NCBI GenBank assembly: GCA_900074885.1
Contig: FJUW01000049.1
Span: forward strand, 117,748-181,747
DNA: 64,000 nt
Source: Rhynchosporium graminicola
Lineage: Eukaryota > Ascomycota > Leotiomycetes > Helotiales > Ploettnerulaceae
Direction: 5' to 3'
Position numbers and translations under genes: made by a program. Under the pieces are notes generated by a model. That model ran no database searches. It was not told the origin of the DNA and worked only from the letters and a program-made list of their open reading frames with translations. Positions 1 through 64,000 of this stretch are shown here, piece after piece (position 1 is the first letter of the stretch; every line of letters starts with the position of its first letter).

Positions 1-284
1 TCTAATCTGGCATCAGCACCAATCAAGACAATGATTGTGGGCTAGTGCGTACGGAGGACAACATCTGCCTTAGAACCCTCCAAGATCATCAATTTCTTGT
101 TACCCAAGTCTCCAATGACAGTCTCGATCATTGGCCAACGAGCGCGAATAATTGCGTTCTGCTCTTCATTTCGTACGAGAGCAACGAAATTCCATTCTGG
201 ATGTTTCTCGATCAAACGCACGACAGTGTGGCCACCAACGTACCCAGACACACCGGTCACGAAGATTCTTGGCGAGGAAGTCAT
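1..284 (-). CDS. NAD(P)-dependent epimerase/NmrA-like protein, 5' end only
   Basis: The start is the ATG at 284. The first residues give a dinucleotide-binding Rossmann start: beta strand, then the glycine motif in VTGVSGYVGGH, followed by an arginine-bearing strand (VALVRN) and a GDLGN turn, as in extended short-chain dehydrogenases of the NmrA/epimerase group. Exon 1 runs 284 to 53. A GT at 52-51 and an AG at 3-2 bound a 51 nt intron, and joining them restores the expected VVLH start of the next strand, so the second exon begins at base 1 and the rest lies outside the window. Five-prime of the ATG is a degenerate AT-rich tandem repeat. A longer frame upstream (to 597) has no supporting features and I do not use it. 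The substrate cannot be told from this fragment. Confidence 0.75.
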
Positions 285-365
285 GACTGGAGATTGTTGC
301 TTGTGGGAGACGGAAACCTTTATTGCTGTCTTTATTGATTGAGTGATAGATGGCATGAATGGGAC

Positions 366-441
366 GAGATTGTAAATGGATTGATATTATGAATCTATTG
401 ATACTTTGAATGAATTGATATTTTGAATGGATTGATATTGT
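366..441. repeat. Degenerate ~19 bp tandem repeat
   Basis: About four imperfect copies of a unit close to GAATGGATTGATATTGT lie just upstream of the NmrA-like start codon, probably in its 5' leader or promoter. It looks like simple slippage expansion. Confidence 0.6.
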
Positions 442-1058
442 AAAGTTGTGTTTGAGCTGATACCTCATTTCAGTGCGCTCATCCTCATGTATATCCTCAA
501 TTCGGAAGCCGTCATTGCTGAAGACATCTGAGTCGTTAGTCACCACGCATCCTGCAAAGCGCCTCGTACTGTATTTCTCAGCAGCAGCGATCGACATGAT
601 ATTCTTTGGTCTCCCGTCGATATGAAGTTATTCCCAACGCCAAGAGTTATAAGTCCTCAAAGCGGTATGGCCTATCGGCACCTCGCCGCTGACAGCGAGT
701 TCTCGCCGAAGCTAGCGAGCGCATGGCTGAGTCAGTTTGTGACATTGCTCGCTTCGCGATCAACAACACATCATTTCTGTACGCATGAAAATGCTGATGG
801 ATTATTCAGCGCATATGTACAATCTTTTAAACCTAGTCAGGATACGCTGCATGATGGTGGCGATATTGGATCAAATTATATATACTGATATCTGGGACTC
901 GGATAATGCCTCCACCTAGCAGTCCCGAGACATCCCTCAGTAAATTCAGTCACTGTCAAATTCGAAAAGTCTTCACAATCGCGAACCATCAGCTTCCTTT
1001 CACAAAAGCTGAGAAATCACCACCACCAATTTGATTTGCAATTCCAATTGCTCTCAAG
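442..1058. other. Intergenic, no supported gene
   Basis: This stretch separates the divergent NmrA-like gene (-) and the flavin oxidoreductase (+) and must carry both promoters. Short open frames are present, but none has an intron context or a recognisable composition. Confidence 0.5.
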
Positions 1059-2497
1059 ATGCATAAGCAAGCCAACCCTCTCGAGAATGTGCCGGCCGAG
1101 AATGTAAATGATCTTCTCTCCGTCCAGGGTACCAACTGACAGAAATAGATCACATATTTCACACCAAGGCAAATCATCCCAGCGGGTACCGCCATAGTGC
1201 ATTCTGACAGTAAATCTCCAAAACCCAAAGTTTTCCAACCCCTCCAACTCCGTGGCCTCACTCTTCAGAATCGAATCATAGTCTCCCCAATGTGCCAATA
1301 CTCGGCTGAAGACGGTCATCATACCATGTGGCAACAAACTCATCTCGGCGGTATCATTCAAAGAGGTCCAGGTTTGACCATCGTTGAAGCCACTGCTGTG
1401 ACGCCTGAAGGTCGCATTACTCCTCAAGACTCTGGACTGTGGAAAGATAGTCAGATCGAGCCTCTAAGAAAGACTGTTGAATTCGCGCATAGTCAAGGCC
1501 AGAATATTGCGATTCAGTTGGGGCATGCTGGGAGAAAGGCAAGCACGGTCGCGCCCTGGATTAGTAGAAAAGCCGTGGCTACGACGGATGTATGTCACGT
1601 GATTCACTCTGCTCTATGAAAATCCAAGAACCAGCTTGAACTAAAGGTTAAATAGGTTGGCGGATGGCCTGATAATGTCATCAGTGCGAGCGATGTTCCA
1701 TTTGATGCTCCCCATACCTGCGTTCCAAAATGCATGACTCTAGACGACATCCTCAACTTCAAGGAATCCTTCATAGCTTCAGTAAAGCGAGCTCTTGTCG
1801 CAGGTTTTGATGTAGGTTTGTAGCTTCCCCTTTAAGCTACAATACTGAATCTTCCGTGATTTAGGCAATCGAAATACACGCTGCACATGGCTACCTCCTA
1901 CACTCGACTCTCTCAGCAGTCACCAACACGCTTCCGCTGCCATACTCAGGTTCTCTCGAGAACAGAATGCGTCTCCTACTCGAGGTCACCAGTGAAACCC
2001 GAGCCATCCTTCCCTCTACTATGCCTCTTCTTGTGCGCATTCCAGGTACGGATTGGATGCCAGCCGAATCAAACTGCTGGGAGATCAACCAGGCCATCGC
2101 TCTCTCCCTGGCTTTATCACGAGCCGGCGTTGATTTCCTCGATGTTTCAACCGCAGCACTCATGTCTGAGCAGAAAGTCATTAGTGGACCTGGATATCAA
2201 GTACCATTTGCGGCAGCTATCAAAGAAGCGCTTGAGAAAGAGGGATTAGGTGAACTGACGAAGGTTGGAACCGTGGGTATGATTACTAGTGGTGTGCAGG
2301 CAGAAGAAATCTTGAGTGCAGGAAAGGCAGATGCTGTCTTAGTTGCAAGAACTTTCTTGAAGAGTCCAGGCATGGTGTTGGATTGGGCTGGAGAACTTGG
2401 GGTGGATGTCAGGATGGCCGAGCAATTTGGCTGGGGGTATGGGCAGCGGGGAGAAGGGGGTGTGAAGCCTGGTGTTGCAGCTGCGGCTAGAGGGTAA
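1059..2497 (+). CDS. NADH:flavin oxidoreductase / NADPH dehydrogenase (old yellow enzyme, YqjM-like)
   Basis: FMN-dependent ene-reductase fold, predicted cytosolic, 424 aa. I read four exons: 1059-1103, 1149-1589, 1656-1811 and 1865-2497, all joined in phase 0. The large second exon has no ATG in frame. A 45 nt intron (GTAAAT...CTGACAGAAATAG) links it to a 15-codon first exon and restores the ITYFTP segment that normally leads this family. Visible family signatures are [14 protein letters not shown] with the active-site Cys, LGHAGRK, and [11 protein letters not shown] followed by a Ser-Leu-Glu-Asn-Arg box; C-terminal TVGMITSG and ADAVLVART are the FMN-phosphate binding loops. Length fits the fungal subfamily (about 400-430 aa). 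It looks intact. The natural substrate (an enone or a secondary-metabolite intermediate) cannot be assigned. Confidence 0.92.
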
Positions 2498-2837
2498 TAA
2501 ACGGGGTCTACTGAAAATAGAAATTGGGAGTCTTTTCCTTGATTCTTGAATCACTGAGACTGCATGAGTGTTGTTGTCACTGTGCCAAGAATTTCTGAAC
2601 AGAGCTTTGTTAAACTGTACTGTGGTGTTATCTTAAGAATTTTATACTGACCACGATGCCCAAACAGTGCACTTTCGTGGTTTGATCTTCATAGAGACAG
2701 CCTTCTGGTGTTTCATCAAATAATCCTGTGTGTGATAAAACTCCATTAGTAATGACCAGCGAATGTCTATTCCACTAGCTCCAGGACTTTATCCTTTCGC
2801 AACCTTGTAAGGGTGACCCATATTCCCCATCGGCTCC
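2498..2837. other. Intergenic between convergent genes
   Basis: This is the 3' flank shared by the flavin oxidoreductase (+) and the small hypothetical gene (-). I see no gene or repeat in it. Confidence 0.5.
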
Positions 2838-3323
2838 TTAGTCCAACGTCTCAAGATCTTCTTGGATGCGATACAGCCGATTTCCAACATTGTACTCGAC
2901 CAGTGTCGCCAATATCCTGCTATCGGGATATCCAACACTGTATTCCAAATAGATATTATGGAGAGTTCTCATCAGCATCGCCTCGTACCCGACCTCGTAG
3001 TCATGCTCTTCCTCGTTCATTAGATTGTACATGTAGACTATCTCCTCTGCCGTGAACACTGGATTGCTGGATGTAACCCATTTGACCACGACCCAGTCCC
3101 CAGGCATTAGCTCCGTGACCAAGCCCCATTTAACCTCGAAGCTTCCTCTTTGAATATCGTCGTTTGCCCGGTCTGCCAGGGTCCAGCTCAGAGTATAAAA
3201 GGTACTTGCTCTATGTTGGTCTGGTTTTGCGAGGAGTGTCGACTGTGGAGTGAGGACTTTTGGGATTTGGACGATAGTATCCTTCTGCGGATTTACCCGT
3301 AAATTGATCGTAATTTTAGGCAT
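2838..3323 (-). CDS. Hypothetical protein, 161 aa, single exon
   Basis: One uninterrupted ATG-started frame. I do not recognise the family. The protein has a basic N-terminal third, a central Trp-rich strand (GDWVVVKWV) and an acidic C-terminal half with many Glu, Tyr and Leu, ending in IQEDLETLD. There is no signal peptide, membrane segment or Cys pattern. The even codon use and the lack of internal stops over 486 bases make it more likely real than chance. A short exon at either end could be missed. Confidence 0.5.
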   Translation of the reverse strand: MPKITINLRVNPQKDTIVQIPKVLTPQSTLLAKPDQHRASTFYTLSWTLADRANDDIQRGSFEVKWGLVTELMPGDWVVVKWVTSSNPVFTAEEIVYMYNLMNEEEHDYEVGYEAMLMRTLHNIYLEYSVGYPDSRILATLVEYNVGNRLYRIQEDLETLD

Positions 3324-4230
3324 TTGGTCGTATGGGATGGAAATGTAGCGAGTGGTTCCTTTGTCACTGGTCTCGTGGTTTCACGCGTCTCTCTTCATTG
3401 ATATTTGATGATTTCTTCAGAATGAAATGATGGAATAACCTGTTGATGTTTGGTTTGAAGAGTTGCAAACTCACTTCTACCATTTGGTGGATGTGGCGAT
3501 CGCCTGTCCCAGAGACGAGGAAGGAGCGAAGCCTTGTGCTGAGTTCGAGAGGAGCAATGATTTTCTTCTTTGGCTTACGAAACACGAGAGCACAATTGGA
3601 CTACAGAGGCTGTTTTGACCAGATTTTCGTGCTTGCCAAGTAGAAATATGGGGAATGGATCATCGTGTTATTGACTTTTCGCGTATATTTCTCGACGCTA
3701 AATACAGACATTATTCTCTACTCCAACTCAATCCTCGATTTTTGGTAGAGGCAAGCCAAATCTGTCCTCATTTACTCGTCGTCGAGCCTTGGGTACATTA
3801 TCCAACCAAACGACACCAGACACACTCCTCCCAGGCCCAAATTCATTATCTTGAAATGGCACGACCGTCGTTCAGGAAGCAAACCTAGACTTGATAGAAA
3901 CTGGATCGAGGTTTATTCTACACACTTCTACGTCGCCCCAGCTGTTCTCTAAATCCTTGAAGTCGATGTATGTGTTTCCGTTTAGCCGGGTACCTGATGT
4001 GGTACAATGTATGGCACTAGGCCAAAGTGAAGCCACGGCCTCGTTCTTTCCCAAACTGGCACAGCGATCCCTCGCATATATCTTCTCAATCTCGGAACGC
4101 AAAAAAGTGGTTCCCCTCATCGTGAGTACAATCCTATCTTCAATGATGCCGTAAACTCGTAGGCTCTCGGGGATACCTTTGGGGTTCTTGGAAGAATTGA
4201 TCCCTCGCAGCAATAGGAGAGATCAGCGCC
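3324..4230. other. Mostly empty spacer
   Basis: Between the hypothetical gene and the tRNA-like gene. Short frames on both strands lack support, except possibly the one listed at 3872-4120. Confidence 0.4.
3872..4120 (-). CDS. Possible small ORF, 82 aa
   Basis: An ATG at 4120 opens 82 codons with plausible composition, including GTRLNGNTYIDFKDLENSW, but I recognise no family and find no clear intron. It could equally be a degraded exon, since the same frame stays open upstream without an ATG. Confidence 0.2.
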   Translation of the reverse strand: MRGTTFLRSEIEKIYARDRCASLGKNEAVASLWPSAIHCTTSGTRLNGNTYIDFKDLENSWGDVEVCRINLDPVSIKSRFAS

Positions 4231-4236
4231 AAAAAA
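4231..4236 (-). terminator. RNA polymerase III T-run after the tRNA-like gene
   Basis: Six T on the minus strand, 10 bases past the discriminator base of the tRNA-like gene: the standard Pol III stop signal at the standard distance. Confidence 0.6.
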
Positions 4237-4246
4237 GGTATTTGAG

Positions 4247-4339
4247 CGGTACCTGCAAGATTCGAACTCGCGCTCCCGAAGGAACCTGGACACTACATCA
4301 CCCTTCAACCAGGCACAATAGCCACTCTGCCAAGGTACC
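4247..4339 (-). tRNA. Type II (long variable arm) tRNA or tRNA-like gene, Ser-like, anticodon uncertain
   Basis: On the minus strand a perfect 7 bp acceptor stem forms (GGTACCT with AGGTACC). TGGCAGAGTGGC matches the A box, and a 5 bp T stem encloses TTCGAAT (B box). The variable arm is long (TTCC...GGGAG), as in tRNA-Ser or Leu, and the discriminator base is G, as in eukaryotic tRNA-Ser. The anticodon stem CCTGG/CCAGG closes a 19 nt loop, which implies an intron of about 12 nt. Read that way the anticodon is GAA (Phe), which conflicts with the long arm. A one-base register shift would give UGA (Ser) with a 14 nt intron, but spoils the D-stem junction. It may be a diverged Ser tRNA or a pseudo-tRNA. 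Confidence 0.6.
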
Positions 4340-4491
4340 CTTGATTGCTTGCTGCTGCCGTTGTCGCGAAATTGTGGCAAGCGCGTCGTCCAGCTTGGAA
4401 AGGAAGGGGTGTTGGAGCCACGAGCCCAGTTTGGGGCTGGTTGTGAGAAGTTATCCTACCGACTGAGTGGCCCGAAACAACCACATCTCGT

Positions 4492-5319
4492 TCAAATGTC
4501 GTCGAAGAACGTGAGGCCGCCCAGATTGAGAGCTTCCAGGGTTTTATCTGCTCGTCGAATCTTTACAGATCTCCACAATGCGTTTCTCGAGGTCGTGTCG
4601 GGAAGTGGCTCGAAAGCTATGCTCCGAAAGTATTCCAAGGTCTGAACAGACTTCTTCAATGATGGATGTAGATCATAACGACACAGCAATAGCAGGGCTC
4701 GCAGCGTGTAGTTTGCATCATTCCCAGCATTGTGCATTTCTTTAACTGGCAGTCCAAGAAGACTCAGCAAAGAACGAAGACTGAAATATAACCCTAGTAC
4801 CTCCATAGATAGATACGTTGTGTCCAGTAACCCAACTACATTTGCCAAATCCGCCAAAATCAGAATCCGTTTCCTACATGTGGCGAGATCGGAAGCTATC
4901 CCATGAGCAAGAAGAATGACGTCGCGAAACTTCCCTGGTGTTTTTTCGTCTGGGATAAGCAAAATATTTCGCAAAACATCATTGACATGGTCTTGACTGC
5001 TGATGTGTTCCGAGATCCCGAAATGATACTTTTTTCGGATATGGTCGAATCTTCTCTGTCCTCCCACGATGAAGTGTCGTGTGGCGAAATGATGGTGATC
5101 TGCTGGGTATGGCTGAAGAAGACATCGGGTGTCGAAGTACGAGACGCCGATTTGTGATATAGCATACCACTGGTCAATGCTGGGCCGATTCTTATTCACC
5201 TCTAAATCGAGTGACACCAGTATAACATCTCGAGGTTCCTGTTGTTCAAGACCGAAGATCTCAATTATTTGCTCTAGAGGAGTTCTGGGTATACGAAGGC
5301 GATGCATTGTATTGGTCAT
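4492..5319 (-). CDS. Gfd2/YDR514C-like protein with RNase H-fold (DEDDh) exonuclease domain
   Basis: The frame is open further upstream but has no ATG until 5319, which I take as the start (275 aa). The conserved part begins with VSLDLE and an IGVSYFDTR strand, continues through LLAHGIASDLATC, and ends with HNAGNDANYTLRALL. These are the DE, D and H...D blocks of a DEDDh-type nuclease fold as seen in the C-terminal domain of yeast Gfd2/YDR514C and related fungal proteins. All four acidic positions and the His are present, so catalysis is possible. There is no signal peptide. An upstream exon carrying a better start is possible because the open frame extends to 5577. The role (RNA processing or mRNA export) is only inferred from the family. 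Confidence 0.75.
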   Translation of the reverse strand: MTNTMHRLRIPRTPLEQIIEIFGLEQQEPRDVILVSLDLEVNKNRPSIDQWYAISQIGVSYFDTRCLLQPYPADHHHFATRHFIVGGQRRFDHIRKKYHFGISEHISSQDHVNDVLRNILLIPDEKTPGKFRDVILLAHGIASDLATCRKRILILADLANVVGLLDTTYLSMEVLGLYFSLRSLLSLLGLPVKEMHNAGNDANYTLRALLLLCRYDLHPSLKKSVQTLEYFRSIAFEPLPDTTSRNALWRSVKIRRADKTLEALNLGGLTFFDDI

Positions 5320-6407
5320 ATGATCTCTCTTTTGGGGGAGTCTTGAAGGTGACGGTTGTATGCAGGATGAGACCAAAGTATGATTCGATGCGATGATAGT
5401 CGTAATCGATTTGGTCTGACTGTCGAGAATATGAAGCAACGATGTAATAAATTGAGTCGAGAATTTTGGAACAGGAATCTGTCGAGGAAGATAAGTTGAA
5501 TTTAATCGAATCAAGAGTGGAGATTGGTGCCTTTGGACGCGGGATGTAGTTGGCACTCCAAAGTAAAAACGATTCACCTTTAGCTTGTAACCGTCCCTAT
5601 TCTCATGTCTGATACCCTAAGTCCGGCCCAAGCCTAACCATAATCCACAGATCCGAGGCGGTGCAAGGGTGTGCGTCTTCAGCGAAGGTGGACTTGATAT
5701 GAGCAAGATCACCGTTCAAGGTCACAAGTCCATACTTAAGTCACGGAGTCATCGCTGGATATTGGCTGATAAGTCTTTTCACCTCCCTTAACATTTTAAG
5801 CACAATCCTCAAGTGCTACTCTAGGACGTTACGGTGACTACTTCAAGGTTAATTGCTTCGCCCGACATATTTTAGCTTGCCATGATCATCGCTTCCAAAG
5901 AACGGCCAATTGTGAAAGTTCCTACTTCCTGTACCATAAGCCTTGACCCATCACTAATAAGAAACTGTATTCTGCTTGTCTGCCAAGGATTCCTGTTTCC
6001 CACACCTGAGGTACATCTTCGAGCTTCCGTCAAAGATGTGTCATCTATATTGACACTACTCTAATCTACTCGAGAAAATCAATCCCTTTCCTTTGTATAT
6101 GGCTTTACCAAGAATGTTCAATTACGGTCTTCTGTACGACCCCTTTTCCCTCGGCAGTCGTCTAACTTTCCTCTACACGTCAACCTTTTCCTGCACATCT
6201 TTGGACTCGATATCCCAAGTTTTCCCCTCCTGTATTTGACCTTAGCGCAGGTCCATACCTTTCTCGCTTTTTCTACCGCTCTGTTATCGTTGTTAGTCGT
6301 GCGTGTGCACTTTTCACAATGGCGTTGCCGTTGTGTTGAGCTCGGTTATGCAAATAGTTACAACCCCCGAAAAATGGAGTCGATTAGAACTAGTTATTCA
6401 AATATGG

Positions 6408-6430
6408 ACATAGTACATAGTACATAGTAC
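6408..6430. repeat. Short (ACATAGT)n tandem repeat
   Basis: Three exact 7 bp copies plus a partial one. Confidence 0.85.
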
Positions 6431-6976
6431 AAGAAGGGTTATGCAGGGAATTAGGGAGATTCAAAAGAGAATAGACTTTGTGAGAGTCTGATGGCAGGAT
6501 TCTCCCTCGTCCACTGTCCCATACCCTGCCCAAAGAATGAGCGCAATAGTGATCGGCTAATGCAAGCCTCCGAAGTAAGATAGTTAATCTGCGGTTGCCT
6601 TGTAGTCATCTGATGCTATGTCACCATAGTTCCGACTTTTGCGTTACACGTAAGAATGATAGATTTGCAAGATTGTACACCAGTCTACTCGGAGTTGTCT
6701 GCTGCCACATCACGCAAGTGATCAAACCTGAGACTAAAATTGGGGTGAGTGTAGGCAAGGCGCATTCCGCATGCCAGTGTGCCAAATCATCAATGGTTTC
6801 TAAGTTCTGATTTTAGATATTAGCTTCCGACGTCTGGTGGTCGTGTATCAAGAACAGGTTGGGAGGAGGGCCTTAGTCAGTGCCAGGATGACACTTGTTA
6901 AGGAGGGGTGAGGGGAAAAATTTGATCAAATTTGATTGACATGATTATTCACCTGAGAATCTGCAATCAAACTTCC

Positions 6977-7003
6977 AAAAAAAAAAAAAAAAAAAAAAAA
7001 AAA
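6977..7003. repeat. Poly-A tract, 27 bases
   Basis: An unbroken run of 27 A. It could mark the tail of a retroposed sequence, but I see no source gene or target duplication beside it. Confidence 0.9.
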
Positions 7004-8106
7004 GTCGAGCTGCCACTGCAGTAAATCACCCTTCAAGTAGAAACCAATATCAGCAAGGACAACTTTCCATTTTATTGACTCTAGTAAGCTCGCCATTCCC
7101 TTTCAACGTAAATTGATTGCCTAGTTGACGTAGTCACTTGGTTCAAAGGCGCTTGCTCTATTCGATTTCCATGCGAAGCAAGCTGCATGTATGTCACAAG
7201 GTGTATCAACCAAACTAGGAAGCAAATAAAAGTGCCCACAAACGAGCAGATCTTTGCTTGAGAGACACACTCTAACACCCTCCAAAGAGATGCTATAAAG
7301 CTATTCACTTCGCTATATATATCGAACACTTTGCAATCATTTATTCCAAGCTGTGGAAGGTCAGAACGCGCAGAGCAGCTTCCACGCACCGATGGAGGAG
7401 GCATCAAAAAGGGTTAAGTCGTAAGACGTGGAAGCAATTGGTTCAAGGATCCGAGCCTACAGATAGTAGACGTTGCTAAGTATGAGTTCAATTTTGTCTC
7501 AAATCAATCGCGGAATTTAATATATTGATTCTCTCGAGCACTCGATGGCGGGATATTCATCAGCGCCCTTCTCGGCGTCTCGCTTATTTCCAGAATGAAA
7601 ACACTTGCCCAACATATCTCATCAAGGGAAGTCCAGACGCAGAGGAATACTAGAATGTGTAGAGAAATAGATGCTCTATATATAGAAGCAGATAGTTCAT
7701 ACGAATAATTCATACTCTGGGAGTGTTACTCAGGAGCTATCGGGACTTTCAAAGTTGCTATGAATATAGTATAAAGACATCTTGGCAAAAAGAATCACAA
7801 GATAAGACGTAGATGATTTAGTATTCACTAAAGGTCGCATGAGGATATTAGCTATGCCGCTATAGTATCAATATGTATCTGACTCTTTACGACAGAGCTA
7901 GCTAAGCGAGAGTTGCGAATGGCTTCAATGGCTACTAGCGTAAGGTGAATACGCAGTCATCTACAGAGGCTGCGCGACAGTTTCGAGATCTATTTATTTG
8001 GACCTCTTCTATCTTTGGGATAAAGTTTATCGACTCGAAACAATTCGACAACCCAGTCTCTTTTCCTACCACCGAAATCAACAATATACAAAGAACAATA
8101 AACAAA

Positions 8107-9084
8107 ATGTTTAGGGGTCAACAACCAGCTCGCGGGTTCCAGGGACGTGCGGGTCGAGGAGGGCGATATGCACCACCTCCAAGACCACCTCCAAGACCAC
8201 CTCCAGGAGCATTTCCAGGACAAATACAAGGATTAGCTCCCCCTGCGCGACAAATGCCACGCCCAGCACGACGTCAAAACACGCGCAGTCCAATGTCGCT
8301 GAACGAGAAGAGAACTCAGATCTTGCAGCTCTGCATGGGAGCAATGCTATGGTTACCGTATATGGAGCCAAGCTCGGCGTCGATATTTTGTGTCCGACCT
8401 GGTCACTGTGGAGCTGGATTGATTCGACCCGAAGCATTCGCTCATCCTGTCGTCGTCCTTGGAATAAGGCAACGACCCGGATCTACCATTTGGGGAGATG
8501 TCCTAGTCCGTGTCTGCGATGTACGTATCCCAATCGACTTCCAAACTGGAAGTTGCCTTGTCGTTCTGACTAACAAATCTTGCGACTAGGTCACAACTTT
8601 CCAAACCACGCCCCTGTTCGGTGATCGAAGCCATCAAGCGAATCAACACTTGATAAAGTTCAACGAGTCAATCCCCATCCAGCAGCATGACTCGCCCTGG
8701 GGATATGATCCAAACTGGCTCCAGCTAGGCATGGGGAATATCATCGGTCAGAGTTATGTCCGGGCGCAGCACGTCTGGGAGATCTCCATAGATGTGTTAT
8801 GGAACTACTACTGGAGTAATTCGACGGCTTGGAGTGTAAGGCTCAACGAAGATTCGTACTATCGGTTGATGGCACATTTGGGACTTGAGCCCCAACCATA
8901 CGAGTCCATGACCGAGCTCCCAGTCCTTGGCCCAAGGAGACTCAATGATTTCTCTCTCCTGTATGCTCCAAACCCAGTGTACAACCAGCCTGGGCTTGGA
9001 ACCAACCTTGGTTCGGTAACAATCCACAAGGCGCCTACAATGGTGGCAGCCAACAAGTTGATGGGTTCAACAGAGGCGGATTGA
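8107..9084 (+). CDS. Hypothetical protein with Arg/Gly/Pro-rich N-terminus, two exons
   Basis: I place the start at 8107, after an A-rich leader; the frame upstream lacks an ATG. Exon 1 is 8107-8520 and exon 2 starts at 8590, with a 69 nt intron (GTACGT...CTGAC...CTAG) in phase 0, giving 302 aa if read to 9084. The first 60 residues are RGG-, Pro- and Arg-rich (GRAGRGGRYAPPPRPPPRPPP), a composition common in RNA-binding or disordered proteins. The middle is a Trp- and Tyr-containing globular-looking part. I do not know the family. Around 8970-9000 the adjacent frame begins a Gly/Asn/Gln-rich stretch that stays open to 9296 and looks more like the true C-terminus, so a one-base indel may have changed the end of this gene. 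Confidence 0.6.
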
Positions 9085-9296
9085 ATGATGGTGGAACTAA
9101 TAGAGGAGGACTAGACAATCGCGGCAACGGAGGCCAGACGCAAAAAGGGGGAGGACAACCTGGAGGCATCAATATAGCTTGGACATCAAATTTTTGGAGA
9201 AGTGATGGAGGAACCTACAACACCATTTCCAATATACCAACACAAGGTACAACAAGGTACACAACCCACTCCCGACAACCCAGAGCGGCGCCTTAG

Positions 9297-11833
9297 CCTC
9301 TTAAGAGCACAGGCGCAGGCTTTTACTCCGAGTTAGTAGCGATAGCGCTAATACTTCTGCGGTGGGTGCCGACTGCATAATGGCTGTTTGCTAGGGCATC
9401 TGGGTACATCCTTGAGGGAACAAGCTTAGTATTCTAGACTCTCAGGATGGTGAAAATATCTTTAAGCATTAGATTCGATAAGGATGCCGAAAGGTCATTT
9501 GCGGATCCTTAGGTTTGGAAGCTAGATATGGGAAGGGTCTGTTATTATTATGACGTTTCTGGGTTATTGAGGCAAGGACGAGCATCTCTTCTTAGAGATT
9601 GACCTCTTGGTTCTGAGGAATAACTAGCGGCGGAAATGAAGTGCAAATACTTCTCTGTGATAAACTCGATCAGCGCATATCTGTCTGATCCAAAGCATAA
9701 TCATTCTCTTTCAGTAACACGTGAGTGTGACCGTGAGTATGACAGAGCGTCATTATGATGACTTACATGGGTCTTTTTCTGATAGCAAGGCGTTTTCGTG
9801 AAGCTAATACGGAATAGCCGTTCATATTGCTTCCTGCAGGGTCCAAATGTTGGTGTTCCAGAGTCGGGTTTGATGCGACGACAATCCCACTGGCCAAAAT
9901 GAGGCTATCGAAAAGGCTTTTAATCCTAAGGGGTTGCTGCACCTCTCAGCTCACCGCACAAGTCCTATTGTGTTTTTGAGGCGGAGACATTGGTTTTTGG
10001 TTCATCTGGTTTCGCGATATTGAGGGCTCCTCCCGCTTTAGTTGTCGTCTCCCAAAATCAATCGGGGAACCTACCTTTTTTCATTCTGACTTGCTGTAAG
10101 CCGGAAGCCAAAGAACTGTCTCCGTCATGAATAAACTCGTATGTAAAAGCAATAAAAATGTTCGAGAACGAAAGACTATAACTGATAGAGTTTGATGATG
10201 ATGAAGAAAAGAGAAGAGTTGCGGATAGTGTCCGAAGCAAGGAACCTGTAAAAGGGGCAACGAGAGATCAAAAATTGTCAGCCCAGTAGTAGGAGTTCAA
10301 GATACACTCTTGAGAGAGCTCGGCACCTGGATACAAAACACACCTCAGCATGAAAATCACTCTGTCGCCCGAACGATTTTCAATAGCAATGTTGAACTCT
10401 ATTTATCCAAATATTTCTAGAGGAAGTCCGTCCGGAAATACCTTCGCAGGACCAGAATCCCTTCACATCTACAAGCCTTTCCAGACTAAGATTTTAGACC
10501 ATACCAGGTAAGAGACTGACAGATCTCTAACTTGAGGCTTTAGCTGATGTATTCGCACCACCAGCAACAGAACTAAAGAGGAAGTCGAGGATTGATTGTT
10601 AGATTTACAAGAAGTTTGCCGCGACATAAGGATCCAAGGAAGCTTGGAGGCATCGATCCTCTGTCAGATCTCCTTTAATATCGAGAACATTGAACCGAGG
10701 GCAACTAAGTTTTGGCTCTAATAATCTTCCTCGTACTTCTACATCATGCAATTGTTAATACAGAAACCCATATAGAGTGCTGGATAAATAAAGCACGCTC
10801 TATAAGACTATAACCAACCCCTTGTAATACGCCGAGGTAAATTATCAGACTTGGAAAATGGCAGAGGTTCGATATAGCCAATGTACTCAGAGAAGCTCAT
10901 CTGTGACGAATCTGACGAGTCTTGAAGCATCCATTATAGGTGCATTTTCTCACTCACAACGTCAAAACCGATCGGATGTCTCCTGAACTTAAGGAGATTG
11001 AATCACCACCTATAACCCCCTTACGATTTACTCTGAAGCATGAAATCAATACATTTATGAGGCTTGCTGTGCGTAGCCGTATCTTGGTTATACTCAAAGC
11101 TGGGCAAAGCTGAGTTGAGTCCATGAGTAAATCCTTAGCTTCCCATCCTTTGACGGAAGTAAAGACACTATGAATTGCTGATAGTGACCAAAATATATAC
11201 CCCAGGGAGCGCTCCAGATATTGATCTCGATCATACTCTCAAAACCTGTAGAGAAACCTGTCCAAGATATAAACGAGGTAACTATAAAAGTTCCTAAGAG
11301 CACGTCAGAATAAGATATTCACGTTCACGTGTATTGTGGGGTTGGAAGATAACAGAGGCGCTAAGCGAGTCTTGCCGTCATAGCTCAGATCCCCTTCACC
11401 AAGGAAGTGGATTTTCTGTCACTAGAGGATTCTTCCTAGAGGTGATGAAGTGAATTATGAGTTTTGTAATGCACTGAAGGAAATTTACCCTAAGGTAATC
11501 TCTTTAATATTTACTAAGGCCAATTCTATAACATCAAGGCTGATTGAGGATTTTAAAGGCTTCAATAAGTACCAGGCTGCTAGGCTCTCGCGTTTTCGAA
11601 AGATTCCTACAGATCTAGCCTTGGACAACGAGACAAAGAAAAGGAAAGAAGTAAAGAGAAACGATAATCATATGTGATACTTCATGTTCTGCAGTACGGA
11701 CCCTCGGAGATAGGGTCCGTAGATAAGTATCGGCGACAACGAACATTAACCCCGAAACTACAGCTGCTCCAGTGACGCAGTGACAAGCGCCGGTTGGAGA
11801 CCAGGTCGACGTCAATGCCAAGTCCGTACGAAA
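9297..11833. other. 2.5 kb gene-free stretch
   Basis: Only short frames (for example 11450-11677 on + and 11094-11303 on -) without exon context. No repeat or RNA gene recognised. Confidence 0.5.
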
Positions 11834-11841
11834 TATATAAA
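11834..11841 (+). promoter_or_regulatory. TATA box of the aldo/keto reductase gene
   Basis: TATATAAA lies 80 bases before the ATG, followed by a CA- and A-rich leader. Confidence 0.5.
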
Positions 11842-11920
11842 CCAACATACCGCATTCCGAACGTGATGTGAAAACGAACAATCATCAAATCAACAAAAAA
11901 AAAAAACTCACAATCAAAAA

Positions 11921-13058
11921 ATGGCACCTCAACTCCCAACACGCCGCCTCGGCAAGAACGGGCCCCAAGTACCAGCCCTCGGATTCGGGCTCATGGGTCT
12001 ATCCGCCTTCTACGGCAACGGAGGGACCGATGCCGAGCGTCTGAAAGTCCTCGACCGCGCCCACGAGATCGGCGAGACGTTCTGGGATTCCTCCGACATC
12101 TACGGCGACAACGAAGATCTGCTCGGGAAATGGTTTGCGGCCAACCCCGAGAAACGCAAAGATATTTTCCTGGCGACCAAGTTCGCGTTCTCGTTTGAGG
12201 ATGGGAATATGGTGGTGAGTTCGAAGCCGGAGTATGTGAAGAAGGCGCTGGAGAAGAGCTTGAAGAGGTTGGGTGTGGAGAGCGTGGATTTGTATTATTG
12301 CCATCGTGTGGATAAGGAGACGCCGGTTGAGAAGACTATTGAGGCTATGGCGGAGCTACAGAAGTATGATCAAAATGGCTCGAAATAATGATGGGAGGGT
12401 ACTGATATGTGAGTAGGGAGGGTAAGATCAAGTATATCGGCCTGAGCGAAGTCTCATCCGAGACTCTGCGTCGTGCGTGCAAGGTCGCTCACGTCGATGC
12501 CTTACAAATCGAGTACTCGCCATTCTGTACCGAGATTGAGGATCCCAAGACCAACGTCCTCAAAACATGTCGGGAACTTGGAATCGCCACTGTCGCCTAC
12601 TCGCCTCTTGGCCGGTAAGTTTTCTCGACTGCATCAAGAATACACGAAAAAAATGCTGATAAAAATAAAGCGGGATGCTCACTGGCGCCTACAAATCCCC
12701 TTCCGATTTCGAAGAAGGTGATTTCCGACTCAACTCCCCACGCTTCTCACCGGAGAACTTCAAGCAGAATCTCAAGCTCGTAGACGGGATTGGCGCCGTC
12801 GCCAAGAAGAAGAACTGTACTCCGGGTCAGCTAACACTAGCGTGGCTTCTGGCGCAGGGAGATGATATTATTCCCATCCCAGGCACGAAGAAGATTAAGT
12901 ATTTGGAGGAGAATGTCAAAGCGCTGGATGTCAAGTTGAGTAAGGAGGATGTGGAGGAGGTTCGGAAGTTGGTGGAGGGTGCGGAGGTGCATGGGGATAG
13001 GTATCCCGAGGCTATGGCTGGGCATTTATTTGCTGATACGCCGGCTTTGAAGGTGTAG
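11921..13058 (+). CDS. Aldo/keto reductase
   Basis: NADPH-dependent carbonyl reductase of the AKR superfamily, 342 aa, cytosolic by sequence. Exons are 11921-12363, 12417-12614 and 12671-13058; the introns (GTATGA...TAG and GTAAGT...CTGAT...AAG) interrupt codons and rejoin them exactly. The catalytic tetrad is visible: Asp and Tyr in [11 protein letters not shown], Lys in LATKF, His in YYCHRVD. The phosphate-binding end carries [15 protein letters not shown]. The TIM-barrel length is complete and no defect is seen. The nearest well-known relatives are the YakC/pyridoxal reductase-like fungal enzymes. The gene is transcribed toward GUT2 on the opposite strand. The physiological substrate is not deducible. 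Confidence 0.93.
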
Positions 13059-13590
13059 ATTGTTGTATCTCACTTCATCAAGAATCATACTTCTCACAAT
13101 TTCATTTCCGCAAGACCACACAATTCCCAACTCGTGAAGAGCACCTTGACCGATATACATCAAGTGCGGACCCAGTGGGTAAGTATACGTAAGGCATCCT
13201 CGCGTAGGTACATTACTCAGAACTACAGCGTCTTCCCTGCATAATCAGCTCCCTCTCGCTCTTCCTCTCCAACAATCCAACAATCCGACACAGCGCAGAA
13301 AAGCTACAAAGATATAGTTCCGCATCAGAATCACTGCCACAGAGCAAGCAGCTGAATCCCCCTTCCTTTCACGGATCAGGGAATAATCCTCTCCTCTCTA
13401 CTCCTCTCCTCTCTTCTCCACCCATCACCAAAGAACCAAAAACAAACCGCAACCGCAACCGCAACCCAAACCCGAACCCGCAAAGTACAAACACACTCAT
13501 CTCGAACTCCTCTCATCTGCGATTCCCCCATCCCAACTCTTTCCACTATAGGCAAACCCCCCCTCCCCCGCCCTCAACTTAGATGATCAT

Positions 13591-13601
13591 CTCTTTCTCT
13601 T

Positions 13602-13681
<80 letters not shown>

Positions 13682-13698
13682 TCTTTCTCTTTCTCTTC
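13591..13698. repeat. CT/TTTC microsatellite
   Basis: About 108 bases of pure pyrimidine built on CTCTTTCTCTCT units. Long frames crossing it on both strands are artefacts of the repeat. Confidence 0.95.
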
Positions 13699-13715
13699 TG
13701 CGGCAGCTAAGCATC

Positions 13716-13778
13716 AATACATCCCATCCCAATACATCCCATCCCAATACATCCCATCCCATCCCATCCCATCCCATC
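13716..13778. repeat. CATCC-based tandem repeat
   Basis: Three 15 bp copies of CAATACATCCCATCC followed by five CATCC units, 20 bases after the pyrimidine tract. Confidence 0.9.
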
Positions 13779-14492
13779 GGAACGTAACCCCCCCCTCCTT
13801 CAGCACACTCAAGATAAGACGAAACAAAGAAAAGAAGAAGAAGAAAAAACCCCCCCCACCCCCCAGAATACCCAAGCAGATGATATCGGGCTCCCTAGCG
13901 GAGGAGACCCCGTGATGGATCAGCCTGCGTGCGATGCTCCGTCGCATACAGTGATTGATAAGTTGAGCACGTGAACGGTCATCTTCCTCTGCCTTTCTTG
14001 AGACGAGACGAAAAGAGAAAAAAAAAGGTCTTCCGGGAGCAGACGGGTCAAGCAAGAAGGACTACCACCCTACTTACTACTTACCATGCACTACATCACA
14101 CAGTTCAAGAGGGTCTAGTCCATATATACACATTACCATTCCTCGAAAAAAAAACCACTCGATCGTACTTGATCCGTAAATAGATAAATAGATCACCTTT
14201 CAGGACACAAAAGTCATTAATCTTCAGGAGAGAAAAAAATTATTGAGAAAAACCGGAACGCCATGCCTATCCAGTCTGGCAGGCCGGCCTAAGTACTGCG
14301 AAAGAGTATATACAAAAAAGAACTGCCCTTGGTGATATCCACAGCCCGGGATACACGCTACCTGTCGTTCATCGTTCTCTCTTCATCCGTACCATCCCAG
14401 ATCGCGTTTCCTTCCTTGATCAGTCGACTGACCTCCATGCATCCTTACCCGTGTTGACATGCCCTTCAGTTAGCCTTTCTTATGACCACCGC
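13779..14492. other. Low-complexity 3' flank between convergent AKR and GUT2
   Basis: C-, A- and AG-rich runs; no gene. Confidence 0.5.
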
Positions 14493-16709
14493 TCACTTCT
14501 CCGCCGCACTATCCGGCTTCATGACTGGGCTGTTCTTGGAATCGCTCTCCATCTCATCATTTGGCTGATCATGTCTCGAGTACATCTTATACTCAATGCT
14601 ATCCTTGAAAGACATTTTTCCGCTCTCGACTTGTTTACGTGTAGCCGTAAGCTTCGACTTTGGGAGACCCATCGACTCTAGGAAAGCAACAGCTAGAAAA
14701 CACAGAGGTTAGCCTAGGTCTTTTAAGCGAGTGTGGATAATCTGTGTGAGAAGAAAAGGCAACTCACTATCAACCCACTCAACCTCCTTCCTCTTGTTAT
14801 CCCACTTCAACTCCTGAGCCATAATATCAATGACCTTCGGCGTCGCCTCCAATGCGGCCTGCGCATTCAAGAACGCCAATCTCGTTCTCCTCGCCAACAC
14901 ATCGACCGCAGTCTGCGCATACTCATGCCTGACCGCATATCTGACCTCTCCGTCAATAAACGGATAGAGCGGACTAATCCTCTCTCCTCTCACTGGAAAT
15001 CTCTGTTCCGTAGGCGAAGATAAGGCAGCGACGGTCCAAGCTCTGTCACCATAGGACTCAGTCAAGTGTTTAGCGATGTCTGTCTCGACTCCAAAATGCT
15101 GAATGAGATTGATGAAGAGAGTTCTGGAGAATCCATGTGCGCCGACAAGTTTGACTTGGTGCGTTTGGCATGTTCCGTTTAGACGTGCGCCGTCATCAAC
15201 TTGCTCTGTCCCGGAGACGTCGGGAGCATTGGTTACGGCACGGGTTTCGAGAGAGAAAGTTTTGATGGCTTCATCCACGGCTTCTTCAGCCATTTGACGG
15301 TATGTTGTCCATTTTCCACCTGCGCAGGTGAGGAGACCGGAGGGCGAGACGTTGATGAGATGGTTGCGGACCAGAGATTCGGTGTTCTTCGCATTAGGGT
15401 CTTTCACTAGAGGTCTGATTCCAGACCAGGCGGCTAGGACATCCCCGCGGCGAACGTTGATGTCGGGAGAAAGGTAGTGGCGGATTTCAGATAGGATCCA
15501 GTCGATTTCTTCCTCCTGAGCGATGGGATTGTGGGTGATTTCAGTGGGTGAGTCGGTTGTTCCTGCGATGACATTTCCTTGCCATGGGAGGAAGAATATG
15601 ACTCGTCCGTCTGATGTCTTGGGATCGATAAGTCCCATGTTTTGAGGGCTGTAGTAACCAGGTAGGATAACGTGGACACCGGAGCTTGGGGCGACAATAT
15701 CCTTGACAGTCGCATCGTCGAATTTGCGGATGCCGTCTGTGAAGGGGCCGGTAGCGTTAATGATACCTTTGGCGCGGATGATGAACTCATCTGCCTTCTT
15801 CCCATTCTTGTCCTGTACCAAATCTCTCACCCGAGCTCCGCAAAGCTTTCCGTTGGCATCCTTCTCGAGTCCAGTAACTTCGATGTGGTTGACAACCGTG
15901 CTTCCGTATAACGCAGCAGTCATAGCAAGTGAGACGTTCATCCTGGAATCATTGTGTGCGCCATCGTAGTATACCAAAGCTCCCACCAAATTGTCCTTCT
16001 TCAACATAGGAAAAGCATCCAAAGCCTTGCTCCTAGTCAAGAAGTACGAGCTCTCAATGCCCTCGGATCCAGCCAGGAAATCATAACATTTTGTTCCAGC
16101 CCAATAGTACGGAGCCTTCCACCATTTATCCAACGGCAGCATAATTGGCAACCACGCAGACAAATGCGGAGCCGTTTCCAAGAAGTACTTCCTCTCCCTC
16201 AGTGCCTCCTTGACCAGCGCATATTGATTGTAATCCAGCTCCCAAACCGCCTTCTCCAGATATCTCACTCCGCCATGCACCAGCTTCGTACTCTTACTAC
16301 TCGTCCCACTGCTGAAATCATCTCGCTCGACAACCGCAACCTTCAATCCTCTCGTCGCGGCATCGAGAGCAATACCCGCACCTGTGGCACCTGCGCCAAT
16401 GACCAGCAAATCGTAAACGTCGTCCTCGTTTTGTGGTGTCGCGTCCTCCGCAGACTTCAACAAGCCAGCCACCGCGCCTTTACTGGCCCCACTCCTCTTC
16501 AGATCCGCGATCTGTTCCTCTCTCGTCTTGACTTTCGGGAATCGAGGAGGGCGGAATCCCCCTTCGCCATAGCCAGGAGGAGATACGACGGCGGGGTCTG
16601 AGCCGGGGATATTGCGTGGTCGGTAGCTGTAATAGAGGATACCGCCTCCAAGAGCAGCTGCTCCGGTCGAGTAGAGGAGAGGCTTTGCTAGACGTTGTCG
16701 GAACGCCAT
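14493..16709 (-). CDS. GUT2: Mitochondrial FAD-dependent glycerol-3-phosphate dehydrogenase
   Basis: Oxidises glycerol-3-phosphate to dihydroxyacetone phosphate at the outer face of the inner mitochondrial membrane and feeds electrons to ubiquinone. I read two exons, 16709-14768 and 14692-14493, with a 75 nt intron (GTGAGT...TTCTAG), giving 713 aa. Stopping at the in-frame stop at 14709 would cut the protein at 666 aa; splicing instead restores the family tail TVAFLESMGLP and SRHDQP. The N-terminus is basic and followed by a hydrophobic stretch (GAAALGGGILYYSY), fitting a mitochondrial anchor. The FAD dinucleotide-binding motif is VIGAGATGAGIALDA, followed by SSGTSSKSTKLVHGGVRYLE. SGIRPLV and the C-terminal DAO domain are complete. 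No defect seen. Confidence 0.97.
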
Positions 16710-17734
16710 CGTGATGTGGTTTGGAGAGGAGGAGAGGAATTCGCAGAGGGAAGGAAGAAAAGATCTTTTCGTCTGAGTGACGATATCGCTCTTGGGAGCT
16801 TGGGTCCTTGGGTCGTGCTAATGCAGATCAGCCCGCTTTTGCTAGCAGCCAAGAGCTGATTTGCATATGACGATGATGATGCTCGATGCGCCGATTCTCT
16901 ACCTTGGGTTGAATGAATACTGCAATTGATTGTTGTTGCAAATTCACCAATCCGATGCCATGTGAGGTGAGGCAAGGAAGACGATTAGGAGCCGTCAATT
17001 GACTGAAGTATGTTCAAGAAAGAAGAAGTAGGTGAGGAAGGGGCACAAGGTGCAATGTGGAGATTTCACGGAAGGATAACGAAATCAAGAGCGAGCCTTC
17101 ATAATATTCCGCGGATACTTAACCGATAGATAACTCTTCCCTCGGCTCGGCTGGAATGCACCCATCGACCACTTTGTAATCCGTTCGGTCTCCGTTCTTG
17201 GGTAATTTACAAAAAACCAAACAGCTCTCCCTCCCTTGTCCTCCTACTGTAAGTCCTGGCATCCTTCTTCCTGCATGATCGGGCATTCGGGATAATCTCC
17301 CGCGAGAGTTCCTCCCAATGGGAAGAGAAGGAGCCAGACTGCTTGGGGAAATACTCCGAGTCTGTCGGTGTATTTCCTTATGGGGGCTAGGGCACGTGCA
17401 TGCATTGGTCCGTCAACGATACACATCATATGATCAAAGGGAGTATTGTTACATGCATGAGAAGACTTTTGCTTGTATTTTGCCTTGAAGGGTACTGTAT
17501 CAGATCATCGTAGCGTTGAAGAGTGGCTACTGTATTAATTACCCCACCTCCACAGCAATCTAAGTACAATATCATCCATCATATCGTCATCAAAGTTCTT
17601 TCAGAACCCGAGATAGTGCAAATTGAAGAAGTTCTGAAACGCCACCCACCCACCGTCCTGTCTGCCTGTCTGTCTATCATGACTTCCTTTTCCACCACGA
17701 CAGTCAAATCCCATCCTCATCCAGGCTAGACAAA
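16710..17734. other. GUT2 promoter side and spacer, no gene seen
   Basis: This must hold the GUT2 promoter at its start. Frames here are short and unsupported. Confidence 0.45.
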
Positions 17735-18035
17735 GCATTCCCAAACTCCGAAGCAGCATCATGGATCTTCTCCATACCCTGCAGACCGAAACCAAACGAA
17801 AGCAACAAACATCATGACTTTTCTCCATGACTTTGCAGTGTGAAATGAAAACGAAAGGAAAACAGCATCTCCACCTCAGACCATCACAATGCAAAACCCC
17901 ATTCCAGTTCAAAGCTTCCAAAACTCCAAAGCAGCAAACACATCATAACTTCTCTGCAGCACCTTTGCAGTCGGAAACCCAACGAAAGCAGCATCCCCAC
18001 CCCAGATCTCCACAATGTAAACTTCTCATCCCCGC
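17735..18035. repeat. Degenerate ~110 bp tandem repeat
   Basis: About three diverged copies of a unit with the order TTCTCC...TTTGCAGT..GAAA..ACGAAAG..CAGCATC...CACAATG. It lies just past the 3' end of the hypothetical gene on the minus strand. The plus-strand frame crossing it is not a gene. Confidence 0.55.
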
Positions 18036-18123
18036 ACCAGAAACTCAATTCCCAATCCTAGTCCACACCAGGCATCTCAATCCCCGTCCAGAGCTCGTCG
18101 GTGGTTGGGGCTTTCGGCGGCTT

Positions 18124-19750
18124 TTAGTTGAATCGTGCATCGTGAACGGCGTATTGCGAGTCGTCGTAAGTGTGCGTGGGATGGACAGGCGAGAAATCAT
18201 GGAGGATGAGACCCTTCTCGATGGCCAGGCAAAGGGCGATATCCCGAATATACCCAAGCGGAAACGCCCTAGTGCAGATGGCATTCCTCGCCATTCCAAC
18301 GTTCGGATCCGGGTTGAGAGGGGTCTTTGGCTTGTTGTGGTAGATGACGCTGTGAGCGCTGTTGGTGAGCCGGTCCCAGTCGTGGGCGAGGATCCCAACA
18401 GGAGGATTGCCTCTCCACGCGGGGAAGTGAGGGCTGCGGAAGTTGTTGCCGGGCGCACGGGGGTTTTGGCGGAGGGGATGGTACTGCGGGTGGGAGGCGC
18501 GATTGAAGAGGGAGGCGCCGCGAGGGAGATCACCGAAGGCGTCGTCCTTGAGGAGACGTTTCATCTCCCTGGCGCCCTCCCTCATCTCTTCGGTGCTACC
18601 CACCAGCATCTGGGGGGCTGCCGCACGGGCGCGGACTGCTGGAGCTGGAGCTGGAGGAGCTGGAGGAGGAGGAGGAGCCGGAGCCAAAGCAGGCGCCAGA
18701 TCATCGTCGTCTACAAAACATTAGTATCGATCAGCCGAGCATCTGAGAAAGGATGACTAACTATCATCATCATCATTATCGTCGCTCGGAAGCAGACTAT
18801 CCCCCCAATCCTTATCATCTTGCGCAAAGCCCCCCTCCATCATCTCAACATCTCCATCATCATCTGCAACTACACGATCTACACCCAAAAGCTTCCGTAA
18901 CCTCGCCCTATCAATCCCCCACGCCACCAAAACCCTCTCCGCATTCCACCCCTCCTCACCCAACACTCTCCCATCCCCACCCAACCCAACCTTCCTCAAA
19001 ATCCCCTCATCCAAGCCCAAACTCGCCGTCCCAAACTTTGGCGTATAGCCCGGGGCCACGCCAAACAAACAGTTATACTCATCCGTGAACCTATGCCAGA
19101 TATGTACACCCTCCTGCTCACCATAGAAACGCCGAGAGCTTGTACCCGCGAAAAGCTCTCCAAGCTCGCAGTTCAGGCCGTAGATGCCCCAGATGTTGGC
19201 GTCGCGGTGGACGTCGTACCAGCGCTGCATGTTGAGGACCCAGGGTGGCAGAGTCGGGTTGATGGTGTAGGGAGGGAGGTAGAGTTTGATCAGGGCACCG
19301 GTTGCGTCTGTGCCGGGACTGAGTGTGATGAGAGGTGTGAGGAAAGCGAGGAGAGCAATAGTTCGCTTTTCTTGAAGTTTCTGAATAGAGAGTTAGCTTG
19401 AGGTTCGTTCATTTACAGTACTCAAATGCAATCCTCGGTAATGTAAATAGCTGTGGAAAGAATATGAAAATACATACTCTGTACTGAACCATCAAAGCGG
19501 CGATCTTCAACTGGATGTTCTGAACGAGGAAGTTGTAATTGGCTGCAGCGTCGGAACCGTCCGTGAAATCGATCGTGTAGAAGGCTTCGATGTGTGAGAA
19601 TACGGCTTCGAGGTGGGCGATTTCAGCTTTCTTCATAGCGATGTCCCAGTGGTACAAGATTGCTTGAAAGCCGGGCAAGGCGAGCTTTGTGCGGCCTGAG
19701 TCATACTTGCCTGGGATGATTCTCCAGTCGGGGGTGTTGGAGGCAGACAT
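18124..19750 (-). CDS. Hypothetical protein, 492 aa, three exons, acidic and Ala/Pro-rich linker
   Basis: Exons are 19750-19478, 19380-18762 and 18710-18124, joined across introns GTATGT...TTCAG (97 nt) and GTTAGT...TTGTAG (51 nt) without a frame break. The first 160 residues look helical and globular (ALPGFQAILYHWDIAMKKAEIAHLEA is one region). A second region is Trp- and Gly-rich (QRWYDVHRDANIW). An Asp-rich run follows, encoded across the second intron, then an Ala/Pro repeat, then a C-terminal block with NPPVGILAHDWDRLTNSAHS. No signal peptide, membrane helix or enzyme motif is recognised. The consistent splicing argues that the gene is real and intact; its function is unknown. Confidence 0.75.
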
Positions 19751-19875
19751 TTTTAGAGATGGAGATGTAGATGGGGATGTGGACATGTAAGGTGTGTTAT
19801 GAAGGGAGGATATGATATTGTAAGAAGGCAAGGCTTGAGATATTGTATGAGAATTGAGGTCGTTGAGGTATGTAA

Positions 19876-20020
19876 AGAGTCGAGGTTCTTGAAGAGACTT
19901 GACTGAGGTCGTTGACGAGACTTGAGGCTCTTGAGAGACTTGACGTTCTTGAAGGGAATTGAAGACAACAGAAGAGATTGGAGGTTCTTGAAGAGACTTG
20001 AAGACAGTTGAAGAGATCTG
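19876..20020. repeat. Degenerate repeat in the upstream region of the hypothetical gene
   Basis: Several imperfect copies of GAGGTTCTTGAAGAGACTTG (plus strand). They make long but meaningless minus-strand frames upstream of the ATG at 19750. Confidence 0.6.
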
Positions 20021-21791
20021 AATACAGCTCAAGTAATGTAAAGTAAGAAGACTCAGAGTCAAGATCAAAAGCCAGAAAAGAAGAAGAAGAAGACCGCGAG
20101 GACGTTGTAGTGTTGTGGTTGATGTGTATTTTCAGCGGAAGACCGCCACTCAGCGGAGAAAGCTGGGGGTTTTATAGACTTTTGCGGGTTGTGCGCCTTC
20201 CGCTTCCGGCTAGTCGTTCCTTGATATTGAATCACGGTGCTATTGTGGGTGATTGGAAGGAAGTGGAAGAGGAAAGAGATGATAGGCTAGTGGTTTAGGG
20301 CTAGGGTTTGGATATACCTCGAGGGTTGTCGGTGGACTGGCGTGGATGATGTAGCAGGAAGGAGGGGAAGTGAGGACTCGAAACGGACTGGGGGAGTTGG
20401 AAGCATAGTGCAGGCGAACAGCTGCTTATACTTGCTCTTGACAGCGTTTATGCAAGTAGAGACACCTAGAAAGATCCAGGGAACAGTGGGTGCGATATTC
20501 GCTTCTGAAGTACTGCTTTTTGGACCGTAATATGTTTTTCCTCGACTTCAATCTATAGTCAAATTCCCCAATGAAAGCCTCTACCTCAATGCCCTTAACT
20601 AACCTACGACACCACAAAGCCTTATGCAGTTGTTTGCCATTCTGTATTCGGCCTTATGTCCTGAACTTTACCTTTGAACTTTAGTATAGTATTAGACCTT
20701 TATTATCCTAGCACTTAATATAGCCTGATTATACTATCAGAAAGTCACTTTCTGGGTAGGATGTTTCGAAGATTGCGTAATATGACTTAAGTATCTATTT
20801 CGATCTCGATTGATATTACTCAGAAAGTATTGAATAGGTTCAAAGAAAGAAGTAGATCCAAATCTTGGAGTGAGCATATTTCAGTATTCACTGTCGTTGC
20901 AGTGTCGCGCGTGAGGGCCTCTGGAGGCTGAAGGAAATGCCTACCATGTCAGCTTGAACACTTCAAAGAATTGAGAGAACGACAATTACAAATAGTTTCC
21001 TGCGCTCAATATATGTATAACAATAGTCTAAGAATACTTTCCTAAACTCTCCTTGCTGATAGATAGCTGGAAGTCAAGTTGTAAGTTATTTGGCACTGCG
21101 ACAACGATGGCAAGTCTGGGCTTCTTCTTGAGCTCTGCTGTGCCAAGACTGCTATGAAAATCTCTGTACGCAAAATTCTAGCCCCTCATATCCAGCATAC
21201 ACTCAAATTAATCTTTGAAACTTCATATACCAAGTTCAGTCGTAGTTTCTGTGCTTGGTCGTCAAAGAGAGTGCCCAGTGAGTCAACTCAAATTGTTTTG
21301 GTCGCTTACTTTAGTCCCTCTCGAAGCGGTCCAATGAGAGCGCCTCGCTTCGAAGCGAAAAAGAGACTGGAAAATCGATGATGCAGAGTGGGAACGGGCA
21401 AATAGATAGCACAGCTCAAGTCCAGGGGTGATTACAGAAGTACAGATTGCATTTTAAATGACGTTCTTGACGTTGAAGCGCATCTAAGGGTGAGGCCTCC
21501 TCCTAGCGTCTCTGGCCTGATTTCTTACCTAGCGCGAAAGAGCTTGCTGCGGGGAAGGCAATAGATTTTCTCTCCAAACACTTTGGCTTGACTCGTCTCA
21601 ATCACCCACTATCAAGCAAGTGCGTCATTTACTTCACATTCAACAACAGCACTGTGTTCTTGTGGCTTCGGCATCCACTACCTCTAAGCCTACGAAACAG
21701 AATCTGGCGGCCTTCTGCTCTTGAGATCATAGTAGCAACCCGGTTGATATTCTATGCTTCAGCCGGAAATTTTTTTACGTGCGTGGCGACT
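20021..21791. other. Gene-free stretch
   Basis: No supported gene, RNA or mobile element. The start of a 10 kb gene-poor zone. Confidence 0.45.
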
Positions 21792-22052
21792 ATGATACCA
21801 AGAGCAGATATCCATGGCGCACTCGGGGTAAATGGCAGAAGCCACTTAGGCTATCGAGTGGCGATGGTCCCCAATGGCAAATTCCAGATAACAATTGAGC
21901 TGCGCGTCCTCGGGTTTGAGACCGAGGACGCTGGTGAGAAGTACGAGGAGACTGAGTCGATGGAGGAGGTTATCGCCGATGGTAAGATTACCTATATTCT
22001 GAATAGCCATATCGCTGAGAACGATGATGCTGTGTTGAATATCCTGAGCTAA
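21792..22052 (+). CDS. Possible small acidic ORF, 86 aa
   Basis: ATG-started frame with a Gly-rich start (MIPRADIHGALGVNG) and an acidic tail (EDAGEKYEETESMEEV). It may be one more decayed exon of the fragment field that follows. No family recognised. Confidence 0.25.
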   Translation: MIPRADIHGALGVNGRSHLGYRVAMVPNGKFQITIELRVLGFETEDAGEKYEETESMEEVIADGKITYILNSHIAENDDAVLNILS

Positions 22053-24465
22053 TGCTTCCTGATTCATACTTAGGGGATCTCGTGAAGGCAAATGGCAAAC
22101 ACCACTTATGTCAAATCAACAAACGCGACAGACACTACTAGCATTCTCGAGAATAGCATGGCTGGGGATACAGTCACACAAACCTAAACTCTACCTATCC
22201 CCGCCGCTCTTCGGAGACCAGAACAGGATATGAAGGGCATTCCGCGCTGCCCACAAGCATCTTGGAGACTTGGAAAGCTATGAGGAATTACAGTAAGGTC
22301 AGTTAACTCTTTATACCAGAACGCTGATAAACCTGGCGCTGACTTGAAGATTATGATCAGAAACTTCTGCTAAGAAAGACTATCGCCTTGTTACCTTTAA
22401 TATCAAAAGATCAATCTCGATCTATCGTAAGGGCCAGTTTCGTGGGCTTCCAATCAAAGAAGTGACTCCAGTGGAGTATGAGAGACTGTGATTATTCTTC
22501 ATCATATGATATCCTGATCAAAAGGTCACCGCTGACAAGTTCTGCAGATTGGAATACCATTCCGGCTTTGGCACCCTCAAGTTCAGGAGCTCAATCATGT
22601 GTGTCTGCAAAGTGACAGCGAACAATTTCAAAGATTTCGTTGGGAAAACCCAGCAAAGTCATGTACAAGACCCCAATCTGGCTACTTGCAATTCTTCAAG
22701 ATCCATTTTACTGACCAGTGTTCCTCACGCCCACAGGTCGATCTCTACAACGACCGATCCATTCTCAAGTCTAGCATAATCTACCGTGGAACCAAGATTC
22801 ATTCGTTCATCCGCTCTGTTCTCAAAACTGGCGACCTAGATTCATCATGGCGTCTCCCTCCTCCCAGAGACCACACGTGCTGCTCGGTCAAGAGGGTTCA
22901 GACCAGTCTCCTCCATTGTAAGAATGGCCGCCAAGCGTCCATGGAACCGTTGTTCTATACCTGGTAGGCCAAACTTACGGTCAATAACCTCACCCGAAAC
23001 TCATATATCTCATGGAATGTCAAGCAACGAGAATGTGATGCGATCTCCCAATCGAACTCAGGGAGACAGTCATTCCAGATCGATCCATCAAATTACAGAC
23101 CAAGTAATTTGATGAATCGAGTTGAAATTATTGTCTTCCTAAGTTTGATTGGGACTTTGGACATTTGGAGAATGGCATTTATGACTTCAAGAGGGTAGCC
23201 ACCGTGTTCTTATGACAACAAGCAAAGCCATTAATGAGGAGCTTCTTCACATCCTCGCTTGAAACTGTTTCTTCATTCCAGAAGCTATATTTCATGTCCA
23301 TTTCCTGGGGCGAGACCCAAAAGAATAGATCACTACATTCATGGGGTACGAATATCCGGAGCTGCAGAGGACGTAAGCCACTGAAGGAGCCAGAACTTTC
23401 ATGAATTCGCTAACACTACCCAGGTTGGCAGCAAATTCTCCCAAAGCCAACACCAATTTCATAGGCCAAAAAGCGGAAGATCATGTTCGCCAAAACTGTT
23501 CTTGTCATTTGCTGTTTCTTCCAAACCTTGTTCCTTCTTTTCTATTCTATCAAATATCGTTGGAACTGATTTGGAAGACACCACTTAAAATCAAGCTCTG
23601 CCCGGTAAAAAGTCCCCAACCTGATGTGGATACCATTAATATCATATTGACTTGTCTTGGCCGAAGCTAGATACTGATCTCACTTTCTAGAGTCTGGAGG
23701 AATCAGCACTACTGCAGGATACGATGATCTCCGAGCTTCTGACTGTACCAGCAGTCATGTAACCCAGGACAAGTCAGACTACTGGCTCGCTGGCTTGTAC
23801 TGCCAGGGTGACAATGGTAAGGAACCTTTCTATAAGCAGGTCGACTGAATGCTTGCCTAGATTCTCGGACAATTCTTCTATTTGAAGATCGAAAAGCGAC
23901 CAATGTATCTTGCCTCCAGGTAAAATCTTATCCTCGGCTATCCTTTTGCACAGCGAGTTCGAGACTAACATCTCTATTTCAAGGCATGCCGAGACTGAGT
24001 TTTCAGAAGCTGTCTGGAACCAATCCAAGTTTCTCGTCGCTTCTATTGACCAACATGCACATTGAATTGGAGGACACCACTTATTATTTTGCCCGCTGTA
24101 AGTCATCCACAACCTGGTCTCGAAGAAACAATGATCAACTAGATCGAGAAACACCTCACAAAGCTGTACTGCCAAGTACTTTCTTGTGCTGAGCTTTCCT
24201 TCGTCCAACGAGATGGTAACTAACACCTCCTTCTTGAGGCAAATAGAGGCCGGGTCCTCCGAAACTGTCTGCTTTGGAGTACTTCATTGTCCGCCGCGTA
24301 GCAGTTGTTGCGATGAAACCAATGCTAGAGAATCATTTTAATCTGGAGGCACTCCTCGAATCGATTGTGAGTCGAAAACGGACGTTTGATTTCATGACTT
24401 TCATCATGGTAAGCCTTTCCACTCCTTCTTCCAGCATAAATTGCCTAACGTTCTCTTAGCTCACG

Positions 24466-24518
24466 CTCTTCTTCTTCTTCTTCTTCTTCTTCTTCTTCTT
24501 CTTCTTCTTCTTCTTCTC
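24466..24518. repeat. (CTT)n microsatellite
   Basis: About 17 trinucleotide copies. Confidence 0.95.
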
Positions 24519-25634
24519 CTCGCTTCACTTCTGTCACCTACCTCGAAGATAAGACCGACCTCTATCTGGTAGCAGAAATTTCCAGTATCCTGTCGGATGC
24601 AGCTCGTTGTCCGAATTCCTCCTTGAAGCTTACTTCAAGTTACGCCTACTTTCAAGCGACCAAACTTTCCTTAGTTGTACGTCCTCAGCTCGACTTCGAC
24701 AACTTCGAGATCAGACAGGTCGAGGAAGCCGTCACTACGATCGGGAGTCTATATACGTGGCCAGGTTGGAGAGCAGCACTTGCGAAAAACTTGTGGTTGT
24801 TCATGAATTCGTAAGATGATAATGGCAGTGGAGTTTTCGCTATGGTACATTCTTCCTCTCTCTGAGCACGAACTGGCTAACGTTCGCCAAGTTCACACAC
24901 CTCTATCTCCGCCTAGACTGACGTCGTCACGACTGCAAAACCGATCTCTTTCTGGCCGCAGATGGGTCTATCATTTTGACTGATGCAGCTCGCCCCCTAC
25001 TATTAACTGTAAACACCAGTCCCGAATCCGCGTCCCAAGGCCAGCAAACTTTTCGCAATAAACTGATTTCAAAAACTTCAGAACCCCGCCACTCGAATGA
25101 TCTTCTGCGGCAGGAAATTGGTCTTTACCCTAGTGGCTATGGCACTGTCGTCTCATCACACTGTTGAAGTTTTCTGAGACTATTTCAAAGCCATCCCGGG
25201 TTTCTGATTTCCGTTTCTAGGGCCTGCGAAAAGTCGATTTTTTTTCAAATTTTCTGCAGACAATCTCCCAGGAAGCTATTGCCGAATCTCTCTGCCTTTC
25301 GTCGGACTTCCTGCAGTAAACACCCCCAAGGGGAGTTTAACATCGTCAAGAGAATAATCTTGAACGGCGATGGGTCTGAATGGTAGTTAAGACACTCCAT
25401 AAATCTTGTACCTGTTGTCCTCTTACCACGATCCTATCGCCAGTTCATGGTTCTTCTGTCAAGCCCTGCTGATCAGCAGAATATGGCACAACTGACAGCG
25501 AATTTTTCGAAATTCTCTCAAGACTTGGCTGGTGTGCACCGTTTTGCTTTCACAAATTCCAATTTCTCGCCAGGAGCATCCGTAGATCCTACACTCACTG
25601 TTCTGGCCATCAAAGCTTAACGCTTTCCTTCCAG

Positions 25635-25964
25635 ACTCACAAGTGGTTCCTCAGATGTCGTACACCAATTGAATTGGGAGACACCACTTACGATACCAAG
25701 AAGGTGTCAAGATACCATGCATCTATACTGCAGGTAGAGCAACATCAGTAGCAGCAACAACAACAGCGGTTACAGATGCAACAGATGGCTACTAATTATG
25801 TTGCTCTGCCTGCGGTGAGATGTAGAGACAGAAGCGGCTTGAGGCGCAACCGCAGTGGGACGAAGTATCTTCAAGACAAGGAGATTCAGGAGCAGAATCA
25901 CCGGGAAATGGAGGCTTATAATGCATCTTTGCCAAATACTAGAGCCACATTTAGTGGTAGCTGA
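25635..25964 (+). pseudogene. Decayed exon with ELGDTTY motif and Gln-rich continuation
   Basis: After a good acceptor (TTTCCTTCCAG, ending 25634) one frame reads THKWFLRCRTPIELGDTTY, continues into a Gln-rich stretch and a basic segment (RDRSGLRRNRSGTKYLQDK), and stays open to 25964. The only interruption is a TAG within the Gln run, where CAG would be expected, a C-to-T change. It is the best preserved of the ELEDTTY copies. I do not recognise the protein. Confidence 0.35.
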
Positions 25965-28317
25965 ATCATTTGCGCCCCGACCTCAGCAAGGACAACCACA
26001 GCCACTCCGAACGTACAGAAAAGTGCAATCAGCTCCTACTGGGCAATATTGCTTGTCATTTCTCACAACTACTACCTTCGGTTGAACTGGAAGATACCGT
26101 TTGATTGTCCGTAATCTACTTTCAGAACGCTGGCGTTGGCTTTATGATTTGGTTTGCTCCTTTGGTTCGGTATGCAACAGATTTGTGGGATTAAAGATAC
26201 GATGGTTGCATTAACGAGGACTCTTTGTTTCTTGATAACTTTGGTCGCTAGCAACCACTTTGATGCCATGGAAGGCTCAGGGTATAGTCTCGGACCAATT
26301 CTGCCTCTACTCCGTTGTGTATCCTAGCAAGGAAAATCGCAGCCACATCGAAGTCAGAGACAAGCTCCATCAGACTATACCCCAGGCAGAGACTCTCGTC
26401 CCTTCCACAACTACTTTGATTGTTTGGATTGGAAGATACCACTTGAGTCACGCCCTGCGAGGGATGCGCGGATTGAGAAGCTGCGGAAGAATTTGGATCC
26501 GCAAAACAAAGGGAAGCGGGACATCAATCGCCTCAAGAAGGCCTTGACACGTCTCGCTCTACTTATTGCGTAGCGAATCTAGGCCATGAAAATCCAGCTC
26601 TCTCTTCTCATGCGGATACAAAGGCGGTATCATTAAGACAACGGATATATAAAAAAAAACTCAGGTCGATGTTCGAAGGCCGTGGTAGTGGTGTCACTGT
26701 ACTCCATTGCTCCCTCTACGACCCACACCCGCAAAGTCTTCGCTTCTACTTCCTATTCTCCCAGATTGAATTTGAAGCCACCACTTACAAACGCTGCAAG
26801 AACCCGGAACGGATCGGTTCCATTTGCTCGAACCAGCAAACGAGGAGAGAGCTGACAAACGTCCAGAACTTTCTGTCAACAGAAGGAAGTGTACAAACAC
26901 TGTTTAGCAGAAAGCCTCCAGTGAAGAAGTTCGACAATCTAAACATTGGTTAGATCAAAATTTTCATCTCGTCAGCCTTTTGACGGTCGCATCGTGGCTA
27001 CCTTCCCAACGAACTAGCTGTTTTGCTCCATAGCCGTCTTGACTAGAATGTCATATTTTCTTCCACCTGTTAGGATGAATGGAATTGGAGGAAACCACTT
27101 ACATGGACACAAGCTCTCTAGACAGACTTGGAGAAGAATACAAACTTGGTTGATATGGATGATGCGATTGTCCCGCCTTACTCTTAAAAAAGGTCCGTTA
27201 ATTGATAATAATTTTAGTGTCTTCAGATAATGCAGAGAATTGTCTGATCCTTCCCCCAAAATTGAATGTGACGAATACTGACTCGCTCGTTATCTTAGGC
27301 ACTGTCCATTTCTAATCTGCTGGTGGCGATTCCGACCACTTTAATCGACCTATGCAAGGAACTCTGACCGCCATCTTGACTCTCCTCCGTGAGGTTGGGC
27401 TCTTCCTCGGTAGTGTCTGCAACAAACTATCAGGAAATAGAAGACAGCCTATATCTCAGCTTTCGTTCCGAGAGTACCTGCTGCTCCTGCTCGTTCCGAT
27501 CTGCCCTGGTGTTTTCCATACCATGCCCGTACCTCGTCGGCTCTGCCAAATTGAATTGGAAGACACCACTTACAACCTCCTCCTCTTGTTGTTGATCGTG
27601 CTCGGTGGCCTTGCCATAGGCGACCTCTGCCAGAAGGGTGGAAAGATGATGGGAGGGAACTAGATTGCTAAGCTGTGGAGGCAGTCCGATATCAAAATGT
27701 TGGCCATGCTGGTTCCTATAAGGAAGTGGTTGGTATGTCCATTCAAGGTACTTGTACTACGAAGGCCAAGCACAGCGGATCTTCTTCGACCTTCGACGAG
27801 GAGGTAGTATCGCGTACTGCAAGTTTAGTACGACCGATAACTTTTGATATACCGCTGGCAACTTCTCGAACAACACTTCTCAGGCGAACGATGCTCCAGT
27901 AATGCTTCGAGTTCTGACTGAACTTCATCGGCTTTGTGAAAAATTCCAATTGGTTGAACTGGAAGACACCACTTACATTCAACAAACTCTGTATGGGGTA
28001 TTGCAAGCGGAGATCTTTTTTCCTCGGCGACTATTGCAGCCAATCATGCACCAGAAGGAGTACATACCTGCACCTCGTCGGTCTTACCAACCATCACTGT
28101 TACGACTAGTGTTGCACTGGAAGGCACCAATTATGTCAAGAGGACTTTCTTTCTGGCTCGGGGTAAAAGTACTTCAAGAAGCCGAGGGTCTGATCATTCA
28201 TCCTCCTGCTGCTTCTAAAGCCCCAAACCAAGTCTACCAGAACTGAACGGAAAGAATGCTACCAATACAAGGTGGCAACGGCCTAGAGGTTTATCCAAGC
28301 GGCAAGGGTTGTGTCTT

Positions 28318-28985
28318 TCGAGATACTATCCTATTTAGGAGTTGGACCAACTCGAAATCTTGGTAAGATATTGTGAAACATATATCTTCCTAGGACACAC
28401 TCCTTTCAAATTTCCAGTGCACTAGGCTGACTTCCCCCAGCTTTCCTACCGACTTCAAGTCTCTGTTAAGCAAGGCAAGGCTTTGGCCGCCAAATTCAAC
28501 TGTGCTTATACCGAGGCCTCCGTCGTTACAACGAGAATATCAGCAAGACTTTCGAGCAGATTATCGGCTAGATCGAGCAACTCCATGACCTGACCGACAC
28601 CTCTGAGGGAGGCAAACTTATGATGAAGTTAGTGAAGTTGATTCTCATCTTTTACATGACCACTTCCAAGTTTACAAGAGCCGAGACCTCAAGGACACCA
28701 TCCTATCAAGGACTTCAACCAAATCAGAAACTTGATCCAGCAACTTCCTACCGAAGGTCCCCCCGACTTAATCTCACACCTTCCACTAAGTACCTTCAGG
28801 AAACATGTATCCAATGAGCATTAACTCTCTGATGCCCAAACTGTAACTTCCATACCGGTGCAACAGTAAGCCTGCTTAGAGCTCGTTGGAATGCTTCCTT
28901 CCCAACTCTACAAGATCCGGGATGTCAATGACTCCATTCTATCAAGGATTTGGACCAGTTCGGACCCCCAAGTCCGCAAGATATT
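28318..28985 (+). repeat. Three diverged copies of a ~55 bp segment (IKDLDQ-like)
   Basis: Copies near 28320, 28695 and 28930 share CTATCAAGGA plus ACCA spacing. In one frame they read IKDFNQIRNLIQQL, IKDLDQFGPPSPQDI and ELDQLEILVRY. This suggests old duplications of a helical protein segment inside the same fragment field. Confidence 0.4.
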
Positions 28986-29242
28986 CACGATTGTCTCCAC
29001 CATATCTACGCCTCCGATGCTAAGAAAGGAGTCGCGTGCGTCTTGGTCGGTAGTCTTATGATGGACACCGCTAAAGTCATCAGTCGACTCGCAGACAATG
29101 TTGAGCGGATGGCGCTGATCCGCGAGCTCAGATGTTAGCGGAGCATGAAGAGAACAGCGATGAAGCTATACGTGATGTAGCCAAGGAGGTCACTCGTCCG
29201 ATTTCTATGTCTACACACATTGAACTGGAAGACACCACTTAT

Positions 29243-31264
29243 GAGCACACTTTGCTCAAATGAGCATCAACTCCCCATTGCCCGAACTGCCAACTCCACC
29301 TATACCGGCCCAACCGCAAGATTGCCTCCGGCTCTCTCAACGGCTAAACTGGCCGGTATGGGTGGGGTTTCCATAATCAAGGAGGAATATGCTTGAGTCA
29401 AGGAGGGGAAAAACTTCACTACATCCTCGAAGCCAAAGTGGCTCCTTGGTCATTGTACGAACTTCATTTCCAAGAACTTAGCGAAGTAAACAATGTAGAG
29501 AATTGGCAAAACCCACCCTTTAGCACCCCTATCATCAAACTATGTCTCTCTCTCAGGCTGCGTGGCGTGCATGTCTACCACAGCACTCAGATGAATATCC
29601 TATTGATGAAGCTGGTAATGAAGATGGGTAATCCTGATCATGACGAGGATCTGATAGACATGGCGAGACAGAGTGCCATCCAACTATCACTGTCAATATT
29701 ACGCCTCCCGATAGGCCACTGCACAATTCGGCACGCTTGGTTCTGCTCTGGTTGTCGAGAAGACTGTCAGGAGTGGGACTATGGGTGAAGGTTTAGCTCC
29801 AGGAGGGGACAAGAAGTGGACTCCGGCACCCCATCGCTCCGAAGGAGTTGAAGGGTCACACGGTACGTAAATTTTTCAATAGCCCCAATTCTTTCCTAAA
29901 CTCAAGTAAGCCGTCGCTGATCCTATTGCATACAGATAATTTGGGTCAACAACAAGAAAGTCGGCAAGCGAATCATTAGCATTCAATTGAGTTCTCCGCA
30001 ATGACCGCCCTCAGTCATTCTTCCGTTTGACGCAAATAATTTGGTAGTTAGCTCTTTTCTTGAATATGAGACCAAGCAATTCATCTGAATTTCACTCGGT
30101 CACAGCGCAATCTCCTCATCAAGACCCAATGAGTCGCACATCTACGAAACATCAACGCCTTGCGGTATCCCTCAACAAGTTATATTTTGGCCTACGGTCG
30201 GCGTACTCAAGGAAAATGGAACATCTACTGGGCGGTATCTGGCTTTGGTATGGTTTGAAGTGTCAGAAAGAGCTACGGGAAGGCGGTTTACGTCAATAGT
30301 TTCCACGGGGAAGGCTTGTTGAAAACATAAGAGTGCCTTGTTCTCGAACGAAAGCAGTTATGGAGGAACGGGAGTACAACACAAACTTGAGAGTCACTGC
30401 TGCAAGCATCTTTCTGAACGGCGTCCAAAGACCTCCGTGGCTGGATGTTCATGAGCAGATGAACTTCGTGGCCAAGGGCTACGCTTCACCTTCGGGATCC
30501 AATGATGTTTGAACGGCGTGTAAGATGAGGCTGGACGGCAGAAAGTGGCAGTACCTATCGATGTTGAAGCGCATGCCTGATGAAGGTGGTAAAAAAAAAA
30601 TTGCAGTGTCAGTATACCAAAGTTACGAAACAAATCCAGAATTTCATTGGTTGTCAGAGAAAGTCTTATACGACTTCACAATAAAAGAATTCAGGACTCG
30701 TAAATTTTACTTGGAACTTCCCGTGCGATAATTTTGATTCCGTTTGCTCATTTTAAACACCTTTCGCATAAGTAGGGAATTTTCTATTTAGGCGCTGGAC
30801 TTTGAAACAAGTCTTTGTCAGAAGATTTACAGGATACACCATACGTGCAGTCGCACCGCTACCTTCCTCCCTTCACTTTTCGAAGGAATTTTGTTTTGTA
30901 ACTGGCGTACAATTTTTATTTGGTCAATCACTGCCAAATTATTTTTACGGAGCTTTACTTCTTGTAAAAGACGGACTATCCCAGTGCTTGTCAACAACTA
31001 AAGAACCATATGCATGATCTAGTAGCACCGAAACATCCCGAGCCACACCATGGGAAGGGACGACCTGTATTTGCACCATGAGTCAGCCAACATTTTCTCT
31101 AAGACCCGTAGATATATCTTCGCAGCAACATACCTAGATTGAAGTTCAGGTAAGAAGGTTCGAGCTGACTATCAGGCACTTTTTGGGCCTCCAAATCTCC
31201 CTCAAAAGCGTCCGTGTTTCTTGTAGGCTGGTTGCTGGTGTTCGCATCTGGCTTGAGTTGGTCT
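29243..31264. other. Gene-poor stretch
   Basis: Short frames only; probably more decayed sequence. Nothing I can name. Confidence 0.4.
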
Positions 31265-32176
31265 CTATACCCTTCGGCCTCCTGAATGTGAGTGTAATCT
31301 TTGGATTAGGTGCAGAGTATGATGTTGAGTTACACGTAGTGACGTAGTTGATACTTTCTTCATATCTTCCAGCTCAAAACCATCTGAGCTCTCCAGTACA
31401 GCTATCTCTTTGTTCGTAAAGGTAGAGCTCTTCAAAGTTGTTTCCATGGATGCTTTGGCTGGCTCTTTACTTCGCTTCGCTTCCAAGATTGGACTATGCT
31501 CTTCCTGCATTTACCGAGTCTCAGGGCCTCTCAGATCGACATCCACTTCTTTCTCCGGGCTTGCGAGTGTAATTTGAGGAACCGCTTCTCGAAGAGCAGG
31601 CTCTTGATTCATATCCTGACCGCAATTCTGGCGTCCTGCAAGTGAGTTAACTAGCTTGATAAGCTGCTGTAGAGAGATCCGTTTCATTTGCAAGTGTCTC
31701 CCTGTGACATGGTCTTGCTGCCGCTTTTTAACCTCCTCTCGAGGATACGTTATGAATCGAAATTTACCATCATTTTCTTCCATCGTTACATTATAGACGT
31801 TCCTTTACCTGAAAGTAAGACAGCCCTCTATTCAAGAATATATCCGACCAGTTCAATGAAACGCTGCCGATTCTTTTCGTGTGGGTGAACTATACATGTC
31901 AGCAGAGCCAGATGCAAATAGCGTTATTTTTTACCTGGACAAAAGAAACTTTAATCTTTTCATCGCTTCTTCTCCCTGTCTGGACAATAGCGGCAGGATG
32001 ACCGAATCCCCTGATATCTAGTTTGCAGGTTCTTGCGTAACGCCAGCCTGCAGAGTCACACATCAAGCTCGGCCCTGGTCCATCGATCATCGCACCAAGT
32101 TCTTTATATTTTGGTATCGAGGACCCAGCCTACTCGAATACTCGACGGTAAAACATATTCTGGAGTAGGAGCCATT
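31265..32176 (-). pseudogene. Fragmented hypothetical gene
   Basis: An ATG at 32176 (MAPTPEYVLPSSIRVGWVL) is followed, one frame over, by IDGPGPSLMCDSAGWRYART and a donor-acceptor pair (CAG/GTAAAA ... CTGACATGTATAG). Then comes HPHEKNRQRFIELVGYILE, and a final frame with ITYPREEVKKRQQDHV continues through one TAA at 31511-31513 to 31265. The blocks look coding and share strand and order, but at least one frameshift and one stop separate them. The family is not recognised. It could be a live gene with more introns than I resolved. Confidence 0.35.
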
Positions 32177-33273
32177 TTCGCGTAATTGATATTGCTGGAA
32201 AATTTGACAAGAAGTTAACAAAAGCAACGTGAGACTCGTCGCAAATAAGACGATAATGTAATGGTCTACCAGAGACTTGAGATACTGCTGATGGAAAAAC
32301 TAATATTGCAGCCTCTCTTATGAATATCCCAAGTCAACCTAGCGGCGTTCTGTCTTACATCTCGAGCCCGGTAATGCGAAAAAGATCGGCGCTTCGGTAA
32401 GGAGAAAGAAGGCTTGAATACCTCGATATCTTACTTCGGCGATTGTATCGGGTGATACCTTGTCTTTCACTGCTTTCAAAACTTGAAACTTTACCGAGAT
32501 ACTCAGACATGCTGCACTGTACGGCGAAGACGGACTTTGTTATAGCTTACACAACCTCTTGGCAGCTGGGATCGCTAACACGCTTGACAGTTTAAACAAA
32601 CGAGTATCGTACGTGCTAGGAATTCACAAGTATCTGACATCATGACAGCTACTGTCTGTGACTGCGTGGTTTGAGGCACTAATTGTTCGGATTGAATAAC
32701 GTTATGTTGAAATCTGGCCTGGCTTTGCATTTATTTGCTTCCACTTGGAAGCCGCCAATCTTACGGATATATTCCCAGTGGCTGGAGTTTTCTCGGATTT
32801 CATCTTGAAACAGGAATTCGTTGATTAATTATCAAAAGAGGGGATTTTTATCGAGTGACCAGTCGATGGAGGAAAGGTTCCAGTTCACTTAACTTGCACA
32901 CAGAATGCTCACTGATATACGCAGCGGGGGGTTGATCAAACTTGATACCAGGAATGTGATTTTTGAAAGAGAGCAAAGATCGAAATTCCTGGCATTATAA
33001 TCCGAAAATTTATCGATAATTGACATTTCACTATGACTACTACACTGAGGAACCTCATCCAGGATCCAGACCAGCTGTTACCAGTACTAATTCTCCTAGT
33101 TGGGAAGTGATCCAATCATACTTTCTGGCATTTTTGGGGTTTGATGTATAGAGAATTTCCGCAGCCCATTCTTGGCACAAGCCTTGTAGCTTCGATGGGT
33201 GCAGGGTTGAAGAAATGCGTGTATTGAAGTTCTGGGAGTATCGCAGGTGAGTGAGTAGCCGTAAATTAAGGCA
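32177..33273. other. Gene-free stretch
   Basis: No feature recognised. Confidence 0.45.
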
Positions 33274-34770
33274 TTACTTTCCGGTAAGCTTGAGCTCAAG
33301 ACTCATTCTCGTTGAGTGACAGTGTTTCCTTTGTTGAAGCCGAGTCCAAAGCTTTTCAATTTCCACATACTTGTCCGTATATTCAAGTCCAACTAAGAAT
33401 TTGAGTGTGGATAGCGACGCAGGAGTCATCTGTAATTTTGTTGCTGTATGTAAGGCTCTCCTTAATACATCTGCTGGGAACACGCCGAATACATCCAGAC
33501 TCTCGGGAGACAATGACAGTTGGTATACGTGAGTTATATGGAAGAGCGAAGGGGACTCTTTGATCCAAGAATCCCAGGCGAGCTCTACCCATTGCTTAGG
33601 TTCGGGAGGTTTGAGACCGTTAGCTTGACACTAGGCATCTATGAAAGAATTAGCTGTGGACTAGCGCCATACTATTCTGATGACGAATTACCATGACGAT
33701 TGAAATCACCCTATAACCAGAGCAGCGGGCATCGACTTTCCACAGGATTTCCCCATCCTCGCCCGCTTATATGACAACCCTTAGTGCATCAGGGCCAAGC
33801 CACTTATTAGAGTCACGGTAGAAACTTGCGGCTTTCGGGGCTAGATCGCGAAGATTTTGAAGTGCAGATCTGGATGGCACGGATTTTCTTTAACCTGAGT
33901 TATGCGTCGCTGAAAGTCGAACCTTCGTCATTTGCTTTTGGAAGGATGAAGCTCATGCTCCAATGTACATTCTATGGTGGAGCAGATAAAAGGATAGCTT
34001 TTTCAAGCAGAAGTGGTGAAAAGACGTCGATTAGAATTGTGAGAAAGACAAGGAGACGTGCCATCCACGGAAGGATTTCTAGGTTCAACGCCCCGCCCTT
34101 TCTATAAACTAGCATCGCTCTTTCTCATCATCGAGCGCACAGGAAATCATCTCCAGCTATGCGAGGTATGTCCGCATTAAGAGATGTATCCGATACCTGT
34201 GCGGCTTTTCTAGTACTTTGCCAACAGTCCTGGCATCAGAATCTGTAACAGTAAATCCAAATCGGGGCATTACCAACAGTAGAACAGGGCTACCAATTTC
34301 GTTATCGGTGAAGTAACATCTTGAACCCACCAGATTAGTGGAAGACTTTCAGACCGCATTGAGACTTTTGTTATTGGATCATTTCGCGAATGACACATTT
34401 GCCTGGGCTGAAATTGCCATAGCCCCGTGTATACTTCTCAACTTTGCTTAGAAGCTGCTGAAGGCCCCCGGATCTTCCTCGCTGGTTGTTACGAAACAGC
34501 TTAGTATCCAACATGCAACCTGCAGGAATTTCTACTGTAAGAAGATACACACATATCAAACCTTGCAGTCTCACGATAAGATCTCGAGTAGTCGTAGATC
34601 CTTCTTTCCTGCTTGTGAAATTGGTCCAGAGACAGAGACTGTCCAGCATTTCCAAGTATCTATTAGATATTTTCACAGATGATTCTGGTGCCGGAGTACA
34701 CCAGACTCAATGGCAAAATACTGATTGCTCTTACCACTGTATTTTTGTCCCACCCTCATCGAGTCTCTCT
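33274..34770 (-). pseudogene. Long decayed gene with C-to-T type stop codons
   Basis: On the minus strand essentially one reading path runs from about 34770 to 33274. It includes blocks such as ERLDEGGTKIQWQ, SRKEGSTTTRDLIVRLQ, a hydrophobic helix (MARLLVFLTILIDVF), FYRDSNKWLGPDALRVV, AGEDGEILWKVDARCSGY and PKQWVELAWDSWIKESP. An intron-like GTAATT...CCTAG near 33690-33632 separates the last two blocks. The stops inside it (for example 34371-34373, 34125-34130, 33972-33974, 33900-33902, 33767-33769) are TAA, TAG or TGA exactly where CAA, CAG, CGA or TGG would fit, and there is one frameshift near 33900. No known family. The hydrophobic segment suggests a membrane-associated protein. Confidence 0.5.
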
Positions 34771-35845
34771 CAACCAAGCAGGGTAGGTGTGTGAAGTTTT
34801 CCGAGACTTAGTTCAGCTCGTTGACTTATTAAGATTAAGGAGATGATCTTGAAACTGTATAATTAATTTGAATTCCTAATCTAGGTAATTAAATACATCC
34901 ATGTGTTAGGTATCAAATTTTTTATTTTTTATTGAAAAGAGGACGAGAGTTATAAAGCAGGCGCATGTCAACCAAACCAACTTTTGTTACTTTGTCTGCA
35001 TACAAATAGGAATATTGAAAAACAGTCAGTTAGAGTCGGACTAGAACTATTAACTATAGGGTAGGTACACCTGTCGCACGCGTAGCCAGTACTGTAAAGT
35101 GGTCCGACATAAAATGTGGTTCGGAAGCTACACTTTAGTCGAGGACTCCAAATCTCGCTTATTCGAGTGTCTCGCTTGTTCGAATTCTCGCTTGCTCGAA
35201 CACGCGAGACATTCGAGAAAGTAAACAAAGGAGGTTTGTGCTGAGTTTAAGCCACGCTTGTAGTACGATCAAGCTACTCTAATGCGCAGACTTCTAAATC
35301 TCGTGCGGCGTAGCTGTTACGTGCACAAAGAATGAGAAAAATGAACATGGATATTAGGGAACCAGATGAGCAGAATTCAACACTTGACCAGGAGCACAAT
35401 CTACATATTATATATCCTCTGGTTTTCAGCGGAGGTCTTGTTAATAGTTTATTGATACTGCTTTCGCACTCTCATTTGAACCACTATGTGGTTGCCCTGT
35501 CAGTTCCTGAGCACGCGTTAGGACAAGGAGCAAGCTATCCCGGTTTAATTCTCTCGAGGGGGCGGTCAGCACATAAATAACGCGATATTTCCCACGATTA
35601 ATCTTCCTTACCCCCTGAAAAACGCAACTATAATCACGACCACGTCTCTGCTCTCATTGCAACAGCTTTCAACATGTTCAGCAATCAGATAGACTTGAAA
35701 CTTTTACGATCTCGTATGTTGATCTCCTCTAACTCATTTTGCGCCACCCTGTTAAGGATATTGATTCTTTCTCATCATTTGAAGGAATTGAACTGACTTA
35801 CATCGATTTTTAGAACTCTCTTCTCACAGTCGACATACTCGCCTC
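34771..35845. other. Spacer with a short TCTCGCTT tandem repeat
   Basis: At about 35150-35200 three imperfect copies of TCTCGCTTNTTCGA are followed by a partly inverted copy (TCGAACACGCGAGA). No gene is seen. Confidence 0.4.
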
Positions 35846-35919
35846 AAACACACACAAACAGATACACACACACACATACACACACACACAAATACACATA
35901 CACAAATACACATACACAC
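35846..35919. repeat. CA-rich microsatellite
   Basis: (CA)n with CAAATACA interruptions, 18 bases before the ATG of paralog 1. The long minus-strand frame over this region is an artefact. Confidence 0.9.
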
Positions 35920-35937
35920 GCGATTCCATCAGCCACC

Positions 35938-36503
35938 ATGATGCCTGCTGCAGTTCTCCAATTCCGTCGTTCTGCTCGTGATCTCAAGCTTGCCGTCGCT
36001 GGTCCCGTCGCTCGTACCCAAGCCCACGTTATGTTTTTGAGATATATGATTTCCTCCGTGGAGGATGGGTCAATGCCGTCATCGATACAAGACCTTATAC
36101 CGCTATCTACGCTCGCGCCGCCTGTCTCCTCTCTGATGCACCTGATGCAATCCCAGCCCGAGCCTCCATTCTGATCTACCATCCTCTCGGTAGACTTGGT
36201 GCCCTCTTCCGCCATGGTCGATCTCTCCCCTACCGACCAACTGGTCGATCTCACCTGGAACGCCGCGTAGGCACTGTTACGCAGAAGACGAAGTGGGAGA
36301 AGATTAAGGGCAACCCAGCTGCCGGCATCGATCTCTGGGTCTGGGATAGGGAGTTCAAAAACGTTAGATGTTGGGGGAAGTTGAAGGGTGATAGGAAGCT
36401 GGCGGACAAGTGGACGAAGAACGGGGTGGTGAGGGATCTGGTGATTGATAAGTTGATCGAGAGGGGCCTTTTGGCTGTCGACTTCCAGGATATCAATGCT
36501 TAG
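35938..36503 (+). pseudogene. Paralog 1 of a three-member family (GNP-A-I ... RD-V-ID ... F-D-N), one frameshift
   Basis: From ATG 35938 the frame has good fungal codon use to about 36030 (FRRSARDLKLAVAGPVART). After a run of five T the coding signal moves to the next frame and stays open to the TAG at 36503, so one base appears missing in the T run. The C-terminal domain reads KIKGNPAAGIDLWVWDRE, then VVRDLVIDKLIERGLLAVDF and QDINA. It aligns with the genes at 39027-40033 and 56119-57857 and is preceded by the same kind of short Gly/Arg block (LGALFRHGRSLPYRPTG). Assembly error and true loss of function cannot be separated here. Function of the family unknown; no signal peptide. Confidence 0.6.
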
Positions 36504-38935
36504 ATACTGGGTGCTTGCTTTTTGGCTGGTGAAAGCGTTAGGAGATTCTGCGGACGTCAAATGAAAGTCTTTTTTGATCCTCGAATGTCTCGTTGATTGG
36601 TGACGTTAAATCGCTTGATCTAATATGGCTCACTTCGACCTTGAACCTAAACAAATCAAGAGATGGCTACCCATATGCTTTCCCCTTCGTCCATTCTATG
36701 TATAGAAGTTATTTTGTGCTTTGATAAATAGCTTCTTTGCTCTAGAGCGTAGATCCTTCTCGTAAAACCTACTTGCACACCTCGCTCCTGGTAACTTTTG
36801 CTCGTCCGGAAATATTTGCATGATTTCATCGTATGTAGTGCTCCCCTTGTGGATGTCTCCGATGAAGCCAACGACCAGGATATCCAGATACCTGCGTTTC
36901 TCACTCCCAAGTGTTTAAACAACCAGAGACAGCGTCGTGGCTCGAATAGAAGCAGTGTCTTTAGTCTGGGGTAAACTGCATCGTAAGAATTATCTAGGCA
37001 TTCCCATTCCTCATCCTCAACGACCGAACAGAATTTTATGTCCTATCCTGATCCTGATCGTCTCGATTCTAGTCGAGCAGTCGATTTAGATATTTCGTAT
37101 TCTAATCATCAGCAGCTGAAGATGATTTCCTAACTTCATTAGATATAACTCTCTCAACTCCTAAGCAAATAGTATCTATTGAATAAACTGACCATTAATA
37201 AAATTCGTAAGTTGCCTTCTGTATATTGGGTGTGAATCTGGGCCGGCAGGCTCTTCATATGGGCTTCTGTAGTAGGGTGAATCACAGTCCCATCTTGCTC
37301 AGGATCTCCTTATGCTTCGATATATCAACCATGACCAGTCGCCAGTATCAGCCCTCTTGTATGTATCTCTGTCAACGCTGACTCCTCTCCTCATGATGGT
37401 ACTGTACGCCCGTTCCTGATAAGTTATCAGCAGATCCGATTCCACTTTACACTACCGCATGGCAATAATATCCTGCCCCGACAAGAGTCTCCTGCCCATC
37501 CTCTTTCCTACCAAGCTCCAAGCTCACGTTCTACCAGAATTTTGCCTCTATCACTACTCTCCGCCAATCCGTTTCCAACTTCGACATTCTCGTCCAACAC
37601 TTCGCAGCTAATCTATACTGGAAATCTACTTCCCTCGCGATATTGTATAGTCACTGATGTTAGAAGGACTGGGTTAGCATGAGTGAAGATCTGCTCCGCA
37701 AAACAGCACTGTGTATGCTACAGGTCCTTTTCAAGTATTGTTTGTTACATCCTCTTGTCCTAATCAGATCTTATGACGCTTTCCTGCTTTCTAACCTCAT
37801 CTGACTTATGAATTGGTAGCAACAACTGCCGAACAGCCCATCTCCATTGCCTCATGGTGTCCTCTCCTCCTTCTACGAAATCCTCAATCCTATCGATTAT
37901 CCACAAGCTCCAAGCCTACGCCATAATCCACGAACCGAGAACATACCTTATCAAGACGCAGATTCCTTCATCGGCTCATATAGAAGGCGCAGCAGGATAC
38001 AGACTAGCATTCGAAGCATATGATACATAAGAGAAGTCTACAATATACAGTGGCAGAGCTGGTGGTCGCTTAAAGTGGTTTATGACTTGAATCGGAGGGA
38101 GGAAGTAGCTGCTGGCTCCGATTGATGAGAAGATTAAGCAGAAGAAGAGAGGTCTGGAGGACAGCACATTGGGCGTGCACTTAGTGCTTATAGTGCTCAC
38201 CAACATCAGGAACTACGAACTCTGATGGAGGAGATGGGGGAAAGAGAGCTATAACTTGCGAATCACATAACGTCGTATAAGAAGCAACCAGAGTTACCAA
38301 GACTGGATCAGCTTGTCTACGAGACTGCGACGAAGAGATTCTGTGTCGTTTGCGAGGCTTTCAAAATCAATCTACAAATGACATGACTTTCTTGCAGTAC
38401 TCCTGATAGTTTCCTGTGATATCTCCATGACTTTATAGCATCGAAATGCGACGTCGCAATGTCCAAGGCCAGTTCTCCCAGCTTTCTAACGCTGAAGACG
38501 AATTGGCATTGATAGTACTATCAATATCTCTATTCGTGACTTCCCAGCAGTTCTCCTAATCATATCCTGTGTTACATTGATGAATCTAATATCATGTAAC
38601 GAGAGTACATTCTACTCACTTGCCAGTTCTCCTCCAGCGCAAACTCACTCGTCATCTAATCACCACTCTAATGATATCTCTGAATACATACATGACATTA
38701 CAGTATCCCTTCTGGTAGAGTTCCATGTTATCTTCGTAATTAAACTACCTCTCCCTTCCTCCATTGACTTCCGCCCCCTCACTAGCTCACTAACTGTACT
38801 TCCTCCTCCCTCTATTGACTTCCATTCCCTGCCTAGCTCCCCCTTCCTCATCTCCAGCCTCGCCCAGCCTTGAACAGTCAGGCAAACACCGCACTAGTCT
38901 TGCTTTCAACGCTAGCGTCTCGGAAGGGGAGAGAT
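36504..38935. other. 2.4 kb without an intact gene
   Basis: A few coding-looking scraps, for example near 37525-37640 (LTFYQNFASITTLRQSVSNF), are bounded by stops and may be another decayed gene. Nothing is firm. Confidence 0.4.
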
Positions 38936-38943
38936 TATATAAA
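38936..38943 (+). promoter_or_regulatory. TATA box of paralog 2
   Basis: TATATAAA 91 bases before the ATG at 39027, followed by a CAA/CAG-rich leader typical of well-expressed fungal genes. Confidence 0.55.
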
Positions 38944-39026
38944 CCGCCCTCCACGCACACAGATCTCAATTTCTTTTCTCCAGACAAACAACAACAACAA
39001 GAACAGCAACAGCAACAACCACCACC

Positions 39027-40033
39027 ATGTCTCCAACTACACCACTCCGCGCTCGTGCTGCCTCCAAGGCAAGCCTCTCTGCTCACAAGACTGCCGCTAC
39101 GGCTGTCAAGAAAGGTAAGTTTGCTTGTTATGACTTCAAGTCTTGTTTACTCTGTGACGAGATGAGATGAGGCTAACTCTGAGTAGTCACTAAGGGTACC
39201 GCGGTCAAGGTCGAGAAGACCAAGACCACTGCCGTCAAGACTCCTGCTCGCAACACTGCCGCTCGCAATGTTGCCATCACAGAGGAATTTGAGGATAGCT
39301 CTTCAGACGACGATGAAATTCCAGCTGTCGCCGTTCATAAGGCCGCTGTCCCCAAGATCGCCGCTCCCAAGGCTGCCGTTCCCAAGGTCGCCGTCCCCAA
39401 GGTCGCTGCCCCCAAGGCTGCTGTTTCCAAGGTCGCCGTCCCCAAGGTCGCCGTTCGTAAGGGTGTCGCTCAACGAGTTGTCGCCAACAGTAAGTACTAC
39501 TCTCATGCCCCCACTATCTTCCTTCAAGACATACCAAGTTCATCTCGCGTCATTACTTATCCTCTCTCATCCCTCATCCCTCTCATCCGATCTTACATCC
39601 TTCTCATCCAATCTCACGTCCCTCTCATCTCATCTGAACCATCATAACTAACCTCGTCCCCCTAGCCACCGTCGCCAACCCCCTCACCACCACAGCCGGC
39701 TTTCGACACAATCACGCTCCGAACAGCCTGGTTTCCCGATGGGGTCGCCCTGTCAAGTACACTCCAACTGAGCAGCCCGGCACGGTCCGAGTCGGAGAAG
39801 TAACTTACAAGGCCAAGCACCGTTTCTACCGAGGCAACCCTCCAGCTAGTATCTCTGCGAGAGAGTGGGACTTAGTATACAACCGAGCCGACTCCAATGC
39901 CGGTAAGGACTATGCTGGCGCGAAGGAGTACAGACTGAAACTTAGGCAAAATGGTATGACCAGAGATGTCGCAATCGACTATCTCGTCAAGAAGAAGGAC
40001 TTGCGTAAGAGTTTCCGTGATATCAATCCATAG
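39027..40033 (+). CDS. Paralog 2: Lys/Ala/Val-repeat protein with conserved C-terminal domain, 252 aa
   Basis: Three exons, 39027-39114, 39187-39489 and 39666-40033, with introns GTAAGT...GAGTAG and GTAAGT...CTAAC...CCCTAG; codons rejoin cleanly. The N-terminal 130 residues are basic and repetitive, with about seven pentapeptide-like units of the type AVPKV/AAPKA/VAVPK after an acidic patch (EEFEDSSSDDDE). The composition resembles linker-histone-like or nucleic-acid-binding tails. The C-terminal domain has FYRGNPPASISAREWDLVYN, then NGMTRDVAIDYLVKK and FRDINP, shared with the genes at 35938 and 56119. No signal peptide, so nuclear or cytosolic is likely. Converges on MET6. Function unknown. 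Confidence 0.8.
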
Positions 40034-40604
40034 GCGACTCGTGTATTGGCGGATCAAGGCTAAATGTATCTAAGAGGTCTCTGGTTTCTTGGGTGGTGGC
40101 TTTGAAGAAGCAATGATGGCATGAGATAATGGTTCTTTCGAGGCAGCTGAGGCAGTTGATTAGTTATTCTGTGCGTTGGGAATGGATAAGCAAAGAATGA
40201 ATGAATGATCACGATGCCCATGCAAAAGTTTCAAGTTCCCGGTTGAAGAGGGTATATTTTCTACTTTTCTATCTATCGTCCCCTCAAACGAGGGGATACA
40301 AGGTCATCCATCTATGAGAGCCGATCATCGTTCAAGCACTGAGAAATCACTGCAATTTATACGCCATTGTAGATGTCCGGTTGATGGATCATCACATCAC
40401 TCCCAATGCTGTTGAATAACGAACCACGCGCGCCCCCATATTTGTAAGATCAAGTAAAAGCTTTTGTCTTTGATACCCCGCCAGAAACGCCGATGTTGAG
40501 ATCGTCTCCACTGCTAGGCCTCAAACCCAACTACAAATTTCGTTATATCATCGCTCACGCCACCGAATACAGATAAGAAGAGAAGGATATGAGAGAAGTA
40601 TGCT
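40034..40604. other. 3' spacer between convergent paralog 2 and MET6
   Basis: No feature seen. Confidence 0.5.
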
Positions 40605-43028
40605 CTACTTGGTGGCATACTTCTGGCGGTAGAACTTGGCGGCGTTGACCATGTTGGTCAAAGCAGCCTTTGTCTCCGACCATTGGCGGGTCTTAAGACC
40701 ACAGTCAGGATCGATCCAGAGCTGTTCTGGCTTGAGGTATTGCAACATCTCGTCGATGCGGTCCTTGATCTCCTGTTCGCTTGGAACACGAGGAGAGTGG
40801 ATGTCATAGACACCAGGACCGATGTGACGTGGGTAAGCCTCATCAACGAAGACCTTGAGGAGCTTGGCGTCAGACTTGCTGTTCTCGATGGAGAGAACAT
40901 CGGCGTCAAGGGCGGCGATGGCGTGGAAGAAATCCTGGAACTCAGAATAACAGAAATGGGAGTGGATCTGGGTGGAGTCCTGGACACCGGAGACGGAAAG
41001 ACGGAACGACTGCACGGCCCAGTCAAGGTAGGCGTCACGCTCCTTTCCGCGTCGAAGAGGAAGACCCTCACGAAGGGCAGGCTCGTCGACTTGGATGACA
41101 AACACACCAGCGGCCTCAAGGTCAACAACCTCGTCACGGAGAGCAAGAGCAAGCTGCTCGGCCTGGACAGACTGGTGAACATCGTCACGGGGGAAAGACC
41201 ATCGGAGACAGGTGATTGGACCAGTCAACATGCCCTTCATTGGCTTCTTGGAGATGGAGACGGCGTACTTGGACTCCTTAACGGTCATTGGTGCTGGGCG
41301 AGAAATGTCACCGACAATGATGGGTGGACGAACGCAGCGGGAACCGTAAGATTGAACCCAAGCGTGGGTCGTGAAGGCATAACCATCAAGGCGCTCACCG
41401 AAGTATTGCACCATGTCGTTACGCTCAGGCTCACCGTGAACGTATACATCAAGGTCGAGCTCCTCCTGGACCTTGACAACCTCTTGAATTTCCTTCTCAA
41501 TGAACTTCTCATACTCCTCAGCGGTGATCTCGCCCTTGGTAAACTTGTTACGCTGGATACGGATCTCCTTGGTTTGAGGGAAGGAGCCAATGGTGGTTGT
41601 GGGGAAGAGAGGAAGGCCCAAAGACTTTTGCTGGGCAGCAATACGGGTAGGGAACTCAGAAAGTCTGTTGTACATCTCCTTGGTAATCTTGGATTGACGC
41701 TCCTTGACCTTGGCATTGTTGGTACGGGATGATGAGGCACGAGATTGCATGGACTTCGCGTTAGCCTCAAGTTGCTCACGGACCGCAGCTGGGCCCTCAG
41801 TTACAGCCTTGGCAATAATAGCGACTTCAGAAGCCTTCTCGACAGCGAAGGAGAACCAGTCAGCGATCTCAGGGTCGAGCTTCTTCTCGCTGGCAAGAGT
41901 GTGTGGGGTGTGGAGAAGGGAGCTGGAAGTAGCAACAATGACGCGCTCCTTTCCAAGCTTCTGAATGGCAGTCTCAACTTTCTCAATGGCGTTCTTGAGG
42001 TTGGACTTCCAGATATTTCGGCCGTCAACAACACCGGCAGAGAGGATGGTTTTTGGGCCAAGAGCAGAGATAACGGTGCTCAGTTGCTCTGGGTTGCGGA
42101 CCAAGTCAACGTGCACAGCGTAAATATCAGTGGGGACCAAGTCGATGTTGTGGACGATGTCACCGAAGTAGGTTGCAAAGACAAGCTTTGGGATCTTGTC
42201 TCCGAGAGCAGCGAGCTTCTCGTAGGTTGGCTTGAAAGCAGCCTTGGTCTTCTCTGGGAGATCCTGAACGAGGATAGGCTCGTCGATCTGAACAGTCTCG
42301 GCCCCAGCAGACTTCAGCTTAGTGAGGATGTCCTCGTAAACTGGGAGAAGCTTCTCAAGAAGATCGATAGGGTCGACGGTTTGGTCACGATCAGCCTTTC
42401 CGAGTTGGAGGAAAGAGACTGGGCCGACAAGGACTGGGCGGGTGATGATACCAGCCTCCTTTGCCTCAAGGAAATCAGCAACGGCCTTTGGGTTAGCAGT
42501 GAGCTTGAACTCCTGGTTGTCTTGAAGAGTCGGCTTGACGTAGTGGTAGTTCGAGTCGAACCACTTTACCATCTCCAAACTGGGGACATCGACGCCCTCA
42601 CGCTGAAGACCACGGCCCATAGCAAAGTATTCGTCGACAGGGTTAAGCTTGTATTTGGTATATCTGGGGGGAACAGCCTGTGTTATGTCAAGTTAGCATG
42701 CTGCTTTGTATTTGCTCCAAGAGAATACTTACACCGAAGTCCTGGATCTGGTGAAGAACTTGATCGTAGAGAGCGAAATCATTGCTGGGGATGATATCAA
42801 CACCGGCATCCTTCTGGATCTTCCAGTGTGCAAGACGAAGTCTCTTAGCCTCAGCGAGAAGTTCCTCCTGAGAGAGCTTGCCGCCCCAGTATGCCTCAGT
42901 TGCCTTCTTCAAGTCACGGAGAGCTCCCATGCGGGGGAAACCGAGGATAGATCTGTAGCAGGTATTCGAGTTAGCTTTCTGCATCCATATATGAGGTCTA
43001 CAAAGGTGAGAACCCACGATTGAACCAT
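40605..43028 (-). CDS. MET6: Cobalamin-independent methionine synthase (5-methyltetrahydropteroyltriglutamate-homocysteine methyltransferase)
   Basis: Transfers the methyl group of 5-methyl-THF-Glu3 to homocysteine, the last step of methionine synthesis, in the cytosol. Exons are 43028-43018 (only 11 nt), 42952-42733 and 42677-40605, giving 767 aa, the family length. The tiny first exon supplies Met-Val-Gln and two bases of Ser; after the 65 nt intron the start reads MVQSSILGFPRMGALRDL as in other fungi. The zinc site is visible in the C-terminal barrel as IHSHFCYSEF and IDPDCGLKTR. The N-terminal half carries VGPVSFLQLGK and the C-terminal half TIGSFPQTKEIR and GMLTGPITCLRWSFPRDD. Long plus-strand frames inside the gene are antisense shadows. 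No defect seen. Confidence 0.97.
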
Positions 43029-45132
43029 CTTGGCGACTGTGAAGAGTCGTAGAGTGGAATGGAAAATTGTTGTGAGGTCAGATAAACACGATTGCGTGCT
43101 CGATGTCTGATAGTCCGATAGGTATTCGGAGAAGAGGGGTAGTTGATTCTATTGATTCTATTGCCACGAAATCCAACAAAGAAGTGTAGATATCAAAGAG
43201 TAGTAGTCCCTCTGCTATGTTATGTTCGGGGTGATTTATTGGTTTATGGAGAGAGAAAGAGGAGTGTTGAAAGAAGTACGGCGGTGTGTGAGAGATACTG
43301 AGGGGAGAAATTTCCCATGGAGGGGTTGGTGCATTATGAGATGCGTAGACGCTAGCATTGGTGGGGGTTAGCGTGTAGTCACGTGGGAGGTAAGAAAACT
43401 CTCTTTGAAGCTACAGAACCGTTTTCGGTCTTTTAAAAGTTTATCAATGAGGTCACGAATCAAATGCCCTAACGAGTGATAGATACTTGACTCCTTGGTG
43501 TCATGATATTGCTCCGTTTTTTCGGGCGTTTCGGAGGGCATTCGGAGATATAGAAGGAGAAAGAATAAGACAGATATCACCCCCCATCCGTCACAAAAAA
43601 TCGCCGAATACCGATGCAGGCGTTGTGTCAATGCCGGTGGATACGATGCTGATGCTGCTGCGTTTCCGGTTGGTTGCCAGGTCATATTGCTGACTCGACG
43701 CCTTATTTGCTCGTTTACGTTGTTTTGATTGCTCGAATCATGGATATACATCTCATTTGTACGAAAGCACAGAAAGGATAATCGATCGAATTTTGTCGAG
43801 CATTTCAAACACACTTTCCTCAGTCTTTTCAGAAATTGAATTGGCTCTCAACGAACTAGTACAAATAGCATTACCCAAATATGATTACAATTCATGAGTT
43901 AGGGCCAGAGGAAACTTTGTCTTCAATGAAGAGAGACCTTGCAAGTACGTTTTAATGTCGAATTTCATTTTCTAACTCCAAAGTCAAACAAACGTATGTC
44001 ACATGCTACTTACTACCAGGGGATTGTTTCAAGGTCATGCAACTATTTGATACCTTCTATTTTTTCAGTTTGCTCAAATGAGGTTGCAGCTTAATTCAGC
44101 TCACCTATGAAGACCTATGCTATGCACCTGGGGAAAAGCGCGGATTATCACTCTAAGCCGAGCCTGGTCGCCATCTTCCCCAATCAATATGGGGTTTCAC
44201 TGGTGAGTGGTGACATACTGCAAGGACAGGACAGGTTCCTCTGGATTTAACAGTTCCACAATTATTCGCCCTTCCATTCTGGGCTCCTCAGGCACATATC
44301 GGTTCGATATGGTACAAGTGATTCTCGCATGCAGCCGCTTCAGACTTTCCGAGTACTCAAATCCTTTCTTCCATCAGAGACTCATTCATCCTAAGACTTG
44401 ACTACAATATTGCTCAACTCCACTACCACAGTCATGTCAAACCAAAGCAGTCCACGACCACTACTCCTCCATAGCACGCTCCACTCCACTACCAAACACA
44501 TTCCACCCCTGAAAGGTAACATCATCATATGGCTATAGCTGCATAACGCTTCCAATATATCAAGCATCTCACCAGAATCCAACCTCGAATTCAGCTGTGG
44601 CGATCCAATCGCCATTTCAGGTAATAAGGAAGGGAGAAACAGCGATCCATCTCGGCTCCAGAGATGAGTTTTGTTAACTTGCAAGCCTCTCACAAAGTCG
44701 GTCCCTCGAGCCACGCAATCCGCATCAATCGCTCCGTCAAGATGATAGCTCTCGCTGACAAGAATACCAACAGAGATGCCGAACGATACACCAGACTTTC
44801 AACGCATCCTCTTAGACATGATGTCGATCCCCCTGCTATCCTATAGCGTAGATTGCATCCTTAGTAACTGTGTCATCAATCTCGAGTCTGAGGAGATCAC
44901 GAAAAGTGTGCTTTGAAGAGTGTTTCGGGTTATTGAAAGACGGGGGGGGATAGGTTGGCTCTCAGTGACATCCTTCCGAGAAACGTTATTCCGGAGACGT
45001 TGAGCAGGGTCATGGGATTTATTTCGGATTTGTAAGTGGTGCTAGCTTGGTAGGGGAGTACGAGGATTGAATGAATAGAAGCAGCATTTGCAGTTACGTC
45101 TATTACGACGCTCTCTTGGCATCAAAGCTAGA
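43029..45132. other. MET6 promoter side and gene-poor stretch
   Basis: Contains the MET6 promoter. A minus-strand frame at 43368-43814 (148 codons) has one hydrophobic helix but no start context or homology I can name. I leave it uncalled. Confidence 0.4.
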
Positions 45133-45477
45133 ATGGCGAGAAACATGGAAAAAATTGATTCTGACATTCACAAGACATCTTCATCGTGGACATGGAGGAA
45201 AACCGCCGTCAACATCGGCAAGGAGTGGATTCCATCTGGCGAAACTGACACTAGCGGATCGAGGATTCTGGGAGCTGGATGCTATACTCCAACAAGCTCG
45301 TGCGATGGTACCAAGTCTGCTGATGATGAAAAGATTTAGTCGAAGGAAGCGCTTGGAAAGAGTGTGGCTGACACTGAAGTTAATGAGTGCGTCAATAAGT
45401 ATCTCCGACTCTTCGAATATCTGAAGCATATTCTAATCTCTCCACAGGCTCATATAGCATCTACGTTCTCAAGCTGA
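45133..45477 (+). pseudogene. Coding-like frame with one internal TAG
   Basis: From ATG 45133 a single frame (MARNMEKIDSDIHKTSSSW, later SKEALGKSVADTEVNECVNK) is open to 45477 except for a TAG at 45337-45339 where Gln would fit. An intron around the stop is possible. No known family. Confidence 0.35.
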
Positions 45478-46892
45478 AGCGGTCCGAATTCGTAAATGGC
45501 AATTGAGGGATGCTTCCACGACTACTAATCGTTTTATTTAGCTAGAAATGCCTCACGTGGGTATTCTGACTAATTTCGCCCAAGACTCAGCTTCCTCCGC
45601 CCATCACTGACCCAAGTATTGGCAGAAAGGTACACAGGAGTTTGCACGAGACAGATTTATGTTTCATTTTGATGCTATCGTTTAAGACTCAAGTATTTGT
45701 ATAGTTGCGATTGATGGTGCTTAGAACTCTGGGGGCCTATGATGGTACACGTTTGATGAGACCATTTCGGCCATCAAAAAATCATTGATGTCTCACTCCT
45801 CTTGCGCTTCCTCGAGTCACTTCTTAAGAATGTAAGCTATGGCTACAAGTGCTGCCATTTCCTCTCGAAGGTCGATGCAAGGCAGATTTATCTCCGGAGG
45901 AGCAATCTCAGCATCCAACATTACCTCTCTTCAAAGTTATCAAATCGTTTATCGAACTCAAACAAAGTTCTAAGATGTATTGAGTGGTTCTCCGAAGCTT
46001 TCAAGGAATCAAATGTTGATGCTATCAATACTTTTAATGCTGTCCCTGCTGTCTAAAAGTGAACCCTCGGGAACTCGAAGGATCCCAACCCTACGTACCT
46101 GGTAATACACGATCTCTTGTACAACAACTAGCTTTCGTCATAGTCAGCACCTAGGCTTCTATCAAATATGAAGGAGCACCAGCTATATCTTATGATTTAA
46201 AACTGTTTACTGACTGGACCGAAAGCCTCCAAGAAGTTTGAGCATTTACATGTTATGGTCACATGTCGGTGTTTTGCTTAGTCACCATGATCACCTCCAA
46301 TCCTTCCCTACCTCGTCCGTTTAATCGGAGTATCACCATGAGAATTCTACCCCGTGCACACATCATATTGCCCTTACATGATGTCAGTCGGAACACAGAT
46401 GTTCAAACTCTTCAACAAGTGCGAGACGAGTATGTATTTCCTGGCACTCACATACCCCAAACCTTCAATGCTTACCATCCCGTCAAGGCACCCCCCTCGA
46501 CTCTGCATAGTCAAAGCATCTTCACTCTGTAGGATTTGAGTCATAGTAGCTGTCATATATTCTTGCTTCTCCAGAAGGCCTATTGGTAGGTGTCTCAAGA
46601 CGTTGCTCGGCTTGGGAAAGAATATCCAACAGCCCTAGACACCAAAAGTCAGAGTTCACCTAATGTAGGGAATGGTACCTAGTTCGGAGAACGGGCTTTG
46701 CTTCCAGATAAAACATCCAGATCTGTCCATAAACCACATGAGAAAGCACTAGGTGGTTGGCCGAGTGCCAAAAAATGCATCTTACATGAACTGATTGGAC
46801 CTGGACTTACGAAAAACTGAACCCTTCCCAGCTCCCATAAATCGACAAAAACATTACTTTACAAAGCCCTGCCTATCTTTGATTTCGTAGTC
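45478..46892. other. Decayed flank left of the retroelement
   Basis: Several short coding-looking frames, for example 45802-46056 on + and 46374-46598 on -, but none complete. Nothing is nameable. Confidence 0.35.
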
Positions 46893-47042
46893 TGCGTGAG
46901 CCAAAGTACAGTGATAAGTAGTAGTATTATCTGTTATATCGTAGCTATCTTTCCTAGGTAGTCGAGACTCCGTAAGGGAGATATATCTAGCCGGCTAAAC
47001 CCCGGTGCAGATACTTGACTAATACGTGACTATAGACTAATA
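46893..47042 (-). repeat. Outer 150 bp direct repeat, left copy (LTR-like)
   Basis: Nearly the same sequence recurs at 53701-53850 in the same orientation. On the minus strand the right copy begins TGTTGGTCCATAGTCACG and ends CACGCA, i.e. TG...CA termini as in LTRs. Both copies are preceded on the plus strand by the same six bases, GTAGTC, so the real repeat may be 156 bp. The left copy carries more transitions than the right. Confidence 0.7.
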
Positions 47043-47325
47043 CTAGGATTACTTTAAAGTAGCTCCAAATTATCTACTTCTCCGTATAAAAGTAACGCTT
47101 TTTGCCTTCTAGTAAGAGTAGTACTATAGTACTGCTCGTGCAGAAGTATTATATAATATATAGTTTTCCACGTGATCAGGTCCAAAGATTCTACTTTCAG
47201 CTTCAAGTTATCCAGATTCCCTCTATCTACTTATTCGATAGGCTTAATAACTAATCGATTTATATATAATAGCTCCTTAAGAGCTCCGTTACAATTTATC
47301 TTAGTTATCGTATCCGTAGGGTTAT

Positions 47326-47823
47326 TATAACGTTCCTAGTTCTGACTAGTACGCGGTATACAGGCTCGTCAGTTAGTATTAGCTATAAAGTAAAGTAAAT
47401 AAGAAGTTCGGTTCTTAATTAGAATTAAGATATTATAAGTAAGTATTAATTACTATATGAATTTAAGCACGAAGCTCCTATCTAATAGCAGAAGTACTAG
47501 TCTTATATAGAACCTTTATTCCCTTATACTAGCTATATAAGACTATCTTACGGAGCGTATAAGCTCTCGCGACCTATCTAGCAGTTTAGCATATCACGTG
47601 ATCCTAGATCACCTATAGCTATAATACTATTATTACTTTAATACAGGTAGATATATAGTACTACTTGCTATTTCGTACTATAACTATATTAGTGCCTTTC
47701 CTCTAATAGTACTAACTCTTTTCTAGTACTAAAACTCGTCTAATATATACTACTAAGTAGTAATATTAGTATTCTAGTGCTAGGACGGTTTTTTAGTACT
47801 AAGAACTATATCAGTTCGTAATA
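47326..47823 (-). repeat. LTR of the Gypsy element, left copy (3' LTR)
   Basis: 498 bp, matches 53118-53613. The element-sense start TGTCACAAACC has become TATTACGAAC here. The element-sense purine tract AGAAGGGGGATAG lies directly before it (47824-47836), which fixes this copy as the 3' LTR and the element as minus-strand. Confidence 0.85.
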
Positions 47824-50800
47824 CTATCCCCCTTCTGCCTTAGCGTATCCTTACGCTTAATTATACTTAAGGAAATATTAATAAGTACCTATAGCTATCT
47901 GCTTCTTTTATTATATCCCCCGAACGCTTAACTAAATAAGTCGATTATATTATACTTAGAAAATTAATAGAATTAAGTAGTAAAATTATAATACTATATA
48001 CTAGATATGAAAAAGTAGAATATAAAGAGTATATATTACCTCGCGATCCTAAACTAACTAGATATAGTTATTACGCTTAACTAAATAAATCCTACGATAT
48101 TCGTATAAGGAACCGGATACTTATAGCTTCCGAATAGGAAAGTCTAGATTTATAAATCGAAAAGTTAGAAGATAAGAAAGACTTAGCTATAACTAAGTTC
48201 TATATACGAATTATAAAGTTAAAGAAATAGAAATATTTCTTATACGAAAAGTAATAAAAGATAATTACTACTAGTCTGAACTTAATAGCTAAGCTTAATA
48301 CTCTTAAAGCTCTAAAGAAAAAAGGAAAAGAGAAATAGAAAAGAGAGAAAGCGCTTAAAGACGCTAAGCTAGTAAGCGCGGAACTCTCTAGTTCTAATAT
48401 CCCTATTGATTCCCCGTTCGACCTGATAATCGACTTTCCTTTTGATCCTGCGGACTTACTCTAAGTAAATCTAGGTCTTATTAATAGAAATTAGCTAGTA
48501 ATACTAAGTAATAAAAGCTTAACTTAAGTTCTTATATATTTTCCGAATATAAGTAGTTCTTTTATTTTATAAGATATCTAATAATACTTTATTTATATTA
48601 ATAATCTAGTAGTTCCTCTATATCGTATTCTATAATTAAGTTAACTAGTTTTGTATATATCTTTAGGGCTAATAGTACTCTTAGTAGTACTTTTTCTAAT
48701 AAGGATATATAGAGTATTAGAAATATTTTCTTTATTATAACTAGTAGCTAAAGTTTATAAGCTAAAAGTCCTTTAACTTATTTAATTTTAAATAGTCTAA
48801 GTTTCTTATAGTCTAGCTTATCGCTTAGTTTCTATATATTAATATTTTTCTATAGAAAGTAAACCTTATCTCCCTCCTATAGTATTAGCTTCTAAGTATA
48901 GTTCTTATTATAATAGTACGTATTTTTCTTAGCTATAAATTAGAGTTCTTCTGCAAGTTCTTTATATAAGTCCTAGATATTCCGGACTTAGATATAAGCT
49001 ATATTATTATCCTTAATAGTAATATTAAGCTCTCTATAAGCGATAAGTTTATAATTATAATTTGCGAAGAATAATATAACTTTTATTATTTCTATAGTTA
49101 AGCTATGATATAAGAACTCTATAAGTAGTAATAGTTCTACTTAATTATTTCATTAATATTTAATATAATAATATAAATATACTTTAATTACTTAATTTAT
49201 CTTTTTATTTCCTCTATTAATCTAAAGATAGAAAGCTATTAATAATTTCCTTTTTATTCCTAGGAAACTTATTAAAGTATTCTAGAACTTTAATATAAAT
49301 AACTTATCTCGATCTAATATTATTTCTTCGGGTACTCTATACTTAGAGACTATTTCCTTAAGGTATACTTATACTAAGTATTCGGCTCTAAAAGTAGATA
49401 AGACTAGTACTAAGATTATATACTTAATAAGTCTTTCTATAATAATAAGTATTATATTATAGCTAACTCCTATAACTAGGTCCTTCGATAGTAGTAATAG
49501 CTCTATGAAGTACTATAATATTAATTTCGAAGAGGTTAGTAGTATTAGTACTATAATTATCTACTTATAAAATATATATCAAGAAGACTTATTCCTAATA
49601 TAAGTATTATAGTTAGCTAGTACTTCTTTAACTACTTAGCGGAATCCTTCCGATTAGTAGTTTCTTAAAATCCTTAGATATATTCTTTATATCCCTTAGT
49701 ATCTATACGCAGGAAGCTCGTATTATTCTTTAATATATACTTTTATTAAGCTTAGTAGAAGCTAAATTTTCCTATTAACTTATGTAATACTATTCTTAAT
49801 TCTATTTCTAGTAATAAGTTCCTTAGTTATATCTAAAGATAATCTATCTTTCTTCTAAGCTTCTTTTAAAGTATTATACTAAAGTCTCTTAATTTCTTAC
49901 TTAATTATAGTAGCTTCTCGAATATTAATAACTATATCTCTATTATCTAGCTTTATGAGTAAAGTAGTCTTATTATAGACCTTATTATCCTTATAACTTA
50001 GTGATCTACTTAGAGTATCTACTTATATATTATCTTTTCCTTATATATACTTAATAACTAAATTAAAAGAGGCGAGTTCCTCTGACTATCGAGCTAATTA
50101 ATAATTATCTAAGACCTTAGTAGTTATAAAGGTTCGAAGATTCATATAGTTAATATAGATAATAACTAGGAACTTAGCTCCTTATAAGTATATTTTCTAT
50201 TATTTAAGTACTTTAATAATTATTATAAGTTCTTTCTTATAAATCTTATAATTCTATTTAGCTAAAGATATTTTCTTTAAAAAGTATATAACTAAGTATA
50301 GTTATCCTTTATTATCTCGCTATAAGTATACTACGCTAGTATAAGTATTAGAGGTATCTATTTCTATTATGCTTTCCTTCGCTTTATCGAAACTATATAG
50401 AATTAGTTCTTTTATGAATTCTTTCTTAATTCTCTAAAAAGCTTTCTTATACTAGCTAATCTAAGTAAAAAGAATACCTTTTCGAGTGAGACTTATAAGT
50501 AATTCGGCAATTTTAGAGTAATTCCTAATAAACTATTTATAAAAGTTAGCGAAACCTAACTATAATTATATATCTTTAATATTCTTTAGCGATTCCTATT
50601 CCTTTATAGCTCTAATTTTCTCCGGGTTAATACTTATCTTTCTAAGCGAATAATATACTTTAGAAAAGTGACTTACTTAACTAAGAATTTATATTTCGAT
50701 ATCTTTAGTCTAGAATCTATCTTATATAATACTTCTATAACTTAGGTAATATAGTCTTAGTGTGCCTCGATAGTCTCTAAGTATACTAGAATATTATCTA

Positions 50801-53117
50801 AGTAGTATATAGCGAATTTCCTAATAAACTCCTTAAGAATATTATTATTCTACTTTTAATATATAGCTAGAGTATTAGTTAAGCCGAATAGTATTACTAT
50901 ATATTCCTATAGCTCTAAAAGTAATATAAAAGCGGTTTTCTATTCGTATCCTTTCTTAATTCGGATTAAATTAAATACGTTTTATTAATCTAATTTAATA
51001 TATATCTTTACTCTAGTAAGCTTATCCTATAAGTACTACGCGTTTAGTAAAGGATATATATCTCATATAATTCTATTATTAATTATCTAATAGTCTTTAT
51101 ATAATCTTCCCTTAGGATCTCCTACTTTCTTAACTACTAATATATTAATAGTATAAGGTAATTTAGACTTCTAAATCTATTCTTTCTTTATACTTAACTC
51201 TTAATACTCCTTAAGTATCCTTATAGTATTATAGTTATAATAGTAAAGTTTCTTTATAATAAGTATAAATCTATCTTTAAAGTTTATTTTATAATCCTAG
51301 AGTTTATACTTAAGTAGAGCTCTTATATCCTACGATCTCCTCGAATAATTTCGAGAACTTCCTATATAGTTCGGGTAACTATTTCTAAATATTATCTATT
51401 TAATTAGAATAATTCTTAGGTTCTAACTATCTAGGAACTTAACTTAATTAGCTAAAGTCTATTAGCGTTATTATTAAGGAGGCGGTACTAGCTTCTTATT
51501 TACCGGCTAGTTAACTATATTTATTTATAGTTATTAAATATAACTTTCTAAGTTACTTAGTTTATACTAGGATTATAATTATATAGCTATAATATTCCTA
51601 ATATAATATTATATTATTTAGTAAGTATAATATTAAAGTAAAGCGTTTCTTCGTATCTATTAATAATTATCTTTATTCCTCTTATCTTTCTGCGGACTTA
51701 TCTATCTAATCTAGCGCTTTTTCTATTTAATAAAGTAAAGTAATATAGTTTCAAGTTAATAATAATAGGAATATTCTATTTCTCGATGAAGGCTAAGTTT
51801 ACAAAATATTTTATAGCTCCTGAATTAATAAGTGCTTTTATCTTAATATTATCTACTATAACTAGTATAATTAACTAATCGAATTCTCTAGTAATAGTAA
51901 GCTCTAAGTATAGTAATTCAGTTATAAAGTAATTATATACTTCTTTAATAATTCTTCTTATTATTTTATTTAACTAGGTCCTAAGGCTAAGTTCATAGGT
52001 AATTAGAGTATAGGGTATATAATAGTAGAGATTAGCTTAGCTTTAGATCAGATCTAGTACTATTCTCTAATAAGTAGCTAGTTCTAATAAGTATTATCTT
52101 CTCTATTAATAGTATTCCTCTTCTGTTTCCTTAGTAATAGCTTAAGTGTTTTTTATTCGAAGGAACTAATCTAGTTATTTAAACTCTTTTAGTTCTATTT
52201 CTCCTTCGAGGTTAGCTATATAATAATCTAATCGTTCCTTAATATCCCTTATATTTACTTAGAATACGATAGTAACAATATCGTAATAAGTAATAATATA
52301 GTCTATACTCGGGTTAGATATATTATAAGTTCGATAATACTCTATAAAATCGGACTTAGTTCTATTATAAGCTTATATTCTTCTTTTATTATTATGATTT
52401 CGAAGAGTCTAGTTCTCGTTATTATAAAAGAGATTATTATATAGATAGTTTCTTTTATTTATAATACTCTAGCTTTCTTAGTTTTTATCTAGAAGTTTAA
52501 CTAAGTTCTCTTCGAACTTTTCGCTAGATTTATAAGCTATAAAGTCCTACGAACTCTATTCCATACTAGAATGCTTTTAGTAATCTAGCTTCCTTTCTAC
52601 TAGTCCGAATTCTCTCTTAGGTTTATTCTAAGGTTTCCTTTCTTATTTCTTCTTCTAAGAATAAATATAAGCGAGATATCCTAGCTTATTATACGTATAA
52701 TATAAGCTCTTCTCTTAGCGTTTATCTTTCTTAGCTTAGCCCTTAGATCCTCTTTCTACTTTATCTATTTCTATCAGATTATAGTAATTATATTTATTAT
52801 TCGGGTAAGGTTAGAAATTTCCCTAATATTTACCTTATTATTATAGAAATTAGAGTTTATAGAAGTAAGTAGGTATAAATTATCCTCCTTTCTCCTTCGC
52901 TTATTCCTAGATTCTTTTATTAATAGTAGTAGACGATTTAATCAAGTCCTCTAGGTTATTATAGTTTCTATAATAAGTATTAGGCAAGTTAACTCAGGGT
53001 AGAGTAATTTTATCTATTTTCTCTATCTTACTAACTTAGGATCCTTCTCTTATAACTAATCTTTCTTTAGGGGCTATTTCGTTCTTACTAATAATACTTT
53101 AAGTAAGGTGCTTAAAG

Positions 53118-53613
53118 TATAACGTTCCTAGTTCTAACTAGTACGCGGTATATAAGCTTATTAGTTAGTATTAGCTATAAAGTAAAGTAAATAAGAAGTT
53201 CGGTTCTTAATTAGAATTTAGACGTTATAAGTAAGTATTAATTACTATAAGAATTTGAGCACGAAGCTCCTATCTAATAGCAGAAGTGCTAGTCTTATAT
53301 ATAACCTTTATTCCCTTATACTAGCTATATAAGACTATCTTACGGAGCGTATAAGCTCTCGCGACCTATCTAGCAGTTTAGCATATCACGTGATCATAGA
53401 TCACCTATAGCTATAATACTATTATTACTCTAATATAGGTAGACGTATAGTACTACTCGCTGTTTCGTATCATAATCGTGCTAGCACCTTTCCTCTAATG
53501 GTACTAACTCTTTTCTGGTACTAAAACTCGTCTGATATACACTACTAGTTGGTACTATTAGTATTCTGGTGCTAGGACGGTTTTGGTGCCAAGAACCACA
53601 CTGGTTTGTGACA
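53118..53613 (-). repeat. LTR of the Gypsy element, right copy (5' LTR)
   Basis: 496 bp. The outer end keeps the canonical element-sense TGTCACAAACCAGTG. Less mutated than the left LTR in its last 150 bases. No clear 5 bp target duplication flanks the pair. Confidence 0.85.
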
Positions 53614-53700
53614 TTAACTGCTTTTAAAGAGTGAAATGATCTATACGTCTATTAATCAATATTAGTATCACTCTGTCGTAGTACGTACAATCAAGTAGTC

Positions 53701-53850
53701 TGCGTGAGCTAAAGTATAGTAATAAGTAGTAGTATTATCTATTATATCGTAGCTATCTTTCCTAGGTAGTCGAGACTCCGTAAGGGAGATATATCTAGCC
53801 GGCTAAACCCCGGTGCAGATACTCGACTAACACGTGACTATGGACCAACA
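53701..53850 (-). repeat. Outer 150 bp direct repeat, right copy (LTR-like)
   Basis: Partner of 46893-47042. It abuts the broken FAD-monooxygenase coding sequence directly at 53850/53851. Confidence 0.7.
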
Positions 53851-55054
53851 GACATTTTTGGTGATATAACATCGGTGATACATTGCACGAAAGGATGTTC
53901 AGTTTTGCGAACGAGCTCCGAGAAAGCGGGCGGAAGTATAGAGGTAGCTGTCCCATTGATCTGGGACTGGAGATGGGGTTTTATTTTTCCGACGGGCATG
54001 GAGAAGTGATGTTGGTGGCCGGAGGTGTCGTTCATTAGGTCGAGATATTCGGGTGAGTCGAGGGGATAGTTGTAGTACCAGACCCAATTCATTAGCCTGG
54101 AACCTGGTGAACTGGAGCCGTTCTTTCCTGGGATAAGTTTCTCTTAGTGCATAACTCTTCTGACGAGCTGAGGAAAATAACCTACGCCAAAATCTGACAG
54201 CCAGGAGCATGAAAGAACGTGAAGTTATCCACGAAAGTCTCCTTCATCAACCCGGAAGCTTCATTCTCAGGTACCGTCCCCCTCCAAGCTACGTATCCCG
54301 CATACTCCCTCTCCACATCCGGCAACAACAGCTTTCGAATCGTAGAACTCGGTCCATCAGCCGCAAGAACCAAGTCCGCAACCTCTTTCTGCTTCCCATC
54401 ACTCCCATTGACTTCATACTCGACCTCAATTCCCTCTCCAAAATCTTTCACACCGACCACTTTCCTCGCATACAGATACTTCGCTTCTCCTTCCCCCTCC
54501 TCCTTCTTAGGAAGTTCGCAGTACTGACTTTTGACCCCATCGAAACAAGCTCGTAGAACATTATACAGTAGATCCCAACTTACCATCTCCTGACGTCTGT
54601 CGTTCTCATCAATAACTTTCCCGTCTTTGGCTAGTGTTTGCCGGTGATGGCTGGGCACAGAAAGAGGACGATCAATGTTGACGTGCTTGGTGAAGAACTC
54701 TTGGGCTTCGGGACCGAAGACTATTCCAGCTCCTGGAAGGGTATTAGATTTCAATTTGTAGTAGTCGTAAATCAAACAAAGAAAAAGTTAACATGATGAA
54801 AGATGCGATCAGGATACAAGGGCGAGCTAAAATTAGAAATGGCTCACTCCCAAATCTTGCAACATTGCAGTAGGATTCCGCTCGAAGATTTGAACATTAT
54901 GACCCAGATGCTTCAACATCACGCCGCTCATAAGTCCTCCTAACGAGCCACCAACCTAGCAATGTGACAATAAGCACATGTAAAGATTCAATTACATTAG
55001 GAGATGGCGGGGTAAGCGACTCACAATGATCACGTTCTTCGCTTTCGTTGGCAT
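53851..55054 (-). pseudogene. FAD-dependent aromatic monooxygenase, 3' part lost at the repeat
   Basis: Exon 1 (55054-55025, MPTKAKNVII) joins exon 2 (from 54955, VGGSLGGLMSGVMLKHLG) to make the FAD-binding GxGxxG start. Later blocks are FGPEAQEFFTKHV, the DG motif (LVLAADGPSSTIRKLLLP) and MNWVWYYNYPLDSPEYLDLM, as in the 2,6-dihydroxypyridine hydroxylase/salicylate hydroxylase-like group. The reading ends at VISPK, then runs into the 150 bp repeat. The GD motif and C-terminal FAD-ribityl site (normally next) are missing. The exon 2/exon 3 junction (GT at 54847, AG at 54733) does not keep frame, and a TAG sits where Tyr would follow QILA near 54185. So the gene is dead by more than one lesion. 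Confidence 0.8.
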
Positions 55055-56118
55055 GATCAATAGACTCTAGGGATTATCTGGGGATGATTTATGAAGCTTC
55101 AAATATTCTACTTATTATGTAAGGTAAAAAATCAGACTCTCGCAGACATGCCCAAGAGATATAATTCAGATGTACCCAGCCTTGCCCAGAGGGAACCAAG
55201 CTACGTCATGAACTAGAAAACCACGTGATATATCATCTTTCCACTCTTCCTTTCGCCCGATTCAAGAAAGAACAAGAAATTCTGATCTATTATACGGTAA
55301 TGGAGATATTGGACAAATTTTCTCGTGAATACAAAGGTTTGGCAATGCGTCGATGTGTTGTCTCCACCAAGCTCGCCTAACTCCACTAGCTAGGTCGAAC
55401 ATCAACAAGACGGTAATAAGCCTTGAATTATTCAGTATCTATAACCTTGACCTCTTTTGTTGAACTTCAGCATTCAGGCAACTACTGAGCTTAAATGGGA
55501 GCTTGATGGAGTAAACAATATAGGCCGTTTTAACATTTAACAGAGCGGGAAGCACCTTCGCAGGACCTGAGGAAATTTGTAATCTCCACGACGACGTACG
55601 TTCTACATCAACGCGACGCCTGTTCATTTCTGGCGAAGCAGTTTAGTTCTCTGAATCTGCTGTAAATTCATCACAAGATCTTCCAAGAGTAAAGTCATCA
55701 AGTGATTAGGGCCAGTTTTCTGAACCAAGAATATCAAGAAAGCAATATCGTCTATATCTTCCTGCCATCAACTCGGGGAAATTTTCTATTAGGGATTGGC
55801 GATTTAGAGCCAGCCACTTCAGTAGAGTCCTTCGACTTTGCAGTTACATGATTTGTCTTTTGCTATATTGAAGTTGAGTCTGGCCTGCTCTGGTCAAATA
55901 CTGCCAGGAAAATTGAAACTCGAAACAAGCTAGTCCAGATTCGTAAAGACTTACTCTCGAGAGGGCGGTGACAGTGATAAACGCGAACTCGCCCACGAAT
56001 CCTTTTCTTCTTTCAAAACAAAGGGCAACGCAACCTCTTCTTCGATCACCACCGTCCAGCCTTGTTCTGGACCCAATACCTACACACAATACCCACATAC
56101 TGGTATCCAATTTGCAAG
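55055..56118. other. Intergenic between divergent pseudogene and paralog 3
   Basis: No gene seen; probably holds the paralog 3 promoter near its right end. Confidence 0.45.
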
Positions 56119-57857
56119 ATGGTTCGTATCATTCACACCACAGGGGCAAAGAAAGGCACCTACGTAAGAATCATCTTCTTTCTTTCTCTATCATCTCACA
56201 AGTGCTAACCTGGATTTATCAACAGACCGACACTACTACTGGTGAAACTTTCACAACACCTCGCACAATCCATCGCCTCCCCATCAGAAACCGCGCAGAT
56301 GTAAGATCGTTCCATTCTCTATGTGGTATGATACTCTGCTGACGTTTACATCTCAGTATTATCCTCCTAGCAACATCACTCCCGATGTTGTAGTAAGAAT
56401 TCCCGTTCATGTTTTGTGTATTTGTATTGACATTGAATTCCTAGGCAACTCCTCCTCCTACCACCACCAGCTCTGACGTCGCAGTAAGTAATCTCCTTCA
56501 ATACCTCTAAACATCTTCTAATAAGACTTCCCAGGCACCTCCCTCTACGAGCACTTCTGCCGTCGCAGTAAGCCTACCTTCTTCGATTTCATTTAGGAAC
56601 CTCCTAACAAGACCTCCCAGGAGACTCCATCTACTAGCACTCCTGCCGTCGCAGTAAGCAATCTTCTTTGAAGTCTCCCACACACCTCTTAACAAGCCTT
56701 CTAGGCAACTCCCTCAACCAGCACTCCTGCCGTTGTAGTAAGCAACCTCCTTTGATGTCCTCTAAACACCTCCTAACAGGATACTCTTAGGCGCCTCACC
56801 CTGCTCCTGCTACTCCTGCCGTCACAGTAAGTAATCTACCTCAATGTTCTCTAAAAACTCCCTGACAAAACTACCCAGGCACCTCCCTCAACCAGCACTC
56901 CTGCCGTTGCAGTAAGCAACCTCCTATAATATCCTCTAAATACCTCCTAACAAGACCTCCCAGGCACCTGTCTCTACTAGCACTCTTGCTGTCGCTGTAA
57001 GCAACCTCGTTTACTATCCTCTAAACACCTTCTAACAAGACCTCTCAGGCACCTCTCTCTACTAGCACTCTTGCTGTCGCTGTAAGCAACCTCGTTTACT
57101 ATCCTCTAAACACCTTCTAACAAGACCTCTCAGGCACCTCTCTCTACTAGCACTCTTGCTGTCGCTGTAAGCAACCTCGTTTACTATCCTCTAAACACCT
57201 TCTAACAAGACCTCTCAGGCACCTCTCTCTACTAGCACTCTTGCTGTCGCTGTAAGCAACCTCGTTTACTATCCTCTAAACACCTTCTAACAAGACCTCT
57301 CAGGCACCTCTCTCTACCAGTACTCCCGCTATCGCCGTAAGCAATCCCCTTGAATTTCCCCGGTACTTGTACTGACATCCATAATTTAGGCTCCTGGACC
57401 CCTCACCACCAGCTCTGCTGTCCCCGTAAGCAGTCCTCAGCCAATGGTCTGTGAGTCTTCACTAACATTTGCATCTTAGGCTACTCTTCCTGCCACCAAC
57501 ACGACCGTCGCCACGACCGTCGCAGCCGCTCCAGCTACCGTCCAACACCCACACGCTCCAAATGCTGTCCTCAACCGCCATGGCCGCCCAGCCGGTATTT
57601 ACGCTCCGACAAGACCTCAGCCATCCGTCATCAACGGCAGCAAAGCCAAATGGACTTTGGTGCGCGGAAATCCTCCTGCTGGCATCGATGCTCTGAAGTG
57701 GGATCTTGCATATAACCGTGCTGACTCCAACGTTGGTACGCTCAAGAACATCCTGAGAAAGGCACTCAGAGAGAATGGGATGACTAGAGATGTTGCGATT
57801 GACTACATGATCAGAGATGGGGATTTGACTCTGGGCTTTGTTGATAGTAATCCTTAG
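56119..57857 (+). CDS. Paralog 3: 16-exon gene with an array of 33-39 nt micro-exons, 313 aa
   Basis: Exons as read: 56119-56163, 56226-56300, 56357-56392, 56445-56483, 56535-56567, 56621-56653, 56705-56737, 56791-56826, 56879-56911, 56964-56996, 57049-57081, 57134-57166, 57219-57251, 57304-57336, 57390-57425, 57480-57857. Every exon is a multiple of three and every intron is phase 0, opens with GTAAG and ends AG; nearly all have CTAAC or CTGAC near the 3' end. Exons 4-15 encode degenerate 11-13 residue units of the type APPSTSTPAVA. The last exon carries the family domain: LVRGNPPAGIDALKWDLAYN, NGMTRDVAIDYMIRD, FVDSNP, matching the genes at 35938 and 39027. No signal peptide or Kex2-type KR sites. 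The Ser/Thr/Pro units suggest a disordered linker. Function unknown. Confidence 0.82.
56445..57389 (+). repeat. Tandem exon-intron repeat array (~85 bp unit)
   Basis: Each unit holds one micro-exon and one 51-53 nt intron. From 57049 to 57303 three units are exact 85 bp copies, and the unit starting at 56964 differs only in its exon. Upstream units are older and differ at several positions but keep donor, branch site, acceptor and exon phase. Confidence 0.9.
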
Positions 57858-58593
57858 AAATGGAGAGAAGCATATGATTTGAGAGACTTTAGGGATAGAA
57901 CTTGGTCGAAATGCAAAGTCTTCCGAATACTTATCATACTCTAGAACGTGGATAGCTTGAGACCTTAGAGCCTCTACCTTCTACCCAACATGATATCCCA
58001 GAACCCATGTTTCAAGTCTAACACTTCACATTCCACCCTACCTTCTTTATCTCTTATTCCCCTTCCCTCCTGCTGGGAAAAGCCTTTCGATCCCTTCCGA
58101 ATTACGATTGTCCTACGTGAAATACAAACACCCATAAACAGTGGAAAGTGTTGTCTGTTCTCGAAACTCCTTATGGGCAGCAAGACGCCTCTCCAAGCCG
58201 ACCACTTACACAATTCCCTACATTCAAATTATAGCCATCGATGTACTGAAAGTAATGACTGAAGGCTGTGCCTCGTCGCTACCCATGTCTTGTTACAGTC
58301 CACCGTAAGTGCGCATCAAAACCCAAATCTGTGTATGCACGGGATACTAAAAAGCCAAGAAGCATTTTGAAGACGTGTCAAAACTTCCTCAGCAGATGTT
58401 CCATCAATACTTACAGTACACTAGTTCACCAGGTATAGTACACTACTTTGCCAGGAAGAAGAGCAGATAGCTCATTGGATCAAATTGAAAGGCGTTAACA
58501 ACGAGTTCTAGAATTGTTGACGTATACTTGGAGGAGTTTGTCATTAGTTCTAGAGCTTCGAAGTACTGCCACTACGCAAGCATATAAGCAAGC
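57858..58593. other. 3' spacer, no gene seen
   Basis: Lies between convergent paralog 3 and the HMG-CoA reductase relic. Short frames only. Confidence 0.5.
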
Positions 58594-59908
58594 TTAAAGC
58601 TTCGACTTCGGCCCCCGAGCTACAGTTTGATGACAAGCAGCAAAAGCACTAAGCGTGTCAGTTTCCAAAGCTAATGCAAACGCTGCAATTATTTCTGCCA
58701 ACGCCCATTTTTTCTCGTCACCATAGCAGCCGATGAGCTCCAAAGCCTCCTTTTGGCTGGTATATCCTGTCCCCACCTCCAACACATCCCAGCAACGGCG
58801 ACGAGAAGAACAAAGAAAGGCCAGGTCAGCTGTATCCTCGTTATACTCGGCGGTCAGATGAGAGAATCCAGTTTCTAGTGCCGAACCAATATCTTGTCCA
58901 CAAGCAATGAACATTGCAGGAACAACTTTGGGAAGGTTGAGACATCATCCCATTTCCGTTCCTCGCAGCACCTTCCTCCATCTTCGATAGAACACCCTTC
59001 AATCTCTTCGTTGAACAGCCTAACATCTTCACACTGACTTCGTTGGAGATCGTTCCCCAAGCAATTACAGATATTCCTCAAGGCCTCTATACGGGTCCCC
59101 ACGACAGCTTCTTGTCTGATGACATGTATCCTTCAAGCTGGACATCGATGACTCCACCTGACCAGTCCTCGGTCATGAGTGCCATTCATTCCGCGCGGGT
59201 TCCGATGTGGCCATATTTTGTCAGGCAGCGTCATCACAGATATACGTGAATTTGACATGAACCTTACTACCCATGATGCGTGGACTGCCGGACACTAGTT
59301 CCCCATGACTGCTAGCTTTTTTCGCTGCTGTCTGGAGATGTGTGAGCAATGTTGGTACCTGTCGAGAGAACTTCAAAGCTTGAGCAATATTCGAAAATGT
59401 GAAGACTGCTGCTCGGAAGAAGCCTTCTTGTAGTGCTGACGGTGGAGATACCTCCACAAGCTGAGAACACTTTACAGCCGTGCGAGCAAACGGCAACAAT
59501 TAAAGGTTCAAGCGTAGCAAGGGGAGCAGAGAAAGTCTTTTGGGTTTGATAAGTACCAATGAGAGTGAGAGGACCTGCGAGGCTGATAGGTACGGAAACG
59601 AAACCAACGCAGTTTTCAATCTTGGTATTAGAGGTCGCGGCTGGGGATTGGGAGACATTTGGGAGGGATCTGATCTGCGCAGCCAGGTTTGCATCGGGTT
59701 TGATCCCCTCGAGGGACCCAGAAGGTTCGAGGCATGAGGATGCTGCTTTTTCTTCTTTCAGTGACAGAGTACGAGATGGTTGGTGGATGAGATTGACAAT
59801 AATTGGCTCTTTAGTGGTCCTCGATGAAATAGACATATCGGAACTCGAATCTTGTTTCTTTTCTTTTTTAATGTGAGAAAGAGAGACACACCGTAAGTTC
59901 GGTACCAA
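58594..59908 (-). pseudogene. Class I HMG-CoA reductase paralog (catalytic domain only), frameshifted
   Basis: Blocks in order on the minus strand: IENCVGFVSVPISLAGPL, APLATLE, SHGCKVFSACGG, then in another frame EGFFRAAVFTFSNIAQAL and KVHVKFTYICDDAA, then QNM after a TGA, VQLEGYMSSDKKLSWG with two stops, and finally MFIACGQDIGSALETGF, TGYTSQKEALELIGC, KKWALAEIIAAFALAL and CHQTVARG. All four catalytic residues (Glu, Lys of SDKK, Asp of GQD, His) can still be read. Length equals a bare catalytic domain (about 430 codons); there is no N-terminal membrane domain, so this was a short soluble paralog, not the sterol-pathway enzyme itself. At least three frameshifts and three stops show it is dead. 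Likely start MSISSRT at 59836. Confidence 0.85.
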
Positions 59909-62900
59909 TCAGATGAGTGGCGATACTAAATAGCTACGTCTTTTCGAGCCATAAGGTCACGATGACAACACACCGTACACCATGAGTGGTGATCGGCGAG
60001 CTTTATCACTTGGTTGAGCATAAAAAGACCCCTAGGAGTTCCTAAAGCAGTGAAAGTTCTTGTACCTGGAAAATACCACGCATTGTAAGCATGCTCTATA
60101 CAAAATCAACATTTGGCCATGCGTGCATTGGACCGGCCGAACGAGCCTCATGATAGATGTGAGTCCGTTATGCGGAAAGATATCTCCTGTAAGTAATCTA
60201 CAACCTACACTAATACTATGACTGACAACACTAGTTACATAATAACCAAGAAAGGTAGCATCTCCCACTCTTCTCAGGTTTTCTATTGAGGACTTCGGCC
60301 GTTCAAGACACGGCACTTTAGATGGAACTCCCGAAAAGGCGGCTCAACCCAGAAGGACTCTAGATTCAAAACGTGGTTGGATCATAGAATGCCTACTTTT
60401 GAAGGCTCGTCAGCCCGCTCTAATCCTCGGATATATGATTCAGTAGCCGTTGTTGGTGTCTTCGAGAGTTGAAAATGAGCTTTGATTGATTAGCTGCCAT
60501 TATCGGGCTTCCGCTCTTCTACGTTCCATTGCAAAGATCTGGATCCGAACAAGGATTATACGCGGGATGATGCGCAAAGCGCTGGATCAAACTGCTGGAG
60601 AATTGGTCTTTCCAGTGGTCCTTTTGCCCACTGGTAAGTACATCTTATGAAGCTCAGTAGGCTAGATTTCGATTGGTCTTGGATCTCGACAGACGTGTAA
60701 GTGTCGAAGGGATAAATTGCTGAGCACTACGTAATGGGAAAGACGTGAGGCTTTTGCAGTAATTCGAGGCAAGTCACTTTGATAGATAGCAGACTGCAAA
60801 AGTGCGTTGACATTGATTTGGATCATAGTATAAATAAAAACGGTGACATGACAAAGTACGGTGGAGCGTTCACCTGACAATGAATAAATTCTCAACTTTT
60901 TCTAGAAAACATACGCTCTCGCAATGCGCAGAAAATTTCGTGTACGGCGAAGCAGAATTGGCCATTCAGAAATGACGGTCGAAATTCGGCTTAGAAGTCA
61001 TTGAGATATCATATAACATTAGCTAAAATAACAGCGCGAAAGCGCATGTCCTTTTGTGGACGTTGTCTATGTGACATCCGAAAAATAATTTACTTGAACA
61101 GCTACACCGGAGAATCCGACAGTCTTTGATGCCATTCCTTAGCAACTTCATGTTTAACGTATCTATGCACAGATCTAAGTAAGCCATAGTGATTCAATGA
61201 ATGTCTGTCTCCTAGAAGTTCAACTGTGGATCCAAAATCGGTTGTTTACTCAGGGTATTACAATAAGCGAGGTCTCCTTCTGATCATCTACGAAGCGTTA
61301 TATAGGCAGTGCTCCTTGAGCCGAGAATTGAACCAGTTGGGATTTTTGAATGCTGACGATTTTACATCATAGCTGCTACTGTGTAGCTTTATTTCATTTC
61401 TGGTCTTCTGCTGGACGAATCTTTAATCATGTCTATGAAAGACAAGAAAAATGATTGCGATGTTCAAGTAGTGATCATACTATTACAATATTCGGTATCA
61501 GCAACAAGGCCGAACACATCTATAACCAAGTGGTAATAACAGTAACTAGTAATCATATTACGAAGTGATCCCTGCTATCATCCATGTGAATGCATGCCGT
61601 CTAGCCTCAGGCGGGGATGATCCAAAATGAGGAGTCGATCTAGAACACATGACAACATAACAAGAGAAGGCCTCGTAGCTTGTGCGCAACACAGAGATAC
61701 GAAGCATTTAGACTGTAGATAATGAAGGGTTATCCTGTAATACTCCGATTCCAGCAACTGCGTATCAGTCAAGGGCTAGATCCAGTAAGAAAGCGTTTCC
61801 TGTAACCCTGTGGGAATTATTAACTCGTTTTTAGACTTCCACTTGGAGAGGTATGCAATCACAGTGTCAGCATGCAGAGGTAGCTCCGACATGGGAGTTC
61901 GAACTCTCAACTATTACTATACTGTGATCTAATTATACACTGGTATGAATCCAAAACCTTGTAGAGCAGATTTGCTGTACTCAGGCAATTGCGACGAACA
62001 GGGTAGAACAAATCTTATGGTGTTATGAATTGGAGAGTTTTGCCTCGAGAGAACTATGTGCAAGGGACACAGGGCCTCAATTTACGCCTTTCAAGACCCA
62101 GTCATCTTCCAGGGAATTCACAGCGATTTAAGATTGTGGGGTAGGTTACATGTGCGTAGACCCCAGGAAGAGCCTCCGTAGTTAATAATAGAGAAGAGTT
62201 TGAGTGTTTCGAGTGTTATGGTTTTCAAGAAACCACGAGCGAACTTGCGTCATTAAGCTTTACTTTAGTTGAAACATTCCATCAACCGATCACGATATAG
62301 AGCTGGAGTTGACGACATCTTCCAGCAAATGTCACGAATCGTATCTGACTGGCTGAGCCTGTATAGATGTTTTGAGACGGAGTTTGTTTCGCCCTATGAC
62401 GTGAGATGAACTCCCCTGACACACACGACTTCATAGTGAAATATGTAAAAACTTGAGTTTTTAAGCCAAGATTCTGGACTATGGACTCCATGGCTTGCGG
62501 TATAATGATGGCAACATCACCATTTACAATGTGTCATACGGTAGAGGTTCAACAAGACCACACATGACCTGCCTCGAATTGATTGCTCACAAACAACATA
62601 TAAGGTTTTGGGAACATTGGCAAATGATTGGAAGAGAAGAGCTACTAAACGTCAAATACAACGCGTGACGCGATTCATCTAATCTCACGTCATATTGGAA
62701 TAGAAACATCTCTTCAAGACAACGTTACATCCCAAATTCCGTCTTCTCATACTTCGTACAAGGTGCAATAATCTTACTATTCCTGTCCGTGCGAGAGAGT
62801 TCTACTCAATAGAGGAGAGATTGAAAACACCGAATTGGTTAATTGGTTGAATCCCCATGTAGAGTGGAATATTCTAGTACGACGCAGAGACGTCAAAGGT

Positions 62901-64000
62901 CAGATAATTACAGCATGTACTATAGTAGAAAATGCACACAACACCCCAGAATACCCAATGAAAAGTAGTCCTTTATCTTCTCCACGGAAAGCTCGATCTT
63001 CATGCTCCAGCACGCCACGGGGCTGTGATCAAAGAAATCGTAATCAAGCAGCGTTTCTAATCTGTTTCTTCTTACCCTTCCTGGTCTCTGCCGAGATGAA
63101 GGTGATCCCAGCTCCCAGATCTCAGATCCCACTCGACCCCGCATTTCCACAACTGCTGTAGCAGGAAGATCCCTTCTACTTCTTCACGTCTAGATTTACT
63201 TCAAAATACAAGGAGGAGCTGGACATCGAGCTCGGTAGGCATTCAGGGAACAGCTTCTTTGTTAGGGTTTCTTTGGGGGTAGAGTAAATTCGGTGATGCA
63301 TGTCGTGCTACTCTTCCAAAGCTTGAACATGCGTGCCGCACAGACGACTGACTACTGGCAAGCCGTTCGACAAGAAGACGCATGACAAACCCCTCCCGTA
63401 TTATTGAAAATAAGCAGAGACTTGTGCAAATCTCTAGAATCAAGACTTTCTAGCTTCCTTTTCTGCTCTTTGAATACATGTACGCCTTGCAGCGTAGGTT
63501 GCAATTGGGGTTGATCGTCGCGATCATCTGTATGAATGGAAAGTCTATTTCTATGGGGCCGATATCAATGCCGATCCCCGAATGGCAATTTGTGATCTCC
63601 ACCAGACGCTGAGTAGGTCCATGTGGGAATATGAGTAGATGGATTTTATGGTGTATTTTGCTAGCTTGTCTATTTCGAGCGAGGAGCGGGAAGCTGAAAT
63701 ATCTGCTGGTATTCTCTGAAGTTCTGAAACTGATACGCCCGAGTGTTTTACGCTTGGCATTTCGACGCTTTCGGTCCACGTTTCAGCACTTTTCCATTGT
63801 GATGAAGAAAAAGGTGGGCGATCAACATTTCATGTGAGATAGAGGGCGGGGTATACTACTCTGGTTCAGCAAATATTGTCTTTCTTCCTAAACAAAATCT
63901 ATCTGGGCTACGCTAACGGCAGTTGTACGGAGATACATCGCGGGAAGTGGAGCCATAGCCGTGCGCACGAGTATGTACCGGACGACCCGAGTGTAGATCT
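59909..64000. other. 4 kb with no supported gene
   Basis: Short frames on both strands lack start context, introns or recognisable motifs. A donor-acceptor-like pair (GTAAGT at 60188 ... CTGACAACACTAG) hints at an old gene near 60.1-60.3 kb, but flanking frames are closed. Confidence 0.4.

Follow-up and report, generated by a model that had tools for sequence, protein, structure and literature searches.

The DNA analysed here, a 64,000-nucleotide stretch of the Rhynchosporium graminicola genome (the window; C101:117748-181747; the genome totals 55.3 Mb in 121 contigs), carries a gene that appears to have grown by repeated duplication of a short exon together with its intron. We put a probability of about 0.85 on the following reading, which is drawn from the DNA sequence: gene A would be a coding gene whose product contains repeats of 11-13 residues rich in proline, serine, threonine and alanine, each encoded by one micro-exon. 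The repeats would derive from a tandemly duplicated exon-intron block, the introns would be spliced out, and the repeat region would form a linker before a C-terminal domain. Two striking features distinguish this array: its scale (twelve micro-exons in 981 bp) and the presence of exact recent copies.

Structure of gene A

The model of gene A runs from ATG to stop on the + strand (56119..57857) and comprises 16 exons and 15 introns, with a spliced coding sequence of 942 nt. After removal of fifteen GTAAG...YAG introns from the + strand, the frame stays open over 313 aa. Unspliced, all three frames across the gene are interrupted by stops, as a sequence-only reading of this DNA had foreseen, and no long stop-free frame crosses the array on either strand.

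The anatomy can be read off the sequence itself. Exons 1-3 (56119-56163, 56226-56300 and 56357-56392; span 56119..56392) enclose introns 1 and 2 of 62 and 56 nt, and are followed by intron 3 (56393..56444; 52 nt, phase 0), which is diverged from the array introns. The array (56445..57425) consists of twelve micro-exons, exons 4-15, with lengths of 39, 33, 33, 33, 36, 33, 33, 33, 33, 33, 33 and 36 nt, and of introns 4-14, which measure 51-53 nt, close to the 52 and 54 nt of the flanking introns 3 and 15. Beyond intron 15 (57426..57479; 54 nt, phase 0), exon 16 (57480..57857) opens with a stretch that we read as unit-like, ATLPATNTTVA, and continues into a C-terminal domain common to two paralogues; all these features lie on the + strand. 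Much of this layout had been recognized in the sequence-only reading, and its twelve consecutive micro-exons of 33-39 nt with short introns (51-54 nt for introns 3-15) are borne out by our model. Its unit size of 80-88 bp needs correction, since exon plus intron measures 84-90 nt.

Every exon of gene A is a multiple of three and all 15 introns are in phase 0, so that what had been claimed for the array holds for the entire model. The exon-length variants (39, 36 and 36 instead of 33 nt) differ by threes, and the array intron lengths (51, 52 and 53 nt) by ones. The proposed splice signals were also recovered: all 15 introns begin with GTAAG, which was our own search term, and end with YAG. The proposed branch sequences, CTAAC or CTGAC, occur in most introns but not throughout, the exceptions being intron 3 (TTGAC), intron 4 (CTAAT) and intron 6 (TTAAC). 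As expected from the proposed APPSTSTPAVA-type repeat, splicing would yield one peptide of 11-13 residues per micro-exon, in order ATPPPTTTSSDVA, APPSTSTSAVA, ETPSTSTPAVA, ATPSTSTPAVV and APHPAPATPAVT for exons 4-8, then APPSTSTPAVA, APVSTSTLAVA, three times APLSTSTLAVA, APLSTSTPAIA and APGPLTTSSAVP for exons 9-15.

Similarity among the units and origin of the array

With gaps scored as mismatches, introns 4-13 are mutually 56-100% identical. The earlier description of the introns as near-identical is apt for introns 10-13 (100%); comparisons within introns 4-9, or of these with introns 10-13, fall at 56-88%, and introns 14 and 15 lie lower, at 33-58% against introns 4-13. Intron 4 is 81% identical to introns 9-13, and intron 8 reaches 56-73% against the rest of introns 4-13. 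The lowest pairs among the array introns are near background, because the diverged intron 3 itself reaches 39-55% against introns 4-13; it is 62% identical to intron 14. Intron 15, at 33-54% against introns 4-14, is not clearly related to the array introns. Exons 5-7 and 9-14 are mutually 67-100% identical, exons 4, 8 and 15 reach 42-64% against the other array exons, and exon 3 reaches 39-56% against the array. The candidate descent of exons 4, 8 and 15 from the common array unit thus rests mainly on their position and, for units 4 and 8, also on their introns.

For most units, joint duplication of exon and intron is nonetheless apparent from the sequence. A complete intron has been copied with its flanking exon in the case of introns 4-13 and of exons 5-7 and 9-14, the case being weaker for exons 4, 8 and 15. 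The copies are adjacent and in register at an 85-bp period, and the genome matches listed are confined to the array. Tandem Repeats Finder reports a period of 85 with 10.4 copies, and scores of 810 at period 85, 938 at 170 and 971 at 255. No difference separates units 11-13, and a single exon base sets unit 10 apart from them. Most of units 10-13 falls within a 347-bp stretch of exact 85-bp period (56971..57317, + strand), made up of unit 10 minus its first 7 nt, units 11-13 and the start of exon 14. Such exact periodicity indicates that the expansion, or homogenization, was very recent. Comparing the units, as had been suggested for ordering the duplications, places units 10-13 latest but does not resolve the older order, the tree supports ranging from 0.005 to 0.996. 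The tree also groups intron 3-exon 4 with intron 14-exon 15 (support 0.983). We do not claim a chimeric origin for intron 14, with an array-like 5' half and an intron-3-like 3' half; judged by eye, the part beyond the shared signals is too short.

These comparisons give good support to tandem duplication as the way in which a phase-0 exon-intron unit was multiplied. In the mechanism that we favour, a block of about 85 bp, consisting of a symmetric (phase 0-0) exon with a whole short intron, would have been duplicated in tandem several times, with units 10-13 arising in the latest rounds. Each copy would add one intron and about 11 residues and keep the frame, because a full set of donor, branch site and acceptor comes with the block and its exon length is divisible by three. 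Intron definition is the usual mode of splicing for short fungal introns, and it would remove each of these introns. The repeat would then act, most likely, as a flexible linker joining a short N-terminus to a conserved, partly helical C-terminal domain. The sequence-only reading had presented the array as intron gain by segmental duplication. The multiplication of a phase-0 exon-intron unit stands, but it is best read as the propagation of a pre-existing intron and not as the creation of introns from other sequence.

Exon skipping is rare among fungi with short introns, and it is the step required by a first alternative, compatible with tandem duplication, in which the array would serve as a splicing length switch. 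Symmetric micro-exons would be skipped in frame, giving a family of linker lengths. Exon lengths in multiples of three and phase-0 introns throughout would permit this, and since introns 10-13 are identical nothing in the sequence tells them apart; given the rarity of skipping, we regard such a switch as unlikely. Assembly offers a second alternative, and the exact copies could partly reflect assembly error. That units 10-13 as a whole are an artefact of a shorter array, as the identity of units 11-13 and the single differing exon base of unit 10 might suggest, seems to us distinctly improbable: the contig is 362 kb long, and the diverged units stand at any number of exact copies.

To look for the resemblance to exonic sequence expected if introns had been created from it, we also compared an array intron with four targets from the rest of the gene or from the paralogues. 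For the whole intron, 55, 67, 48 and 133 of 300 shuffles reached the observed score; for its 3' half the counts were 17, 18, 254 and 47 of 300, uncorrected, which is borderline for two targets. The whole intron has no significant match and its 3' half gives an uncorrected borderline signal; we do not propose that the array intron derives from these sequences.

Constraint on the spliced frame and on splice signals

A constraint on the spliced frame is visible in the differences between units. For a set of six units (5, 6, 7, 9, 11 and 14), pooled pN/pS comes to 0.29 when the spliced frame is read and to 2.05 and 1.15 when the frame is shifted. Units 4, 8 and 15 were left out of this set for their length, units 12 and 13 as copies of unit 11, and unit 10 as one base away from it. 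The ratios become 0.33 (shifted frames 1.50 and 0.82) with all nine 33-nt units and 0.52 (shifted frames 1.25 and 1.29) with the twelve units, each represented by its last 33 nt. The spliced frame gives the lowest ratio in all five unit sets tried, with a strength that drops once the set takes in the diverged units 4, 8 and 15. The p-values that follow are guides, because the units share descent and the tests are not independent: in the six-unit set, variation affects 9 of the 11 columns at codon position 3 and 7 of the 22 at the first two positions (one-sided Fisher p = 0.009), and amino-acid differences from the consensus number 9 against 15.3 in simulations (p = 0.003). Translation of the spliced frame is thus supported by pN/pS, and these comparisons lend indirect support to the predicted splicing of the micro-introns; expression of gene A is likewise a prediction.

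The splice signals point in the same direction. Across introns 4-9 and 11, none of the 5 donor columns is variable, compared with 24 of the 30 non-signal columns that precede the branch site (p = 0.0014). This test is partly circular because GTAAG was the search term, a circularity softened by the tiling of the array without a missing unit. Branch-like motifs are present in 15 of 15 introns when the pattern is loosened to take in the CTAAT of intron 4. An ordered donor-acceptor-donor pattern, GTAAG-N44..52-AGGC-N26..38-GTAAG, which covers GTAAG donors and exons starting with GC only, has 11 matches in the window, all inside 56393-57430, against a mean of 0.04 in shuffled sequence. A strict intron pattern has 20 + strand matches in the window, of which gene A accounts for 14, and 5 matches on the - strand.

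These results bear on a third alternative, in which the array would be a non-coding minisatellite within one long intron from exon 3 to exon 16 and the short introns would go unused. The exon 3-exon 16 junction is also in phase 0, and the circularity of the donor test weakens one argument against a single long intron. Such an intron would nonetheless leave the consistently lowest pN/pS of the spliced frame, the branch-like motifs of every intron and the excess of ordered splice signals without a reason, and we judge it very unlikely.

Distribution in the genome

The last alternative, independent insertion of introner-like elements into a repeated exon, draws on a named model of intron gain (excerpts of PMC4974935) but is scarcely credible here, since two array units searched against the 55.3-Mb genome gave at least 6 matches, those listed from the best-scoring candidates all falling within the array, the whole array as query matched only itself, and the intron position is constant across units, as co-duplication predicts. 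Among these 6 listed matches there was no dispersed near-identical intron in another gene, and this confinement to the array makes dispersed introners unlikely.

Genome-wide, the donor-acceptor-donor pattern matches 58 times, 11 of these in the array and 47 elsewhere, and a reversed control pattern matches 50 times. Reading through the list, no two of the 47 outside matches lie within 1 kb of each other, and the genome therefore holds no second micro-exon array of this strict type (GTAAG donors, exons starting with GC).

Relation to known systems

Runs of short symmetric exons are familiar from animals. Collagen genes, with their repeated 54-nt symmetric exons, are the textbook case; as in gene A, repeated short symmetric exons encode a repeated peptide, but their introns are longer and not known to be near-identical, and the peptide is different. 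The micro-exon genes of schistosomes and the bicycle genes of aphids belong to secreted animal families, and share with gene A small symmetric exons arranged in runs; to our knowledge, they are not built from identical exon-intron units that were duplicated recently.

Excerpts of PMC4974935 separate the creation of introns by tandem duplication from the multiplication of pre-existing introns. In the Rogers-type model of the first sort, exemplified by 24-bp repeats in fission yeast and by the potato RdRp, new introns arise from exonic AGGT-containing sequence (PMC4974935, in excerpt). Tandem duplication increases the intron number of a gene there as it does here, but complete introns are copied in gene A. 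The second sort, to which the gene A array belongs, is represented in the same excerpts by Arabidopsis TOUCH3 (Knowles and McLysaght, 2006) and by Gao and Lynch (2009), with a pre-existing intron multiplied together with its flanking exon inside one gene. The statement in the sequence-only reading that no described family is built in this way was therefore too strong, because duplication of whole introns with flanking exons had already been described (TOUCH3; Gao and Lynch, 2009, via excerpts of PMC4974935). Two duplications are cited there for TOUCH3, in contrast to the twelve micro-exons within 981 bp and the several exact copies of gene A.

Few gained introns still have an identifiable source sequence, according to the excerpted text of PMC4974935. 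In gene A, source and copies stand side by side in one short gene, from diverged to identical, so that one can study directly in which order the units were duplicated, how selection acts on splice signals and what follows for protein length. We tentatively propose, at somewhat less than even odds, that the array is an active exon-intron minisatellite whose unit number, and hence intron number and linker length, varies between strains, and in which in-frame skipping might in addition produce linkers of several lengths. If true, gene A would be a natural system for watching introns multiply singly.

Paralogues and the C-terminal domain

Two paralogues lie on the + strand of the same window. Paralogue B (39027..40033) has three exons, the acceptor of exon 2 being ambiguous by 3 nt, and its domain (near 39668-40030) is 52-53% identical to that of gene A; the domain of paralogue C (36156..36503) is 37-39% identical. 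Against the array model stands the fact that paralogue B contains no such array and that its introns are in phase 1. The region upstream of the domain is repeat-rich in both genes A and B, and of the two only A has introns in the repeat. Growth ahead of the domain may thus take either of two forms in a single family, by exon-intron units (A) or by repeats inside an exon (B). The repeat of paralogue B is a 15-nt tandem repeat of VAVPK type (39327-39456), wholly in exon 2, in a stretch rich in lysine, alanine, valine and proline that we take to resemble linker-histone tails.

No Pfam or NCBIfam family was found above cut-off for A, B or C (0 families for gene A), and paralogue C has one Pfam match below cut-off (E = 0.13). 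Gene A, the only one compared with the PDB, has no significant sequence match there (best E = 0.73). A model of the C-terminal domain from three sequences is weak, at a mean pLDDT of 57, and places three helices in the second half of the domain; a fold search with this weak model gave a best match of E = 6.1. Broken fragments of the family domain also occur on the - strand of another contig (L006, C78:47649-50801), where the + strand carries a frame that we read as retropepsin-like. Upstream of gene A, bases 55954-55969 agree at 15 of 16 positions with 35551-35566 upstream of paralogue C (E = 0.19, alone not significant).

Genomic setting

Upstream of gene A, the region 47230-53830 is AT-rich (GC 0.268) with indices resembling those of repeat-induced point mutation (RIP): TA/AT is 1.57 and (CA+TG)/(AC+GT) 0.19, against 0.72 and 1.24 for bases 1-46000. 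Direct repeats 94% identical lie near its edges (358 bp at 47326 and 53118; 141 bp at 46900 and 53708), and the two are in mirrored order. The interval 46900-53848 is probably a mutated, RIP-like LTR retrotransposon. The array itself has a GC of 0.493, a TA/AT of 2.77 (72 TA against 26 AT) and a (CA+TG)/(AC+GT) of 0.87. Its TA/AT is raised in part because the recurring GTAAG, CTAA, CTAC and TAG contain TA, and we therefore do not read this ratio as repeat-induced point mutation. Relative to the unit consensus, C>T is the commonest difference (49 of 144) and G>A accounts for 5. Past exposure of the array to the process is possible. In a genome of this type, genes could grow by short internal duplications, tolerated as too short to reach the length threshold of the process. 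Gene A is flanked on the - strand by an FAD-binding-like frame (54182-54775; PF22607) on one side and an HMG-CoA reductase-like frame (59312-59908; PF00368) on the other.
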